Shown here piece after piece: positions 1 through 64,000 of a DNA stretch of 64,000 bases. The number at the start of each line of letters is the position of its first letter. Position 1 is the first letter of the stretch. Source of the DNA: Oceanimonas aquatica (GTDB lineage Bacteria; Pseudomonadota; Gammaproteobacteria; Enterobacterales; Aeromonadaceae); contig NZ_JAVBHX010000008.1 in the NCBI RefSeq assembly GCF_030732065.1, positions 124,001 through 188,000 on the forward strand, in the 5' to 3' direction. Under the pieces are notes generated by a model. That model ran no database searches. It had not been told where the DNA came from and saw nothing but the letters and a program-made list of their open reading frames with translations. The position numbers were made by a program, and so were the translations under genes.

Positions 1-509
1 TGCACAATGGCCCGGGCAATCTTGCGGGCGTGTCGCTCTTCACCAAAGGTTTTCAATACCCAGGCGATGTCGTCGACGTCGGCATGATTGAGCCAGTCGG
101 CGGCGCTCTGGCCGCTGGTGGGATCCATGCGCATGTCGAGGGGGCCGTCCTTCTGAAAACTGAAGCCACGCTCGGCTTCGTCCAGCTGGGGCGACGACAC
201 GCCCAGGTCGAGCAAGACGCCATCGACCCGGCCGGTAAGGCCCTCGGCGGCCATCATGTCGGCCAGACCGGAAAAGGGGCCGTGCAGAATTCGAAAGCGG
301 GGGTCATTGATTTGTTCGGCCACGGCAATGGCCGCCGGATCCCGGTCAATGGCCAGCAGCCGGCCATTCGGGCCCAGTTTGGAAAGAATATGGCGCGAGT
401 GTCCGCCCCGGCCAAAGGTGCCGTCCACATAAATGCCGTCGGGGCGAATATTCAGACCGGCCACTGCTTCTTCCAGCAGTACGGTAATGTGTGCCTGTTG
501 TTCACTCAT
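1..509 (-). CDS. rsmH: 16S rRNA (cytosine-1402-N4)-methyltransferase RsmH, C-terminal part missing
   Basis: SAM-dependent methyltransferase that N4-methylates C1402 of 16S rRNA in the ribosomal P site. The N-terminal ~169 residues lie in the window and the rest runs off the left edge. It begins [16 protein letters not shown] and shows the family's SAM-binding start ([12 protein letters not shown]), then LAIDRDP and the [15 protein letters not shown] block, followed by RGFSF and GPLDMRMD. The ATG is 2 bases past the mraZ stop, so it is translated in the mraZ-rsmH operon that opens the division and cell-wall cluster. Expression should follow the mraZ promoter and its MraZ box. Identity is clear; only completeness is limited. 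Confidence 0.96.
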
Positions 510-511
510 TG

Positions 512-970
512 TTATAGCGAAAAGTCCCGCAATCGTTCCGATGAATCCCAGCCTTCGTCGGGAAGGGCCTGCAAATCATCGTTTATTTGTTGTTGCCAGC
601 GGGCTTCGCTCCAGATTTCAAAGCGATTAAGCTGCCCTACCAGCATGATTTTTTTATCCAGCCCGGCGTGTTGCCGCAGCGGCGCCGGTACCAGAAAGCG
701 TCCGTTGCCATCCAGTTCGCATTCGGCGGCATGCCCCAGCAGCAACCGCTGCAGGCGCCGCTCCTGAGGGTGGGTGCTCGACAGGCTGCGCAGCGTTTTT
801 TCTACCAGTTCCCACTCGTTCAGCGGGTAAAGCAGCAGACAGGGATGGCTGATGTCGATGGTACATACCAACGAGCCGTCGCATTCGTCACGCAACGGCT
901 CACGATATCGGGTTGGTATGGCCAGCCGCCCCTTGCTGTCCAGGCTGATGGCATGGGCACCGCGCAACAT
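512..970 (-). CDS. mraZ: Transcriptional regulator MraZ
   Basis: DNA-binding AbrB/MazE-like protein that represses its own division/cell-wall operon. The 152-residue product matches the family length and has the two swapped MraZ half-domains. The first opens [19 protein letters not shown]; the second carries the repeat of the same signature near residue 90 (ECDGNGR-like, read here as [13 protein letters not shown]). The ATG follows a GGGAC ribosome site. It is the first gene of the operon, with rsmH directly downstream. Its target is visible upstream: three GTGGR repeats with 10-base periodicity just after the predicted transcription start. Confidence 0.96.
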
Positions 971-996
971 TCAGAGTCCCTGAAATTCTACTTTGT

Positions 997-1021
997 TCCA
1001 CAAAGATCCACTTTTTCCCAC
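997..1021 (-). promoter_or_regulatory. MraZ box (three GTGGR repeats, 10-bp period)
   Basis: Read on the minus strand, three pentamers GTGGG, GTGGA and GTGGA are separated by exactly 5 bases each. This is the known MraZ operator design (direct repeats containing TGG with 10-bp periodicity, one DNA turn apart). The box sits right after the predicted start of the mraZ transcript, a position suited to autorepression. That it works as an operator is inferred from the pattern. Confidence 0.8.
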
Positions 1022-1028
1022 GACGCCA

Positions 1029-1057
1029 AGTGTAAGGAGCGAATACCGGCATTTCAA
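1029..1057 (-). promoter_or_regulatory. Sigma-70 promoter of mraZ-rsmH
   Basis: On the minus strand TTGAAA (-35) and TACACT (-10) are separated by 17 bases, close to consensus. Initiation about 7 bases beyond the -10 would start the transcript at the edge of the MraZ box. The start site was predicted only from sequence. Confidence 0.7.
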
Positions 1058-1180
1058 GCAAGGAAATAGTTGCTCACGACAAAGGACGCTGTTGACCGGC
1101 ATATTCAAAAACACCAACGGCGGTCTGGCGGAAAAAGATAAGCGAAAAGAAAAATAAGAGGATGCCGGCGACATAACGAA

Positions 1181-1206
1181 ACAGCGCAGCCATAAGGCTG
1201 CGCTGT
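1181..1206 (-). terminator. Hairpin terminator of rnpB
   Basis: An 11-bp perfect stem (ACAGCGCAGCC / GGCTGCGCTGT) with a 4-base loop begins about 9 bases past the mature RNase P RNA 3' end. The T-tract on the minus strand is short (TTTCG), so termination or 3' processing is likely but efficiency is uncertain. Confidence 0.6.
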
Positions 1207-1214
1207 GGGGTAAA

Positions 1215-1598
<384 letters not shown>

Positions 1599-1604
1599 GC
1601 GCGC

Positions 1605-1610
1605 AGTGTA
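1605..1610 (-). promoter_or_regulatory. -10 element for rnpB
   Basis: TACACT on the minus strand ends 6-7 bases before the predicted 5' end of RNase P RNA, the correct spacing for a sigma-70 -10 element. I do not see a convincing -35 at 16-18 bases upstream, so only the -10 is called. Confidence 0.5.
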
Positions 1611-1784
1611 ACCCAGGCCATCGCCCGGCGCCAGTCCCATTCATTCAACGGCGCTCATGGCCAAAAAGTGCCCGGGATCTCATTTTGACGAATTGCTGAT
1701 ACAACTGCTGGGGAGCCGTGCCGGAGCGCTCTATTATTGGTAATTCTCTTTTGAAACCCAATTGAACAATCAAGGACGATGACC

Positions 1785-3671
1785 ATGAAAATTGCCCACA
1801 AGGTCGGCTGGGCCGCCGCCGGCGTGCTGTTTTTAACCACGGGGGTACTGTCGGTGCTGCAGGCCACCCAGATGCGCGCCGCCCTGATGGATCAGACCCG
1901 GGCCGGCATCATGGAAACCAGCGACACCCTGGCCCGCCAGATCACCGGCTGGCTCAACGGCAAGCTGCAGCTGATCGATCTCACCGCCCAGCAGCTGGAT
2001 CGCCGGTTTGACAACGGCGAGATCAATGCCGCCTTTGCCGATCCGGTTTTGGTGGAGCAGTTCGACTCCATGTTCGGCGGACTGGAGAGCACCGGCGGAC
2101 GGGCCATTACCAACGACGCCAGCTGGAACCCTCCCGCCGACTGGGATGCCCGCCAGCGCCCCTGGTATGATCAGGCCCGGCAGGCCCCGCGGGCGGTGCT
2201 GACCGAACCCTATGTGATCGCCAGCAGTGGCGAGCTGATGATCTCCGCCGTCACCAAATTCACCCAGCAGGGGGAATTCCGCGGTGCCTTTGGCGGCGAC
2301 ATTCACCTTGGCGTGATTGCCGACGCCCTCAATACCCTCGACTTCAACCAGGCGGGCTACGCCTTTCTGCTGAGCAGCCGAGGCAATATCATTTCCCATC
2401 CCGATGCCGCCCTTAACGGCCAGCCGCTGAGCACCCTGTTTAACGGCAAGACCCCGGCGCTGGAGCCCACCCTGACCGAGATCAGCGGTAACGAAGCCGA
2501 CCTGCTGGTGTCCTTTACTCCCCTTAACGGACTGAACGGCATGGACTGGTATATCGGCGTGGTACTGGATCGGAACACTGTGATGAGCGAGGTCGACAGC
2601 CTCAACCGCCGGGCGGCCATTGGCACCCTTATGGGCGTGGCCCTGAGCCTGCTGCTGCTGGGTTTTCTGGTACGCCAGCTGCTGCGCCCGCTGGTGCAGC
2701 TGCATCAGTCGCTGAAGGAGATCAATCAGGGCGAAGGGGATCTGACCCGGCGGCTGCCGGCCCGGGGCAATGACGAGATCACCCAGGTGGAACGGGAGTT
2801 CAACGGCCTGCTGCAACACCTGCAAACCCTGATTGGCGAGGTCAAGGGCAGTTCGCAGCAGGTAAAAGCCAGCGCCAGCCATACCACTCGGGAAGCCGAG
2901 CAGGCCGCCGGCCGGCTGCAGGAGCAGTTGCAGGAGCTGGATCAGCTGGCCACCGCCATGCAGGAAATGACGGTCACCGCCGAAGACGTGGCCCGCCACG
3001 CCCAGCACGCGGCTCAGGCCGCCACCGACGCCAGCCGGGAAACCGAAGACGGCGTGACCGTGGTGTCATCATCCACCAGCGCCATTCGCCGGCTGGCCGA
3101 CGACATGGACGAAACCAGCCTGGCCATTCACGAGCTGAGCCAGCTCAGCGGCCAGATAGAATCCATTCTGTCGGTGATCACCGGCATTGCCGAGCAGACC
3201 AACCTGCTGGCACTGAACGCCGCCATTGAAGCCGCCCGGGCCGGGGAGTCGGGCCGGGGCTTTGCGGTGGTGGCCGACGAAGTGCGCTCCCTGGCCTCGC
3301 GCACCCAGGCATCCACTCAGGAAATTCGCCAGATGATCGAGCGGTTGCAGCAGGGCGTGAGCCTGGCCGAGGCGCGCATACACCAGAGCCGTGACGCCGC
3401 TAGCCGCACCGCCGAGGAAGCCGGCGCCGCCAACGCGCTGCTGACCCGCATTCGTGAGGCCATGACGCGCATCGACGACATGAACCTGCAGATCGTGACC
3501 GCCGCCGAGCAGCAAAGCGCCACCAGCGAGGAGATCAACCGCAACACCACCAACATTCGCGATCACGGCCAGGCGGTGGCCGACGGCGCCCGCCATCAGG
3601 TGGCGCAGTGCGCCATCATGGAGCAACAGGTGGAACAGCAGGAACTGCGGCTGGGGCAATTCCGGGTCTGA
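1785..3671 (+). CDS. Methyl-accepting chemotaxis protein with dCACHE amino-acid sensor
   Basis: Membrane chemoreceptor of 628 residues. It has an N-terminal membrane segment (about residues 9-25), a periplasmic dCACHE domain (about 35-275), a second membrane segment (near 280-300), HAMP, then a cytoplasmic coiled coil with the conserved hairpin tip ([19 protein letters not shown], then [10 protein letters not shown]). In the sensor, R125, W127, Y128, Y143 and D172 have exactly the spacing of the amino-acid-binding motif I recall from PctA, while the first position is W120 instead of Tyr. An amino-acid or related amine ligand is therefore predicted. I choose the second ATG because AAGGA lies 8 bases before it; the ATG at 1779 is only 2 bases from that site. 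No C-terminal methylesterase-tether pentapeptide is seen. Confidence 0.93.
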
Positions 3672-3696
3672 CGCAGGACCCGGGTTCCAGTCGGAC

Positions 3697-3789
3697 AAAA
3701 GGCCAACTCCCACGACACGCCGTAGACCCCTCCATGGGGGCTCCGCTGCGCCCTCCATGGCGCAGAGGGTCGTTGGAGTTGTGCCCTTT
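3697..3789. repeat. Compound palindromic element (REP/MITE-like candidate)
   Basis: Outer imperfect arms (AAAAGGCCAACTCCCACGAC on the left, matching the reverse complement of the right arm at 3769-3789 with a few mismatches) enclose an inner perfect 7-bp hairpin, CTGCGCC-CTCCAT-GGCGCAG (3746-3765). CCATGG occurs twice inside. It sits between the convergent chemotaxis and rsmI genes and could form a large cruciform or serve as a bidirectional terminator. No second copy was noticed in this window, so repeat status is unproven. Confidence 0.5.
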
Positions 3790-3820
3790 GCCCTCCTTGA
3801 GCATCCTGGCCGTTAAAAGC

Positions 3821-4660
3821 TTATAAACCCGCTTCCAGCCCGTATTTGTACAGGGCGTTCTTTTTCAGGCCATGGATCTCCGCGGTCAGGGCCGAGGCCT
3901 TTTTCAATCCCAGATCGGCGCTGAGCAACGCCAGGGTTTTCAGCGCCGGCACCGGCAGGGCATCGGCGTCCGCCTTGTGCCCGGCCACCATCAGCACGAT
4001 TTCGCCCCGGCAACGGTTGGCGTCTTCTTTCAGCCACGCGAGCATCTCCCCCGCCGGCAGGCCGTGAATGGTCTCAAAGGCCTTGGTCAGCTCCCGGGCC
4101 ACCACCAGCCGGCGGCTGGGTCCCATCACGTCAACCAGTGTCGCCACCGTGTCGAGCAGACGGCGGGGTGACTCGTAAAACACCATGGTTCTGGGCTCGT
4201 CCTTCAGGTTTTCCAGCTTGTCGTGGCGGGCCTTGTCCTTGGCCGGCAGAAAGCCTTCGAACACAAAGCGATCCGTGGGCAGGCCGGCTGCCGACAACGC
4301 GGTGACGGCGGCGCAGGGCCCCGGCAGCGCCACCACCTGCACGCCGGCCTCACGACAGCGGTTGACCAGATGGTAACCGGGGTCGCTGATCAGCGGCGTG
4401 CCCGCATCCGAGACCAGGGCGATGCTTTTGCCGTCCAGCAGGCGGCTCACCAGTTGCTCGGCCTTGTGCTGCTCGTTATGGTCGTGCAGCGCCCAGGTGG
4501 GCGTGCCAATCTGGTAATGAGACAGCAGCTTGCCGGTATGGCGGGTGTCCTCACAGGCGATCACATCCACTTCGCTCAGGGTGTCCAGCGCGCGCTGGCT
4601 GATGTCACCCAGGTTTCCGATGGGGGTGGGCACGATATAAAGGGCGGCAGCCTGGCTCAT
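3821..4660 (-). CDS. rsmI: 16S rRNA (cytidine-1402-2'-O)-methyltransferase RsmI
   Basis: SAM-dependent tetrapyrrole-methylase-fold enzyme that 2'-O-methylates C1402 of 16S rRNA, the same nucleotide RsmH modifies. The 279-residue product has [14 protein letters not shown] at the N-terminus, [10 protein letters not shown], the [12 protein letters not shown] loop, ALPGPCAAV, and MVFYESPRR, all RsmI hallmarks. The ATG has AGGAG upstream. It is divergent from lpoA, sharing a 69-base gap, the usual proteobacterial arrangement. Confidence 0.96.
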
Positions 4661-4680
4661 GATGACTCCTGTGCAAGCAA

Positions 4681-4709
4681 TTGTTTCACCGTCCCGGCCC
4701 GATTACACT
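4681..4709 (+). promoter_or_regulatory. Sigma-70 promoter of lpoA operon
   Basis: TTGTTT (-35) and TACACT (-10) are separated by 17 bases in the rsmI-lpoA divergent gap, placing transcription start about 14 bases before the lpoA ATG. Sequence prediction only. Confidence 0.55.
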
Positions 4710-4729
4710 TAGGACCAGAATGACTCAGC

Positions 4730-6562
4730 ATGGGAAATAAGGGATTGGCAACTCAAATTCAATGGACCAGTGTAACACGACTGCTGTGTACCCTGGTGCT
4801 TTCATCTGCACTCATGGCCTGCGGCAGCGGCCTGCTGCAGCCCGCCGTGGTGCCCGAGCCGGCACCGGACATGTTCAGCCCGCTCGACCGGCCCGCCGAG
4901 CAGTACTCGGCCCAGGCCGGGGTCGCCGGCGGTAACGACGCCTTTGCCTGGCAGGTGCTGTCGGTGCGCGCCCTGCTGCAACAGGGCAACGTCGCCGAGG
5001 CCAGGGACCGGCTCAACAGTCTGCGCCCCGGTGCTTCCCTGTCGCAACAGCCGGTGCTCGTCCTGCTCGATGCCGCCGTGCTGTTGACCGAGCTGCAACC
5101 GGGGCCAAGCCTGCAACGACTGCGGGCCATTGATGCTCAACGCCTGGCGCCCTCGGCCCGGGCCTACCTGTGGTTGCTGGAAGCCAACATTTACGAGCAG
5201 CAGCAACAACCCTTGCAAGCAGCCCAGGCCTTGATTGCCCGCCACGGCCTGCTGGCCGGCCCGGCGCAGAACAACAACCGCGAACGGATTTACCGGCTGT
5301 TGGCCCGGGTGCCCGCCGCCGAGCTGCGCCGGGCCCAGAGTGAGAACAACAGCCCCGAGGCCAATGGCTGGTTCCGGCTGATGGCCATTCTCAACACCGC
5401 GGAGCAGCCCGCCGCTCAACGTAACTGGCAACTGCAGTCCTGGAGCCGCAGCTACCCGGATCATGCCGGTCGGGCCTACCTGCCCGATACCCAGGCCACG
5501 GCCCAACAACAGGCATTTGCCCCGTCCCATATCGCCGTGATGCTGCCCCTGTCCGGCCGTCTGGCCGAGCAGGGCGACGCCATTCGCAACGGCATTCTCG
5601 GTGCCGGTCAGGGCCAGTCAGCCCGGGTGAGCTTTTTTGATACGCAGGGCGCCGACATGGCCAGCCTCTATCAACAAGCGGTGCAGTCCGGGGCCGACTT
5701 TATTCTGGGCCCGCTGCTCAAGGACAAGGTCGACGCCCTGCTCAAGCAGGATCCGGCCATGCCGGTGCTGGCGCTGAACCAGCCCGCCTACCAGCCGGAG
5801 CTGGCCGCCTTTTATTATTTCTCTCTGTCTCCCGAAGGGGAAGCCGCCGATGCCGCCCGCCGCATGTGGGACGACGGCCACCAGCAACCACTGGTGTTTG
5901 CCCCGGCCAACGAGCTGGGCCGCCGGGTAGCGGCCGAGTTCGACCGGCAGTGGCAGGCCCATAGCGGTCGCCCGGCCATTCTCGCCTATTTCAGCGATCA
6001 GGCCGGCATTGAGCAGGACGTGCGCCGCGCCTTGAACAGCCGCCCCGCTGCCGCCGGCCAGGTATTGCCGGTGAACGGTGAGCCCGGCCTGGTGCCCGAG
6101 GCCCGCCCGGCCGATGCGGTATTCATGGTCACCAATGCCGCCGAAACCCGCTTTATTCTGCCCTACTTCGACTTTGTGCGGGACAGCCGGGCCGAGCGCC
6201 TGCCCACCTACGTGATCTCCCGCAGCTATATTCCCGCCGGCGAGGCCCCCATGGGCGAACTGGCCGGACTGCGGCTGGCCGACATGCCCTGGATGTTTGA
6301 GGGCTCCCCCCAGCTGAAGGAAGAAGTACTGAGCCTGTGGCCCGACGCCAATACCGGCTGGCTGCGGCTGTTTGCCCTGGGCTACGACGCCCGGGCCATG
6401 ATCAGCCAGCTGCCGGCCCTGCGTCAGGGGGCCCCTGCCGTGCCGGGACTGACCGGCGAGCTGACGGTCACGCCCGAAGGCGTGGTACAGCGCCGCCTGC
6501 AATGGAGGGAGTACGTAAATGGCGACTGGCTTTCCATCGGACAACAAATCGGGCAACAATAA
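4730..6562 (+). CDS. lpoA: Penicillin-binding protein activator LpoA
   Basis: Outer-membrane lipoprotein that contacts and stimulates PBP1a (MrcA) for peptidoglycan synthesis. The 610-residue protein has a lipobox (SSALMAC, Cys ~31), an N-terminal TPR-like helical region (about 60-230) and a C-terminal periplasmic-binding-protein fold beginning at HIAVMLPLSGRLAEQGDAIRNG (near 265). The length lies between the short Haemophilus and long E. coli forms. The ribosome site is weak (AGGA about 15 bases upstream), but no better in-frame start retains the signal peptide. It overlaps yraN by 44 bases and heads lpoA-yraN-diaA-dolP. Confidence 0.94.
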   Translation: MGNKGLATQIQWTSVTRLLCTLVLSSALMACGSGLLQPAVVPEPAPDMFSPLDRPAEQYSAQAGVAGGNDAFAWQVLSVRALLQQGNVAEARDRLNSLRPGASLSQQPVLVLLDAAVLLTELQPGPSLQRLRAIDAQRLAPSARAYLWLLEANIYEQQQQPLQAAQALIARHGLLAGPAQNNNRERIYRLLARVPAAELRRAQSENNSPEANGWFRLMAILNTAEQPAAQRNWQLQSWSRSYPDHAGRAYLPDTQATAQQQAFAPSHIAVMLPLSGRLAEQGDAIRNGILGAGQGQSARVSFFDTQGADMASLYQQAVQSGADFILGPLLKDKVDALLKQDPAMPVLALNQPAYQPELAAFYYFSLSPEGEAADAARRMWDDGHQQPLVFAPANELGRRVAAEFDRQWQAHSGRPAILAYFSDQAGIEQDVRRALNSRPAAAGQVLPVNGEPGLVPEARPADAVFMVTNAAETRFILPYFDFVRDSRAERLPTYVISRSYIPAGEAPMGELAGLRLADMPWMFEGSPQLKEEVLSLWPDANTGWLRLFALGYDARAMISQLPALRQGAPAVPGLTGELTVTPEGVVQRRLQWREYVNGDWLSIGQQIGQQ

Positions 6563-6899
6563 GCGCGCCCACGGCGCCGTTTATGAACGCCGTGCCGAAG
6601 ACTACCTGCGCTCGCGGGGGTTGCAGCCGGTGGCCCGCAACTACCAGTGCAAACTGGGTGAAATCGATCTGATCATGCGCCAGGGCCAGACCCTGGTGTT
6701 TGTGGAGGTACGCTATCGTCACAGCCGGCGCTTTGGCGGCGCCGCGGTGTCGGTGACCGCCGCCAAACAGCAGCGTCTGCGCCGCACCGCCCTCAGCTAT
6801 CTGCACATGAAGGGGCTGAACGAAGCACACCAGCCCTGCCGTTTCGACCTGGTCGCCTGCGACGGTGACCAGCTCAACTGGATACAAAACGCCTTTTAA
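6519..6899 (+). CDS. yraN: YraN family endonuclease-like protein
   Basis: UPF0102/YraN family, a small protein with a restriction-endonuclease-like fold and no firmly settled role. The 126 residues show the family pattern: [13 protein letters not shown], then GEIDLIM and VFVEVRYR (the E-x-D...ExK/R-type nuclease core), followed by AKQQRL and CRFDLVAC. It starts inside the end of lpoA (44-base overlap), which suggests translational coupling. diaA follows after 8 bases. Confidence 0.9.
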
Positions 6900-6907
6900 G
6901 GAGCCCC

Positions 6908-7495
6908 ATGCAGGAAGAAATCAAAGCCAGCTTTACCGAGAGCATTCAGACCAAAATCGCCGCCGCCGAGGCCCTGCCCGACGACATTCTGGCCGCGGCC
7001 CAGATGATGGTGATGTGCCTGCTGAACGGCAACAAGCTGCTGGTGTGTGGCAACGGTGGCTCCAATGCCCTGGCCCAGCTGTTTGTGAGTGAGCTGATCA
7101 ACCGCTACGAAACCGAGCGCCCGGCCCTGCCGGCGGTCTGCCTGACCCTGGACACCAGCAGCATCAGCGCCATTGCCGCGGATCACCACTTCGATGACGC
7201 CTATGCCCGCCAGATCCGGGCTCTGGGCCAGGCCGGCGACGTGCTGGTGGTGATCTCCACCAGCGGTCACAGCCGCAACCTGATCAAGGCCGCCGAGGCG
7301 GCCCTGAGCCGGGACATGACCATAGTGGCGCTGAGTGGCGGCGATGGCGGCGAGCTGGCCGGTCTGCTTGGCCCCAACGACGTGGAAATCCGGGTGCCGG
7401 CGTTGCGCGCCCCGCGCATTCACGAGGTGAACCTGCTCACCCTGCATTGCCTGTGCGATCTGATTGACCGCACCCTGTTTCCCCAGGAGGACTGA
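6908..7495 (+). CDS. diaA: DnaA initiator-associating protein DiaA (SIS domain)
   Basis: SIS-domain protein that binds DnaA and promotes orderly initiation at oriC. The 195 residues closely match DiaA length and contain the phosphosugar-isomerase-like core: [13 protein letters not shown] near 44 and [15 protein letters not shown] near 113. It resembles sedoheptulose isomerase GmhA, but its position between yraN and dolP is diagnostic for DiaA. AAGGAG lies about 6 bases before the ATG. Confidence 0.9.
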
Positions 7496-7499
7496 TTAC

Positions 7500-8078
7500 A
7501 TGAACAAACCACTGGTCGTGATACTGACCTCTCTCGCCTTGTTACAGGGCTGTGCCGGCCTGGTCGCCGCCGGCGGCGCCACCGGCGCCAACATGATCAC
7601 CGACAGACGCACCATCGGCACCCAGATCAGCGACCAGACCATTGAAATGCGTGCCCTGCACCGCCTCGGCGAAGAAAAGCCGATGTGGAATGACAGCCGC
7701 TTTGCGGTGATCACCACCAATGGCAAGGCGCTGCTGATCGGCCAGACCCCCAGCGAGGACTACCGCACCCGGGCCGAAGCCATCGTGCGCGAGGTGCCCG
7801 GCGTGAAAGAGGTGTTCAACGAAGTCCGCGTTGGCCAGCCCCTGACCCTGGCTCAGCAAAGCAAGGACAGCTGGCTGACCTCCAAGGTCAAGAGCACCCT
7901 GCTGACGGAAAAAAACATGGACGGCACCAAGCTCAAGGTGGTGACCGAAAACACCGAGGTGTTCCTGATTGGCCTGGTGACCCGCAAGGAAGCCGACATT
8001 GCCGTGCAACTGACCCGCAATGTGGCCGGCGTCACCCGGGTAGTGACCGCCTTTGAATTCGTCCAGGATGCGCCCTGA
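7500..8078 (+). CDS. dolP: Outer-membrane lipoprotein DolP (dual BON domain)
   Basis: Division-site outer-membrane lipoprotein (formerly YraP) needed for envelope integrity and anionic phospholipid binding. The 192 residues start MNKPLVVILTSLALLQGC with the lipobox Cys at residue 18, followed by two BON domains (about 45-115 and 120-190), each with the hydrophobic-Gly patterns (LLIGQTPSED, VFLIGLVTRKEAD). An AGGAGG site about 10 bases upstream supports this ATG rather than an upstream in-frame start inside diaA. It ends the lpoA operon just before a strong bidirectional terminator. Confidence 0.94.
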   Translation: MNKPLVVILTSLALLQGCAGLVAAGGATGANMITDRRTIGTQISDQTIEMRALHRLGEEKPMWNDSRFAVITTNGKALLIGQTPSEDYRTRAEAIVREVPGVKEVFNEVRVGQPLTLAQQSKDSWLTSKVKSTLLTEKNMDGTKLKVVTENTEVFLIGLVTRKEADIAVQLTRNVAGVTRVVTAFEFVQDAP

Positions 8079-8107
8079 AGGGTAAGACGTAAACGTAAGA
8101 CGACATA

Positions 8108-8137
8108 AAAAAACGCAGCCGGCTGGCTGCGTTTTTT
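8108..8137. terminator. Bidirectional terminator between dolP and sspB
   Basis: A hairpin with stem AAAAAACGCAGCC / GGCTGCGTTTTTT and a 4-base GGCT loop. A-run and T-run flanks make it intrinsic on both strands. It separates the convergent dolP and sspB. Confidence 0.9.
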
Positions 8138-8138
8138 G

Positions 8139-8582
8139 TTACTTGATGACCTTGAGGTTGGGCCTGCCCTTTTTGGGCTCGGGGCGGGCCGGCTCCATCT
8201 CGGGCGGCGCCGCCGGCTCGTCTTCGTCACTGGCCGCTTCGAGCCATTGCTCATAGGCCGGCTCAGGCGGAAAGAAAGTACCGGCACCGTTTTCACGGGC
8301 CTGAATGGCCACCACCGCCGCCATGGGAATGTACACCTGCAGCGGCTGACCACCAAAGCGGGCATTAAAGCTGACCGCCTCGTTGTCCATGTGCAGGCCG
8401 ACCACGGCGCCGGGCGAGATATTGAGCACGATCTGGCCGTCGTTCACGTACTGGTGCGGCACCTCGGTGTGAGGCACTTCGGCGTTCACCAGCAGGTGCG
8501 GAGTCAGATCGTTGTCCAGCAGCCAGTCATAAAAGGCCCGCAGTACATAGGGACGACTGGGGGTCATCTCATCCATGGTCAA
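8139..8582 (-). CDS. sspB: ClpXP adaptor / stringent starvation protein B
   Basis: Adaptor that delivers ssrA-tagged and other substrates to ClpXP. The 147-residue protein has the compact substrate-binding domain (about 5-112, with RPYVLRAFYDWLLDN and VVGLHMDNEAVSFNARFGG), an acidic flexible linker (ASDEDEPAAPPE), and the C-terminal ClpX-docking tail GRPNLKVIK. The start overlaps the sspA stop (ATGA), so it is coupled to sspA. Confidence 0.97.
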   Translation of the reverse strand: MTMDEMTPSRPYVLRAFYDWLLDNDLTPHLLVNAEVPHTEVPHQYVNDGQIVLNISPGAVVGLHMDNEAVSFNARFGGQPLQVYIPMAAVVAIQARENGAGTFFPPEPAYEQWLEAASDEDEPAAPPEMEPARPEPKKGRPNLKVIK

Positions 8583-9208
8583 ACCTTGCCACCCATGTCG
8601 CGCTCGACTTCGGTGAGCGAGGCCTGGAAGGAGTCGCGCTCAAACAGGCGTACCATATAGGCCTTGAGCTCCTTGGAGCCACGACCGGACAGCTCGATGC
8701 CCAGAGACGGCAGCCGCCACAGCAGCGGGCCCATGTAGCAGTCGACCAGACTGAACTCTTCGCTCATGAAGAAGGGGTACTCGACAAACACAGGCGCAAT
8801 GGCCAGCAGCGCCTCACGCAGCTCCTTGCGGGCCTCATCGGCCTTGTCACCGCGCTGAATGCGCGCCACCAGTGAATACCAGTCCTGATCGATGCGGTGC
8901 ATCATCAGCCGGCTGTTGCCCCGGGCCACCGGATAGACCGGCATCAGCGGCGGGTGAGGAAAGCGCTCGTCCAGGTATTCCATGATGATGCGAGACTCGT
9001 AAAGCACCAGCTCACGGTCGACCAGGGTGGGCACGGTACCGTAGGGGTTCAGCTCCAGCATGTCCTCGGGCAGGCTGTCAGGCTCGACCTGGCTGATCTC
9101 CACACTGACACCCTTTTCCGCCAGCACAATGCGCACCTGGTGGCTGTAGATGTCATCAGCCCCCGAAAACAGCGTCATGATGGAACGTTTGTTGGCCGCA
9201 ACTGCCAT
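8579..9208 (-). CDS. sspA: Stringent starvation protein A
   Basis: Glutathione-S-transferase-fold protein that binds RNA polymerase and modulates transcription in stationary phase and acid stress. It has 209 residues with a thioredoxin-like N-half (MTLFSGADDIYSHQVRIVLAEKG, then NPYGTVPTLVDRELVLYES) and a helical C-half with the family's YFMSEEFSLVDCYMGPLLWRL-type segment. The GST catalytic residue is not conserved in this family. First gene of sspAB; the predicted promoter lies in the loop of the petABC terminator. Confidence 0.96.
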   Translation of the reverse strand: MAVAANKRSIMTLFSGADDIYSHQVRIVLAEKGVSVEISQVEPDSLPEDMLELNPYGTVPTLVDRELVLYESRIIMEYLDERFPHPPLMPVYPVARGNSRLMMHRIDQDWYSLVARIQRGDKADEARKELREALLAIAPVFVEYPFFMSEEFSLVDCYMGPLLWRLPSLGIELSGRGSKELKAYMVRLFERDSFQASLTEVERDMGGKV

Positions 9209-9233
9209 TGAATCCTCCAGAAATCAAAAATGG

Positions 9234-9270
9234 GAACGGCAATGGAAGCAGTATACCCCCATTGCCGTTC
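9234..9270 (-). terminator. Terminator of petABC
   Basis: A perfect 12-bp inverted repeat (GAACGGCAATGG / CCATTGCCGTTC) with a 13-base loop, followed on the minus strand by CCATTTTTG. It lies 27 bases after petC and before sspA. The loop also holds a good -10 hexamer, treated separately. Confidence 0.7.
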
Positions 9271-9279
9271 ACCTGTTCA
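9250..9279 (-). promoter_or_regulatory. Candidate sspA promoter overlapping the petABC terminator
   Basis: On the minus strand TGAACA (-35) and TATACT (-10) are 18 bases apart. The -10 falls in the loop of the petABC terminator and the spacer covers one stem arm, so transcription through the hairpin and initiation from it may be linked. Confidence 0.5.
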
Positions 9280-9296
9280 GCTTAGACGACGTCGAT

Positions 9297-10031
9297 TCAG
9301 TGTACGTCCCGCCAGTACTCTTTCTTCAGCAGGTAGGCAATGACGAAGAAAATCGCCAGGAAGCCCAGTACCCAGTAGCCAAGACGCTGGCGCTCCAGCT
9401 TGACCGGCTCACCGGAGTACACCAGGAAGTTGACGATATCGAGTACCGCCTGGTCGTATTCGGCCGTAGTCAGCTCGCCGTTGCCGTCGGCCTTAATGCC
9501 CACCGGCGTCACCACTTCCACACCGTCAACGGTATGGGTTTCGGTTTCCAGACGCGCACTGCCCTGCAGCGGCTCCAGCACGTGAGGCATGCCCACGGAC
9601 GGGAACACCAGGTTGTTCACGCCAAACGGACGGCTGTCGTCCTTGTAGAAGGAACGCAGGTAAGTGTACAGCCAGTCGGCACCACGTACCCGGGCCACCA
9701 GGGTCAGATCCGGCGGCGCGGCGCCAAACCAGTTGGCGGCGTCGCTTTCAGGAATGGCGTTTTCCATCAGCTCACCGATGGGCACACCGGTGAAGTTGAG
9801 GTTGGCCTGCATCACATCTTCCGGAATGTCCAGATCCTGAGCAACGCGGTTATAACGCTGATATTGGGTGCTGTGGCAGCCGGAACAGTAGTTCATGAAC
9901 AACTTGGCGCCGTTTTGCAGTGACGCCTTGTCGGTCAGATCGTAGTCCGCCTCGTCCAGGTGAACATTGCCGCCGGCGGCAAAGGTCAGGGCCGGCAACA
10001 GCGCAAACAATGCAACAACTATCCTTTTCAT
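9297..10031 (-). CDS. petC: Cytochrome c1, ubiquinol-cytochrome c reductase
   Basis: Heme c subunit of the cytochrome bc1 complex, which passes electrons from the Rieske protein to soluble cytochrome c on the periplasmic side. The 244-residue protein has a Sec signal (MKRIVVALFALLPALTFA), a CSGCH heme-binding motif near residue 47, a downstream Met-containing axial-ligand region (VGMPHVLE), and a C-terminal membrane anchor (about 215-235, WVLGFLAIFFVIAYLL). The ATG overlaps the petB stop (ATGA). A longer in-frame start exists inside petB but would destroy the signal peptide. Confidence 0.96.
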   Translation of the reverse strand: MKRIVVALFALLPALTFAAGGNVHLDEADYDLTDKASLQNGAKLFMNYCSGCHSTQYQRYNRVAQDLDIPEDVMQANLNFTGVPIGELMENAIPESDAANWFGAAPPDLTLVARVRGADWLYTYLRSFYKDDSRPFGVNNLVFPSVGMPHVLEPLQGSARLETETHTVDGVEVVTPVGIKADGNGELTTAEYDQAVLDIVNFLVYSGEPVKLERQRLGYWVLGFLAIFFVIAYLLKKEYWRDVH

Positions 10032-11245
10032 TTGAACGTTACCCTCTCTGGCAGCGGCTTGGTTTTTTCGTTTTTGCTGTAGAAGAACAACAGCACGAAG
10101 AAGGCAAAATAGCCGAAGGAACATACCTGAGCCAGCAGCGTCAGGGTCGGAGTAGACGGCAGCGCGCCCAGAATACCCAGAATGATAAAGCAGATCACGA
10201 ACTGAACGATGTTCAGCAGGTGCAGCTTGCTGCGGTAGCGGAAGGAGCGCACCTTGCAGCGATCCAGCCAGGGCAGCACAAACAGCACGGCAATGGACAG
10301 GCCCATCAGGATAACACCCATCAGCTTGTCGGGTACCGCCCGCAGAATGGCGTAGAAGGGAGTGAAGTACCATACCGGGGCAATGTGCTCGGGGGTCTTC
10401 AGGCCGTTGGCCGCTTCAAAGTTCGGCGCTTCCAGGAAGTAGCCGCCGCCTTCGGGCATAAAGAAGATCACAAAGCTGAAGAAGAACAGGAAGCCCGCCA
10501 CACCAACAATGTCTTTCACTGTGTAGTAGGGGTGGAAGGGAATGGCGTCTTTCGGCCAGCCGTTTTCGTCCTTGTTCTTCTTGATGTCGATTCCGTCGGG
10601 GTTGTTGGAACCCACTTCGTGCAGGGCCACGATGTGCAGGAACACCAGGATCACCAGCACCAGCGGCAGGGCAATCACGTGCAGCGCAAAGAAGCGGTTC
10701 AGGGTGGCGCCGGAGATTACATAATCACCCCGAATCCACAGGGTCAAATCGTCGCCGATGACCGGAATGGCCCCGAACAGCGAGATGATAACCTGGGCAC
10801 CCCAGTAGGACATCTGTCCCCAGGGCAGCAGGTAACCCATGAAAGCTTCTGCCATCAGTACCAGGAAGATCAGCATGCCAAACAGCCACAGCAGCTCACG
10901 CGGCTTCTGGTAAGAGCCGTAGATCAGGCCCCGGAACATGTGCAGGTAGACCACCACAAAGAAGGCAGACGCACCGGTACTGTGCATGTAACGCAGCAGC
11001 CAGCCGTATTCCACGTCCCGCATGATGTATTCGATGGAGGCAAAGGCGCCTTCACCGGACGGGTTGTAGTTCATGGTCAGCCAGATACCGGTGAGGATCT
11101 GGTTTACCAGTACCAGCATGGCCAGAGAGCCAAAGAAGTACCAGAAGTTGAAGTTTTTGGGCGCGGGATACTGACCTACGTGCTTGTTGTAGGTCGCCGT
11201 CATCGGAATGCGCTCGTCGATCCAGCTTACGAGTTTACCCAGCAT
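10028..11245 (-). CDS. petB: Cytochrome b, ubiquinol-cytochrome c reductase
   Basis: Membrane-embedded diheme subunit of complex III that oxidizes quinol at the Qo site and reduces quinone at the Qi site. The 405-residue product has about eight membrane helices. Heme-ligand histidines are in RYMHSTGASAFF and VYLHMFRGL, paired with FFALHVIALPL and LVFLHIVALHEVG. The Qo-site PEW equivalent is seen as PVWYFTPFYAILRAVP. The ATG has AAGGAG upstream; a longer in-frame start was rejected. It lies between petA and petC in the usual order. Confidence 0.97.
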   Translation of the reverse strand: MLGKLVSWIDERIPMTATYNKHVGQYPAPKNFNFWYFFGSLAMLVLVNQILTGIWLTMNYNPSGEGAFASIEYIMRDVEYGWLLRYMHSTGASAFFVVVYLHMFRGLIYGSYQKPRELLWLFGMLIFLVLMAEAFMGYLLPWGQMSYWGAQVIISLFGAIPVIGDDLTLWIRGDYVISGATLNRFFALHVIALPLVLVILVFLHIVALHEVGSNNPDGIDIKKNKDENGWPKDAIPFHPYYTVKDIVGVAGFLFFFSFVIFFMPEGGGYFLEAPNFEAANGLKTPEHIAPVWYFTPFYAILRAVPDKLMGVILMGLSIAVLFVLPWLDRCKVRSFRYRSKLHLLNIVQFVICFIILGILGALPSTPTLTLLAQVCSFGYFAFFVLLFFYSKNEKTKPLPERVTFK

Positions 11246-11249
11246 GATG

Positions 11250-11840
11250 TTAGGCTCCTTCCTTGTCTTCGCCCACCAGAATGGTGGCGTCGTTGACATA
11301 GTAATAAGGGGGAATGACCAGGTTCAGCGGAGCCGGAACCCCCTGGAACACGCGGCCGGCCATGTCAAACTTGGAACCGTGACAGGGGCAGAAGAAGCCG
11401 GCGCTCACACCCTGTACCTGCTCACCGAAGCTGTCGGGCAGGTAGGTGGGCGAACAGCCCAGGTGAGTACACAGACCCACGGCCACGAATACCTCGGGCT
11501 TGATGGAACGGTAAGCATTCTGGGCATAACCCGGCTGTTGCGGCTGCTCGGAGGCAGGATCCCGCAGCTGGTTGTCATGCTTGGGCAGCCCGTCCAGGAT
11601 GTCCTGGCTGCGACGCACGACCCATACCGGCTTGCCACGCCACTCTACCCGAATCAACTGACCGGGCTCCATTTTGCTGATGTCGACTTCTACCGGCGCA
11701 CCGGCGGCTTTCGCCTTGGCACTGGGGTTCCACGATGCTATGAAGGGCACAGCGGCAAACGCAGCTCCGACCCCACCCACAACTGTGGTTGACCAGGTCA
11801 GAAATCTGCGGCGACCGGTATCAACTGGCGCATTGCTCAT
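11250..11840 (-). CDS. petA: Rieske iron-sulfur subunit of cytochrome bc1
   Basis: Electron carrier of complex III with a 2Fe-2S cluster. The 196-residue protein has a twin-arginine signal-anchor (GRRRFLTWSTTVVGGVGAAF, about residues 9-28) and the two cluster-binding boxes, CTHLGC and CPCHGS, both containing Cys and His ligands. ATG chosen at MSNAPVD, which preserves the usual length and places the RR motif correctly. First gene of petABC. Confidence 0.97.
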   Translation of the reverse strand: MSNAPVDTGRRRFLTWSTTVVGGVGAAFAAVPFIASWNPSAKAKAAGAPVEVDISKMEPGQLIRVEWRGKPVWVVRRSQDILDGLPKHDNQLRDPASEQPQQPGYAQNAYRSIKPEVFVAVGLCTHLGCSPTYLPDSFGEQVQGVSAGFFCPCHGSKFDMAGRVFQGVPAPLNLVIPPYYYVNDATILVGEDKEGA

Positions 11841-12005
11841 CCAAAAACTCTCCCATTTGGTCTCCGCGCATTTATTTTTCGTTCCATGCATTGAACCTGC
11901 GATGTGGCAACCGCGGCGGATATCATGGTTTCAATTGCCACAAAAAACCCGGAAATTCTAATGAAAAGCGCGGTCTTTTACAAGGACGGCCAGAGTGCCG
12001 GAGCT

Positions 12006-12034
12006 CTCATATATGACGCCACAATTTGTTTCAA
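12006..12034 (-). promoter_or_regulatory. Candidate petABC promoter
   Basis: In the AT-richer 297-base gap upstream of petA, TTGAAA and TATGAG are 17 bases apart on the minus strand, placing a start about 165 bases before petA. The -10 matches only 4 of 6. A 70-codon ORF on the plus strand in this gap has no support. Apart from this and the rpsI terminator I see nothing else in the gap. Confidence 0.35.
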
Positions 12035-12087
12035 ATCAATATATAAGCAACAAGTCATTGATTCGAAAGAACCGCCTTTCAACAATA

Positions 12088-12114
12088 AAAAAGCCCGGGT
12101 AAACCGGGCTTTTT
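12088..12114 (-). terminator. Terminator of rplM-rpsI
   Basis: Stem AAAAAGCCCGG / CCGGGCTTTTT with a 5-base loop, 24 bases downstream of rpsI. The minus-strand read ends in a T-run, a classic intrinsic terminator. Confidence 0.88.
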
Positions 12115-12137
12115 GATATACAAGACTGCTGTCCCAA

Positions 12138-12530
12138 TTAACGCTTGGAGAACTGGGGACGCTTACGCGCCTTGTGCAGACCAACTTTCTTACGCTCAAC
12201 GCGACGGGCGTCACGGGTCACGAAGCCGGCCTTGCGCAGGGCACCGCGCAGGGTCTCGTCATACTGCATCAGGGCACGGGTAATGCCGTGACGGATGGCG
12301 CCAGCCTGACCGGAGATACCACCACCAGCAACGGTGATGAACAGGTCCAGCTTTTCGCTCAGTTCAGTCAGTTCCAGCGGCTGACGAACCACCATGCGGG
12401 CGGTTTCACGACCGAAGTACTGATCCAGTGAACGCTGGTTGATAACGATGTTACCGCTGCCCGCCTTTACGAATACGCGCGCAGTGGAGCTTTTGCGACG
12501 GCCGGTACCGTAGTATTGAGTTTCTGCCAT
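12138..12530 (-). CDS. rpsI: 30S ribosomal protein S9 (uS9)
   Basis: Small-subunit protein whose C-terminal tail reaches the P-site tRNA. The 130-residue product starts [20 protein letters not shown] and ends in the basic tail [11 protein letters not shown], both highly conserved, with [19 protein letters not shown] in the middle. It is 15 bases downstream of rplM in the universal rplM-rpsI pair. Confidence 0.99.
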
Positions 12531-12545
12531 TTGCCTAATCCCGCC

Positions 12546-12974
12546 TTAGATGTCAAGTACTTGAGGTTGTTGCGCAGCATGGTTGTGCTGGCTGCCCGCA
12601 TAGACTTTCATCTTGCGGTACATGGCACGACCCAGGGGGCCGCGGGGCAGCATGCCGCGTACGGCAGACTCGATTACCATCTCGGGCTTACGGTCGATCA
12701 GCTTTTCGAAGCTGATGGACTTGATGCCACCCGGGAAGCCGGAGTGAGAGTAGTAAATCTTGTCAGACGCTTTATTACCGGTAACTTTTACTTTCTCGGC
12801 ATTGATCACGATGATGTAATCACCGCAGTCAACGTGAGGAGTGAATTCCGGCTTGTGCTTACCGCGCAGGCGGCGGGCGATCTCGGTGGCCAGACGACCC
12901 AGAGTTTTGCCCTCTGCATCAACAACATACCAGTCACGCTTGACGGTTTCTGGCTTAGCAACAAAAGTTTTCAT
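12546..12974 (-). CDS. rplM: 50S ribosomal protein L13 (uL13)
   Basis: Large-subunit assembly protein of 142 residues. It starts [20 protein letters not shown] and has the conserved [17 protein letters not shown], the [16 protein letters not shown] block, [10 protein letters not shown] and [10 protein letters not shown]. The longer in-frame start upstream is rejected because family members begin at this Met. Promoted by a TATAAT element about 140 bases upstream. Confidence 0.99.
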
Positions 12975-13112
12975 GGATGAACCCAAATTACTGAAAATGA
13001 ATCCTACACTTGCGCAAATGCGCAAAACACGACCAGACCCCCTACCCCTTCGAGTAGCTGTCTGCTTACTGTGATGCCACCTTATCGGCAGCTGTGTAAC
13101 GTGGGCCGGGCG

Positions 13113-13118
13113 ATTATA
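13113..13118 (-). promoter_or_regulatory. -10 element of rplM-rpsI promoter
   Basis: A perfect TATAAT on the minus strand in the zapE-rplM gap. The 17-base-upstream hexamer (GTGATT) is a poor -35. Transcription from here gives a leader of about 130 bases before rplM, in which I recognise no known regulatory structure. Confidence 0.55.
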
Positions 13119-13225
13119 GGTAAAGTAGCCTTAAAAATCACCTGCTAATTTCAATGCCCGTTGAAACCGGCCGGCTCGCCCGCCCTTCCCCCGACCATGC
13201 CTCGGATCGGGGGCGCATATTGTGA

Positions 13226-14326
13226 CTAAGGAAGGTGCTCTCTGGCAAGATATTCATGGGATTGCATTTCGGTCAGCCGCGATAAACAGCGCCGAAACTC
13301 GAAATCGAGCCGTCCTTCTCCGTATAACTGCTCCATGGGCACTGCCGCCGAGATAATGAGCTTGACGTGACGTTCGTAGAACTCGTCCACCATGGCGATA
13401 AAGCGCCGGGCGGCATCGTCACTGTCGAGCCCCATGGGCTGCACATCCGCCAGCAGCACGCTGTGGTAGCAGCGGGCCAGCTCAATGTAGTCGAGCTGGG
13501 AGCGGGCGGTGCAGCACAGTTCCTCAAAGCCGATGTAGAGCACGCCGTCGCCCTCGGCGATGGTGGTCAGGCGGCGGTGGTTGACCTCGATGTCGGCGCC
13601 CCAGCGTCCCGGCTCGTTGCTCAGACGGGCGAAATACTGCTCCAGGTTGGCGCTGGCACTGGCGTCGAGGGGGGAATGATAGATTTCCGCCTGCTGCAGG
13701 GTGCGCAACCGGTAATCGGTGCCCGAGTCGACGTTGATCACCTCGCAGTTGGCCTTGATAAGCGCGATGGCCGGCAGAAAGCGGGCCCGCTGCAGGCCGT
13801 TGCGGTAGAGTTCGTCCGGGGGAATATTGGAGGTGGCCACCAGGATCACGCCGTGGCCGAACAGGTATTCAAACAGGGTGCCGAGGATCATGGCATCGGT
13901 GATGTCGGAGACGAAAAACTCGTCAAAGCAGATCACCCGGGCATCCCGGGCCAGCCGCTCGGCCACGGTTTTCAGCGGATCCGCCTGCCCTTTCAGGCTT
14001 TGCAGCTCGTCGTGCACCCGTACCATAAAGCGGTGAAAGTGCACCCGCAGCTTGCGCTCAAAGGGCAGACAGTCGTAAAAGGTATCCATCAGGTAGGTTT
14101 TGCCCCGGCCCACACCGCCCCAGAAATAGAGGCCGCGAATGGCAGGTGACTGTGTCTCCTGGCGCCCCCTCAGCCGCTGCCACAGACTGGGCTTGGGGAC
14201 TGCTGCGGGCCGAGCCGTAAGCTCATCGAACAGGCGCTGCAAATGGGCCACCGCCTCGGCCTGGGCCGGGTCGCGCACAAAGTCGGAACGGGTCAGATCC
14301 GCCTGGTATTTACTGCTGGGAGTCAT
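13226..14326 (-). CDS. zapE: Cell division protein ZapE (AFG1-like ATPase)
   Basis: AAA-type ATPase that associates with the Z-ring and destabilizes FtsZ polymers. The 366-residue protein has Walker A (GGVGRGKTYLMD), Walker B (VICFDEFFVSD) and the AFG1 block ILVATSNIPPDELY. Start chosen at MTPSSKYQADL, giving the family length; an in-frame start 43 codons upstream adds non-homologous sequence. Located beside rplM-rpsI as in many Gammaproteobacteria. Confidence 0.94.
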   Translation of the reverse strand: MTPSSKYQADLTRSDFVRDPAQAEAVAHLQRLFDELTARPAAVPKPSLWQRLRGRQETQSPAIRGLYFWGGVGRGKTYLMDTFYDCLPFERKLRVHFHRFMVRVHDELQSLKGQADPLKTVAERLARDARVICFDEFFVSDITDAMILGTLFEYLFGHGVILVATSNIPPDELYRNGLQRARFLPAIALIKANCEVINVDSGTDYRLRTLQQAEIYHSPLDASASANLEQYFARLSNEPGRWGADIEVNHRRLTTIAEGDGVLYIGFEELCCTARSQLDYIELARCYHSVLLADVQPMGLDSDDAARRFIAMVDEFYERHVKLIISAAVPMEQLYGEGRLDFEFRRCLSRLTEMQSHEYLAREHLP

Positions 14327-14463
14327 GGCTGTCACTGAATGAACACGAAGGGCGCCAGTGTAGCGAGGGGCTGTGGAAATCGGCAAGCAATGGGGGGCAG
14401 AGGCTTGATCTTCCACACAAAAACCACAATTAATGAAAACAGCACCATTTGGCACGCCGGTAT

Positions 14464-14491
14464 GGAACTCCGCTCACGACGGCGAGTCTGA
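14464..14491 (+). promoter_or_regulatory. Sigma-E (RpoE) promoter of degQ
   Basis: GGAACTC, then 16 bases, then TCTGA. This agrees closely with the sigma-E consensus GGAACTT-N15/16-TCTGA, and it lies about 50 bases before the degQ ATG. It implies activation by envelope stress, through the pathway that DegS, encoded next door, switches on. Confidence 0.75.
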
Positions 14492-14538
14492 ACAAACAAT
14501 TTCCGGTATTTATCGTTTGAACCGTTAGGAGCATATGC

Positions 14539-15897
14539 ATGAAAGCTCGACTTCCCCTGTTGTCCGCCCTGGCCCTGAGCATGGGCCTCGCCATTCTGCC
14601 CGCCGCCCAGGCCGCCCTGCCCTTTGGCGCCGGTACCGAGATCAACAGCCTGGCGCCGGTGGTGGAAAAGGTCAGCCCCGGCGTGGTCAATATTTCGGTG
14701 TCCGGCAGCAAGGTCAGCCGCCAGGTGCTGCCCGAGCCGTTCCGCTTTTTCTTTGGCCCCAACATGCCCGGCGAGCAGGTGCGCGAGCGTCCCTTTCAGG
14801 CCCTGGGCTCCGGGGTGATCATCGATGCCGACAAGGGCTATGTGATCACCAACAATCACGTGATTGAAGACGCCGATAAAATTTTGATCACCCTGATCGA
14901 TGGCCAGGAATACGAAGCCGAGCTGATCGGGTCCGACAAGGAGTCCGACATTGCCCTGCTCAAGGTGGACGCCAAAAACCTGGTGGAGATCGGCTTTGCC
15001 GACTCCGACAAACTCAGGGTGGGCGATTTCGCCATTGCCATCGGCAACCCCTTCGGCCTGGGCCAGACCGTGACCACCGGCGTGATCAGCGCGCTGGGGC
15101 GCACCGGCCTGAACGTGGAGAACCTGGAAAACTTTATTCAGACCGACGCCGCCATCAACTCCGGTAACTCCGGCGGCGCCCTGCTCGATCTCGAGGGCAA
15201 CCTGGTGGGCATCAATACCGCCATTCTGGGCCCGGGCGGCGGTAACATCGGCATCGGCTTTGCTATTCCCGCCAACATGGTGAAAAACCTGGCGGATCAG
15301 ATCCTGGAATACGGCGAAGTGCGCCGGGGCGTGCTGGGTGTGATGGGCGGCGAGCTCACCTCCGAGCTGGCCCGCACCTTTGGCTATCGCAGCCAGCACG
15401 GCGCCTTTGTCAGCCAGGTACTGGAAGACTCCGCCGCCGCCGAAGCCGGGCTCAAGGCCGGGGACATCATCATCAGCCTGGACGGCAAACCCATTCGCTC
15501 TTTTGGCGAGCTGCGCGCCAAGGTAGCCACCATGGGCGCCGATCGCACCGTGGAACTGGGGCTGTTCCGGGATGGCAAGGAAAAAACCCTGGAGGTGACC
15601 CTGGATCACGCCAGTGAGCAAAAGGTCGCTGCCAACACCCTGCATCAGGCGCTGGAAGGCGCGTCCCTGACCAACAGCGAGCACGGCGACGGCGTACGCG
15701 GCGTCAAGGTCACCGAGGTGACGCCCCGCTCTCCCGCCGCCCTGGCCGGTCTGGAAGAAGGCGATCTGATCATCGGCGTGAACCGCCAGCGGGTGAAGGA
15801 GCTGGGAGAATTGCGCAGAATCATCGAGGCCAAGCCGGAAGTGCTGGCCCTGAACATTCAGCGCGGCAATTCCTCCATTTATCTGGTGCTGAGATAA
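14539..15897 (+). CDS. degQ: Periplasmic serine endoprotease DegQ/DegP family (HtrA)
   Basis: Periplasmic HtrA protease-chaperone that degrades misfolded envelope proteins. The 452-residue protein has a Sec signal (residues 1-25, cut after AQA), a trypsin-like domain with the triad His in TNNHVIE, Asp in SDIALLK and Ser in GNSGGAL, then two PDZ domains (about 255-345 and 365-450). Length is close to E. coli DegQ, and the degQ-degS order supports that name, although the sigma-E-type promoter is more like degP regulation; either label is defensible. Confidence 0.95.
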   Translation: MKARLPLLSALALSMGLAILPAAQAALPFGAGTEINSLAPVVEKVSPGVVNISVSGSKVSRQVLPEPFRFFFGPNMPGEQVRERPFQALGSGVIIDADKGYVITNNHVIEDADKILITLIDGQEYEAELIGSDKESDIALLKVDAKNLVEIGFADSDKLRVGDFAIAIGNPFGLGQTVTTGVISALGRTGLNVENLENFIQTDAAINSGNSGGALLDLEGNLVGINTAILGPGGGNIGIGFAIPANMVKNLADQILEYGEVRRGVLGVMGGELTSELARTFGYRSQHGAFVSQVLEDSAAAEAGLKAGDIIISLDGKPIRSFGELRAKVATMGADRTVELGLFRDGKEKTLEVTLDHASEQKVAANTLHQALEGASLTNSEHGDGVRGVKVTEVTPRSPAALAGLEEGDLIIGVNRQRVKELGELRRIIEAKPEVLALNIQRGNSSIYLVLR

Positions 15898-15910
15898 CCC
15901 CCTGACACCA

Positions 15911-15939
15911 AAGGGAGTCTGCCGCCGGTGGACTCCCTT
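15911..15939 (+). terminator. Hairpin between degQ and degS
   Basis: A 9-bp stem (AAGGGAGTC / GACTCCCTT) with an 11-base loop right after degQ. There is no T-run, so it may be an attenuating or mRNA-protecting hairpin rather than a strong terminator. Confidence 0.4.
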
Positions 15940-15991
15940 ACCCACGCCTTTATGTTATGCTTGGTGGATTCAACAGCCACCACCCTTTGCC

Positions 15992-17089
15992 ATGCGGCCA
16001 GCTTCCCTTTTCAAATACAGTCTTCAGGGCGTGCTCTACGGCGTGCTGATGGCCGTGCTGCTGTTGTTACTGTTTCCCCAGTTGCGCACCCAGTCCATTG
16101 AGCACTGGTGGCGCAACCCCCAGGCCGGCATCACCAGTTTTGCCTATGCCGCCGCCCGGGCCGGTCCTGCCGTGGTCAATATCTACACCCGCAGCTTTCA
16201 GCACGGCGGCACCAGCCCGGAGCTGAGTGCCACCGGTCTGGGCTCGGGGGTGATCATGTCATCCCGCGGCTATGTGCTGACCAACTACCATGTGATTGCC
16301 GAGGCCGATCAGGTGATAGTCGCGCTGCAGGATGGCCGCATCATTGCCGGCAAGGTCATCGGCTTTGATGTCCCCACGGATCTGGCGGTGCTGAAGATCG
16401 ACGCCGACCGGCTGCCCGCCATTCCCCAGAGCGAGGATCTCGCTCCTCAGGTAGGGGATATCGTGCTGGCCATCGGCAACCCCTACAACGTGGGCCAGAC
16501 CATCACTCAGGGCATTATCAGCGCCACCGGCCGCAGCGGCCTGTCGAGCATGGGCCCGGACAGCAACGGCCGCCAGGATCTGCTGCAGACCGACGCCGCC
16601 ATCAATGCCGGCAACTCCGGTGGTGCCCTGGTCAATGTGTATGGCGAGCTGGTGGGCATCAACACCGCTTCCTTTCAGAGCGTGGCCCATCAGGAAAGCT
16701 ACGGCATCAGCTTTGCCATTCCCTATGCCCTGGCCACCCGCATCATGCAGGATCTGATCACCAACGGCCGGGTCATTCGCGGCTACCTGGGCATTGGCGG
16801 CGCCGACATTCCACCGGTGATGGCCCGGCTGCTGAATCTGGAAGAGCGGGCCGGTATTTACGTGGACAACGTCAGCCCGGACGCGCCCGCCGACAAGGCC
16901 GGCATTACCAGCGGCGACGTGCTGCTGGCCATCAATGGCGAGGAGATCATCAATACCCGCCAGGCCATGGACATGGTGGCGGAAACCCGGCCGGGCACGG
17001 AAATTCGCGTCACCCTGCTGCGCGCGGGCAAAATTCTTACCCTGCCGGTACAGATAGAGGAAGACCGCCGCTTTCAGCGCCTTCGATAA
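15992..17089 (+). CDS. degS: Site-1 protease DegS of the sigma-E pathway
   Basis: Inner-membrane-anchored HtrA protease that cleaves the anti-sigma factor RseA when misfolded porin C-termini bind its PDZ domain. The 365 residues contain one N-terminal membrane anchor (about 10-29, LQGVLYGVLMAVLLLLLFP), the triad His in LTNYHVIAEAD, Asp in TDLAVLKID, Ser in AGNSGGALVN, and a single PDZ domain (about 260-345). The single PDZ and the anchor separate it from DegQ. Confidence 0.96.
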   Translation: MRPASLFKYSLQGVLYGVLMAVLLLLLFPQLRTQSIEHWWRNPQAGITSFAYAAARAGPAVVNIYTRSFQHGGTSPELSATGLGSGVIMSSRGYVLTNYHVIAEADQVIVALQDGRIIAGKVIGFDVPTDLAVLKIDADRLPAIPQSEDLAPQVGDIVLAIGNPYNVGQTITQGIISATGRSGLSSMGPDSNGRQDLLQTDAAINAGNSGGALVNVYGELVGINTASFQSVAHQESYGISFAIPYALATRIMQDLITNGRVIRGYLGIGGADIPPVMARLLNLEERAGIYVDNVSPDAPADKAGITSGDVLLAINGEEIINTRQAMDMVAETRPGTEIRVTLLRAGKILTLPVQIEEDRRFQRLR

Positions 17090-17121
17090 ATAAGGCCGTA
17101 AGCATGTAACGTTGCCAATAA

Positions 17122-17152
17122 AAACGGGAAGACATTCAATGTCTTCCCGTTT
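17122..17152. terminator. Bidirectional terminator between degS and murA
   Basis: A perfect 15-bp inverted repeat (AAACGGGAAGACATT / AATGTCTTCCCGTTT) about a single central base, lying between convergent degS and murA. The T-runs are short, but the stem is very stable. Confidence 0.75.
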
Positions 17153-17193
17153 AACTGTTAACGCAGCCCACCCGGGCGACACTCGCTCAGAAC

Positions 17194-18711
<1,518 letters not shown>

Positions 18712-18725
<14 letters not shown>

Positions 18726-18996
18726 GTTGGCTCCGGGAATCGGTTTCGGGCAGCTCAAACAGTGAGCTGACTCCATACAAATCGGCAAGAGGATAAAAAC
18801 TGTCGGGGGGCGAACACAGCGCCAGGCGCTGGTCACGGGCCGCCAGGGCCTGGCTCCACTGCACCAGCAGCGCCAGACCCACCGAATCGATGCGCTCAAC
18901 CGCGCTCAGATCGGCACGGGTCTCGGCAAACAGGGTATCACGCTCCGCCCACCAGGCGGGCAATTGCTCCCGGGTCAGCGGACGGGTCAGTTTCAT
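18712..18996 (-). CDS. mlaB: MlaB STAS-domain subunit of the Mla ABC transporter
   Basis: Cytoplasmic STAS protein that binds the ATPase MlaF and stabilizes the MlaFEDB complex. The 94-residue product has the STAS core ADLSAVERIDSVGLALL, in which the DS(V)G motif is conserved. It overlaps both mlaC (4 bases, ATGA) and ibaG (14 bases). Confidence 0.92.
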
Positions 18997-19625
18997 TGGG
19001 CGGTTTCCAGCGGGGCCACCGGCTTGCTGGTCAGCTCGCGCAGCTGGCCGCTGACCACATCAATGCCCTTCTGGCGGATCAGGCCGCTCAGCTCCGACTG
19101 CTTGGCGGAGAGCAGGCTGATGCCTTCGGCAATCATGTCAAACACCTTCCATTCGCCGGTGCGGCCGTTCTTGCGCAGCTTGAATTCCAGCTTGATTTCA
19201 GGCTTGTTCGGCTCCAGCACCGTCACCGGCACCGTGGCCAGCTTGTCGTCCGGGCCCACGGTGCCCTTGCCGATGTTCACGGTCTGCTGCTTGTAGGCGG
19301 CCAGAGCATCGGCATAGGTCACCACCAGGTAGTCACTGAAGGCACTCACAAAGCGCTCGCGCTGCTCGGCGGTGGTCTTGTTGAGCTGGCTGCCAATCAC
19401 GCGAAAGGCGGAAAAGCGCACGTCCACCGCCGGCAGCATTTCTTCCCGCACTATGGTGCGCAGGTGCGCGGGATTGGACGAGATCTCGCCCTGCTCCTGC
19501 TCAAGCCGGTCAAAGGTGCGCTGGGCCACCTGATCCACCAGCACATAGGGATCGGTACCGGCCAGGGCCGGCAGTGAAAACAGGCCGGTCAGTACCAGCA
19601 GCCAGGACATCAGTTGTTTTTTCAT
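18993..19625 (-). CDS. mlaC: Periplasmic phospholipid shuttle MlaC
   Basis: Soluble periplasmic carrier that moves phospholipids between the outer-membrane MlaA complex and inner-membrane MlaFEDB. The 210-residue product (E. coli 211) has a Sec signal (residues 1-22, LPALA) and the family segments DPYVLVDQVAQRTFDRL, RTIVREEMLPAVDVRF and RTGEWKVFDMIAEGISL. Third-last of the mla genes; it starts 28 bases after mlaD. Confidence 0.95.
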   Translation of the reverse strand: MKKQLMSWLLVLTGLFSLPALAGTDPYVLVDQVAQRTFDRLEQEQGEISSNPAHLRTIVREEMLPAVDVRFSAFRVIGSQLNKTTAEQRERFVSAFSDYLVVTYADALAAYKQQTVNIGKGTVGPDDKLATVPVTVLEPNKPEIKLEFKLRKNGRTGEWKVFDMIAEGISLLSAKQSELSGLIRQKGIDVVSGQLRELTSKPVAPLETAQ

Positions 19626-19653
19626 GATTCCTCCTCGGGGAAAATGGGCCGGT

Positions 19654-20127
19654 TCAGTCTTTACCGATGGAATAAATAAACTTGCCGATCAGCTCTTCCA
19701 GCACCAGGGCGGACTGAGTGTCGGCGATGGTGTCGCCGTCGGCCAGCATGCCGATGCCCATGTCTTCGTCGGCAAAGCCCGGGGTAATGCCCAGATACTG
19801 CTCGCCCAGCAGGCCGGACGTCAAAATGGCGGCGGTACTGCTTTCGGCAAATTCACCCGCGTCCTTGTTCACCGCCAGAGTGACCACCGGCACCTGAGTG
19901 TCGCTGTCCAGGGTGATGTTGGCCACCCGGCCCACCACTACGCCCCCCACCTTGATGGGAGAACGCACCTTGAGGCCGCCGATATTGTCGAACCGGGCAT
20001 AGAGGGTATAGGTTTCGCCCTGACCGTTCACACTCACGCCGGCCACCTTGAACGCCAGCAGCAACAAGGCGCCGATGCCGGCCAGCATAAAGCAGCCGAC
20101 GCTGAATTCCAGTTTGCTGTATTTCAT
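19654..20127 (-). CDS. mlaD: MCE-domain subunit MlaD
   Basis: Inner-membrane-anchored MCE protein that forms a hexameric ring on MlaFE and passes lipid to or from MlaC. The 157 residues contain one N-terminal membrane helix (about 9-27), then the MCE domain with YARFDNIGGLKVRSPIKVGGV and LTSGLLGEQYLGI. It is about 25 residues shorter than E. coli MlaD at the C-terminus, a normal variation. It follows mlaE by 6 bases. Confidence 0.96.
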   Translation of the reverse strand: MKYSKLEFSVGCFMLAGIGALLLLAFKVAGVSVNGQGETYTLYARFDNIGGLKVRSPIKVGGVVVGRVANITLDSDTQVPVVTLAVNKDAGEFAESSTAAILTSGLLGEQYLGITPGFADEDMGIGMLADGDTIADTQSALVLEELIGKFIYSIGKD

Positions 20128-20133
20128 TATCGC

Positions 20134-20913
20134 TTACCCGAACATGATGGCGGTGAGCACGAAGTCGAGCCCCAGTACCGCCAGAGAAGAATGAACCACG
20201 GTACGGGTGGTCGCCTGACTGATGCCCGCCGCCGTGGGTTTGGCATCAAACCCGTTGAACAGGGCAATCCAGGTCACCACCAGAGCGAACACCAGGCTTT
20301 TGACAAAGCCCTGCATGATGTCTTCCTGCAGATCCACCGCCGCCTGCATGGCCGACCAGAAGCCGCCTTCATCGACTCCCAGCCAGTCTACTCCCACCAG
20401 CTTGGCGCCCCAGATGCCGATCATGTTAAACAGAAAGGCCAGCAGCGGCATGCTGATAAAACCGGCCCAGAAGCGGGGGGCCACCACCCGGCGCAGCGGA
20501 TCCACCCCCATCATTTCCAGGCTGGACAGCTGCTCGGTGGCCTTCATCAGGCCCAGCTCGGCGGTCAGGGCCGAGCCGGCCCGGCCGGCAAACAGCAGGG
20601 CGGTGACCACCGGGCCCAGCTCCCGCAGCAGCGACAGCGACACCAGCGGCCCCAAACTGCCCTCGGCGCCAAAGTCCACCAGCACGTTATAGCCCTGCAG
20701 GGCCAGCACCATGCCGATAAACATGCCCGAGACCAGAATAATCAGCACCGACTGAACGCCCACCACATGCAATTGCTGTACCAGCAGCGGAAAGTGCTTT
20801 TTGGGCTGCGGACGCCCCAGCAGGGCGTGGGCCAGCATAAAACCGGCCCGGCCCAGGGCAGTGAGACCGGATACGCCCTGGCGGCCGAGACGGCCAATCA
20901 CGTCAATCAACAT
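20134..20913 (-). CDS. mlaE: Phospholipid ABC transporter permease MlaE
   Basis: Membrane permease of the Mla retrograde lipid transporter. The 259-residue protein (E. coli 260) has about five to six membrane segments, plus the conserved [25 protein letters not shown] core with its [15 protein letters not shown] coupling helix to the ATPase. It overlaps the end of mlaF by 11 bases. Confidence 0.96.
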
Positions 20914-21703
20914 AGGCCAGTGACTCCCTGTAGTCCGGTGCCGGGTAATGGAACGGCACCGGGCCGTCCGCCTCGCCCCGCAAAAACTGAATCACCTGGG
21001 GATCCTGATGGGCCTTCAGCTCCCCGGGGGTACCCGCGGCGATCACCTTTTTATTGGCGATGATATAGGCGTAATCGGCGATGGTCATTACCTCGTCGAC
21101 GTCGTGGGTGACCACGATGGAGGTAAGCTGCTGGGCCCGGTTGAGCTCGGCAATCAGCCGCACCAGCACCCCCATGCTGATGGGATCCTGGCCGGCAAAG
21201 GGCTCATCGTACATGATCAGCTCCGGATCCAGGGCGATGCTGCGGGCCAGGGCCGCCCGCCGGGCCATGCCGCCGGACAGCTCCGATGGAAACAGTTGCG
21301 CCGCGCCGCGCAGGCCCACCGCCTCCAGCTTCATCATCACCAGGGTGTGAATAATGGCTTCCGGCAGGCCGCTGTGCTCACGCAGGGGAAAAGCGACGTT
21401 GTCGAACACCGACAGGCCGGTAAACAGGGCGCCGCTCTGAAACAGCATGCCCATGCGCCGGCGCACTTCATAAAGCCGGCTGCGGCCCAGGGACGGTATC
21501 GACTCGCCGTCGAACAGCACTTCGCCGCTGTCTGGCTTGATCTGACCGCCGATAAGACGCAGCAGGGTGGTCTTGCCAATACCGCTGGGGCCCATGATGG
21601 CGGTGATCTTTCCGCGCGGAATTTGCATGCTGATGCCCTCGTAAAGAGTGCGATCACCATGACTGAAGCAAAGGTCCCTTATTTCGACAAGGCTTTGACT
21701 CAC
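20903..21703 (-). CDS. mlaF: Phospholipid ABC transporter ATPase MlaF
   Basis: ATPase of the Mla transporter. Walker A is GPSGIGKTT, the signature LSGGMARR, Walker [14 protein letters not shown] and the switch THDVDEV. The C-terminus ends in the family tail [12 protein letters not shown] used to contact MlaB. I favour the GTG at [11 protein letters not shown] (266 residues; E. coli 269), with GGGGA upstream. An in-frame ATG 54 bases upstream (284 residues) cannot be excluded. First gene of mlaFEDCB-ibaG-murA. Confidence 0.95.
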
Positions 21704-21846
21704 ACTGTGTCCCCGCAAAAAAGAAAGGATTGTATGGGTTCGGTCGAATATCGGCAACCGAATGGCATTGAATTTGCGCCACCCCCTGACCGGAGGTGAT
21801 CCCGGTCTCAGGTATCAAGCCGGTCGCTTCTCGGGCCCGGCTTTTC

Positions 21847-21852
21847 TATAAT
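21847..21852 (+). promoter_or_regulatory. -10 element upstream of kdsD
   Basis: A perfect TATAAT lies 27 bases before the kdsD ATG. The hexamer 17 bases upstream (TCGCTT) is not a good -35, so an activator or extended contact may be involved. Prediction only. Confidence 0.45.
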
Positions 21853-21878
21853 GGCGCCGCCTAAGTGTGGAGAAAGCC

Positions 21879-22853
21879 ATGTCAGCAGAATTTGATTACC
21901 GTACTACCGCCCAGCGCGTTCTCGATATTGAAAAGGCGGCCCTGGACGGCCTTTATCAATATTTGGATGAGTCCTTCAATCATGCCTGCCGGCTGATGTT
22001 TGAATGCCCCGGCAAGGTGATTGTCACCGGCATGGGCAAATCGGGCCACATTGCCAACAAGATTGCCGCTACCCTGGCCAGTACCGGCACCCCCGCCTTT
22101 TACGTGCATCCGGGCGAAGCCAGCCACGGCGATCTGGGCATGATTGACAGCCGGGACGTGGTGCTGGCCCTGTCGAACTCGGGGGAAAGCGAGGAAATCA
22201 TCTCCCTGCTGCCGGTGCTCAAACGCCGCGGCATCAGGCTGATTTGCATGACCGGCAAACCCGAGTCCACCATGGCCCGGGAAGCGGATGTGCACCTGTG
22301 CACCCGGGTTGAGCAGGAAGCCTGCCCGCTGGGACTGGCCCCTACCGCCAGTACCACCGCCACCCTGGCCATGGGCGACGCCCTGGCGGTGGCGCTGCTG
22401 GAAGCCCGTGGCTTTACCGCCGACGACTTTGCCCTCAGCCACCCGGGCGGCGCCCTGGGCAAGCGGCTGTTACTGCGGGTGGCGGACGTGATGCACAAGG
22501 ACGCGCGGGTGCCCAGCGTGAGCCTGGATACCCTGATCATCGACGCGCTGCTGGAAATCGGCCGCAGTGGCATGGGCTTTACCGCCGTGGTCGACGCCGA
22601 AGGACGCCTGGCCGGCATCTATACTGACGGTGACCTGCGCCGCACCCTGGACCACAAGATAGATGTGCACAATACCCGCATCGACCAGGTGATGACCCGC
22701 GGCTGCACCACTGTGCCCGCCGGCATGCTGGCGGCGGAAGCGGTCAAACTGATGGAAGAAAAAAAAATAAGCGGTCTGCTGGTACTGAATGGCGAACAGC
22801 GTCCGATCGGTGCCTTTAACATGCACGACTTACTACGCGCGGGAGTGATCTGA
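21879..22853 (+). CDS. kdsD: D-arabinose 5-phosphate isomerase KdsD
   Basis: Converts ribulose 5-phosphate to arabinose 5-phosphate, the first step of Kdo synthesis for LPS. The 324 residues consist of a SIS domain (GMGKSGHIANKIAATLASTG, then SNSGESEEI) and two C-terminal CBS domains (about 205-320). The ATG (MSAEFDY) has GGAG 6 bases upstream; a GTG 12 bases earlier overlaps that site and is less likely. It heads kdsD-kdsC-lptC-lptA-lptB-rpoN. Confidence 0.96.
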   Translation: MSAEFDYRTTAQRVLDIEKAALDGLYQYLDESFNHACRLMFECPGKVIVTGMGKSGHIANKIAATLASTGTPAFYVHPGEASHGDLGMIDSRDVVLALSNSGESEEIISLLPVLKRRGIRLICMTGKPESTMAREADVHLCTRVEQEACPLGLAPTASTTATLAMGDALAVALLEARGFTADDFALSHPGGALGKRLLLRVADVMHKDARVPSVSLDTLIIDALLEIGRSGMGFTAVVDAEGRLAGIYTDGDLRRTLDHKIDVHNTRIDQVMTRGCTTVPAGMLAAEAVKLMEEKKISGLLVLNGEQRPIGAFNMHDLLRAGVI

Positions 22854-23404
22854 TGACGGTACAAACCCTGTACGGCGCCGTAACCAAAGAGGTATGGCAC
22901 CGGCTGAAAGACGTTCGGCTGCTGATCTGCGATGTGGACGGCGTGCTGTCCGACGGCATGATCTACCTCGGCAACGAGGGCGAGGAATACAAGAGCTTTT
23001 CCACCCGGGACGGCTTTGGTATCAAGGCCATTCTTAACGCGGGCATCGAGGTGGCGGTGATCACCGGGCGCAGCTCGCGCATCGTCAGTGACCGCATGAC
23101 CGCCCTGGGCGTGCGCCACATCTACCAGGGCCAGAGCGACAAGCAGCGAAGCTATGGCGAACTGCTTGACCGTTTACAGCTGACTTCGCAGCAGGTGGCT
23201 TATATCGGGGACGACGTGGTCGATCTGCCGGTGATGCAGGACTGTGGCCTGGGCGTGGCGGTGGCCGATGCGCATCCGCTGGTGCTGCAGCGGGCCTGCT
23301 ACACCACCCGCACCGCAGGCGGCCGGGGGGCGGTGCGCGAGCTGTGCGATCTGCTGCTGGATGCCCGCGGTCAGCTGGATCAGGCCGAGGGCATGAGCGT
23401 ATGA
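22853..23404 (+). CDS. kdsC: 3-deoxy-D-manno-octulosonate 8-phosphate phosphatase KdsC
   Basis: HAD-superfamily phosphatase that releases Kdo from Kdo-8-phosphate. The 183 residues carry the HAD nucleophile motif LLICDVDGVLSDG, the VITGRSS loop and the metal motif YIGDDVVDLPVM. It overlaps kdsD's stop by one base and lptC by 4 bases. Confidence 0.96.
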   Translation: MTVQTLYGAVTKEVWHRLKDVRLLICDVDGVLSDGMIYLGNEGEEYKSFSTRDGFGIKAILNAGIEVAVITGRSSRIVSDRMTALGVRHIYQGQSDKQRSYGELLDRLQLTSQQVAYIGDDVVDLPVMQDCGLGVAVADAHPLVLQRACYTTRTAGGRGAVRELCDLLLDARGQLDQAEGMSV

Positions 23405-23949
23405 GCCGCCAGACCTGGCTGTTTGGCGGCCTGTTTGTGGCCGCCCTGGCCACCTGGCAATGGTTTGACCGCGACCGCAGCGCGCCGGCCAGCGAGCAGG
23501 ATTTTCAGCCGGATTTTGTGGCCACCAATCTGTCCAGTGTGCAGTACAACCGGCAGGGATTACCCTACCGGGGCATGGAAGCGCAGCATGCGGAGTACTA
23601 CGAATCCCTGTCCATGACCCTGATGAAAAAACCTGTTATCTTGCTTTATTCTCCCGATGGCCAGCCCCAGTGGCGACTGAGCGGGAATGACGGCACCATC
23701 AACACCGGCGATAACGCCGTGCTCACCGGCAATGTGGTGGGCAAGGGGCTGCAACCGGATGCCCTGGTGGACACCCTGACCACCGAATATCTGGAAATGG
23801 ACTTTATCAACAACCGGCTGCGCTCCAACCAGAAAGTGCGGCTGGAAAGCCCGCAATATCAGGCGGAAGGCACGGGCCTGCGAGGCAGGCTGGATCAACA
23901 AACGGTGGAATTACTGAATGAAACCCGGGCAACTTATTTCAATCCTTAG
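23401..23949 (+). CDS. lptC: LPS export system protein LptC
   Basis: Bitopic inner-membrane protein that takes LPS from LptB2FG and hands it to LptA. The 182-residue product has an N-terminal helix (about 5-20, WLFGGLFVAALATWQWF) and a periplasmic beta-jellyroll (VQYNRQGLPYRGMEAQHAEYY, then LTGNVVGKG). ATG at MSRQTW overlaps kdsC (ATGA). It overlaps lptA by 32 bases. Confidence 0.94.
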   Translation: MSRQTWLFGGLFVAALATWQWFDRDRSAPASEQDFQPDFVATNLSSVQYNRQGLPYRGMEAQHAEYYESLSMTLMKKPVILLYSPDGQPQWRLSGNDGTINTGDNAVLTGNVVGKGLQPDALVDTLTTEYLEMDFINNRLRSNQKVRLESPQYQAEGTGLRGRLDQQTVELLNETRATYFNP

Positions 23950-24439
23950 TCTTGGCGGCCTGCTGGGCCTGGGTCAGGCACAGGCCAAAGACAGCGATTA
24001 TCGTCAGCCGGTGACCATTGACTCGGGCCGCCAGCTGGTGGAGCTGGCCGACAACAAGGTCACCTTTATCGACAAGGTGGTGGTCAAGCAGGGCAGCATT
24101 GACGTGCGCGCCGACGAGCTGGTGGTGATCCGCAACGAGCAGGGCCTGCAGTCCATGACCGCCAGGGGCAACCCGGCCACCTACCAGCAGACCCTCAACG
24201 ACGGTCAGCCGGTACACGCCGAAGCCCGGGAGATTCACTACGACATGCGCGCCCGCACCATTACCCTGATCCGGGACGCCCAGCTCAAGCAGAACGATAA
24301 CATCGTCACCGGTTACCGTATCCGCTACTTTATCGACAAGGAACAGATGGAAGCCGAAAGCCAGGGTGGCAAGGACCGCGTGACCACCATCTTTCTGCCC
24401 GAACAGGTGCAGGACCTCGACAACCAGGATAACAACTGA
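23918..24439 (+). CDS. lptA: LPS-transport periplasmic bridge protein LptA
   Basis: Periplasmic protein that polymerizes into the Lpt bridge carrying LPS to LptD. The 173 residues have a signal peptide (1-23, GQAQA), then the OstA/LptA fold ([49 protein letters not shown]). It starts within lptC and lptB follows 2 bases later, so translation is probably coupled. Confidence 0.95.
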
Positions 24440-24441
24440 GC

Positions 24442-25167
24442 ATGGCGATACTGAAAGCGCGCGGCCTGCAGAAAAGCTACAAGGGCCGCAAGGTGGTGGC
24501 TGACGTCAGCCTGACCGTCAACACCGGCCAGATCGTGGGCCTGCTCGGCCCCAATGGCGCCGGCAAGACCACCTCCTTTTACATGATAGTGGGCCTGGTG
24601 CAGCGGGACGCGGGCAGCATCACCATTGACGACAAGGACATCAGCCACGAGCCCATGCACGTGCGCGCCCGGGCCGGCATTGGCTATCTGCCTCAGGAGG
24701 CCTCCATTTTTCGCCGCCTGAGCGTAGCCGACAACCTGATGGCGGTATTGCAGACCCGCAAGGATCTGAATGCCGACGGCCGTACCGAGAAAATGGAGCA
24801 GTTGCTGGAAGAGTTCAACATCACCCATATTCGTGACAGCCTGGGAATGAGCCTGTCCGGCGGCGAGCGCCGGCGGGTAGAGATCGCCCGGGCGCTGGCG
24901 GCGGATCCGCGTTTTATTCTGCTCGATGAGCCCTTTGCCGGTGTGGATCCCATCTCGGTCATAGATATCAAGAAAATTATTCTGCACCTGAAGGAACGGG
25001 GCCTGGGCGTACTGATCACCGATCACAATGTGCGCGAGACCCTGGATGTGTGCGAAAAGGCCTATATTGTCAGTCATGGCCATCGCATCGCGGCCGGCAC
25101 GCCGGCGGAGATCCTGGCCAACGAGCAGGTCAAAAAGGTCTACCTCGGCGAACAATTCAGCCTTTGA
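24442..25167 (+). CDS. lptB: LPS-transport ABC ATPase LptB
   Basis: Cytoplasmic ATPase that powers LPS extraction by LptFG. The 241 residues match E. coli in length. Walker [11 protein letters not shown]-loop [12 protein letters not shown] (the family's QEaSiFrrL), signature [15 protein letters not shown], Walker [14 protein letters not shown] and switch His in ITDHNVRE are all present. It precedes rpoN as in most Gammaproteobacteria. Confidence 0.98.
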
Positions 25168-25210
25168 CGGCACCGCCACCCGCGGTTTATCAGGAAGGAC
25201 GTTGCAACGA

Positions 25211-26647
25211 ATGAAGCCAACTCTTCAGTTACGCCTTGGCCAACAGCTGACCATGACCCCTCAGTTGCAGCAGGCCATTCGCCTGCTGCAACTGTCCAGC
25301 ATGGAGCTGCAGCAGGAAATCCAGCAGGCGCTCGACAGCAACCCCCTGCTGGAACAGGAAGAGCCGGACAGCATCAAGGTCGATGATAACCGCAACCAGG
25401 AGCAGATGGCCTCCGACACTGCCATGGAGCGCAACCAGCTGTCCGAAGAGCTGCCCATGGACACCAGCTGGGAAGAGGTCTACACCGCCTCTCCCGTCAG
25501 CGGCGGCGCCGGCCTGCCGGAAGGGCTGGAAGACAGCGTCTATCAGGGAGAAACCACCGAAAGCCTGCAGGATTACCTGCTCTGGCAAATGCACCTGACT
25601 CCCTTCAGCGACACCGATCAGGCCATTGCCCTGGCCATTATCGATGCCGTGGACGAGGCCGGCTACCTTACCGCCGATATTGATGACCTGCTGGCGGCCG
25701 TCTCTGCCGAGGAGCTGGGCATTGAGGCCGACGAGGTGGAAGCCGTGCTCAAGCGCGTTCAGCACTTCGACCCCATCGGCGTGGCCGCCCGCAGCGTTCA
25801 GGAATGCCTGCGCATTCAGCTGGATCAATTCCCGCCCGACACTCCGTGGCTGACCGAAGCCCGTAACCTGCTGGCTCAGCACATGGACCTGCTCGGCAAC
25901 CGCGACTACCGCAGCCTGCAGCGCAAGACCAAGCTCAAGGAAGACGAGCTGCGGGAAGTGCTGGCGCTTATTCAGCAGCTCGAGCCCCGCCCCGGCAGCA
26001 GCATCATTCAGGGCAACTCCGAATACGTGATCCCCGACGTGGTGGTGACCAAGCGCAGTGGCGTCTGGGTGGTGGAGCTCAACCCCGAGGCCATGCCCAA
26101 AATACGCCTCAACCAGACCTACGCGGCCCTGGCCAGCAAGCCCCGCAACAGCGAAGACGGCCAGTTTATTCGTAACCATTTGCAGGACGCCAAGTGGTTT
26201 CTCAAAAGCCTTGAAAGCCGAAATGAGACGCTGCTCAAGGTTGCCAATTGTATTGTTGAACAACAACAGGCATTCTTTGAGTATGGAGAGGAGGCCATGA
26301 AGCCCATGGTGCTGAACCATGTGGCGGAGGCGGTGGAAATGCATGAGTCCACCATATCCCGGGTCACCACCCAGAAGTTCATGCACACTCCCAGAGGCGT
26401 GTTTGAACTCAAGTATTTCTTCTCCAGCCATGTGGGCACCGACGATGGCGGTGAGTGTTCTTCCACGGCAATTCGCGCCCTGATCAAAAAACTGGTCGGG
26501 GCAGAAAACCCGGCCAAGCCGCTGAGCGACAGCAAAATTGCCCAGCTGCTGGCCGACCAGGGGATTAAGGTGGCCAGGCGGACCATCGCCAAGTACAGGG
26601 AGTCACTGGCCATTCCCCCTTCCAATCAGCGCAAACGCCTGGTTTAA
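25211..26647 (+). CDS. rpoN: RNA polymerase sigma-54 factor RpoN
   Basis: Alternative sigma factor that directs polymerase to -24/-12 promoters and needs an enhancer-binding ATPase. The 478-residue product (E. coli 477) has the glutamine-rich activator-interacting region I ([27 protein letters not shown]), an acidic region II, the core-binding domain, the helix-turn-helix ([13 protein letters not shown]) and the RpoN box [10 protein letters not shown]. Start at MKPTLQ is set by AGGAAGGA upstream and the universal N-terminus; longer in-frame starts inside lptB were rejected. Confidence 0.98.
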
Positions 26648-26672
26648 AGGCAAAAACAGAAGGAAGACGTTT

Positions 26673-26960
26673 ATGCAAATCAACCTGACCGGACACCATG
26701 TCGAAATCACCGATGCACTGCGTGATTATGTAAACAGCAAGTTTTCCCGGCTGGAACGCCATTTCGATCACATCACCAATGCGCACGTCATCCTCAATGT
26801 GGAAAAAATGCAGCAAATCGCCGAGGCCAAGCTGCATGTGAGTGGCGGCGAGCTGTTCGCCAACGCCCAGCACGAAAACATGTATGCAGCCATCGATGGC
26901 CTCATCGACAAGCTGGATCGTCAGATCATTAAACACAAAGAGAAGCTCAAGCAAAAGTAA
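26673..26960 (+). CDS. hpf: Ribosome hibernation promoting factor HPF (short form)
   Basis: Binds the decoding centre of stationary-phase ribosomes and promotes 100S dimers. The 95 residues match the short HPF length and start MQINLTGHHVEITDALRDYV with the basic surface of the YfiA/HPF fold (FSRLERHFDHITNAHV). AGAAGGAAGA is just upstream. It lies directly after rpoN, as is normal. Confidence 0.96.
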   Translation: MQINLTGHHVEITDALRDYVNSKFSRLERHFDHITNAHVILNVEKMQQIAEAKLHVSGGELFANAQHENMYAAIDGLIDKLDRQIIKHKEKLKQK

Positions 26961-26962
26961 CC

Positions 26963-27409
26963 ATGGAAGTCGCCGACATACTAAGCAGGGACTGCACCCG
27001 CAGTGCAGTTCCCTGCACGAGCAAGAAACGTGCTCTGGAAATCATCAGCGAGCTGGCTGCCGAACATCTCCACATCGGCAGCCAGCAGCTTTTTGACTGC
27101 TTGCTGGCCCGGGAAAAAATGGGCAGTACCGGCATCGGCAATGGCATCGCCATTCCTCATGGCCGGATCAGCAACGATAACAAGGCGACTGCCGTACTGC
27201 TTACCTTTGCCGAGCCGGTGGAATTCGATGCCATCGACAACCAGCCGGTCGGCCTGGTGTTTGCCCTGCTGGTACCGGAGCAGGAATGCAAACAGCATCT
27301 GAAAACCCTGTCGCTGATCGCCGAGAAGCTGAGCAACAGACAGGTTTGCCGGCAACTGCGCCAGGCCGGCAGCGACGAAGAACTTTACCAAATCATGATT
27401 TCAGCCTGA
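26963..27409 (+). CDS. ptsN: Nitrogen PTS EIIA component PtsN
   Basis: EIIA-Ntr, terminal phosphoacceptor of the regulatory PTS (PtsP-PtsO-PtsN), which adjusts potassium, phosphate and envelope-stress responses by its phosphorylation state. The 148-residue protein has the active His in GIAIPHGR (near residue 68) and the EIIA fold ([29 protein letters not shown]). It is 2 bases after hpf and its phosphodonor ptsO lies two genes away. Confidence 0.96.
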
Positions 27410-27419
27410 GGACATTCAC

Positions 27420-28286
27420 ATGCAGCTGGTGATCGTCAGTGGTCGTTCCGGATCGGGCAAAACGGTGGCGTTGCGGGTACTTGAAGATCTCGGCCACTAC
27501 TGCGTCGACAACCTGCCGGTGGCGCTGCTGCCGGAGCTGGTGCGGCTGCGCCGGGACAAGCCCGGTGCCGTGGCAGTGAGCATAGACGTGCGCAACCTGC
27601 CCGACAGCCCCGATCAACTGGAAGCCTTTCTGGCCGAAGTGCGGGCCATGGATGAAGTGCAGCTGTCCAGCTTCTTTATCGATGCCGACAACTCGGTACT
27701 GATCCGCCGTTTTGGCGACACCCGCCGGCTGCATCCCCTGTCCCGCCAGAGCCTGACCCTGGACGAGGCCATTCGCGAAGAGACCCACCTGCTGGCGCCG
27801 CTGTCATCGGATGCAGATCTGCGTATCGACACCTCAACCCTCAGTATTCACGATCTGAGCGAGATCATTCGCGAGCGCATTCTTGGCAAAAAGGAGAAGG
27901 AGCTGAACTGGGTCTTTGAATCCTTTGGCTACAAGTACGGCGTATCCAAGGACGCCGACTTCGTGTTTGACGCCCGCTTTCTGCCCAATCCCCACTGGAT
28001 TGCCGAGCTGCGCCCCTACACCGGCCAGGATCAGCCGGTGGCCGACTACCTGAGCAGCCAGCCCGAGGTGATGAAATACCTGTGGCAGCTGGAAAACCTG
28101 CTGATCACCTGGATGCCCCATCTGGAACGCAATAACCGCAGCTATGTCACCGTGGCCATCGGCTGTACCGGGGGACAGCACCGCTCGGTATTTATCGCCG
28201 AACAGCTGGCCCGGGTCTTTACCCAGCTGGGCAAGAGCGTGCAGCTGCGCCATCGCACCCTGGAAAAGCGCCATGCCGAAAATTGA
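27420..28286 (+). CDS. rapZ: RNase adaptor RapZ
   Basis: Nucleotide-binding protein that senses glucosamine-6-phosphate and presents the GlmZ sRNA to RNase E in enterobacteria. The 288 residues (E. coli 284) have a Walker A ([13 protein letters not shown]), DNLPVALLP and the C-terminal block [18 protein letters not shown]. It sits between ptsN and ptsO, typical for the family. Confidence 0.96.
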
Positions 28287-28548
28287 ACGCAACCTGCAGA
28301 TCGTCAACAAACTGGGGCTGCATGCCCGGGCCGCCATTCAGCTGGTCCAGCTGACCCAGCAGTTCGATGCCGAAGTGACCGTCTGCAACCAGCAAAAAGA
28401 AGCCCCTGCCAACAGCGTGATGGGCCTGCTGATGCTGGAAACCGCTCAGGGGCACGCCATTCGGGTGGTGGCCGAGGGGCCGGAGGCGGAAGCGGCCATG
28501 GACGCCGTCGCCCGGCTGGTGGCGGATCGCTTTAACGAGTCGGAATAA
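28273..28548 (+). CDS. ptsO: Nitrogen PTS phosphocarrier protein NPr
   Basis: HPr-like carrier that passes phosphate from PtsP to PtsN. The 91-residue protein has the active-site His in [10 protein letters not shown] (near residue 16) and the conserved Ser in [11 protein letters not shown]. It begins 14 bases before the rapZ stop, so translation is likely coupled. Confidence 0.95.
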
Positions 28549-28557
28549 GCAGATCCC

Positions 28558-29919
28558 ATGACTGAGCCAGCAGAGCAGCCCGGCGCTCCCGATCACCTGG
28601 AAACCATCACCCAGGCGCTGAACAGCGGCATGTTTGTGCACGTACGCCGCATGCTGCAGCAAATGCGCCCCGGGGACGTGGCCTGGCTGCTGGAGTCCTC
28701 CCCCACCCCCAGCCGCAAGGTGCTGTGGCAACTGATCGATCCCGACGATTACGGCGAAATCCTGGAAGAGCTGTCGGAAGAGGTGCGTGACGGCATCATT
28801 CGGCTGATGGAGCCGGAAAAGCTGGCCAGCGCCCTGGAAGACATGGAGTCGGACGATCTGGCCTATGTGCTGCGGGATCTGCCCGAGCAGCTGTTCAACC
28901 AGGTGCTCACCGAGATGGACGAGCAGGACCGGCACCGGGCCGAGCTGGCGCTGTCCTACCCGGAAGACACCGCCGGCTCACTGATGAACACCGAGTTTAT
29001 TACTCTGCGCCCGGACGTGACCATCGACGTGGTGCTGCGCTACCTGCGGCTGCACACCGAGCTGCCGGAAGGCACCGATACCCTCTATGTAGTGGATCAG
29101 CACAACCGGCTGCTGGGGGATATTTCCCTCGCCAGCCTGGTGGTGCAGTCCCCCACCACCACGGTGGCCGAAGCCATGGACACCACGGTGGAGGCCATTC
29201 CCCTGACCATGGCCGACACCGATGTCGCCAACCTGTTTGAGCGCCACGACTGGCTCTCGGCGCCGGTGGTGGACGACAACAACCAGCTGCTGGGGCGCAT
29301 TACCATCGATGACGTGGTCGACATTATTCGCGAGGAAGGCGAGCACTCCATGATGGGCATGGCCAAAATGGACGACGACGAGGACACCTTTGCCCCCGTG
29401 CTCGTCAGTGCCCGCCGCCGCTCCTTCTGGCTGACCATCAACCTGGGCTCGGCACTGGTGGCCGCCAGCGTGTCCAACATGTTTGAGGAAACCCTGTCAC
29501 AGCTGGCCACCCTGGCCATTCTGATGACCATAGTGCCATCCATGGGCGGCATTGCCGGCAACCAGACCCTGGCGCTGGTGATCCGCGGCATGGCGGTGGG
29601 CCATATCGGCGACAGCAACGCCCGCTGGCTGCTCACCAAGGAAGCGCTGGTGGGCCTCATTAACGGCATGCTGTGGGCCCTGGCCATTTCGGTGGTGGTG
29701 GCGTTGTGGAAGGGCAGCTGGGAAATCGGTCTGGTCATCGCCGCCGCCATGTTTATCAACCTGTCGGTGGCCGGCCTGGCCGGCGCCAGCATACCGCTGA
29801 TCATGAAACGCTTTAATATCGATCCGGCCCTGGCCGGCTCCATGGCATTAACCACCATCACCGATACAGTAGGCCTGCTGTCCTTCCTCGGCCTGGCCAC
29901 CCTGATCTTGCTGCACTAA
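28558..29919 (+). CDS. mgtE: Magnesium transporter MgtE
   Basis: Mg2+-gated cation channel in the inner membrane. The 453-residue product has the superhelical N domain (about 20-135), a CBS pair (about 140-265; FITLRPDVTIDVVLRYLR, then LLGRITIDDVVDIIREE), and five C-terminal membrane helices (from about 285), including the MgtE pore motif MGGIAGNQTLAL. It lies 9 bases after ptsO, so it probably shares the transcript, and it ends before a strong hairpin. Confidence 0.95.
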   Translation: MTEPAEQPGAPDHLETITQALNSGMFVHVRRMLQQMRPGDVAWLLESSPTPSRKVLWQLIDPDDYGEILEELSEEVRDGIIRLMEPEKLASALEDMESDDLAYVLRDLPEQLFNQVLTEMDEQDRHRAELALSYPEDTAGSLMNTEFITLRPDVTIDVVLRYLRLHTELPEGTDTLYVVDQHNRLLGDISLASLVVQSPTTTVAEAMDTTVEAIPLTMADTDVANLFERHDWLSAPVVDDNNQLLGRITIDDVVDIIREEGEHSMMGMAKMDDDEDTFAPVLVSARRRSFWLTINLGSALVAASVSNMFEETLSQLATLAILMTIVPSMGGIAGNQTLALVIRGMAVGHIGDSNARWLLTKEALVGLINGMLWALAISVVVALWKGSWEIGLVIAAAMFINLSVAGLAGASIPLIMKRFNIDPALAGSMALTTITDTVGLLSFLGLATLILLH

Positions 29920-29966
29920 AAGCGGGAAGCCGAAAGCCAGAAGCGGTAAGCACCCAAAAACACAAA

Positions 29967-29988
29967 GGGCCGCATATGCGGCCCTTCT
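29967..29988. terminator. Bidirectional terminator between mgtE and pmbA
   Basis: A 22-base perfect palindrome, AAGGGCCGCAT / ATGCGGCCCTT, between convergent mgtE and pmbA. The flanks contain short runs of A and T and a second small palindrome AAGCTT with a TCAAGCTT copy nearby. Confidence 0.7.
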
Positions 29989-30014
29989 TCAAGCTTCAAG
30001 CTTTCAGCTCTGGG

Positions 30015-31355
30015 TTATTGCCCGGCGATCTTCATATTGTCGATCAGTACCGAGCCGGTATGCAGGCTGGAGCGGGTTTCCACATCGGTGCCGATGGCCT
30101 GAATGCCGGCGAACATGGTTTTCAGGTTGCCGGCGATGGTGATCTCCTCCACCGGGTAGGCAATCTCGCCGTTCTCCACCCAGAAGCCGGCGGCGCCGCG
30201 GGAATAGTCGCCGGTGACGATGTTCACGCCCTGCCCCATCATCTCGGTCACCAGCAGGCCGGTGCCCATCTGCTTCAGCAACTGGGCGTGATCCTGACCA
30301 CTGCTGGATACCGTCCAGTTGTGAATGCCGCCGGCGTGGCCGGTGACCGGCAGCCCCAGCTTGCGCGCCGAATAACTGGTCAGCAGGTAGGTCTGCAGTA
30401 CGCCGTTCTCGATGATATTGCGCTCAAGAGTGCGAACGCCTTCGTTGTCAAAGGGCGCGCTGGCCAGCCCCTTGTTGAGGTGGGGTTGCTCGTGAATGGA
30501 GAGCCAGTCGGGAAAGATTTGCTCGCCACAGGCGTCAAGCAGAAAGGACGACTTGCGGTACAGGTTGCCACCGCTGATGCCCATGACCAGGTGACCGAAC
30601 AGGCCCGCCGCCACATCCGGGTGAAACAGCACCGGCGCCTGGGTGGTGCCGATTTTGCGGCCGCCCAGTCGCCCCAGGGTACGGCTGACGGCCTCGTCGG
30701 CCACCCGCTCGGGCGCCCACAGATCGTCATAGCTGCGGGCCGAGGTAAAGCCGTATTCCCGCTGCATGTCGCCGTCCTGCTCGCCGATGAGCACACAGCT
30801 CATGCCGTAACGGGAGCCGGCAAACCCCTTGATAAAACCATGGCTGTTGCCGTAGACCCGAATGCCCACATTGGCAGAGAAGCTGGCCCCGTCCGACTGC
30901 TTGATGCGCTTGTCGCGTCCCAGCGCCGAACGCTCGCAGCGCAGCGCCTGCTCGATAAAGTCGTTCGGCTCCATGGCCCGGGGAAAGCACAGCTCGAGCT
31001 CGGGCGCCTCCCAGGCCAGCTGGTCGGCATCGGCCAGGCCGGCATGAGGATCGGCGGTGGTGTAACGGGAGATGTCCAGCGCCGCCGCCACGGTGCGGGC
31101 AATGGCATCGGGGCGCAAATCCGAGGTGGAGGCCGAACCCTTGCGGCCGTCCCGGTAGACGGCAATGCCCAGAGCGCCATCCTTGTTGAACTCGATGTTT
31201 TCCAGCTCGGCATTACGGGTGTTGACCGACAATCCGGTCTGCTTGCTGATGGACACCTCTGCCGCCTCGGCACCGAGGCGTTTCGCGCTTTCCAGCGCCT
31301 GCTCGACCGCCAGTTCAAGCTGGCGCTGTTCGTTTAGAATCTCTTCGGGAGTCAT
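30015..31355 (-). CDS. pmbA: TldD/TldE metalloprotease subunit PmbA (TldE)
   Basis: Partner of TldD in a heteromeric zinc protease that matures peptide antibiotics and acts on the CcdA antitoxin in E. coli. The 446-residue product (E. coli 450) has the family segments AEVSISKQTGLSVNTRN, GALGIAVYRDGRKGSAS, YRKSSFLLDACGEQI and GMGQGVNIVTGDYSRGAAGF-type. It ends ETRSSLHTGSVLIDNMKIAGQ in the family manner. PmbA lacks the HExxxH found in TldD. The ATG at MTPEEIL fits homolog length but has a weak ribosome site; an in-frame ATG 33 bases upstream is the main alternative. Confidence 0.94.
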   Translation of the reverse strand: MTPEEILNEQRQLELAVEQALESAKRLGAEAAEVSISKQTGLSVNTRNAELENIEFNKDGALGIAVYRDGRKGSASTSDLRPDAIARTVAAALDISRYTTADPHAGLADADQLAWEAPELELCFPRAMEPNDFIEQALRCERSALGRDKRIKQSDGASFSANVGIRVYGNSHGFIKGFAGSRYGMSCVLIGEQDGDMQREYGFTSARSYDDLWAPERVADEAVSRTLGRLGGRKIGTTQAPVLFHPDVAAGLFGHLVMGISGGNLYRKSSFLLDACGEQIFPDWLSIHEQPHLNKGLASAPFDNEGVRTLERNIIENGVLQTYLLTSYSARKLGLPVTGHAGGIHNWTVSSSGQDHAQLLKQMGTGLLVTEMMGQGVNIVTGDYSRGAAGFWVENGEIAYPVEEITIAGNLKTMFAGIQAIGTDVETRSSLHTGSVLIDNMKIAGQ

Positions 31356-31458
31356 AATGAATTCGCTGGTTCCGTTTGCCGTTAGCATAACAGACCCCTG
31401 CGCCCCTTGGGAGAAGCTGGTAATATATTCACCATCACCGATTTGCAAGAGAAATACC

Positions 31459-31980
31459 ATGCGCCATCACGACGATCAGCCCGCCCACGACGACGACATC
31501 GAGTGGGTCAGCAAAAGCGAAATGAAACGGGAAAGCCAGGCCCTGCAACAGCTGGGCATGGATCTGGTCAGGCTCAATCCGAGCGATCTGGCCAAGGTGC
31601 CGCTGGATGATGAGCTGAAAGACGCCATCGCCCTGGCCCACAAGCTGGCCAACAAGCGTGAGGCGCAGCGCCGCCACCTGCAGTTTATCGGCAAGCTGAT
31701 GCGCAGCCGGGATGTGACCGCCATTCGCGAAGCGCTGAATGCCTTTGATCAGAAAAGCGCCGTGGCCAACGCCCATTTTCACAAACTGGAGCAATGGCGG
31801 GATCGCCTGATCAAGGAAGGCGACAAGGCCGTAAACGATCTGGTGGCCCAGCACCGCCAGCTCGACCGCCAGAAGCTGCGCCAGCTGGCCCGCACCGGCC
31901 GCAAGGAGCTGGCCGCCGGCCTGCCTCCCAAGGCCTACCGGGAACTGTTCCAGTACCTCAAGCAAAACCTGGGAGAGTAA
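31459..31980 (+). CDS. darP: Ribosome biogenesis factor DarP (YjgA)
   Basis: Binds late 50S assembly intermediates and helps mature the peptidyl-transferase centre. The 173-residue, highly charged protein has EWVSKSEMKRESQALQQLG at the N-terminus and RKELAAGLPPKAYRELFQYL at the C-terminus, with a largely helical body; both are DUF615 hallmarks. Divergent from pmbA, matching the usual pmbA-yjgA pair. It ends at a strong terminator. Confidence 0.94.
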   Translation: MRHHDDQPAHDDDIEWVSKSEMKRESQALQQLGMDLVRLNPSDLAKVPLDDELKDAIALAHKLANKREAQRRHLQFIGKLMRSRDVTAIREALNAFDQKSAVANAHFHKLEQWRDRLIKEGDKAVNDLVAQHRQLDRQKLRQLARTGRKELAAGLPPKAYRELFQYLKQNLGE

Positions 31981-31993
31981 CCTCTTTCCCCAT

Positions 31994-32024
31994 AAAAAAC
32001 GCCGGCAGCATGCCGGCGTTTTTT
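31994..32024. terminator. Bidirectional terminator between darP and tldD
   Basis: Stem AAAAAACGCCGGCA / TGCCGGCGTTTTTT with a 3-base loop; symmetrical A/T flanks support termination on both strands. Confidence 0.9.
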
Positions 32025-32041
32025 ATTGATAGCCTAACAAC

Positions 32042-33487
32042 TTACTGGGTGCCGCCGACCGTCATGCGGTCCAGCTTGAGGGTGGGCTGGCCCACGCCCA
32101 CCGGCACGCTCTGGCCGTCCTTGCCGCACACACCCACGCCGGCGTCCAGGCTCAGATCATTACCCACCATGGACACCTGGCTCATGGCCTCGGGGCCATT
32201 GCCGATCAGGGTGGCGCCCTTGATCGGGGCGGTCAGCTTGCCGTCCTCGATGAGGTAGGCTTCAGACGCCGAGAACACAAACCGGCCCGAGGTAATGTCT
32301 ACCTGGCCACCGCCGAAGTTGGGGGCGTAAATGCCCTTTTTCACACTGCGAATGATCTCTTCCGGTGGCGTCTGCCCCGGCAGCATGTAGGTGTTGGTCA
32401 TGCGCGGCATGGGCAGGTGGGCGTAAGACTCGCGCCGGCCGTTGCCGGTGGGGGCCATGCCCATCAAGCGAGCATTGAGCTTGTCCTGCATATAGCCCTT
32501 GAGTACGCCGTTTTCGATCAGCACGTTATAGCCACTGGCGGTGCCTTCATCATCCACGGTCAGGGAGCCGCGGCGATCGGCCAGGGTGCCGTCGTCGACG
32601 ATGGTGCACAGCTCGGAAGCCACCTTTTCGCCGATGCGGCCGGCATAGGCGGACGAGCCCTTGCGGTTGAAGTCCCCTTCCAGACCATGGCCCACGGCTT
32701 CGTGCAGCAGCACACCGGGCCAGCCGGCGCCCAGCACCACCGGCATGGTGCCGGCGGGTGCATCCACCGCTTCCAGGTTCACCAGGGCCTGACGCACGGC
32801 TTCTCTGGCATAGCCCATGGCCCTGGGGTGACCGTCCACCTCTTCCAGAAAATAGTCGTAACCGAAGCGACCGCCACCGCCGCTACTGCCGCGCTCGCGC
32901 CGGCCGTTGCGCTCGGCCAGTACCGAGCAGTTGAGCCGCACCAGCGGGCGCAGATCCGTGGCCAGGGTGCCGTCGGTGGCCAGCACCAGTATTTCTTCAT
33001 AGACACCGGAGATGGAGGCAATCACCTGAGTCACGGACGGATCCAGACTGCGAGCAAAGGCGTCCATCTGCTGCAACAGGGCAATTTTTTGCTCCCGAGG
33101 CAGGCTGTCGAGGGGGTTTACGCCCGAGTAGCGGGCGGTCACCGGCTGCTGCCGGCCCACCTTGAAGCGGCCATCGCCACCGTGAGCGGCAATGCCCCGG
33201 GCGGCGCTCACCGCCTGATCCAGCGCAGCGGCGGTGAGTTCATCGGAATAGGCAAAACCGGTCTTCTCACCGCTGACCGCCCGCACCCCCACGCCCTGCT
33301 CGATGTTGTAGCTGCCGTCCTTGACGATGCCGTCTTCCAGCACCCAGGACTCATGCACACTGTTCTGAAAATACAGATCGGCAAAATCGATCTGGTGGCG
33401 GCTGAGCCGCGCCAGCTGGGCGTCGAGCAGGGCCATGTCCAGCTCGTTGGGCACCAGCAGGCTTTGATTGATCTGTTCAATACTCAT
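32042..33487 (-). CDS. tldD: Metalloprotease TldD
   Basis: Catalytic subunit of the TldD-PmbA protease. The 481 residues equal the E. coli length. The zinc-binding [11 protein letters not shown] (HExxxH, near residue 250) and downstream metal-ligand Cys region ([23 protein letters not shown]) are intact. Start at MSIEQINQ; it overlaps the upstream nit gene's stop by 4 bases (ATGA). Last gene of the long mreBCD-maf-rng-yhdP-nit-tldD run. pmbA is 0.7 kb away on the same strand. Confidence 0.97.
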
Positions 33488-34311
33488 TCGTTGTCTCTCC
33501 ACACCGCTCGCAGGCGGGCATGTTGGGCCACTGGCATTTGTCGGCGTACGCTGTCGAGGCGCTGTTGTTCAAAGGGGGCCACAATCAGGCCCTCGCCCTT
33601 GGGCAGGCAGGCGCAAATCTCGCCCCAAGGGTCCAGGATCACCGAGTGTCCCCAGGTCTGTCGCCCGCCGGCATGGTCGCCAAACTGGGCGGCGGCCAGC
33701 ACGTAACACTGGTTTTCAATGGCCCTGGCCTGCAACAGCGGCAGCCAGTGAGCCTGACCGGTCACCCGGGTAAACGCTGCCGGCACCATTAAAATGTCAG
33801 CCCCCCGCTCGCGCAACGCGCGATACAGCTCGGGAAAGCGCAGATCATAACAGATCGACAGGCCCAGGCGACCAAAGGGACTGTCCACTACACACAAGTC
33901 ATTGCCCGGGCTGTAGGTATCCGACTCCCGGTAGCGGCCATGGCCGTCGGCCACGTCCACATCAAACAGGTGCAGCTTGTGGTAGCAAGCCACCCGCTTA
34001 CCCCGATCATCATACACCAGGCAACTGGTGTGCAGTTTGTCACTGCCCTCGATGCGGGTGGGCATGGAGCCCACGACCAGCCAGATACCAAGGCGCCGCG
34101 CCCACTGAGCAAAGCAATCCTGTATGGCGCCTTCGCCCAGTGGTTCCGCCACTCGCTGCACCGCCTCGCGGCTGCCGAACACCACGGCGTTTTCCGGCAA
34201 CTGCACCAGCAGCGGCCGGGTGGCAGGCAGGCGCTCCAGCAGGGCCTCAATGCGCTCGCGGTTGGCCGGCCAGTCGGCGCCGGCATTCAGTTGCAAGGCT
34301 ACCAGTTCCAT
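33484..34311 (-). CDS. Nitrilase-superfamily amidohydrolase (Nit/deaminated-glutathione amidase type)
   Basis: Carbon-nitrogen hydrolase of 275 residues with the Glu-Lys-Cys triad: Glu in VQLPENAV, Lys in [10 protein letters not shown], Cys in [13 protein letters not shown]. The [10 protein letters not shown] and HLFDVD patterns are those of the Nit1/NitFhit branch (deaminated-glutathione amidase), a metabolite-repair function, but substrate cannot be fixed from sequence. It starts 3 bases after yhdP and overlaps tldD by 4 bases, so it is embedded in the operon. Confidence 0.9.
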
Positions 34312-34314
34312 GTA

Positions 34315-37300
34315 TTACTCCTTGTCGGTTTGCGGCAGACGTATTCGGTTTCGCTCCCGGCCCAGCTCGCTGACTTTCGGGTTGGCAAGCGGGCCGCTCA
34401 CGCCATAGCGAATGCGCGTAAAGACATCGACCACGGGGCCCAGCACCTTGGACAGGGCCAGCACATAAAGGCCGGTGACCGGGGTCACCGCAAAGGCCGC
34501 CAGCACCGGCAGGTTGCCGGTGAGGTTGGGGGTGAAATCAAAGCGGTAGTCCAGTCGCTCCGCCGCCAGATCCACCCGCCCGCGCCCGGCCAGATCCCCC
34601 GCGGCCCCTTTCAGCAAAAAATCATCGTTGTGCAGCACGCCGTGACGAAACTCGCCGGTGGCGGTAATGCTGTCAAAGTAAAAGCCGCCCTCAAACACAT
34701 CGCGAAAGTCCAGCCTGAGCCGGCGCAGCACCGACTCCATGCTCAGCACCGACAGCAGGCCCGCGCCCTTGTCGCTGACCCCGGTGAGTACCCCGGCACC
34801 GGTTTCCACACTCACGGTGCCGTTCAGGGAGCCCGGCTTTGGTTGCCAGGGCAGCCCGGGCCAGTTCAGCTCGCCTTCCAGCAGCGCCTGAGTGTCACGG
34901 AACGGCGAAGGCTGGCCAAGCGCTCGCCACAGCGCCTGCAGGGATTGGGCGCCGCCCTGCCACTGCAACCGGCTGATGTCGCCGCCCCCATGCTGCAGCC
35001 AGCGTCCCTGGGCCCGGCCCTGCAACTGGGGTCCGTCGAGCCAGAGGTCATCGAGCTGCACGCCGTTCTCCGCCGTGAGCGGGGTCAGCTGAAAGCCGGC
35101 CTTGCCCAGCGCCAGGTCGCGCCAGCGGCAGTCGTCGCAACGGAACACCAGCGCCGGTATTTGTGCCGGCGCCAGCCGGCCCACTGCAGGTCCGCTCTCA
35201 CCAAGCTCGGGATTCAGCCACAGCCGCTCAAAACGGGCGGTCACCGGCTCATGGTTGCCCCAGGCCACTTCCCCTTTGGCCTGCTGGGCGTTCACCGCCA
35301 GCCGCTGGCGCCCCGCTTCGCCGGGACTCAGGGTCAGGCGCAGATCGCTGAGGGGCTGGCGCCACAGCTCACCACGGTCGGCCCGCACCACGGCCCGGTA
35401 ACGTTCGGGCCAGTGCAACGACAGCCCGGCGGTCTGCTTGCCATTCTCGCCACCGGCCAGGGCCAGCCAGTCGTCCAGAGTCAGCTCTGCCAGGTGCGCC
35501 GACACATCCAGCGGCGCCCGGGGTGGTGTGGCCACGGCGCCGCCGGCGTTCAGCCACAGCCGCTTGACATGAGCCCCGTCGGCGGCAAAGGCCAGCCGGA
35601 CGTCGGCATCGAGATCCGGTGCCATATTCACACTCGCCTGAGCCTGGGTGGCGTCTCCGGACAGGCTCAAGCGAAGAGGTCGCTCAAGTGGTGCATCCTT
35701 GCCCAGAGGTGTGGGCAGCCGGCTGCCCAGCCCGGCCAGATTGGAGCCCAGTTCGGCCTCGTACTCTACCCTGCCCTGCTCCAGCCGCAGTTGTACCTCC
35801 CCCTGCCAGCCGGTCTCGCCACTCAGGCCGGCGAGCCCGGGCTGCACCCGGTTCAATGCCGCCGCCTGCAGCCGGCCGTCCAGGCCGATATCGGCCCGGT
35901 AGCCGGCATCGGTCACGCTGCCCGAGTAATCCACCGTCAGTGGCTGGCCCAGCCAGCGGGCCTGAAGCTGCGTCAGGCTCGTGTGCTGTGCATCAAAGTG
36001 AAGGGTGCCGGTCACCCCGCTCAGGGGCATGGCCAGGGGCGCCACCCGCACCTCGTTACCGGCGAAGTTCACTTCGCCGTCCACACCCACGGGGCCGCCG
36101 GTGAGGGGAATGTCCAGGGCCAGCCTGCCGGTCAGCGGGCCGGACACTTGCAACTGTTCAAGAGTAGTGCCCACCGAGCCCGCCAGCGGCGAGGCCTGCA
36201 GATAGCCGGTGACCGCCTCGCCTTCTCCGCGAACGCCGGCCTCAAGCGTCAGCCGGGCGCTGCGGTTAAGGGGCACAATGCGGGCGTCGAGATTTTCCGC
36301 CCGCGCCTGGCCCAGACGCCCGCGAGGCCCCGTCATGTACAGGCCGTCGTTTTCAAACAACAGATCCAGGTCGAGGGCGGTGAGCGCCTGCCAGTGGGGA
36401 TCAAAGCGAAACTCGGCATCGCGCAGGGGCACGCGAGCTCGAAAAATACCCGAGCCGTCATGGTAGGGAAACTGATTGAGCCGGCCATACCAGAGCACCT
36501 CGGCATGCTCGGCCTGGCCATCGCGAATGGCCCCCTGCAGGTAATCCACCAGCCTTGAGCCCATCACCGGCTCGGGCAGGTAATTACCCGCGCTGCCGGC
36601 CCGGTGCAGATCCACCCGGGCCGACGCGCTGAGCAGGGGCGACTCTCCGGCAGGCAGTTGCAGGCTGAACCAGGCGTTCAGATCGAGATCATCCCCGTCC
36701 ACTGCCAGCCGGTCGCTCCACAGCCTCCAGCCATCGGCACGTTTTTGCCACTGCAGCCCGGCGCTCAGTGCCTTGATGGGCCAGGTGCCGCGAAAGGCCT
36801 TGTCCCATTGCCAGTCGGCCGGTGCCGCCTGCTGCAGGGTCAGCCGGCCATGATCGGCGGCCAGCACAAAGCGGCCGTTAATGCCCTGAGTTTGTGGCGC
36901 CCAGCCAAACGCCCGAGTGCCGACGTCATGGAGTTCGCCCTCCAGACGCCAGTCGCTGCCGTCGGCATTAGCGTCAAAGCGCAGTCCCGCCAGTTGCCCC
37001 TCGGGCGCGATACCAGTCAGCTGACGGGCCGCCGCGGGCCAGTAATGCTCACCCCACTGGGCCAGCAACGCCAGATCGGTAAAGCTGAGCCGGTCCAGAT
37101 AGCCGCCGAGGCGATCATTCTGGCGATCGAGCTGTACCCGCCAGCTGGGCCAGGCCTCGCCGTCGACGCTGATGTCGATATCGCTGCTGGCCAGCTGCCA
37201 GCCGCCGGCGGTGGGCTGCCACTGAATGCGGCCGCCATTCACCGCCACGGTATGCTGTTCCCCCCAGCCGGCGCGGTTGCGCCCCAGGGTGAGCAGGGCC

Positions 37301-38064
37301 GCCTGCAGCTCGCCCTGCTGCCATTCCAGCCAGGCGTCGAAAGACACCTCGGCCGAGACCCGGTCATCGTCGGGCCGCCCCCGGGCCAGCAGCGGGCTGG
37401 CATCGACGCCGTCGGCCTGCAGGAAAATGCCGCCAGTCAGGTGATCGAGCTCGCCTTCCAGCCGGCCTTTAAACTGAAATTGCTGGCCGGCACCGGTGCC
37501 AAAGCCAAGGCGGCCTTCGCCCTGATGCAGCCCGGGCTGGTTGCGCCAGCTCAGGGAAGGAATGAGCAACGCCAGCAGCGGCTGGCCGGGGCTGGCCAGC
37601 TCCAGCTGTGCATCCACCAGGGTGAACCGGCCCACCCCCTGCAGCGCCAGGGTGCGCAGGGCGTGAAGATCGGTTCCGCCGCTCCCGGAATCTTGCGACG
37701 GCGCCAGCGCCAGCGGCAGGCGCAGGCCGTCGAGGGTGACTTCGTTGAGTACCGGCCGCCACTGGCGCAGGCTTTGCCACAGCTGCACATCGATCAGCGC
37801 CCGGCGCAGGGTCAGATCCGGCTGGGCCGGGCGCTGCAGGCGTACGTTTTCCAGCACCAGCACCGGGCCGTAGTCCTGCCAGTCCAGCCCCAGACCGCCG
37901 ATATTCAGGGTCAGGCTGTGCTCGCTCAGCAGCCGGTCGAGCCACTGTTGTTGCAGGGTGGCCAGCCAGGGCGGGCCGAAGCGCAGCAGGGTGACCAGCA
38001 GGGCCAGCACCACTGCGCCTGCGGCCAGGCCGAACCAGGCCCAGCTCAGGCTGCGTCTCAACAC
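34315..38064 (-). CDS. yhdP: AsmA-like intermembrane lipid transport protein YhdP
   Basis: Giant envelope protein that spans the periplasm and carries phospholipid to the outer membrane, working with other AsmA-like proteins. The 1249-residue product (E. coli about 1266) has an N-terminal membrane anchor (about 10-30, GLAAGAVVLALLVTLLRFG), a long beta-rich groove and the conserved C-terminal DUF3971/AsmA-like region (ALLEGELNWPGLPW, FDFTPNLTGNLP, VTGLYVLALSKVLGPV). It uses a GTG start that overlaps the rng stop in TAGTG. Confidence 0.94.
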   Translation of the reverse strand: MLRRSLSWAWFGLAAGAVVLALLVTLLRFGPPWLATLQQQWLDRLLSEHSLTLNIGGLGLDWQDYGPVLVLENVRLQRPAQPDLTLRRALIDVQLWQSLRQWRPVLNEVTLDGLRLPLALAPSQDSGSGGTDLHALRTLALQGVGRFTLVDAQLELASPGQPLLALLIPSLSWRNQPGLHQGEGRLGFGTGAGQQFQFKGRLEGELDHLTGGIFLQADGVDASPLLARGRPDDDRVSAEVSFDAWLEWQQGELQAALLTLGRNRAGWGEQHTVAVNGGRIQWQPTAGGWQLASSDIDISVDGEAWPSWRVQLDRQNDRLGGYLDRLSFTDLALLAQWGEHYWPAAARQLTGIAPEGQLAGLRFDANADGSDWRLEGELHDVGTRAFGWAPQTQGINGRFVLAADHGRLTLQQAAPADWQWDKAFRGTWPIKALSAGLQWQKRADGWRLWSDRLAVDGDDLDLNAWFSLQLPAGESPLLSASARVDLHRAGSAGNYLPEPVMGSRLVDYLQGAIRDGQAEHAEVLWYGRLNQFPYHDGSGIFRARVPLRDAEFRFDPHWQALTALDLDLLFENDGLYMTGPRGRLGQARAENLDARIVPLNRSARLTLEAGVRGEGEAVTGYLQASPLAGSVGTTLEQLQVSGPLTGRLALDIPLTGGPVGVDGEVNFAGNEVRVAPLAMPLSGVTGTLHFDAQHTSLTQLQARWLGQPLTVDYSGSVTDAGYRADIGLDGRLQAAALNRVQPGLAGLSGETGWQGEVQLRLEQGRVEYEAELGSNLAGLGSRLPTPLGKDAPLERPLRLSLSGDATQAQASVNMAPDLDADVRLAFAADGAHVKRLWLNAGGAVATPPRAPLDVSAHLAELTLDDWLALAGGENGKQTAGLSLHWPERYRAVVRADRGELWRQPLSDLRLTLSPGEAGRQRLAVNAQQAKGEVAWGNHEPVTARFERLWLNPELGESGPAVGRLAPAQIPALVFRCDDCRWRDLALGKAGFQLTPLTAENGVQLDDLWLDGPQLQGRAQGRWLQHGGGDISRLQWQGGAQSLQALWRALGQPSPFRDTQALLEGELNWPGLPWQPKPGSLNGTVSVETGAGVLTGVSDKGAGLLSVLSMESVLRRLRLDFRDVFEGGFYFDSITATGEFRHGVLHNDDFLLKGAAGDLAGRGRVDLAAERLDYRFDFTPNLTGNLPVLAAFAVTPVTGLYVLALSKVLGPVVDVFTRIRYGVSGPLANPKVSELGRERNRIRLPQTDKE

Positions 38065-39533
38065 TACATCATTACCACGTCAAACTGCTCCTGGTTGTAC
38101 AGGGGCTCATTGTTGACCTTGACCTGCTTGCCGATAAAGACCTCCAGCTCGGCCAGCATATGGGTTTCGTCTTCCTGCAGGGCATCGGCCACGGCGGTGG
38201 AGGCATAGACCACGAACTTGTCGGCATCGTAGGCCTTGTTGACCCTCAGTATCTCCCGCAGAATTTCGTAGCTGACGGTTTCCACGGTTTTCACCCGGGC
38301 TCGGCCGTTGCATTCGGGACAGGCGTCGCAGAGCACGTGCTCCAGGCTTTCCCGCGTACGCTTGCGGGTCATTTCCACCAGTCCCAGCTGGGAAAAGCCG
38401 TTGACGTTGGTCTTGGCCCTGTCTCTGGACAGAGCCAGCTCCAGGCTGTGCAGCACCCGGCGCTTGTGATCGTCATCGTACATGTCGATAAAGTCGATGA
38501 TGATGATCCCCCCCAGGTTGCGCAGGCGCAGCTGACGGGCAATGGCCTGGGTGGCCTCGATATTAGTGTTGAAGATGGTTTCTTCGAGGTTGCGATGACC
38601 CACAAAGGCGCCGGTGTTGATGTCGATGGTGGTCATGGCCTCGGTCTGATCGATGATCAGATAACCGCCGGACTTGAGCTCGACCTTGCGATCCAGAGCG
38701 CGCTGAATTTCATTTTCCACATCATAGAGATCAAAGATGGGGGCATTGCCCTGGTAGTACTCAATGCGCCCGGAGAGCTCGGGCACGAACTCGTCCACAA
38801 AGGTGCGCAGGCTGTCGCAGGTTTCCCGGGAGTCGACCCGAATACGATCCAGCTCGGTGCCGACGAAGTCGCGCACAATGCGAAACGCCAGCCGCAGGTC
38901 TTCATACAGCATGGAGCAGGACGGGTACTTGCCCCGGCGCTCCTGAATTTTGCGCCACAGCCGCTTGAGAAAGGCCGCATCCTGGGCCAGCTCCTGCTCG
39001 CCGATGCCCTCGGCGGCGGTGCGAATGATAAAGCCGCCCTGCTCGTCCACATGCTCGGCGGCCAGGGCCTTGAGCCGCTCCCGCTCCTGCTCGGAGTCGA
39101 TGCGCTGGGACACGCCCACGTAGGCGCTGCCGGGCATGAATACCAGGTAGCGGGACGGCAGCGTGATGTCGGTGGTGAGGCGGGCGCCCTTGGTGCCGAG
39201 CGGATCCTTGACCACCTGCACCATGATGTCCTGGCCCTGACGTACCAGCTCGGCGATATTGCCGGCCTGAAAATGGGCCTGCTCGCGGGTGTCCACGCAC
39301 TCGGTATGGGGCACGATATCGGAGGCATGAAGAAAGGCGGCCCGTTCACCGCCGATGTCCACAAAGGCGGCCTGCATGCCGGGCAGCACCCGGCTGACCT
39401 TGCCCTTGTAGATATTACCGACAATGCCGCGCCGGGCCTGGCGCTCGATGTGCACTTCCTGCAGGATACCGTTTTCCACCAGGGCGACCCGGGTCTCCGC
39501 CGGGGTCATATTGATAATCAGCTCTGCAGACAT
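38064..39533 (-). CDS. rng: Ribonuclease G
   Basis: Endoribonuclease that matures the 16S rRNA 5' end and degrades some mRNAs. The 489-residue product equals E. coli in length: S1 domain (about 35-125), catalytic Asp in TTIDINTGAFVG and IIIDFIDMYD (Mg2+ site), and the Zn-link CDACPECNGR. Upstream maf is 71 bases away. It overlaps yhdP by one base in the stop-start. Confidence 0.97.
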   Translation of the reverse strand: MSAELIINMTPAETRVALVENGILQEVHIERQARRGIVGNIYKGKVSRVLPGMQAAFVDIGGERAAFLHASDIVPHTECVDTREQAHFQAGNIAELVRQGQDIMVQVVKDPLGTKGARLTTDITLPSRYLVFMPGSAYVGVSQRIDSEQERERLKALAAEHVDEQGGFIIRTAAEGIGEQELAQDAAFLKRLWRKIQERRGKYPSCSMLYEDLRLAFRIVRDFVGTELDRIRVDSRETCDSLRTFVDEFVPELSGRIEYYQGNAPIFDLYDVENEIQRALDRKVELKSGGYLIIDQTEAMTTIDINTGAFVGHRNLEETIFNTNIEATQAIARQLRLRNLGGIIIIDFIDMYDDDHKRRVLHSLELALSRDRAKTNVNGFSQLGLVEMTRKRTRESLEHVLCDACPECNGRARVKTVETVSYEILREILRVNKAYDADKFVVYASTAVADALQEDETHMLAELEVFIGKQVKVNNEPLYNQEQFDVVMM

Positions 39534-39604
39534 GATGGCTCCGCCAGTGAGAAAGTAGGTAAAGCCCTAAGCTAACACAGAATGGAGGCTTTCCGGTGCC
39601 GGAA

Positions 39605-40180
39605 TCAGGCGGTGACCACGCCACCGCGCTGCAGCAGGGCCTCGGTTTCCACCAGCGGCAGGCCGACCACGGCGCTGTAGCTGCCGTGAATGCATGACAC
39701 AAAGCGTCCGCCCAGGCCCTGAATACCGTAGCCGCCGGCCTTGTCGGCGGGCTCGCCAGTTTGCCAGTAACGCTCGATATCGGCGTCGCTCAAGGCCCGA
39801 AAGGTCACTTCCGTGGTCACCAGTACCGCCTCACAGCCGCTGCCGGTGGCCAGCGCCATGGCGGTCATCACCTCATGGGTGCGTCCCGACAGCCGGCGCA
39901 GCATGGCCTTGCCGTGAGCTTCGTCGCGAGGCTTTTCCAGTACCTCGCCGTCCACCACCACTATGGTGTCGCCGCCCAGCACCGGCAGCGGTTGCGGCGC
40001 CAGTGCCGCCCCGGCCAGCGCCTTGTCTTGAGCCAGCCGCTTTACGTAGTCGGCGGCGGCTTCATTCGGCTGTTGCCGTTCCTCCACCTCCGGGCGCACC
40101 AGTTCAAAGCTCACCCCCAGCTGGGCCAGCAGTTCACGGCGGCGGGGCGAGGCGGAAGCGAGATAGAGGGAAACGGCCAT
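39605..40180 (-). CDS. maf: Maf/YhdE-type nucleotide pyrophosphatase (dTTP/UTP)
   Basis: House-cleaning pyrophosphatase that hydrolyses dTTP, UTP and modified pyrimidine nucleotides. The 191-residue protein has [31 protein letters not shown] and [10 protein letters not shown], the YhdE-subfamily pattern. It lies between mreD and rng, the conserved location for this member. The start is placed at MAVSLYLAS with AGGACAC upstream. Confidence 0.95.
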
Positions 40181-40189
40181 GGTGTGTCC

Positions 40190-40678
40190 TCAGGTCAGGG
40201 CAAACTGGCGCCGGCACTTGCGCAACAGCAAAAAGATCCAGGGCCAGAACACCATGCTGCTGACGATGGACCAGAAATAGTGATAGTCCGCCTGAATATC
40301 GCGGTTGAGGTAGGCGGTCCAGAAGATCAGCAGCTTGTTGAGCATCACCAGGCCACCCACCACAAAGGCCTGCTGCCACACAGAGTAGTTGCGCATGCGC
40401 TGAAACTGGGAGGCGGCCAGGTATACCGGGATCACCAGTGCCAGGGAGCGCACGCCGAGCACCGAGCCCAGCAGCAGATCCAGCAGCAGCCCGGCCACAA
40501 AGGCGGTGCCCACGTTGGCCCGGTGCGGCAAAGCGATGGCCCAGTAGATCAGGGTGATCAGCAGCCAGTCGGGCCGGAACGGCGCGATCAGATCCGGCAG
40601 CGGTAAAATCGACAGCATCAGCGCCAGCGCCAGGCTGAGCATGATGCCGAGGCGACTGCGCAGGGGAAAGGCGCTCAT
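40190..40678 (-). CDS. mreD: Rod shape-determining protein MreD
   Basis: Inner-membrane part of the elongasome. The 162 residues are mostly membrane spanning (five to six helices), with RPDWLLITLIYWAIALP and GVRSLALVIPVYLAA. It overlaps mreC by 4 bases and ends 9 bases before maf. Confidence 0.94.
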   Translation of the reverse strand: MSAFPLRSRLGIMLSLALALMLSILPLPDLIAPFRPDWLLITLIYWAIALPHRANVGTAFVAGLLLDLLLGSVLGVRSLALVIPVYLAASQFQRMRNYSVWQQAFVVGGLVMLNKLLIFWTAYLNRDIQADYHYFWSIVSSMVFWPWIFLLLRKCRRQFALT

Positions 40679-41544
40679 GAGCCCTCCTTCTCTTCAGCGG
40701 CCGCCGTTTCGGGTTCGTTCACCCTGGGCTCGGGCCACAACAACAGCAGGTAGCGCACCCGATCGAGGGCCGCGAAGGGGGTCACACGAATATCGGCAAA
40801 GGACTGGCCTTCCTCATACCCCACATAAGTGACTCTGCCCACCGGATAGCCCTCGGGAAAACGCCCGGCCAGGCCGGAGCTGAGCAGCACATCGCCTTGC
40901 TGTATGTCGGTGTTACGGGTGATGTTGTCGAGCACCAGCCGGTCCAGCCGGCCGCTGCCACTGGCAATGGCGCGAATGTCGTTACGCGCCACCCGCACCG
41001 GAATGCCGTGGCTGATGTCGGTGATCAGCAGCACCCGGCTGGTAGTCTGGCCCACCGAGATCACCTGCCCCACCACGCCCTGCTCGTTGAGCACCGGCTG
41101 ACCTTCAAACACCCCCTGCCGGCTGCCCTTGTCGATCACCACCTGGTGGGAAAACGGGTCGGTATCTACCGCCATGATCTCCGCCACCATGCGCCGGGCA
41201 TCCCGCTGCACCGGCGAGCCCAGGAGCTCGCGCAGGCGCTGATTTTCCTGCTCCAGATGGCGCAATCGCAGCAGATCGTCGCGCAGCAGAAACAGTTCCC
41301 GCTCCATGCGCTCGGTCAGGTTAAGCAGCGACTGGCGCGACATCAGCTGGGTGGAGGCGGAGTCGAGCAACAACCGAGGGCTGTTGGCCATGTACTGCAG
41401 CGGGCTGACCAGGGCGTTGAGGTAGAGCTTGATATCGGTAAAGGACTGATAGCGGCTGTCCGCCACCATCAGGGCAAGGCTGGCCAGCACCGCCAGGGTC
41501 AGGCGAATGGGCAGGGAAGGTCCACGACCGAATATGGGTTTCAT
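40675..41544 (-). CDS. mreC: Rod shape-determining protein MreC
   Basis: Bitopic elongasome protein that activates PBP2-RodA. The 289 residues have an N-terminal membrane helix (about 10-28), a coiled coil (about 65-105, MERELFLLRDDLLRLRHLEQENQRLRE in character) and the periplasmic beta-barrel pair (GVFEGQPVLNEQGVVGQV, DVLLSSGLAGRFPEGYPVG). A short Pro/Glu-rich C-terminal tail follows. Situated 35 bases after mreB. Confidence 0.95.
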   Translation of the reverse strand: MKPIFGRGPSLPIRLTLAVLASLALMVADSRYQSFTDIKLYLNALVSPLQYMANSPRLLLDSASTQLMSRQSLLNLTERMERELFLLRDDLLRLRHLEQENQRLRELLGSPVQRDARRMVAEIMAVDTDPFSHQVVIDKGSRQGVFEGQPVLNEQGVVGQVISVGQTTSRVLLITDISHGIPVRVARNDIRAIASGSGRLDRLVLDNITRNTDIQQGDVLLSSGLAGRFPEGYPVGRVTYVGYEEGQSFADIRVTPFAALDRVRYLLLLWPEPRVNEPETAAAEEKEGS

Positions 41545-41579
41545 CAGGGCAGTGCGGGCCGGTCACCCGGCCCGGTTCA

Positions 41580-42737
<1,158 letters not shown>

Positions 42738-42796
42738 TCAATAAATCGATAAGTTCCTTACACTTGCGCCAGAACTTTCATTTTCACTGTTTTTAC

Positions 42797-43702
42797 GTGC
42801 GTTCACTGCATCGCTGGCAACAGCTGTATGACCGGGCCGGCGCGTCCGTGCTGCAACCGGTTCATCATACCTCGCTCGACCACCACCGCCTGACCCTGCA
42901 CATCAAGCGGGATGACTTGCTGCATGCTTCTATTTCCGGCAACAAGTGGCGAAAACTTAAATATGTGTTGCGCCAGGCACTGTCGGACGAGGCCGCCGGT
43001 CTGCTCAGCTTTGGCGGTGCCTGGTCCAATCACCTGCATGCCCTGGCTGCTGCCGGCCACGCTCTTGGCGTGCCCACAGTGGGAATTGTACGGGGCGAGC
43101 CCGAATACGCCGCCAACCCCACCCTCACCGATGCACGGGCCTGGGGCATGACACTCGACTTCGTGGACCGGCAAACTTATCGTCGTCGCCACGACGCCGA
43201 CTTTCTGGCCGCGCTGGCATTGAAATACCCCGGCTTTTATATCATTCCCGAAGGGGGCAGCTGCCCGCTGGCCCTGCCCGGGGTGGCCGAGCTGTGGCGA
43301 GAGCTGCCCGATTGCGACCAGCTCATTCTGCCGGTGGCCAGCGGCGGTACTCTCGCCGGCTTGCTGTCGGCCCGCCCCGCCAGCACTCACGTCACAGGCT
43401 ATGCCGTGCTCAAGGGCAAGGACTGGCTGGCCGACACCATACACGAGTTGTATTCACCGGCAGCCGACGATAGCGGCTGGCAGTTGCGGCTGGAGCATCA
43501 CGGCGGTGGTTATGCCAAATGCAGAGCCGAAGACCGAGGCGCCATCGCCGCATTAAGCGAGGCACTGGCGGTACCGCTGGAACCGGTGTACAGCGGCAAG
43601 GCCCTGCTTGGGTTGTTCCGGGACATCGAGGCCGGCCGTTATCCTTCCGGCAGCCGGCTGATTTTTCTGCATACCGGTGGTCTGCAGGGGGCCAGAAGCT
43701 AA
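42797..43702 (+). CDS. PLP-dependent ACC deaminase/D-cysteine desulfhydrase family protein
   Basis: Fold-type II pyridoxal-phosphate enzyme of 301 residues. The Schiff-base Lys is in ISGNKWRKLKY (near residue 45), followed by SFGGAWSNHLHALAA and the PLP-phosphate loop PVASGGTLAG. Family members act on ACC, D-cysteine or D-amino acids; the substrate here is not determinable, and ACC deaminase proper needs residues I cannot verify. GTG start at VRSLHRW gives family length; the ORF is open further upstream but that part looks non-homologous. Its stop overlaps csrD's stop. Confidence 0.82.
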   Translation: MRSLHRWQQLYDRAGASVLQPVHHTSLDHHRLTLHIKRDDLLHASISGNKWRKLKYVLRQALSDEAAGLLSFGGAWSNHLHALAAAGHALGVPTVGIVRGEPEYAANPTLTDARAWGMTLDFVDRQTYRRRHDADFLAALALKYPGFYIIPEGGSCPLALPGVAELWRELPDCDQLILPVASGGTLAGLLSARPASTHVTGYAVLKGKDWLADTIHELYSPAADDSGWQLRLEHHGGGYAKCRAEDRGAIAALSEALAVPLEPVYSGKALLGLFRDIEAGRYPSGSRLIFLHTGGLQGARS

Positions 43703-45612
43703 ACCAGCGCAAAACGCTCGGGGCAGGAAAAATAATAGCCCTGGCCGGCGTGCACCCCCAGTTGTTGCAGGCACTCCCATTCCGCCTCGGTTTCCACCCC
43801 CACGGCGATCACCTCGGTGCGATTGCCCATGCAGTTGCCGAGCAGGCTGCGCACCGCCATCTGGTTATTGGGCTTTTTTTCAATGTCCCGCACCAGGCTG
43901 GGATGCAGCTTGAGGTAATCGAGCTCGTAATCCTTGATGTACTGGGTACTGACCACGTCCTGGCCGGCGTGATCCACCGCCAGCCCGCAGCCCAGCGCCT
44001 TGAGTGCCCGCAGCGGCTTGACCAGATCCAGAAAGTGACGGCTGACACCGGCCTCCGACAGCTCAATCACCAGTTCGCCCAGCAGGGACTTCGGCAGCTG
44101 GATCAGCTCAAACACCAGCCAGCGGTGAAAACCCCGGTTGAGCAGGCTGTCCACCGACAGGTTGATGGCCAGGGTAGCCCGGCGATCACTTTCCTGCAGC
44201 AGGGTCAGGCAACGCAGCATGATGCAGCGATCCAGCTCCTGCAGCAGGCCGCACTTTTCCGCCATCGGAAGAAAATGCCCCGCCGCCAGCTCCCGGCCCT
44301 GCTCGTCGTGAATGCGCGCCAGCAGTTCCTGGCTCTCGGGCTCACCGCCCCGCACCCGGTAAACCCCCTGATGGTCGAGTAGTACCCCATCCTGCTCCAG
44401 CAGTCGCCCCAGCAGGGTGCGCCAGCGTACCGTGCCCTTGCCGCTGCTCTCCTCGGTCAGCCCCTTGTAATACATGAAGTAGCCGTCGCCGCCCTGCAGG
44501 GCGGCGCTGCGCAGCGCCAGCTCGGCTTCTTCCTCCACCTGATGCAACTGTTCGCCAAAACGAAAACAGACCCCACCGATAAACAACGCCGGATCCCGCA
44601 CCGCATCGGGCCAGTGCAACCGGCGCAGCAGCTTGATCACCTGGCGGGCCGCATCCTGTGCCTCGCTCTCCACCAGGTTGGGAAACAGCAGGGCAAAGGT
44701 ATTGCCGGTGTAGCGGGCCTGCAGAGCGCCGGGGTAGCGCCGGATCAGATGGCTCAGGTACACCGAGGCCGAGCTCAGCAGCTCGTCCCCCCGATCATGG
44801 CCCAGCTTGTGGTTGATGTGCTCCAGATCCTGCAGTTCCACCAGCAGCAGGGCACCGGAATGGCTGGCAGAGTCATTAAGAGCCGCTTCCAGCCGGTTGT
44901 CGAAAAACACCCGGTTGCCGATGCCGATTTTGCGATCCACAAACACATTGGCGCGAATAAAGGTATCAAAGCGGCTGCGCTCCTTGCGGGCTTCACGCAG
45001 CTCGCCCATCAGCTTGTCCAGTGCCCGGCTGGCGGCCTGGGGCCACTCCTCATTGGGGCTGTGCTGCAACATGCTGAGCCGGCCCGCCAGGATCAGCCGG
45101 CCACGCTGATCGAGCAGTTCGGCACCGCGCAGCTGGCGGCGAAACCAGCGCAGGCTGAGCAGCAGGCCGGCAAACACCAACATGATGGCGCCGGTCAGGC
45201 CCGACACCGCCGCCAGCGAGCTGTCGATATCGTAAAAAGGCGGCCGCAACACCAGCCTGACCGACAGCCCTTCTTCCCCCGGCAGCGGCCGCCGGTATTC
45301 CCGGGACACCTCACTGGCGGTCAGCGGCTGGCCGAGACTGTAGCGGTAATGCACCCTTGCATCATCCTGCACCGTAAACTCGATGATGTCGTTGACGTCG
45401 AGCAGGGCCGGCAGCCAGCGTTCCAGCGCGGGTTGCTGCTCGGCACTGCTCTGCCAGGCCTCGTCGACCATGCGCACCACGGCGTCCACCTGGCGCTGCT
45501 GGTAGGCCACCCCCATCTGGTAAAAACTGATGCCGGCACCCACCAGCACCATCAGCACGGCCGCCAGCACACACAGGGTGATGGTGGTAATAAACTGGTT
45601 GGTGAATTTCAT
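43699..45612 (-). CDS. csrD: CsrD-like regulator (degenerate GGDEF-EAL)
   Basis: Targets CsrB/CsrC RNAs for RNase E cleavage in E. coli and so tunes CsrA activity. The 637 residues have two membrane helices (about 7-30 and 133-153), a HAMP-like linker, a GGDEF domain degenerate at its signature (TGNTF near residue 305) and an EAL domain in which the metal motif reads ELLARI rather than EALxR. Both domains therefore appear enzymatically inactive, as in E. coli CsrD. It is close to mreB as in enterobacteria. A CsrB-like RNA lies 14 kb away. Confidence 0.9.
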   Translation of the reverse strand: MKFTNQFITTITLCVLAAVLMVLVGAGISFYQMGVAYQQRQVDAVVRMVDEAWQSSAEQQPALERWLPALLDVNDIIEFTVQDDARVHYRYSLGQPLTASEVSREYRRPLPGEEGLSVRLVLRPPFYDIDSSLAAVSGLTGAIMLVFAGLLLSLRWFRRQLRGAELLDQRGRLILAGRLSMLQHSPNEEWPQAASRALDKLMGELREARKERSRFDTFIRANVFVDRKIGIGNRVFFDNRLEAALNDSASHSGALLLVELQDLEHINHKLGHDRGDELLSSASVYLSHLIRRYPGALQARYTGNTFALLFPNLVESEAQDAARQVIKLLRRLHWPDAVRDPALFIGGVCFRFGEQLHQVEEEAELALRSAALQGGDGYFMYYKGLTEESSGKGTVRWRTLLGRLLEQDGVLLDHQGVYRVRGGEPESQELLARIHDEQGRELAAGHFLPMAEKCGLLQELDRCIMLRCLTLLQESDRRATLAINLSVDSLLNRGFHRWLVFELIQLPKSLLGELVIELSEAGVSRHFLDLVKPLRALKALGCGLAVDHAGQDVVSTQYIKDYELDYLKLHPSLVRDIEKKPNNQMAVRSLLGNCMGNRTEVIAVGVETEAEWECLQQLGVHAGQGYYFSCPERFALV

Positions 45613-45733
45613 TTGCTGTCCTTGCCGCCGACCCGGTGCCGACACGTCCTGTCTTCCGTTATAACAGAGCCAGGCGAAACCCTCACCCGCCTTTGTTCAG
45701 TATCGTTCAGTTTTTGCCACTCACCCAAACGGC

Positions 45734-45759
45734 AAAAGGCCCCGCCTGAGCGGGGCCTT
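45734..45759 (-). terminator. Terminator of yajR-ssb
   Basis: Stem AAGGCCCCGC / GCGGGGCCTT with a 4-base loop, followed by TTTTG on the minus strand, 28 bases past ssb. Intrinsic, upstream of csrD. Confidence 0.85.
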
Positions 45760-45786
45760 GCAGAAACAACGCGTATCAAGCGCCGA

Positions 45787-46377
45787 TCAAAACGGAATGT
45801 CGTCATCAAAGTCCATGGGCGGCTCGTTGTATACCGGCTGGCTCTGGGGCTTTTGCTGCGGCTGGCTCTGGGGCTGCTGCTGGGGCTTGTTGCCGCCATA
45901 CTGCTGGGACTGACCGCCCTGCTGACCGTACTGGCCGCCACCCTGTTGCTGGCCCCAGTTGCCCTGCTGCTGACCACCACCCTGCTGGCCCTGGTTCCAG
46001 CCACCCTGGCCCTGACCGCCACCCTGAGGACGACCGCCCAGCATCTGCATGGTGCCGCCCATGTCTACCACCACCTCGGTGGTGTAGCGATCCTGGCCGC
46101 CCTGATCCTGCCACTTGCGGGTCTGCAAACGGCCTTCCACGTACACCTGCGAGCCCTTGCGCAGGTATTCACCGGCGATTTCGGCCAGCTTGCCGAAGAA
46201 CACCACCCGGTGCCATTCGGTGCGCTCACGCTGCTCACCGCTCTGCTTGTCGCGCCAGGTTTCGCTGGTGGCCAGGGTGATGTTGGCGACGGCGTTGCCG
46301 TTAGGCATATAGCGCACTTCGGGATCCTGACCCAGGTGACCGATCAGGATGACTTTGTTGATGCCTCTATTGGCCAT
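45787..46377 (-). CDS. ssb: Single-stranded DNA-binding protein
   Basis: Homotetrameric OB-fold protein that coats ssDNA and recruits repair factors. The 196 residues have the OB domain (1-112: [38 protein letters not shown]), a very long Gly/Gln-rich linker (about 115-185) and the acidic tip MDFDDDIPF that docks partner proteins. Start at MANRG with GGAG 7-10 bases upstream; a GTG 18 bases earlier is less likely. It is 14 bases downstream of the yajR-like gene. Confidence 0.97.
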
Positions 46378-46391
46378 AACTTGCTCCGTAC

Positions 46392-47765
46392 TCACAGGTT
46401 GATCAGGCGTTTGGCCTGATCCAGTTCAAAAATGTTGCCATCTACCTTGAGGTAGGCGGCGCTTTCATCGGGAATAATCAGCGCCTCATGCACGCCCGGC
46501 AATGCCATCAGCCGCTGCAGCAGCTGACTGCGGGCAGACTCGCTCTCTATATTACCACCGATGGGCAGAATATGAGACCGCACCCGGCTGACATTGGTCA
46601 TGCCCGCCGACAGCCAGAACCAGAACACCATGGTCAGTGCCACCAGTAAAAACACGCCGGCGCCGTCCAGTTGCTGGAACAAGGCTCCACCCAGCACGCC
46701 GCCGAGAAAGGCCCCGAAAAACTGACTGGTGGAGTAGATGCCCATGGCGGTGCCCTTGCCGCCCGCCGGCGCCAGCATCGACAAAAATGCCGGCAGCGAG
46801 GCTTCCATAAAGTTGAAGGCGGTGAAATACAACACCATGGCCACCGCCAGCAGCCACAACTGGCCCTGGCCCAGGGCCATCAGCACTAGGGCCACCATCA
46901 TCACCAGAATGGAGGCCTGGAACAGCAGCTTGTTCATGTTGCGCCGGGCACCGAGGATCAGAAAGGGAATGATCAGCACAAACGACAGCATCAGCGCCGG
47001 CAGGTACAGCCACCAGTGATGTTCGGGCACCAGGCCTGCGTCTTTCAGCGACAGCGGAAAGGCCACGAACACCGCCGTCAGGGTCATGTGCAGCAGCATG
47101 ATGCCGAAATCGAGACGCAACAGCTGTTTGTCTTTCAGCAGGCGGCCAAACAGCTCGGGGGCGGCGGTCACATCCCGGATCTGGCCCTTGCTGACCGAGG
47201 CCGGCAACATAAAACGCACCATGACGATGCCTACCAGCGCCAGCAGTGCCGTGGTCCAGAATACTCCGGAAAGGCCAAACAGCGCCGCCAGCAGCGGTCC
47301 TGCCACCATGGCGACGGCAAAGGAAATACCGATGCACACGCCAATGATGGCCATGGCCTTGGTGCGGTTTTCTTCCCGGGTAATGTCGGCGGCCAGTGCC
47401 AGAATGGCACCGGCGATGGCACCGCTGCCCTGCAGCACCCGGCCGACCACCACGCCATAAACGGAGTCGGACATGGCCGCCACCACCGAGCCGGCGGCGA
47501 ACAGCGCCAGGCCAGCGTAGATCACCGGCTTGCGGCCGATGCGATCCGACAGCCAGCCGGCGGGGATCTGCAATATCGCCTGGGTCAGGCCGTAGGCACC
47601 GATGGCAATGCCCACCCACAGGGGCGAATAACCGATGAGGCTGTCACCATAGAGGGCGAACACCGGCATGATCATGAACAGGCCCAGCATGCGCATGCCA
47701 AAGATGCTGGCCAGGGTAAAGGACGCCCGCCGTTCCTGCGGGCTGAAGCCTTGCTGTTCGCTCAT
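46392..47765 (-). CDS. MFS transporter of the YajR type with C-terminal YAM domain
   Basis: Twelve-helix major facilitator (457 residues) with the antiporter-like motif A ([11 protein letters not shown]) and the motif [11 protein letters not shown]. After helix 12, a soluble ferredoxin-like YAM domain (about 395-457, including [19 protein letters not shown] and [12 protein letters not shown]) resembles E. coli YajR. Substrate is unknown. ATG at MSEQQ is supported by GGAA; an in-frame ATG 7 codons upstream has no ribosome site. It is divergent from uvrA and precedes ssb. Confidence 0.86.
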
Positions 47766-47850
47766 GAGTGATGGTTCCGCTGTCATTGTTCACAAAAGAG
47801 CGGCAGTTTAGCACGGAGCGGCGGTGGAGATTAATCCCTCTGTTACGCTC

Positions 47851-47879
47851 TTGGCTGGCTATTCATCCAGTGCCATACT
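47851..47879 (+). promoter_or_regulatory. uvrA promoter
   Basis: TTGGCT (-35) and CATACT (-10) are separated by 17 bases that are almost entirely covered by a LexA-box. Start would be about 28 bases before the uvrA ATG. Confidence 0.55.
47855..47870. promoter_or_regulatory. LexA (SOS) box
   Basis: CTG-N10-CAG (CTGGCTATTCATCCAG) has the conserved half-sites of the LexA operator in exactly the spacing required. It overlaps the uvrA promoter spacer and lies in the uvrA-yajR/ssb divergent gap, so SOS control of uvrA is expected and of ssb possible. Confidence 0.75.
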
Positions 47880-47913
47880 AGCCGGTCTGGTTTAAAACTT
47901 GGTCAAGCTGCAG

Positions 47914-50742
47914 ATGGATAAAATCGACGTTCGCGGAGCGCGCACCCACAACCTGAAGAACATCAGCCTGGAACTGCCCCGGGACAAACTTATCGTGATC
48001 ACCGGCCTGTCCGGCTCGGGCAAGTCGTCCCTGGCCTTTGACACCCTCTACGCCGAGGGACAACGCCGCTACGTGGAGTCGCTGTCCGCCTACGCCCGCC
48101 AGTTTCTGTCACTGATGGAAAAGCCCGACGTCGACCATATTGAGGGGCTGTCTCCGGCCATCTCCATCGAGCAGAAGTCCACTTCTCACAACCCCCGCTC
48201 TACCGTGGGCACCATTACCGAAATTCACGATTACCTGCGGCTGCTGTTTGCCCGGGTGGGCGAGCCCCGCTGCCCTACTCATGATTTGCCGCTGGCGGCC
48301 CAGACCATCAGCCAGATGGTGGACAAGGTGCTGGAGCAGCCCGAAGGCAAACGACTGATGCTGCTGGCCCCTGTGGTGCGCAATCGCAAGGGCGAGCACA
48401 GCAAGCTGCTCGACAACCTGTCGGCCCAGGGCTTTATTCGCGCCCGCATCGACGGCGAGGTCTGTGACCTGTCGGATCCGCCGGCGCTGGAGCTGCAGAA
48501 AAAGCATACCATCGAAGTGGTGGTGGACCGCTTCAAGGTCCGGGACGATCTGCAACTGCGGCTGGCCGAGTCCTTTGAAGCCGCGCTGGAGCTGTCCGGC
48601 GGCATCGCCTCCGTGGTGAGCATGGACGATGCCAACGAAGAGCCACTGGTGTTTTCCGCCAACTTTGCCTGCCCCGAGTGCGGCCACTCCATTGCCGAGC
48701 TGGAACCGCGCATTTTCTCCTTCAACAACCCGGCGGGGGCCTGCGAACAATGCGACGGCCTGGGCGCCCAGCAGATTGTCGACCCCGACAAGGTGGTGTC
48801 CAACCCGGAGCTGAGCCTGGCCGGCGGCGCCATTCGCGGCTGGGACAAGCGCAGCTATTACTACTATCAGATGCTGAAGTCCCTGGCAGATCACTACGAC
48901 TTTGATCTGGAAGCCCCCTTTGAAAGCCTGTCAGCACAGGTGCAAAAGGCGGTGCTGTACGGCTCGGGGCGGACCAGCATCGAGTTTCGTTACATGAACG
49001 ACCGCGGCGACGTGCTGGTGCGCAAGCATCCCTTTGAGGGCATAGTGCACAACATGGAGCGCCGCTACCGGGAGACAGAGTCCAACTCGGTGCGCGAGGA
49101 GCTGGCCAAGTACCAGAGCAACCGGGCCTGCCCCGGCTGTGGCGGCACCCGGCTGAAGGAAGCCGCCCGCCACGTGTTTGTGGCGGATCACAACCTGCCC
49201 CGGGTGTCCGACATGGCCATTGGTGAAGCCCATGCCTTTTTTACCCATCTCAGCCTGCCCGGCCAGAAGGCGCAGATCGCCGACAAGATCCTCAAGGAAA
49301 TTACCGAGCGGCTGGGCTTTTTGGTAAATGTGGGGCTTAACTACCTGACCCTGTCCCGCAGCGCAGAAACCCTGTCCGGCGGCGAGGCCCAGCGCATTCG
49401 TCTGGCCAGCCAGATTGGTGCCGGCCTGGTCGGGGTCATGTACGTGCTTGACGAGCCCAGTATCGGCCTGCACCAGCGCGACAACGAGCGACTGCTGTCC
49501 ACCCTCACTCATTTACGGGATCTGGGCAACACCGTGATCGTGGTGGAGCATGACGAAGACGCCATTCGCGCCGCCGATCACGTGCTCGACATCGGCCCCG
49601 GCGCCGGCGTGCACGGCGGCGAAATCGTGGCGCAAGGCACGCCGGAAGAAGTGATGGCCAACCCGGATTCCCTCACCGGCGCCTATCTGTCGGGACGGGA
49701 ATGCATTGCCGTGCCGGCACAGCGCACGCCGGTGGGTGAGCACTGGCTGAAACTGGAAGGTGCCAGCGGCAACAACCTCAAACAGGTGGATCTGGAGCTG
49801 CCCCTGGGGCTGATGACCTGTGTCACCGGCGTGTCCGGCTCGGGCAAGTCGACCCTGATCAACGACACCCTGTTCCCCCTCGCCCACCGGGAGCTGAACA
49901 AGGCCACGGTCAGCCAGCCCGCGCCCTATCGCGAGATTCACGGTCTGGACAGGCTGGACAAGGTGGTGGATATCGATCAGAGCCCCATCGGCCGCACCCC
50001 CCGCTCCAACCCGGCCACCTACACCGGCATTTTTACTCCCATTCGCGAGCTGTTTTCCGGCACTCAGGAAGCCCGTTCCCGGGGTTACAAGCCAGGCCGG
50101 TTCTCCTTCAACGTGAAAGGCGGCCGCTGTGAAGCCTGCCAGGGCGACGGCATGATCAAGGTGGAAATGCATTTCCTGCCCGACGTCTATGTACCCTGCG
50201 ACGTGTGCAAGGGCAAGCGCTACAACCGGGAAACCCTGGAGATTCGCTACAAGGGCAAAAGCATTCACGAGGTACTGGAAATGACGGTGGAAGAGGCCTG
50301 CGACTTCTTTGCTCCGGTGCCGGCCATCGCCCGCAAGCTGCAGACCCTGATGGACGTGGGCCTGTCCTACATTCGTCTGGGCCAGTCGGCCACCACCCTG
50401 TCCGGGGGCGAGGCCCAGCGGGTCAAGCTGGCCCGGGAATTGTCGAAGCGGGACACCGGCCAGACCCTGTATATTCTTGACGAGCCCACCACCGGCCTAC
50501 ACTTTCACGACATTCAGCTGCTGCTGACGGTACTACACCGATTGCGGGATCACGGCAATACCGTGGTGATCATCGAGCACAATCTGGACGTGATCAAAAC
50601 CGCCGACTGGATCGTGGATCTGGGGCCGGAAGGGGGTAGCGGCGGTGGCCGGATCCTGGTGGCCGGCACACCGGAACAGGTCGCCCAGCACGACGCGTCT
50701 CACACCGCCCGCTTTTTACGACCTATGCTCAGTGAGTGCTAG
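47914..50742 (+). CDS. uvrA: Excinuclease ABC subunit UvrA
   Basis: Damage-recognition ATPase of nucleotide excision repair. The 942-residue product (E. coli 940) starts [17 protein letters not shown]. It has the two ABC modules (Walker [10 protein letters not shown] near 31 and GVSGSGKST near 640; signatures [12 protein letters not shown] and [12 protein letters not shown]) and zinc motifs ([20 protein letters not shown]). A TTG 15 bases upstream is a weaker alternative start. SOS-regulated according to the LexA box. Confidence 0.98.
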
Positions 50743-50761
50743 CCGGTAAAGGAATCAGGGA

Positions 50762-52486
50762 ATGACCCGCATCTCGCTAACCTATCTGTTTTTCTGGTGT
50801 TTTGCCGCCTGGACCCTGGGGGGCATGCATTATTTTATGCACAACCCCGGTGGCTCCGGCCTGTACCTGCCGTTCAACATGATTGGCTGGATCTTCGTGT
50901 CGCTGATGATCGGCCTGGGACTTTGGCAGCTGACCCTGAACCGGACGGTGGTATGGAGCCGTTTTCATGCGGGATGCTGGCTGGCCCTGGCGCTGATGCT
51001 AGTGCCCCTGCTCTACCCCAATGCCGAGCTGGCGGATCGGGCCCTGCCCCGGCTTGCCGGGATGGCCGGCGGCCTTCTGTTCTGGTTTGCCCTGTTGCAG
51101 TGCCGCTTTGACGAGCACGGCCGCTGGCGCCTGCTGTATTTTCTGCTGGCGGCGGTCAGCCTGGAAATCCTGTTCGGGCTGGTGCAGTACTATCTGCTGG
51201 AGCCGGGCAACCCCATTGGTTACAACACCAAAGTCAACCGGCCCTACGGCATTTTTCAGCAACCCAATGTGATGGCCAGCTTTATGGCCACCGGCCTGAT
51301 GCTGGCCTGGTACCTGTGGCTGGAAGACCGTCGTTTACTGCCGGCGGCACATCGCTTCTGGCTGAGTACAGTGCGCAAGTTCTGGCTGGGCGCCGTATTG
51401 GTGACCACACCGCTGCTGCTGGTGGTGCTACAGTCCCGGGTCGGGCTGCTGGGCGCAGCAGTAGGCATAGCGCTGATACTGCCGCTGGCCTGGCAACGCA
51501 ATCGCAGCGCCTGCCTGAGCGTATTGGGGCTGATCACCGCAGGTCTGGTACTAAGCCAGATATCAGTGGCCGCGGTGGAAGGGGTCCAGCGCAGCGCTGA
51601 AGTCTACACCAATGCGGGCATGCGTCCCTATTACTGGCAGCAAAGTCTTGAACTGATCTCCCGTCATCCCTGGGCCGGAATTGGCTACGGTGGTTTTGAA
51701 CGGCAATTTATGGAGTTTTACGCCGCTCAGCGTGACGTCATTGCCGGCCTGCCCCCCATGGAGCCCAACCTGGATCATCCTCATAATGAGCTGCTTTTCT
51801 GGGGCGTGGAAGGCGGCCTGCTGCCGGTGCTGGTCATTGTTGGGGTCGCGCTGATGTTTGTACGACTGTTGTGCCGGGCGCCCTGGCGGCAGGCACTGGC
51901 GCTGACGGCACTGGTGTGGCCCATTGCCCTGCACAGCCAGACCGAATATCCTTTTTATCACTCCCTGGCCCACTGGATCACCCTGCTGGTGCTGCTGTAC
52001 TGGATTGATGGGCGGTTGCAGCCCTCCCGGGAAACCCCCTATCGCCACCGCTTGCTGGCCCGCTTTACCGCCCTGCTGATCCCGGTGCTGGTCACCGGCT
52101 TTATGGCCACCGGGCTACAGACGGCACATGTGATCACCCAGTATGAACGGGGTGGCAGCAAGGAGCCGGCGCTGCTGCAGTCGGCCAGCAATCCTCTGGC
52201 CTGGCTGGGCCGGCTGGAATTCAATGCCATGTCGCTGCAACTGAAAGTGGGGGCGGCACAACAGGATGAGAAGGCGCTTCAGGCCTATCTGGACTGGGGC
52301 CGTGAATTTGTGCACCACACACCCAGGGCCTCCATCTACTACAACATGGTACTGGCCCTGCATCGCCTGAACCGGCCCGAAGAGGCGCAGCAACTGCTGA
52401 CTCTGGCGCGACATTATTACCCTGATCACAAACAACTGCAGAGTGAGCGTATTCAACGGATACTGAGCACCGCCCCCGACGCCTGA
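50762..52486 (+). CDS. PglL/WaaL-type O-oligosaccharyltransferase-like membrane protein
   Basis: Polytopic membrane protein of 574 residues with about 12 helices and a Wzy_C ligase core: the conserved periplasmic His motif in DHPHNELLFWGVEGG (near residue 340) and FQQPNVMASFMA. A C-terminal soluble region (about 450-574, TPR-like, HTPRASIYYNMVLALHRLN) follows. This architecture matches PglL glycan ligases that move lipid-linked glycans to proteins and also LPS ligases. No glycan cluster or pilin is adjacent, so the acceptor is unknown. Its 3' end overlaps a convergent gene by 34 bases. Confidence 0.82.
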   Translation: MTRISLTYLFFWCFAAWTLGGMHYFMHNPGGSGLYLPFNMIGWIFVSLMIGLGLWQLTLNRTVVWSRFHAGCWLALALMLVPLLYPNAELADRALPRLAGMAGGLLFWFALLQCRFDEHGRWRLLYFLLAAVSLEILFGLVQYYLLEPGNPIGYNTKVNRPYGIFQQPNVMASFMATGLMLAWYLWLEDRRLLPAAHRFWLSTVRKFWLGAVLVTTPLLLVVLQSRVGLLGAAVGIALILPLAWQRNRSACLSVLGLITAGLVLSQISVAAVEGVQRSAEVYTNAGMRPYYWQQSLELISRHPWAGIGYGGFERQFMEFYAAQRDVIAGLPPMEPNLDHPHNELLFWGVEGGLLPVLVIVGVALMFVRLLCRAPWRQALALTALVWPIALHSQTEYPFYHSLAHWITLLVLLYWIDGRLQPSRETPYRHRLLARFTALLIPVLVTGFMATGLQTAHVITQYERGGSKEPALLQSASNPLAWLGRLEFNAMSLQLKVGAAQQDEKALQAYLDWGREFVHHTPRASIYYNMVLALHRLNRPEEAQQLLTLARHYYPDHKQLQSERIQRILSTAPDA

Positions 52487-53235
52487 ACAAAGCGCACCCG
52501 GAACAGGCGGGGCCACCATTTGCCGGTGAGGTAAAACTCACCGGTGTGAGGGTTATGAGCAATGCCGTTCAGCACCGCTTCCCGGTGCTGAACCCGGCCG
52601 CTCGAAGACAGCAGCGATGAAGCATCGATCACCCCATCCACCTCGCCACTGGCCTTGTGAATGCGCAAAATGTGCGTCTCTTTCCAGACATTGGCATAGA
52701 TATAGTCTCCCACGCAGGCCAGGTCATTGAGCCGGGATTGCGGGCGCCCGTGTAAGCGCACTTCCAGCCGCTGTTGCAGGGTAAAGTCCACCGGGCTGCG
52801 CCGCTGCAGGGTGGCCGAGCCATCGCTCATCCACAGACTGTCACCGTCAAAACACAGACCCCAGCCTTCTCCTTCATAGGAAAACGCCGTTTCCAGTTCA
52901 AGCTCGGGCAAGCGCCATACCAGCGCCAGTCCTTCCCGCCAGGTCAGCTGCACCAGCCGCTCGTCCACCCGGGCCAGGCCTTCGCCAAACAGGCTGTCGG
53001 CCAGCAGGGTTTGCCGGTCAGCCTCACCATTGCGCGGATCCAGCCGGCGCAGGCTGGACTGACCGTAAAGGCCGGTACTCACGTAAAGCCGGTCCTCATG
53101 CCATTCCAGCCCTTGAGTAAAGGCGTTGATATCATGGGGCAGGCTGTCGAGTACGCGCACCGTCAGCCGCTCCACCGCCATGACCGGCGCGCTCAGCGTC
53201 AGCAACGCCCACAACCACCAGCCATACCGGCTCAT
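52453..53235 (-). CDS. Glutaminyl-peptide cyclotransferase family protein (glutamine cyclotransferase type)
   Basis: Secreted (signal peptide 1-20, TLSAPVMA) beta-propeller of 260 residues like plant/bacterial glutaminyl cyclase (PF05096 family). Motifs NAFTQGLEW, YVSTGLYGQSSLRRL, EGWGLCFDGDSLWMSDGS, LNDLACVGDYIYANVW, NGIAHNPHTGEFYLTGKWWP occur in order. It would turn N-terminal Gln to pyroglutamate on exported proteins. Last of the six-gene overlapping operon. The 3' end overlaps the convergent ligase gene. Confidence 0.85.
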   Translation of the reverse strand: MSRYGWWLWALLTLSAPVMAVERLTVRVLDSLPHDINAFTQGLEWHEDRLYVSTGLYGQSSLRRLDPRNGEADRQTLLADSLFGEGLARVDERLVQLTWREGLALVWRLPELELETAFSYEGEGWGLCFDGDSLWMSDGSATLQRRSPVDFTLQQRLEVRLHGRPQSRLNDLACVGDYIYANVWKETHILRIHKASGEVDGVIDASSLLSSSGRVQHREAVLNGIAHNPHTGEFYLTGKWWPRLFRVRFVQASGAVLSIR

Positions 53236-53831
53236 TGAGGCTGTGCCTGGCTCAGCAGCCAGTCACTCATCTCCACCACAAGCCGGTCGGCGGCCCGGCC
53301 CAGCGCCGTCACCACGGCGTCCGCATTCAGGCGTTCAAGGGGCTCCCGCTGCTCAAAACGCCGGCTGGCCAGCAGGCGGCGATCGGTGGTGCGCAACAGC
53401 CGGGCCTCATACTGAATCACGGCTTCACGCCGACCCGAACTCAGATCCACTTCAAAGGCGCGCAGGGTACCGGTAAGCTCCCACTCGGCCCGAATCCCCT
53501 CGTCTTCACGGCTCAGCCCACCCAGGCGCTCGTTCCGCCAGAGGGCGTCCAGCAACCAGTCCTGCCACAGTTGTGGCAAGGGGGCCGCCCAGCGGGCATC
53601 GCCATAGGCCTGGTAGGATTGTTGCCCGGTCAGCACCAGCAACCGGTTGCCGTTTAAGACACCGGTGGCAAGGGGCCGGGCCAGCCGCAGGCCACCAAGT
53701 TGCTCGCCATCGTCGTTCGACATCAGGGTCGCCGGTGGCAAGCGATAAATACTCACCGGCTGCGCCGGTGGCAGCACCGAACAGCCCGCCAGCCCCAACA
53801 ACAGGGCCAGTAATACAAGGCCTTTGCTCAC
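53232..53831 (-). CDS. ABC-type transport auxiliary lipoprotein (PqiC-like)
   Basis: Lipoprotein of 199 residues with lipobox LLGLAGC (Cys ~17) and the ABC_trans_aux fold: SIYRLPP, RLLVLTGQQSYQAYGDARWAAPLPQLWQDWLLDAL. PqiC/YmbA-type proteins form an outer-membrane partner for MCE transporters. It overlaps the MCE gene (4 bases) and the cyclase gene (4 bases). Confidence 0.86.
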   Translation of the reverse strand: MSKGLVLLALLLGLAGCSVLPPAQPVSIYRLPPATLMSNDDGEQLGGLRLARPLATGVLNGNRLLVLTGQQSYQAYGDARWAAPLPQLWQDWLLDALWRNERLGGLSREDEGIRAEWELTGTLRAFEVDLSSGRREAVIQYEARLLRTTDRRLLASRRFEQREPLERLNADAVVTALGRAADRLVVEMSDWLLSQAQPQ

Positions 53832-54745
53832 GGTTGAAATTCCTCCATCTGTTCCCGCTCCAGCAGGGTGCCGGCCGTGTCCTGCTCCAGACTTTGAACC
53901 ATATCTCCCAATGCTCTCAGGGTACGGCGCAGTTCCCGCAGTGCCGGCTCCAGCCCGGCCAGCCCTTGCAGTCCCGCTTCCAGCGCCGGTTGCTGCCGGG
54001 CCAGCAGCCGATCCAGCCGTTCGGTTAACCGTTGCAGGCTGGCGGCGGTGGCGGCGGTATTCGCCAGCAGGGGGTCGCCATGCTTCGCCAGTTGTTGATC
54101 GAGCCGCGCCAGCAGGGCATCCAGCCGGGCGGCGGCCGTACTCAGGGAGGTCACGCCATCGCTCAGGGTGTGCTGCTGCCGTGCCAGGGCGGCGGTGAGG
54201 GTATCGAGACTGGCCAGAATATCACTCACACGGGCGGCATTTTGCGGCGTCAGCAGGCGATTGGCATTGTCGAGCAGGGTATTCAGCCCCACCATCAGCT
54301 CTTCACTGCTCACCCGCAGCCGGGCCAGTGGCGACGGCTGAGCCTGAATGACCGGAATATCGTCATCGTTTTGCGCCAGCAGCGGGCTGGCGGGGGAGCC
54401 GTGGCTGAGTTCGATATTGGCGGCTCCGGTAATGTTGGCCAGGGCCAACCGGGCCCGGGTATCGGTCTTGACCGGGGCATCGGCGGCAATGCGCACCCGG
54501 GCCCGTACCTGACGGGGATCCTCCGGGTTCAGGGTCAGGCTTTCCACCTCGCCCACGCGAATGCCGCTGTACTGCACCGCACTGCCCACCGACAGGCCGG
54601 ATACCGGCTCGCTGAACACAATGTCGTAGCGACGCAGCTCGCGTTCATCCCCCACTTTGGCCAGCCAGAGCGCAAATCCCAGCGCGGCGGCGACCGCCAG
54701 CAGGGTAAAGAGACCAATCAGCACGTGATGTGCCCGGGTTTCCAT
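53828..54745 (-). CDS. MCE-domain lipid transport protein (second system)
   Basis: Inner-membrane MCE protein of 305 residues with one N-terminal helix (about 9-27), the MCE domain (YDIVFSEPVSGLSVGSAVQYSGIRVGEV, LANITGAANIELSHG, about 40-118), and a long helical/coiled-coil C-terminal region (about 150-300; repeated AARLDALLARLDQQL-like heptads). Longer than MlaD (157) elsewhere in this window, resembling YebT/PqiB-type single-MCE needle proteins. Three bases after the ATPase. Confidence 0.9.
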   Translation of the reverse strand: METRAHHVLIGLFTLLAVAAALGFALWLAKVGDERELRRYDIVFSEPVSGLSVGSAVQYSGIRVGEVESLTLNPEDPRQVRARVRIAADAPVKTDTRARLALANITGAANIELSHGSPASPLLAQNDDDIPVIQAQPSPLARLRVSSEELMVGLNTLLDNANRLLTPQNAARVSDILASLDTLTAALARQQHTLSDGVTSLSTAAARLDALLARLDQQLAKHGDPLLANTAATAASLQRLTERLDRLLARQQPALEAGLQGLAGLEPALRELRRTLRALGDMVQSLEQDTAGTLLEREQMEEFQP

Positions 54746-54748
54746 ACG

Positions 54749-55528
54749 TTACTCCTTGTTACCCTGAGCGGCATATTGCGCCGCTCTGCCCCGCGGGCCG
54801 TGAAAATAATCCCGAATCCAGGGATCCTCGGTGGCCGCCACGTCACCGAGCGCCCCCACCGCCTGTACCCGTTTTTGTCCCAGTACTGCCACCCGATCGC
54901 AACAGGCATACAGGGTGTCGAGATCATGGGTCACCAGCACCACGGTCAGCCCCAGGGCGCTACGCAGGGTTTGCAGCAGTCGATCAAAGGCGGCCGCCGA
55001 CACCGGATCCAGCCCGGCGGTGGGCTCGTCCAGAAACAGGATCTGCGGATCCAGCGCCAGCGCCCGGGCCAGTGCTGCCCGCTTGATCATGCCTCCGGAC
55101 AGATTCGACGGATAACGGGCTCCCGCCAGCGCCGGCAGCCCGGCCAGCGCCAGCTTGATATCAGCGAGTTCGGACGCTTGCGCCCGGCTCAGGCCGGCAT
55201 GCTCAATCAATGGCAGGGCAATGTTTTCCAGCACCGTCAGGGAAGAAAACAGCGCTCCGCTCTGAAACAGCACGCCCATACGCCGCTCCAGGGCGCTGCG
55301 CTGCGCCGCCGGCAGGGTCAGCAGATCCTGCTGCCACAGGCGCACTTCGCCGGCGTCGGGCCGGTGCAGGCCGATGATGGATCGCAGCAACACCGACTTG
55401 CCGCTGCCGGATCCGCCCACTATCCCGAGGATCTCGCCCTCGATCACATCGAGATCCAGATGCTCGTGCACCACCTGGGCACCAAAGCAGTTACGCAGGC
55501 CCCGCACCTGTATGATGGCGCCGCTCAC
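54749..55528 (-). CDS. MlaF-like ABC ATPase (second MCE system)
   Basis: ATPase of 259 residues: Walker A GGSGSGKSV, signature LSGGMIKRAALARAL, Walker B ILFLDEPTAGLDP and switch THDLDTL. The Q-loop [13 protein letters not shown] matches Mla-type ATPases. It sits between STAS-permease and MCE genes, with a 4-base overlap with the permease. Confidence 0.93.
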   Translation of the reverse strand: MSGAIIQVRGLRNCFGAQVVHEHLDLDVIEGEILGIVGGSGSGKSVLLRSIIGLHRPDAGEVRLWQQDLLTLPAAQRSALERRMGVLFQSGALFSSLTVLENIALPLIEHAGLSRAQASELADIKLALAGLPALAGARYPSNLSGGMIKRAALARALALDPQILFLDEPTAGLDPVSAAAFDRLLQTLRSALGLTVVLVTHDLDTLYACCDRVAVLGQKRVQAVGALGDVAATEDPWIRDYFHGPRGRAAQYAAQGNKE

Positions 55529-56634
55529 CAGCCCATCTCCATCAGGAACAGGGCGGCAATGGCGTCGAGCAGGATCACCACAAAGATCGACTGCACCACG
55601 CTGGAGGTGGTGTGCTCACCCACCGACTGGGCGCTGCCCGACACCTTGAAGCCTTCCAGGCAGCCGATAAGCGCAATCAGCACCGCAAACAGCGGTGCCT
55701 TGCCCAGCCCCACCAGCAGATGGCGCAGCGGTACTTCCTGCACTATGGCCAGGTAGCGCGCCGGCGCGATATCCAGCGACAACAGTCCCACCAGGGCACC
55801 GCCAAACAGGCCGCTGATAATGGCGATAAAGGTCAGCAGCGGCAGGGTCAGCAACAGTGCCAGCAGCCGTGGCAACACCAGCAGGGCGATGGGATCCAGC
55901 CCCTGGGCGCGCAGGGCGTCCAGCTCCTGGTAAACCTTCATCGAGCCCAGCTGGGCGGTAAAGGCACTGGCGGTGCGGCCGGCCAGCAAAATGGCGGTGA
56001 GCAGCACGCCGAATTCGCGCATAAAGCTGTAGGCCACCAGATCCACCGTGTAGATGGTGGCGCCGAAGTTGGCCAGTACGGTGGCGCCGAGAAAGGCCAC
56101 CACGGCCCCCACCAGAAAGGTCAGCAGCGCCACTATGGGCACCGCATTCAGACCACACTGATGCATTTGTGCCACCAGAGCGGTCATGCGCCATTGCCGA
56201 GGACAAAAAAGCAAACCCAGACCGGTGCTCAGAGTCAGGCCGGTAAAGCCAAGCAGCAGCCGGCCCTGCCGCCAGCCCGAATGCATGTATTCGCCCAGCC
56301 GGGCCAGGCCATCGCTCCAGCGGGCCTGACACACGGGCGCCGGCTCACGCCCACTCATGGCGCCGGCCACCGCCAGCAGCAGCGCTTGCTGGCCGTCGGT
56401 CAGGCCGGTGGCCGCCTGCGTCAGCGTCAACAGCGACGGCCCCAGTCGGTGCCACAACAGGCCGGCACCGGCGGTGTCGAGCCGGGTCAGCTCACTGCCA
56501 TCGAGCGCCCTGATGTCTTTGGCTCGCAGGCCGGTCAATCCGGCATCCAGGCTGGCATGATGACCCAGAGTCCAGTCACCCCGCAGGCACAGGGTGCCCT
56601 CGCGCAGGTGCCAGCCGCGCTCGTGATCGCTCAA
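55525..56634 (-). CDS. MlaE-family permease with N-terminal STAS domain
   Basis: 369-residue fusion. Residues 1-105 form a STAS-like domain (LRGDWTLGHH, then LTRLDTAGAGLLWHRL, equivalent of the DSxG motif), and residues 125-369 a MlaE permease (REFGVLLTAILLAGRTASAFTAQLGSM, then VYQELDALRAQGLDP). In the Mla system these two functions are separate genes (mlaB, mlaE), so this system carries its own MlaB function in cis. Overlaps clc by 4 bases. Confidence 0.92.
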   Translation of the reverse strand: MSDHERGWHLREGTLCLRGDWTLGHHASLDAGLTGLRAKDIRALDGSELTRLDTAGAGLLWHRLGPSLLTLTQAATGLTDGQQALLLAVAGAMSGREPAPVCQARWSDGLARLGEYMHSGWRQGRLLLGFTGLTLSTGLGLLFCPRQWRMTALVAQMHQCGLNAVPIVALLTFLVGAVVAFLGATVLANFGATIYTVDLVAYSFMREFGVLLTAILLAGRTASAFTAQLGSMKVYQELDALRAQGLDPIALLVLPRLLALLLTLPLLTFIAIISGLFGGALVGLLSLDIAPARYLAIVQEVPLRHLLVGLGKAPLFAVLIALIGCLEGFKVSGSAQSVGEHTTSSVVQSIFVVILLDAIAALFLMEMGW

Positions 56635-58289
56635 TACAGGCCTCCTTCTTCGGTGAGCATGTGCATCAGCCGGGCACGGGTGACCAGCCCCCGGCCCCGA
56701 CGCACCGGCACCAGAAAGCCGGCGCCGGCCTCGCCCTGCAGGGTGCGCAGGGCTTCCAGCAACGACATGTCCCGCTCCAGCGGCAGCAGCCGGCGCTCCG
56801 GAATAAGCAGCTCATCCAGGGTTTCCGGCGTGACTTCCTGCTCAAACCGGGACAATTCGATCAGGTAATAACCCTGCTCCCGCTTAACCACCAGCGCCGC
56901 TGCGTCGGTCCGCGGCAGCGGCCCCTCGCCGCTCCACTCCACCAGGCTCATGTCGGCCAGCTCCGACAGATAACGCTGGGCCAGGGCAGTGCGCAGCGGA
57001 TGCGTCTGCAGCTCCTGACCGCGTACGCGCAACTGAGTGATCACCAGAGACGGTAAATTAAATCCATGCTGACACAACAGGTTGGCCCCCAGTACCACCA
57101 CCATGGCCGGCAGCATGGACTCGGCACTGAGAGACAGCTCCAGCACGGTGGCGATGGCCGCCAGGGGCGCATGCAATACCGCGCTCATCATGGCCGCCAT
57201 GCCCAGCAGGGCATACAGGGCGGGATCCGAGGCGCCCGGGATCAGGGCCCCGGCCACACCACCGGCGCACACGCCCAGCATCAGGGTGGGTGCAATCTGA
57301 CCGCCGGGCACACCCAGGCCAATGGCCGCCGCCGTGGCCAGCAGCTTGGCGCCCAGTATACCCAGCAACATCAGCCAGGGCAGCTGGTTGCCAAGAGCAG
57401 CATTGATGGTGTCGTAACCGGATCCCAGAATCTGGGGCGCGACCAGGGCCAGGGCACCGGTAATGGCCCCTGCCAACAGCAGCCTGATGGCCCGGCTTTG
57501 CAGTGGCAGGCGTACAAAGGTCAGTACCAACCACTGAAACAGTGCCGCCAGCAGACCGATACCCAAGCCGGTGAGCAACAACCCGGGGATGTCCAGGTGG
57601 GATGCCAGCGACAGACTCACAGGCGCCAGCACGGCGTGCTCTCCCAGCAGGGCGCCGGTCAGGGCCGAAGCGGTAATGGCGGCGGCGATAATGGGTGCAA
57701 AACCGAGCAGGCTGTATTCCATCAGCACCACTTCCATGGCGAACAGCACCCCCGCCAGCGGCGTGTTAAAGGCCGCCGAAATCGCCGCGGCGGTGCCGCA
57801 GCCCAGCAACAGCCGCAACTGGCTGGGCGGACGGCCGGTGAGCTGGCCCACCTGACTGGCGATGCCCGCCCCCAGATGCACCGTGGGTCCTTCCCGGCCC
57901 ACACTGTGTCCCGAGCCGAGGGCAATGAGCGCCGCCATAAATTGAAAGCCGATATTGGCCGCCGGAATCCGGCCCTGGCCGAACTGCAGCCGCTCCACGA
58001 CATAGGCCAGCCCCACCGACCAGGATGCCGGCGGCGTCAGCCGGTACAGCAGGATCAGCAACAGGCTGCCCACCAGGGGCAACCCCAGCTGCCAGTACCA
58101 GGCCAGGGACTCAAAGTCTTCCAGATTCTGGCCATTCAGACCGCCCAGAGTCGTGTTGAGCAGAAACAGAAAGCTCATCATCACCAGGCTGGCGATGATG
58201 CCGGTCAGCACACCCAGCAGCACCAGCGGCAGCAGGCTGCCGGGCCGGCGGGAAAGCAGGCGCTGGATCAGGTTGTCCGCTTGGTACAT
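56631..58289 (-). CDS. CLC-family chloride transporter with CBS pair
   Basis: 552-residue protein, membrane CLC core (about 20-420) and a C-terminal CBS-like region (about 440-552). Conserved motifs: GREGPTVHLGAG (gating Glu), FNTPLAGVLFAMEVV and GVPGGQIAP. The GSGIP anion motif of E. coli ClcA is not recognisable (ASWSVG at the equivalent place), and the proton Glu next to FAME reads Val. Ion coupling is therefore uncertain. First gene of the six-gene operon; promoter region at 58290-58401 shows no clear consensus. Confidence 0.88.
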   Translation of the reverse strand: MYQADNLIQRLLSRRPGSLLPLVLLGVLTGIIASLVMMSFLFLLNTTLGGLNGQNLEDFESLAWYWQLGLPLVGSLLLILLYRLTPPASWSVGLAYVVERLQFGQGRIPAANIGFQFMAALIALGSGHSVGREGPTVHLGAGIASQVGQLTGRPPSQLRLLLGCGTAAAISAAFNTPLAGVLFAMEVVLMEYSLLGFAPIIAAAITASALTGALLGEHAVLAPVSLSLASHLDIPGLLLTGLGIGLLAALFQWLVLTFVRLPLQSRAIRLLLAGAITGALALVAPQILGSGYDTINAALGNQLPWLMLLGILGAKLLATAAAIGLGVPGGQIAPTLMLGVCAGGVAGALIPGASDPALYALLGMAAMMSAVLHAPLAAIATVLELSLSAESMLPAMVVVLGANLLCQHGFNLPSLVITQLRVRGQELQTHPLRTALAQRYLSELADMSLVEWSGEGPLPRTDAAALVVKREQGYYLIELSRFEQEVTPETLDELLIPERRLLPLERDMSLLEALRTLQGEAGAGFLVPVRRGRGLVTRARLMHMLTEEGGLY

Positions 58290-58401
58290 AAGCAGGTTCC
58301 GAACGCATCAGGACTTTTCATTATCCCCCCCAGTGGTGGAATAAACCACTTTTACAGCAATGATTTATGCTACATTTCACAGACTTTGAGCAGGAGGCAT
58401 T

Positions 58402-58713
58402 ATGTACAAGCTGGTCTTTTTCGTACCTGAACCCCATGCCGAAGCCGTCAAGCAGGCGGTTTTCGCCACCGGTGCCGGCAAGATTGGCGACTACGATCAG
58501 TGCTGCTTTGAAACTCGGGGCCGGGGGCAATTCAGGCCCCTGGCCGGTGCCAATCCCTTTATTGGCGAAGCTGGCGAGCTGGAGCGGGTGGACGAGCTGC
58601 GCATCGAGCTGGTGTGCGAAGATCACCTGATTCGCGAGGCCCTCGACGCCCTGCGTGCCGCCCACCCCTACGAGGAGCCCGCCTACGACGTCTGGCCCCT
58701 GGCCGGGCTCTGA
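58402..58713 (+). CDS. NIF3-like/YqfO PII-like domain protein
   Basis: 103-residue protein starting MYKLVFFVPEPHAEAVKQAVFATGAGKIGDYDQCCF, the PII/CutA-like insert seen in YqfO-type NIF3 proteins, here as a free-standing domain; HPYEEPAYDVWPL follows at the C-terminus. No metal-site residues of complete NIF3 proteins are present. Function is unknown. GGAGG is 6 bases before the ATG. Divergent from clc. Confidence 0.88.
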   Translation: MYKLVFFVPEPHAEAVKQAVFATGAGKIGDYDQCCFETRGRGQFRPLAGANPFIGEAGELERVDELRIELVCEDHLIREALDALRAAHPYEEPAYDVWPLAGL

Positions 58714-58781
58714 GTCGCTGCCTCGCAACTTTTCGCCGCTGCGCGGCTCCAATGCTTGTCACTCACTTTCGAGCATGCTGT

Positions 58782-59234
58782 ATGCACTGTATTATTTCCA
58801 GCCCCTGCGGCCCGCTGCGGATCGACGCCAGCCCCGAGGCCATTACCGGCATTCACTTCCTCAACGAGGACACGCTGGCGCTTTCCCCAACCTCACCGCT
58901 GCTGATGAACGCCTGCGCCCAGCTTGACGCCTATTTTTCCGGCCGGCTGCAGCGCTTTACGCTGCCACTGGCACCGCAAGGCACGCCCTTTCAGCAGCAG
59001 GTATGGCGCGCCCTGCAACATATTCCCTGGGGAGAACACCGCAGTTATGGCGACATTGCCGGTGCCATCGGCAACCCCAGGGCGATGCGGGCCGTGGGCG
59101 CCGCCAACGGCCGCAACCCCATTGCCATCGTGATCCCCTGTCACCGGGTGATCGGTGCCAATGGCAGCCTGACCGGCTATGCCGGCGGGCTGGAACGCAA
59201 GCGCTGGCTGCTGGCGCACGAGACAAATGCCTGA
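58782..59234 (+). CDS. ogt: Methylated-DNA-[protein]-cysteine S-methyltransferase (Ogt type)
   Basis: Suicide repair protein that takes alkyl groups from O6-alkylguanine onto its Cys. Active site IPCHRVIG (near residue 121), helix-turn-helix with YGDIAGAIGNPRAMRAVGAA, and the C-terminal GYAGGLERKRWLL are intact. ATG at MHCIISSP (150 residues) is likely; an ATG 30 bases upstream would give 160. No Ada N-terminal zinc domain. Located 69 bases after the NIF3-like gene. Confidence 0.93.
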   Translation: MHCIISSPCGPLRIDASPEAITGIHFLNEDTLALSPTSPLLMNACAQLDAYFSGRLQRFTLPLAPQGTPFQQQVWRALQHIPWGEHRSYGDIAGAIGNPRAMRAVGAANGRNPIAIVIPCHRVIGANGSLTGYAGGLERKRWLLAHETNA

Positions 59235-59251
59235 CAATTACCCCGTGAGCG

Positions 59252-59269
59252 TGTGCGAGATCTCTCAAG
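59252..59269. promoter_or_regulatory. UvrY/GacA-like binding palindrome upstream of the CsrB-like RNA
   Basis: The 18-mer TGTGCGAGATCTCTCAAG has a near-perfect 14-base palindromic core TGCGAGATCTCTCA. It resembles the UvrY/GacA upstream site described for csrB/rsm RNA genes (TGTAAG-N6-CTTACA; GAGATCTC centre). It lies about 170 bases before the favoured RNA start. Confidence 0.55.
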
Positions 59270-59384
59270 CTGAGCACAGACAATGCGTTTTCATGGCCGC
59301 GCCATCACCTTCAGCCATAAGAGTTTTCTCTTTTAAATCAGTGAACTGATATTTTTTAATCCATTCTGACCGTAAGGACAATGA

Positions 59385-59424
59385 AAAAGCCCGGCTTGAG
59401 CGACGTCCGCGCCGGGTTATTATT
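59385..59424 (+). terminator. Candidate terminator of ogt, or 5' hairpin of the RNA
   Basis: A CCCGGC...GCCGGG stem with a 15-base loop, followed by TTATTATTTT. It could terminate ogt. If the RNA starts earlier it would be its first stem-loop. Confidence 0.4.
59396..59423 (+). promoter_or_regulatory. Candidate promoter of the CsrB-like RNA
   Basis: TTGAGC (-35) and TATTAT (-10) are separated by 16 bases; the -10 uses the T-tract of the hairpin just described. A start at about 59430 follows. A second, weaker possibility is the TATTTTTTAAT region at 59350-59360 with a start near 59367. Confidence 0.45.
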
Positions 59425-59429
59425 TTCCC

Positions 59430-59706
59430 CGCAAGGAAGCAGCAAGGCCGGTCAGGAAGACGGGCCTGCCAGGAACGGCAAAAGGACACCGCGAGGATCG
59501 CGGCAAGGACACCTTCAGGGTTGAAGAGGTGAAGCGGGTCAGGAAGACACGCGGTCAGGAACGACCAGGACACCCCGACGGACCGGGAAGCGGATTATTT
59601 CACGGAGTGAAATACAGTCAGGGAAATGGCAGGGAGCCATGAGGTTCACGGAATTGAGCCGTCAGGACGACCGAAAAAGGGGCAACAGCAATGTTGCCCC
59701 TTTTTC
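59430..59706 (+). ncRNA. csrB: CsrB-like regulatory RNA (CsrA-sequestering)
   Basis: A protein-free gap whose plus strand holds 17 GGA triplets between 59435 and 59667 (for example at 59455, 59472, 59484, 59495, 59507, 59542, 59558, 59568, 59665), many as CAGGA, AAGGA or GAGGA, with GGACACC recurring three times. It closes with a 13-bp intrinsic terminator. This is the hallmark of CsrB/CsrC/RsmY-Z RNAs, which bind many CsrA dimers. A UvrY-like palindrome lies upstream and csrD is in the same window. Start is uncertain by about 60 bases; CsrB versus CsrC identity is not resolved. Confidence 0.82.
59674..59705. terminator. Terminator of the CsrB-like RNA (bidirectional)
   Basis: Stem AAAAAGGGGCAAC / GTTGCCCCTTTTT with a 6-base loop; 13 bp perfect. 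It also reads as a terminator for the convergent carboxypeptidase gene, whose stop is 27 bases away. Confidence 0.93.
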
Positions 59707-59731
59707 GTGCTCGCCGTTCGCTCCCGCGTTG

Positions 59732-60925
59732 TTACAGCCGAACCACCAGGCAATCCATGCCCTGACGGGACAGATGCTGGCAGGCGTTCTGCGCCTGTTG
59801 CTTCTCAAACCCCACCAGACGGGCACGAAACAACTTGCGGTTGCTGATCTCCACTTCGGTGACCGCGGCCCGGGCCTGAGCCAGGCTGCCCAGCCTGCTG
59901 GCCGCATCAGACGCCCTGTCCCGGGCCTGCTCAGGCATGCGGAAAGAACCGATTTGCACCGCCCAGCCCAGGTTATCGCTGGCCGTGGTCTGGCCGGTGG
60001 GCAGAGACGCCACCGCCGGCTGCAGCGAAACCGGCGCCCGGGTTTGCGCTGACGGACGCACACTACGCGCGGTCACCACCTTGCGCTCGGGTGCGGCAAC
60101 CCGGGCCACCCGTATGGCCCGGCCAATGCTGCGATCGATCAGCGACGCCATCTGTGCGTCCCTTGATTTGGCGGTCTTGCCCCCCATCACCACCCCGACG
60201 ACCCGGCGATCATCGCGCAGCGCCGACGTCGCCACGTTAAAACCCGAGGCGCGAATATAGCCGGTTTTCATGCCATCCACTCCCGGCAGGTTCTGCACCA
60301 TGCGGTTATGGCTGCGATAGGTTCGCCCCTTGTAGCTGAACGACGGTGTGGAGAAATAATGATAATAGGCGGGGTAGTCCTTCATCAGCCGCAGCGACAG
60401 GGTCGCCAGATCCCGGGCGGTGGACGTCTGCCCCTTGTCGGGCAGACCCGAGGCATTGCGAAAGGTGGTGTTGTACATTTTCAGCTCTTTCGCCTTGGCG
60501 GTCATGCGCCGGGCAAAGGCGCGTTCGCTGCCACCCAGCGCCTCCGCCACCACCACCGCCACATCATTGGCCGAACGCACGATCAGTGCCGGAATGGCGT
60601 CCCGTACCCGCAACCGCTCGCCCGTTTTAAGGGAAATGTTGGTCTGGGGCATGGAAGCGGCGTGGGCCGAGACCGGCATGGTGGTATTCAGGTTCATGCG
60701 CCCCTGCTCCATGGCCTCAAACAACAGATAGAGGGTCATCATCTTGGTAAGTGACGCCGGATAACGGCTGGCATCGGCATTGGCCGCATGCAGCACGGTC
60801 CCGTTTTCCGCATCGATCACAATGGCCGCATAACGGGGGTTGGCCTGAACCTGCACAGCCAGTGCCAGCAGCATCAGTCCCAGAAGGTGAGCAAGTGTTT
60901 TTCCCGGACGGGGTACAGCAAACAT
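59732..60925 (-). CDS. D-alanyl-D-alanine carboxypeptidase with C-terminal SPOR domain
   Basis: Periplasmic low-molecular-mass penicillin-binding protein (peptidase S11), trimming the terminal D-Ala of peptidoglycan pentapeptides. The 397 residues have a signal peptide (1-28), the catalytic motifs SLTK (near 58), SAN (near 118) and KTG (near 222), and a C-terminal SPOR domain (about 320-397, WAVQIGSFRMPEQARDRA) that binds denuded septal glycan strands. E. coli DacA/C/D have a membrane-anchoring helix instead, so this one is probably septum-targeted by SPOR. GGGAGGAGGG is upstream of the ATG. Confidence 0.93.
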   Translation of the reverse strand: MFAVPRPGKTLAHLLGLMLLALAVQVQANPRYAAIVIDAENGTVLHAANADASRYPASLTKMMTLYLLFEAMEQGRMNLNTTMPVSAHAASMPQTNISLKTGERLRVRDAIPALIVRSANDVAVVVAEALGGSERAFARRMTAKAKELKMYNTTFRNASGLPDKGQTSTARDLATLSLRLMKDYPAYYHYFSTPSFSYKGRTYRSHNRMVQNLPGVDGMKTGYIRASGFNVATSALRDDRRVVGVVMGGKTAKSRDAQMASLIDRSIGRAIRVARVAAPERKVVTARSVRPSAQTRAPVSLQPAVASLPTGQTTASDNLGWAVQIGSFRMPEQARDRASDAASRLGSLAQARAAVTEVEISNRKLFRARLVGFEKQQAQNACQHLSRQGMDCLVVRL

Positions 60926-60961
60926 GGGACCCTCCTCCCAATGTTGAACGACAGCCGGCAG

Positions 60962-60990
60962 AAACTACGCCAAGGCATAAAGCCTGTCCA
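60962..60990 (-). promoter_or_regulatory. Candidate promoter of the carboxypeptidase gene
   Basis: TGGACA (-35) and TAGTTT (-10), 17 bases apart on the minus strand. The -35 matches 5 of 6 but the -10 is weak. The rest of this 230-base gap holds only the metH terminator. Confidence 0.35.
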
Positions 60991-61127
60991 GCCCCCCATT
61001 CAGGGTCAGGCGACAGGGCAGCACGCAGCCGGACGTGCCATGGCTCCCGGTGACAATAAATCCATTTATATCATCAAGCATATATGCCCTGGGCCTGGCG
61101 CAGCACAAGACGGGAAAATATTTTATA

Positions 61128-61152
61128 AAAAAGGCGCCTGCGGCGCCTTTTT
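61128..61152 (-). terminator. Terminator of metH
   Basis: Stem AAAAAGGCGCC / GGCGCCTTTTT with a 3-base loop, 3 bases past the metH stop; intrinsic. Confidence 0.9.
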
Positions 61153-61155
61153 CGG

Positions 61156-64000
<2,845 letters not shown>

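Follow-up and report, generated by a model that had tools for sequence, protein, structure and literature searches.

A probable CsrB-family small RNA gene between ogt and a carboxypeptidase gene of Oceanimonas aquatica

The gap between ogt and a carboxypeptidase gene of Oceanimonas aquatica very probably holds a gene for a CsrB-family small RNA, one that would be activated by UvrY and would sequester CsrA. The gene lies on the plus strand at 59430-59706 of the window, the stretch of 64,000 nucleotides that was analysed. CsrA is a global switch for carbon storage, motility and biofilm formation, and RNAs of the CsrB family determine how active it is. Several features can be read from the letters themselves: homology to the Rfam CsrB family; covarying stems; GGA motifs in loops; a regulator box, a promoter-like site and a terminator hairpin; and, elsewhere in the genome, genes like those for CsrA, UvrY, BarA and CsrD. 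The original prediction had called this an unannotated CsrB-like RNA, an identity now supported by the Rfam match, the upstream palindrome, synteny, the covarying stems and the presence of the remaining Csr circuit genes. Good evidence places the locus, as a new member, in this known family; the copy itself scores below the family's threshold.

The predicted transcript is about 277 nt long and carries 17 GGA, with both of its ends placed by prediction. On its 5' side, ogt (PF01035) ends at 59234; on the other side, a D-Ala-D-Ala carboxypeptidase gene with a SPOR domain (PF00768, PF05036) occupies 59732-60925 on the minus strand, convergent to the RNA. These domain matches agree with the gene neighbourhood first proposed.

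The count of 17 GGA within 233 bases, on which the original prediction was built, was reproduced on the plus strand (59435-59667, first G to last A). No 233-nt stretch elsewhere in the window is as dense, the next best non-overlapping ones containing 11 GGA (plus strand) and 12 (minus strand), and dinucleotide shuffles of the whole window (n=60) gave at most 14 per 233 nt on either strand. Against the local composition (35% G and 30% A in 59430-59706), the count is less striking. Dinucleotide shuffles of the 277-nt stretch average 11.7 GGA and reach 17 in 81 of 5000 cases, so that the count alone is no proof of function; mononucleotide shuffles reach at least 17 in 69 of 20000.

What chance does not give is the arrangement of the GGA motifs, rather than their number. 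The minimum-energy fold of the 277-nt stretch (-109.8 kcal/mol; z -6.49) is more stable than any of 200 shuffles. The original prediction had proposed counting GGA in hairpin loops, and nine of the 17 lie wholly within loops; four more are unpaired elsewhere, and four touch stems. The same script, applied to E. coli CsrB, places nine of 22 GGA in hairpin loops and seven unpaired elsewhere, with six touching stems. In a control that held each GGA of the first 240 nt fixed and shuffled the other letters (the mean count even rising, to 20.5 GGA), none of 300 sequences reached either the 10 loop GGA (mean 2.3) or the 14 unpaired GGA (mean 6.2) observed over that length.

A permissive scan with all Rfam families matched CsrB (RF00018) to 59406-59711 over the full length of the model (1-356), with 63.8 bits and E 8.5e-17; a whole-genome search returned the same match at E 1.2e-16. 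The original prediction had pointed to both the CsrB and CsrC models. The first was thus recovered, under its gathering score; the second (RF00084) is absent from the all-family table, where CsrB is the best match of its clan at 59430-59706 and three lower-scoring overlapping clan matches were left out. The RF00018 gathering cut-off is 71 bits, and at gathering thresholds Rfam has no match at 59430-59706, reporting for the window RNase P RNA only (class A, 1215-1598, minus strand, 319.2 bits). Curators set that cut-off for detection; it does not describe the RNA itself. Because it governs automatic listing, and because orthologues at the same locus pass it, the RNA is filed here as a member of RF00018. 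Further matches at the locus (sroB, DapZ twice, CRISPR-DR35, SpF25, STnc320 twice, anti-hemB and BtsR1) had E values of 1.3 to 8 and were taken as chance.

The genome (3.45 Mb, 24 contigs) contains three RF00018 matches: 82.1 bits at locus I; 63.8 bits at locus II, that of the window; and 30.7 bits at locus III. The genus, to which Oceanimonas smirnovii belongs, was represented by 23 genomes, in which 60 matches were found at E 0.001. This threshold was used because weak matches appear in eight of 14 control genomes at E 10; at E 0.001, E. coli has the sole match among the 14. Flanking proteins, searched by tblastn, place 22 of the 60 matches at locus I (sseA / RNA / DUF2007-rsmD), 21 at locus II (nif3-like, ogt / RNA / carboxypeptidase) and 16 at locus III (thrC / RNA); several of these gene names come from Pfam, and the others are what we presume the genes to be. 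At locus II, tblastn gave no ogt match in L113 and no nif3-like match in L114. One match (G002:C1:183070, 23.3 bits) was discarded as a false positive: it holds no more than eight GGA per 233 nt, and the flanking genes of all three loci are missing beside it.

Locus II is present in 22 of the 23 genomes, in 21 by RF00018 and synteny together and in G021 by reading the gap between ogt and the carboxypeptidase gene, where an RNA with 16 GGA, the box and a CAGGGAGC core goes unreported by RF00018. Oceanimonas smirnovii is among the carriers (L006). G019 has an empty site (L212, G019:C178), with the two genes about 60 bp apart and no RNA between them. Eleven of the 22 orthologues exceed the cut-off of 71 (best, 97.2 bits), 10 fall under it, and one is unreported at E 0.001. 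The transcripts contain 13 to 20 GGA in 21 of the orthologues. That of G012 (361 nt in all) includes a 60-nt tandem duplication with GGA hairpins (L152:1567-1686); such duplication may be a way in which these sponges lengthen.

All three sibling RNAs were found by RF00018 and synteny in 15 of the 23 genomes. The locus III RNA, after thrC (L005:2786-3178; G000:C1:168896-169180), is about 390 nt long with 25 GGA, scores 30.7 bits and occurs in 16 of the 23; six of its 25 GGA lie wholly in hairpin loops of the single-sequence fold, and 14 touch stems. In a tree of 81 RNA rows, made by a quick method from a short, noisy alignment (L118 and L195, without the anchor motif, were dropped), a single branch separates locus I from all other rows, and another does so for locus III, with support of 83 and 100. 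Locus II is not one clade and needs two changes, and the deep forks are weak. The simplest reading is that the three copies predate the divergence of most of the genus and have been inherited vertically. Both the window copy and locus III score under the cut-off and would therefore be missed by threshold-based annotation.

Conservation of the fold was evaluated in an alignment of 20 of the 22 locus II orthologues, which leaves out G012, with its internal duplication, and G021, found later. The structure considered has 47 pairs: the RNAalifold consensus minus four long-range pairs that never vary. In the 20 sequences, 96.7% of its cells are paired, and 26 of the 47 pairs have changed on both sides. 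The covariation score is 0.361, against 0.167 in shuffles that ignore the relatedness of the orthologues (none of 500 as high), and versions slid along the alignment reach at most 0.120, a comparison that flatters the structure because it was derived from the same alignment. The hairpin set varies among orthologues (G018 is without one), and the alignment shows single-base insertions and deletions. The loop at 59513-59526 reads CAGGG, as it also does in G018 and G017; G005, G013 and G009 have CAGGA.

The transcript would end at an intrinsic terminator (59673-59706, plus strand), a hairpin with a nine-pair core followed by UUUUU, with a complementary AAAAA upstream. The minimum-energy fold extends the core with this AAAAA and one G-C pair, to 15 pairs of which eight are A-U. 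The hairpin first described as a 13-bp terminator is therefore present, and its length depends on the stopping point: nine for the core, 15 for the minimum-energy fold. A simple terminator scan of the window did not list it. In the 20 orthologues, the terminator helices (9 and 10) have 96.0% and 100% of their cells paired. By its symmetry, the terminator may also end the convergent carboxypeptidase transcript. Shortly before it, the orthologues share a conserved stretch near GACGACC that the consensus structure leaves unpaired. Folded singly, the window copy pairs part of this stretch, so that an RNase E-type cleavage site here is only a guess.

The control region upstream contains a UvrY (GacA/VarA)-type palindrome, TGTGCGAGATCTCTCA, at 59252-59267 (plus strand), with its centre some 170 bp ahead of the predicted start. 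It is the sole match in the window at two or fewer mismatches (0.35 expected). The pattern TGTNNGNGATCTCTYA was drawn up with the three sites already known; it resembles the published E. coli csrB repeat and occurs exactly three times in the 3.45-Mb genome, once before each CsrB-like RNA; its reversed control does not occur in the genome. Phosphorylated UvrY binds the inverted repeat of E. coli csrB, according to PMC4682653. By analogy of sequence, UvrY would bind at 59252-59267. Of 21 locus II orthologues, 19 have a recognisable box (one of them by an alternative pattern adapted to it), and a box can be seen in G021 too; G012 and G002, two of the 22, have no recognisable UvrY box.

A second element lies at a fixed distance from the palindrome. 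Its consensus is GGAnAAnnCGnTTT, and it reads AGACAATGCGTTTT in the window (59278-59291, plus strand). Of the 60 loci covered by the upstream search, nine had no strict box and were set aside (the false positive L177, and L094, L095, L097, L101, L105, L107, L152 and L168). The other 51 upstream regions, which come from the three paralogous loci and were compared without gaps, show GGAnAAnnCGnTTT at +26 to +39 from the start of the box. Single positions before the box also are conserved: AT at -15 and -14, and C at -10. Genus g2 (probably Aeromonas) has, at several of its loci, a further TGTAAG-like site that starts 23 bp after the first, and by eye the E. coli csrB sequence near the position of the second element is TGTAGGAGATCGCC. 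The element may thus be a worn second UvrY site. The sequence at 59278-59291 is possibly such a degenerate site, or the site of another regulator. Together, the palindrome and GGAnAAnnCGnTTT at +26 would make a two-part cassette common to the three Csr RNAs of the genus; that it binds a regulator setting all the sponges together is a tentative suggestion, to which we give a minor share of belief. If it holds, the second element is a second input to the Csr system.

Closer to the RNA, a promoter scan predicts a sigma-70 promoter, TTGAGC-16-TATTAT, at 59396-59423 (plus strand); it also gives one promoter-like site on the opposite strand, at 59621-59594. Thirteen of 21 orthologues have TTGAGC as the -35 hexamer and two more have TTGAGA, with a spacing of 16 nt in all of these; in five (G012, G017, G014, G002 and G011) the hexamer is not TTGAGC-like. 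Conservation of the -10 hexamer is by construction, because it was located by pattern. The sequence that we take to be the IHF consensus, WATCARNNNNTTR, occurs between box and promoter in nine of the 21 orthologues. The corresponding interval of the window has no exact match to it, and so no IHF site is claimed. A GC-rich dyad with a T-rich tail (CCCGGC...GCCGGG, 59390-59425) overlaps the promoter-like site and could stop read-through in this strain. (A conserved attenuator at this -35 dyad was considered and rejected: by eye, some orthologues lack the complementarity.)

Other readings of the locus have to be weighed against that of a working CsrB-family gene. The stretch might be purine-rich, coding or otherwise unrelated intergenic DNA, its GGA count reflecting composition only; the local dinucleotide shuffles that attain 17 GGA would fit, as would the overlapping ORFs of 73 to 137 aa that cross the RNA region. 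This is scarcely credible, and the sequence already contradicts it: composition accounts neither for the E value against a curated RNA model nor for the covariation of the stems, the single-base insertions and deletions across orthologues, a loop placement of GGA seen in none of the 300 controls, or the coincidence of the RNA with a regulator box. A decayed paralogue, a former CsrA sponge that is losing its function, would explain a score that lies under the cut-off and under locus I of the same genome (82.1 bits), together with the CAGGG loop where three orthologues keep CAGGA. However, two other orthologues share CAGGG; the promoter-like site, box, terminator and stems are intact; double changes maintain pairing across the 20 orthologues; and half of the 22 exceed the cut-off. 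The window's own clade in the tree, moreover, has six of its seven rows under the cut-off and the seventh at 71.0. The low score thus goes with the clade, as a bias of the model would, and not with this copy. We regard decay as very improbable.

A Csr RNA with rewired input is unlikely as well, albeit less so than decay. In this case the gene would respond mainly to a factor other than UvrY, one that binds the second element, as a counterpart of csrB1 of Vibrio tasmaniensis. The fixed phasing of that element at three loci is compatible with such an arrangement, for which differently regulated siblings provide precedent (PMC6262261). Yet the UvrY-type palindrome is intact in the window copy, and the second TGTAAG-like sites of g2 suggest that the element itself may be a worn second UvrY site. 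The preferred reading remains a CsrB-family RNA under UvrY control.

Genes for the rest of the circuit are present. CsrA has one match in the genome, with 54 of 56 aligned residues identical to the E. coli protein, and csrA lies, like its E. coli counterpart, after a sequence that looks like the end of alaS. Homologues of UvrY (74% identity) and BarA (47% identity) also were found. A CsrD homologue (GAPES4-GGDEF-EAL) lies in the window itself, at 43699-45645 on the minus strand, and is 40% identical to a 535-aa fragment of E. coli CsrD; its gene, some 14 kb away from the CsrB-type RNA, is next to an apparent mreB. E. coli CsrD permits decay of CsrB through RNase E, which cuts just before the terminator (PMC5027483), and the homologue may control the decay of this RNA.

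These elements suggest a pathway of the familiar kind. The BarA kinase would lead to phosphorylated UvrY, which would bind the palindrome at 59252-59267 and activate the sigma-70 promoter, with a start about 170 bp from the centre of the palindrome. The resulting RNA of about 277 nt would fold into consecutive short hairpins with exposed GGA, and would bind several CsrA dimers and thereby remove CsrA from its mRNA targets. Turnover would proceed through CsrD and RNase E.

Comparison with E. coli shows the same plan with different particulars. CsrB there likewise consists of tandem short hairpins with GGA in loops and an intrinsic terminator, preceded by an 18-nt UvrY inverted repeat centred at -182 (about -170 for the Oceanimonas palindrome), and that genome also has csrA, uvrY, barA and csrD, the last matched here by a csrD-like gene. 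However, E. coli CsrB is 369 nt long with 22 GGA, against about 277 nt and 17 GGA, and its neighbours are syd and yqcC rather than ogt and the carboxypeptidase gene; the Oceanimonas genome, in turn, has three CsrB-like loci, and its window copy is without an exact match to the IHF consensus.

Sibling CsrB-type RNAs are already well known (PMC6262261, PMC6550530). Vibrio cholerae, with CsrB, CsrC and CsrD, and V. tasmaniensis, with csrB1-4, likewise have three or four (PMC6550530, PMC6262261). The V. cholerae Csr sRNAs contain 23-28 GGA each (PMC6550530), more than the window copy, and all three require VarA, the UvrY orthologue (PMC6550530, PMC6262261), whereas csrB1 of V. tasmaniensis is independent of VarS/VarA (PMC6262261). 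The csrB synteny groups of that study are described as specific to Vibrio (PMC6262261). Nearer to Oceanimonas, in g2 (for which the name Aeromonas is our surmise) and other genera of the family, a copy adjoins rsmD in 10 of 30 loci (L115-L144), like locus I. No ogt, carboxypeptidase or nif3-like match was found in 44 stretches from outside the genus (L115-L144, L188-L201), a set in which some stretches overlap, many have only a 1.5-kb flank, and most genomes are represented by one copy. Four genomes of other family genera (G050, G031, G052 and G062) have tandem CsrB-type matches a few hundred bases apart. A search of part of the literature found no paper on CsrB in Oceanimonas or Oceanisphaera.

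The orthologues collected here could improve the RF00018 model. The main open lead is the upstream cassette shared by the three loci, which offers a testable route to the co-regulation of sibling sponges.
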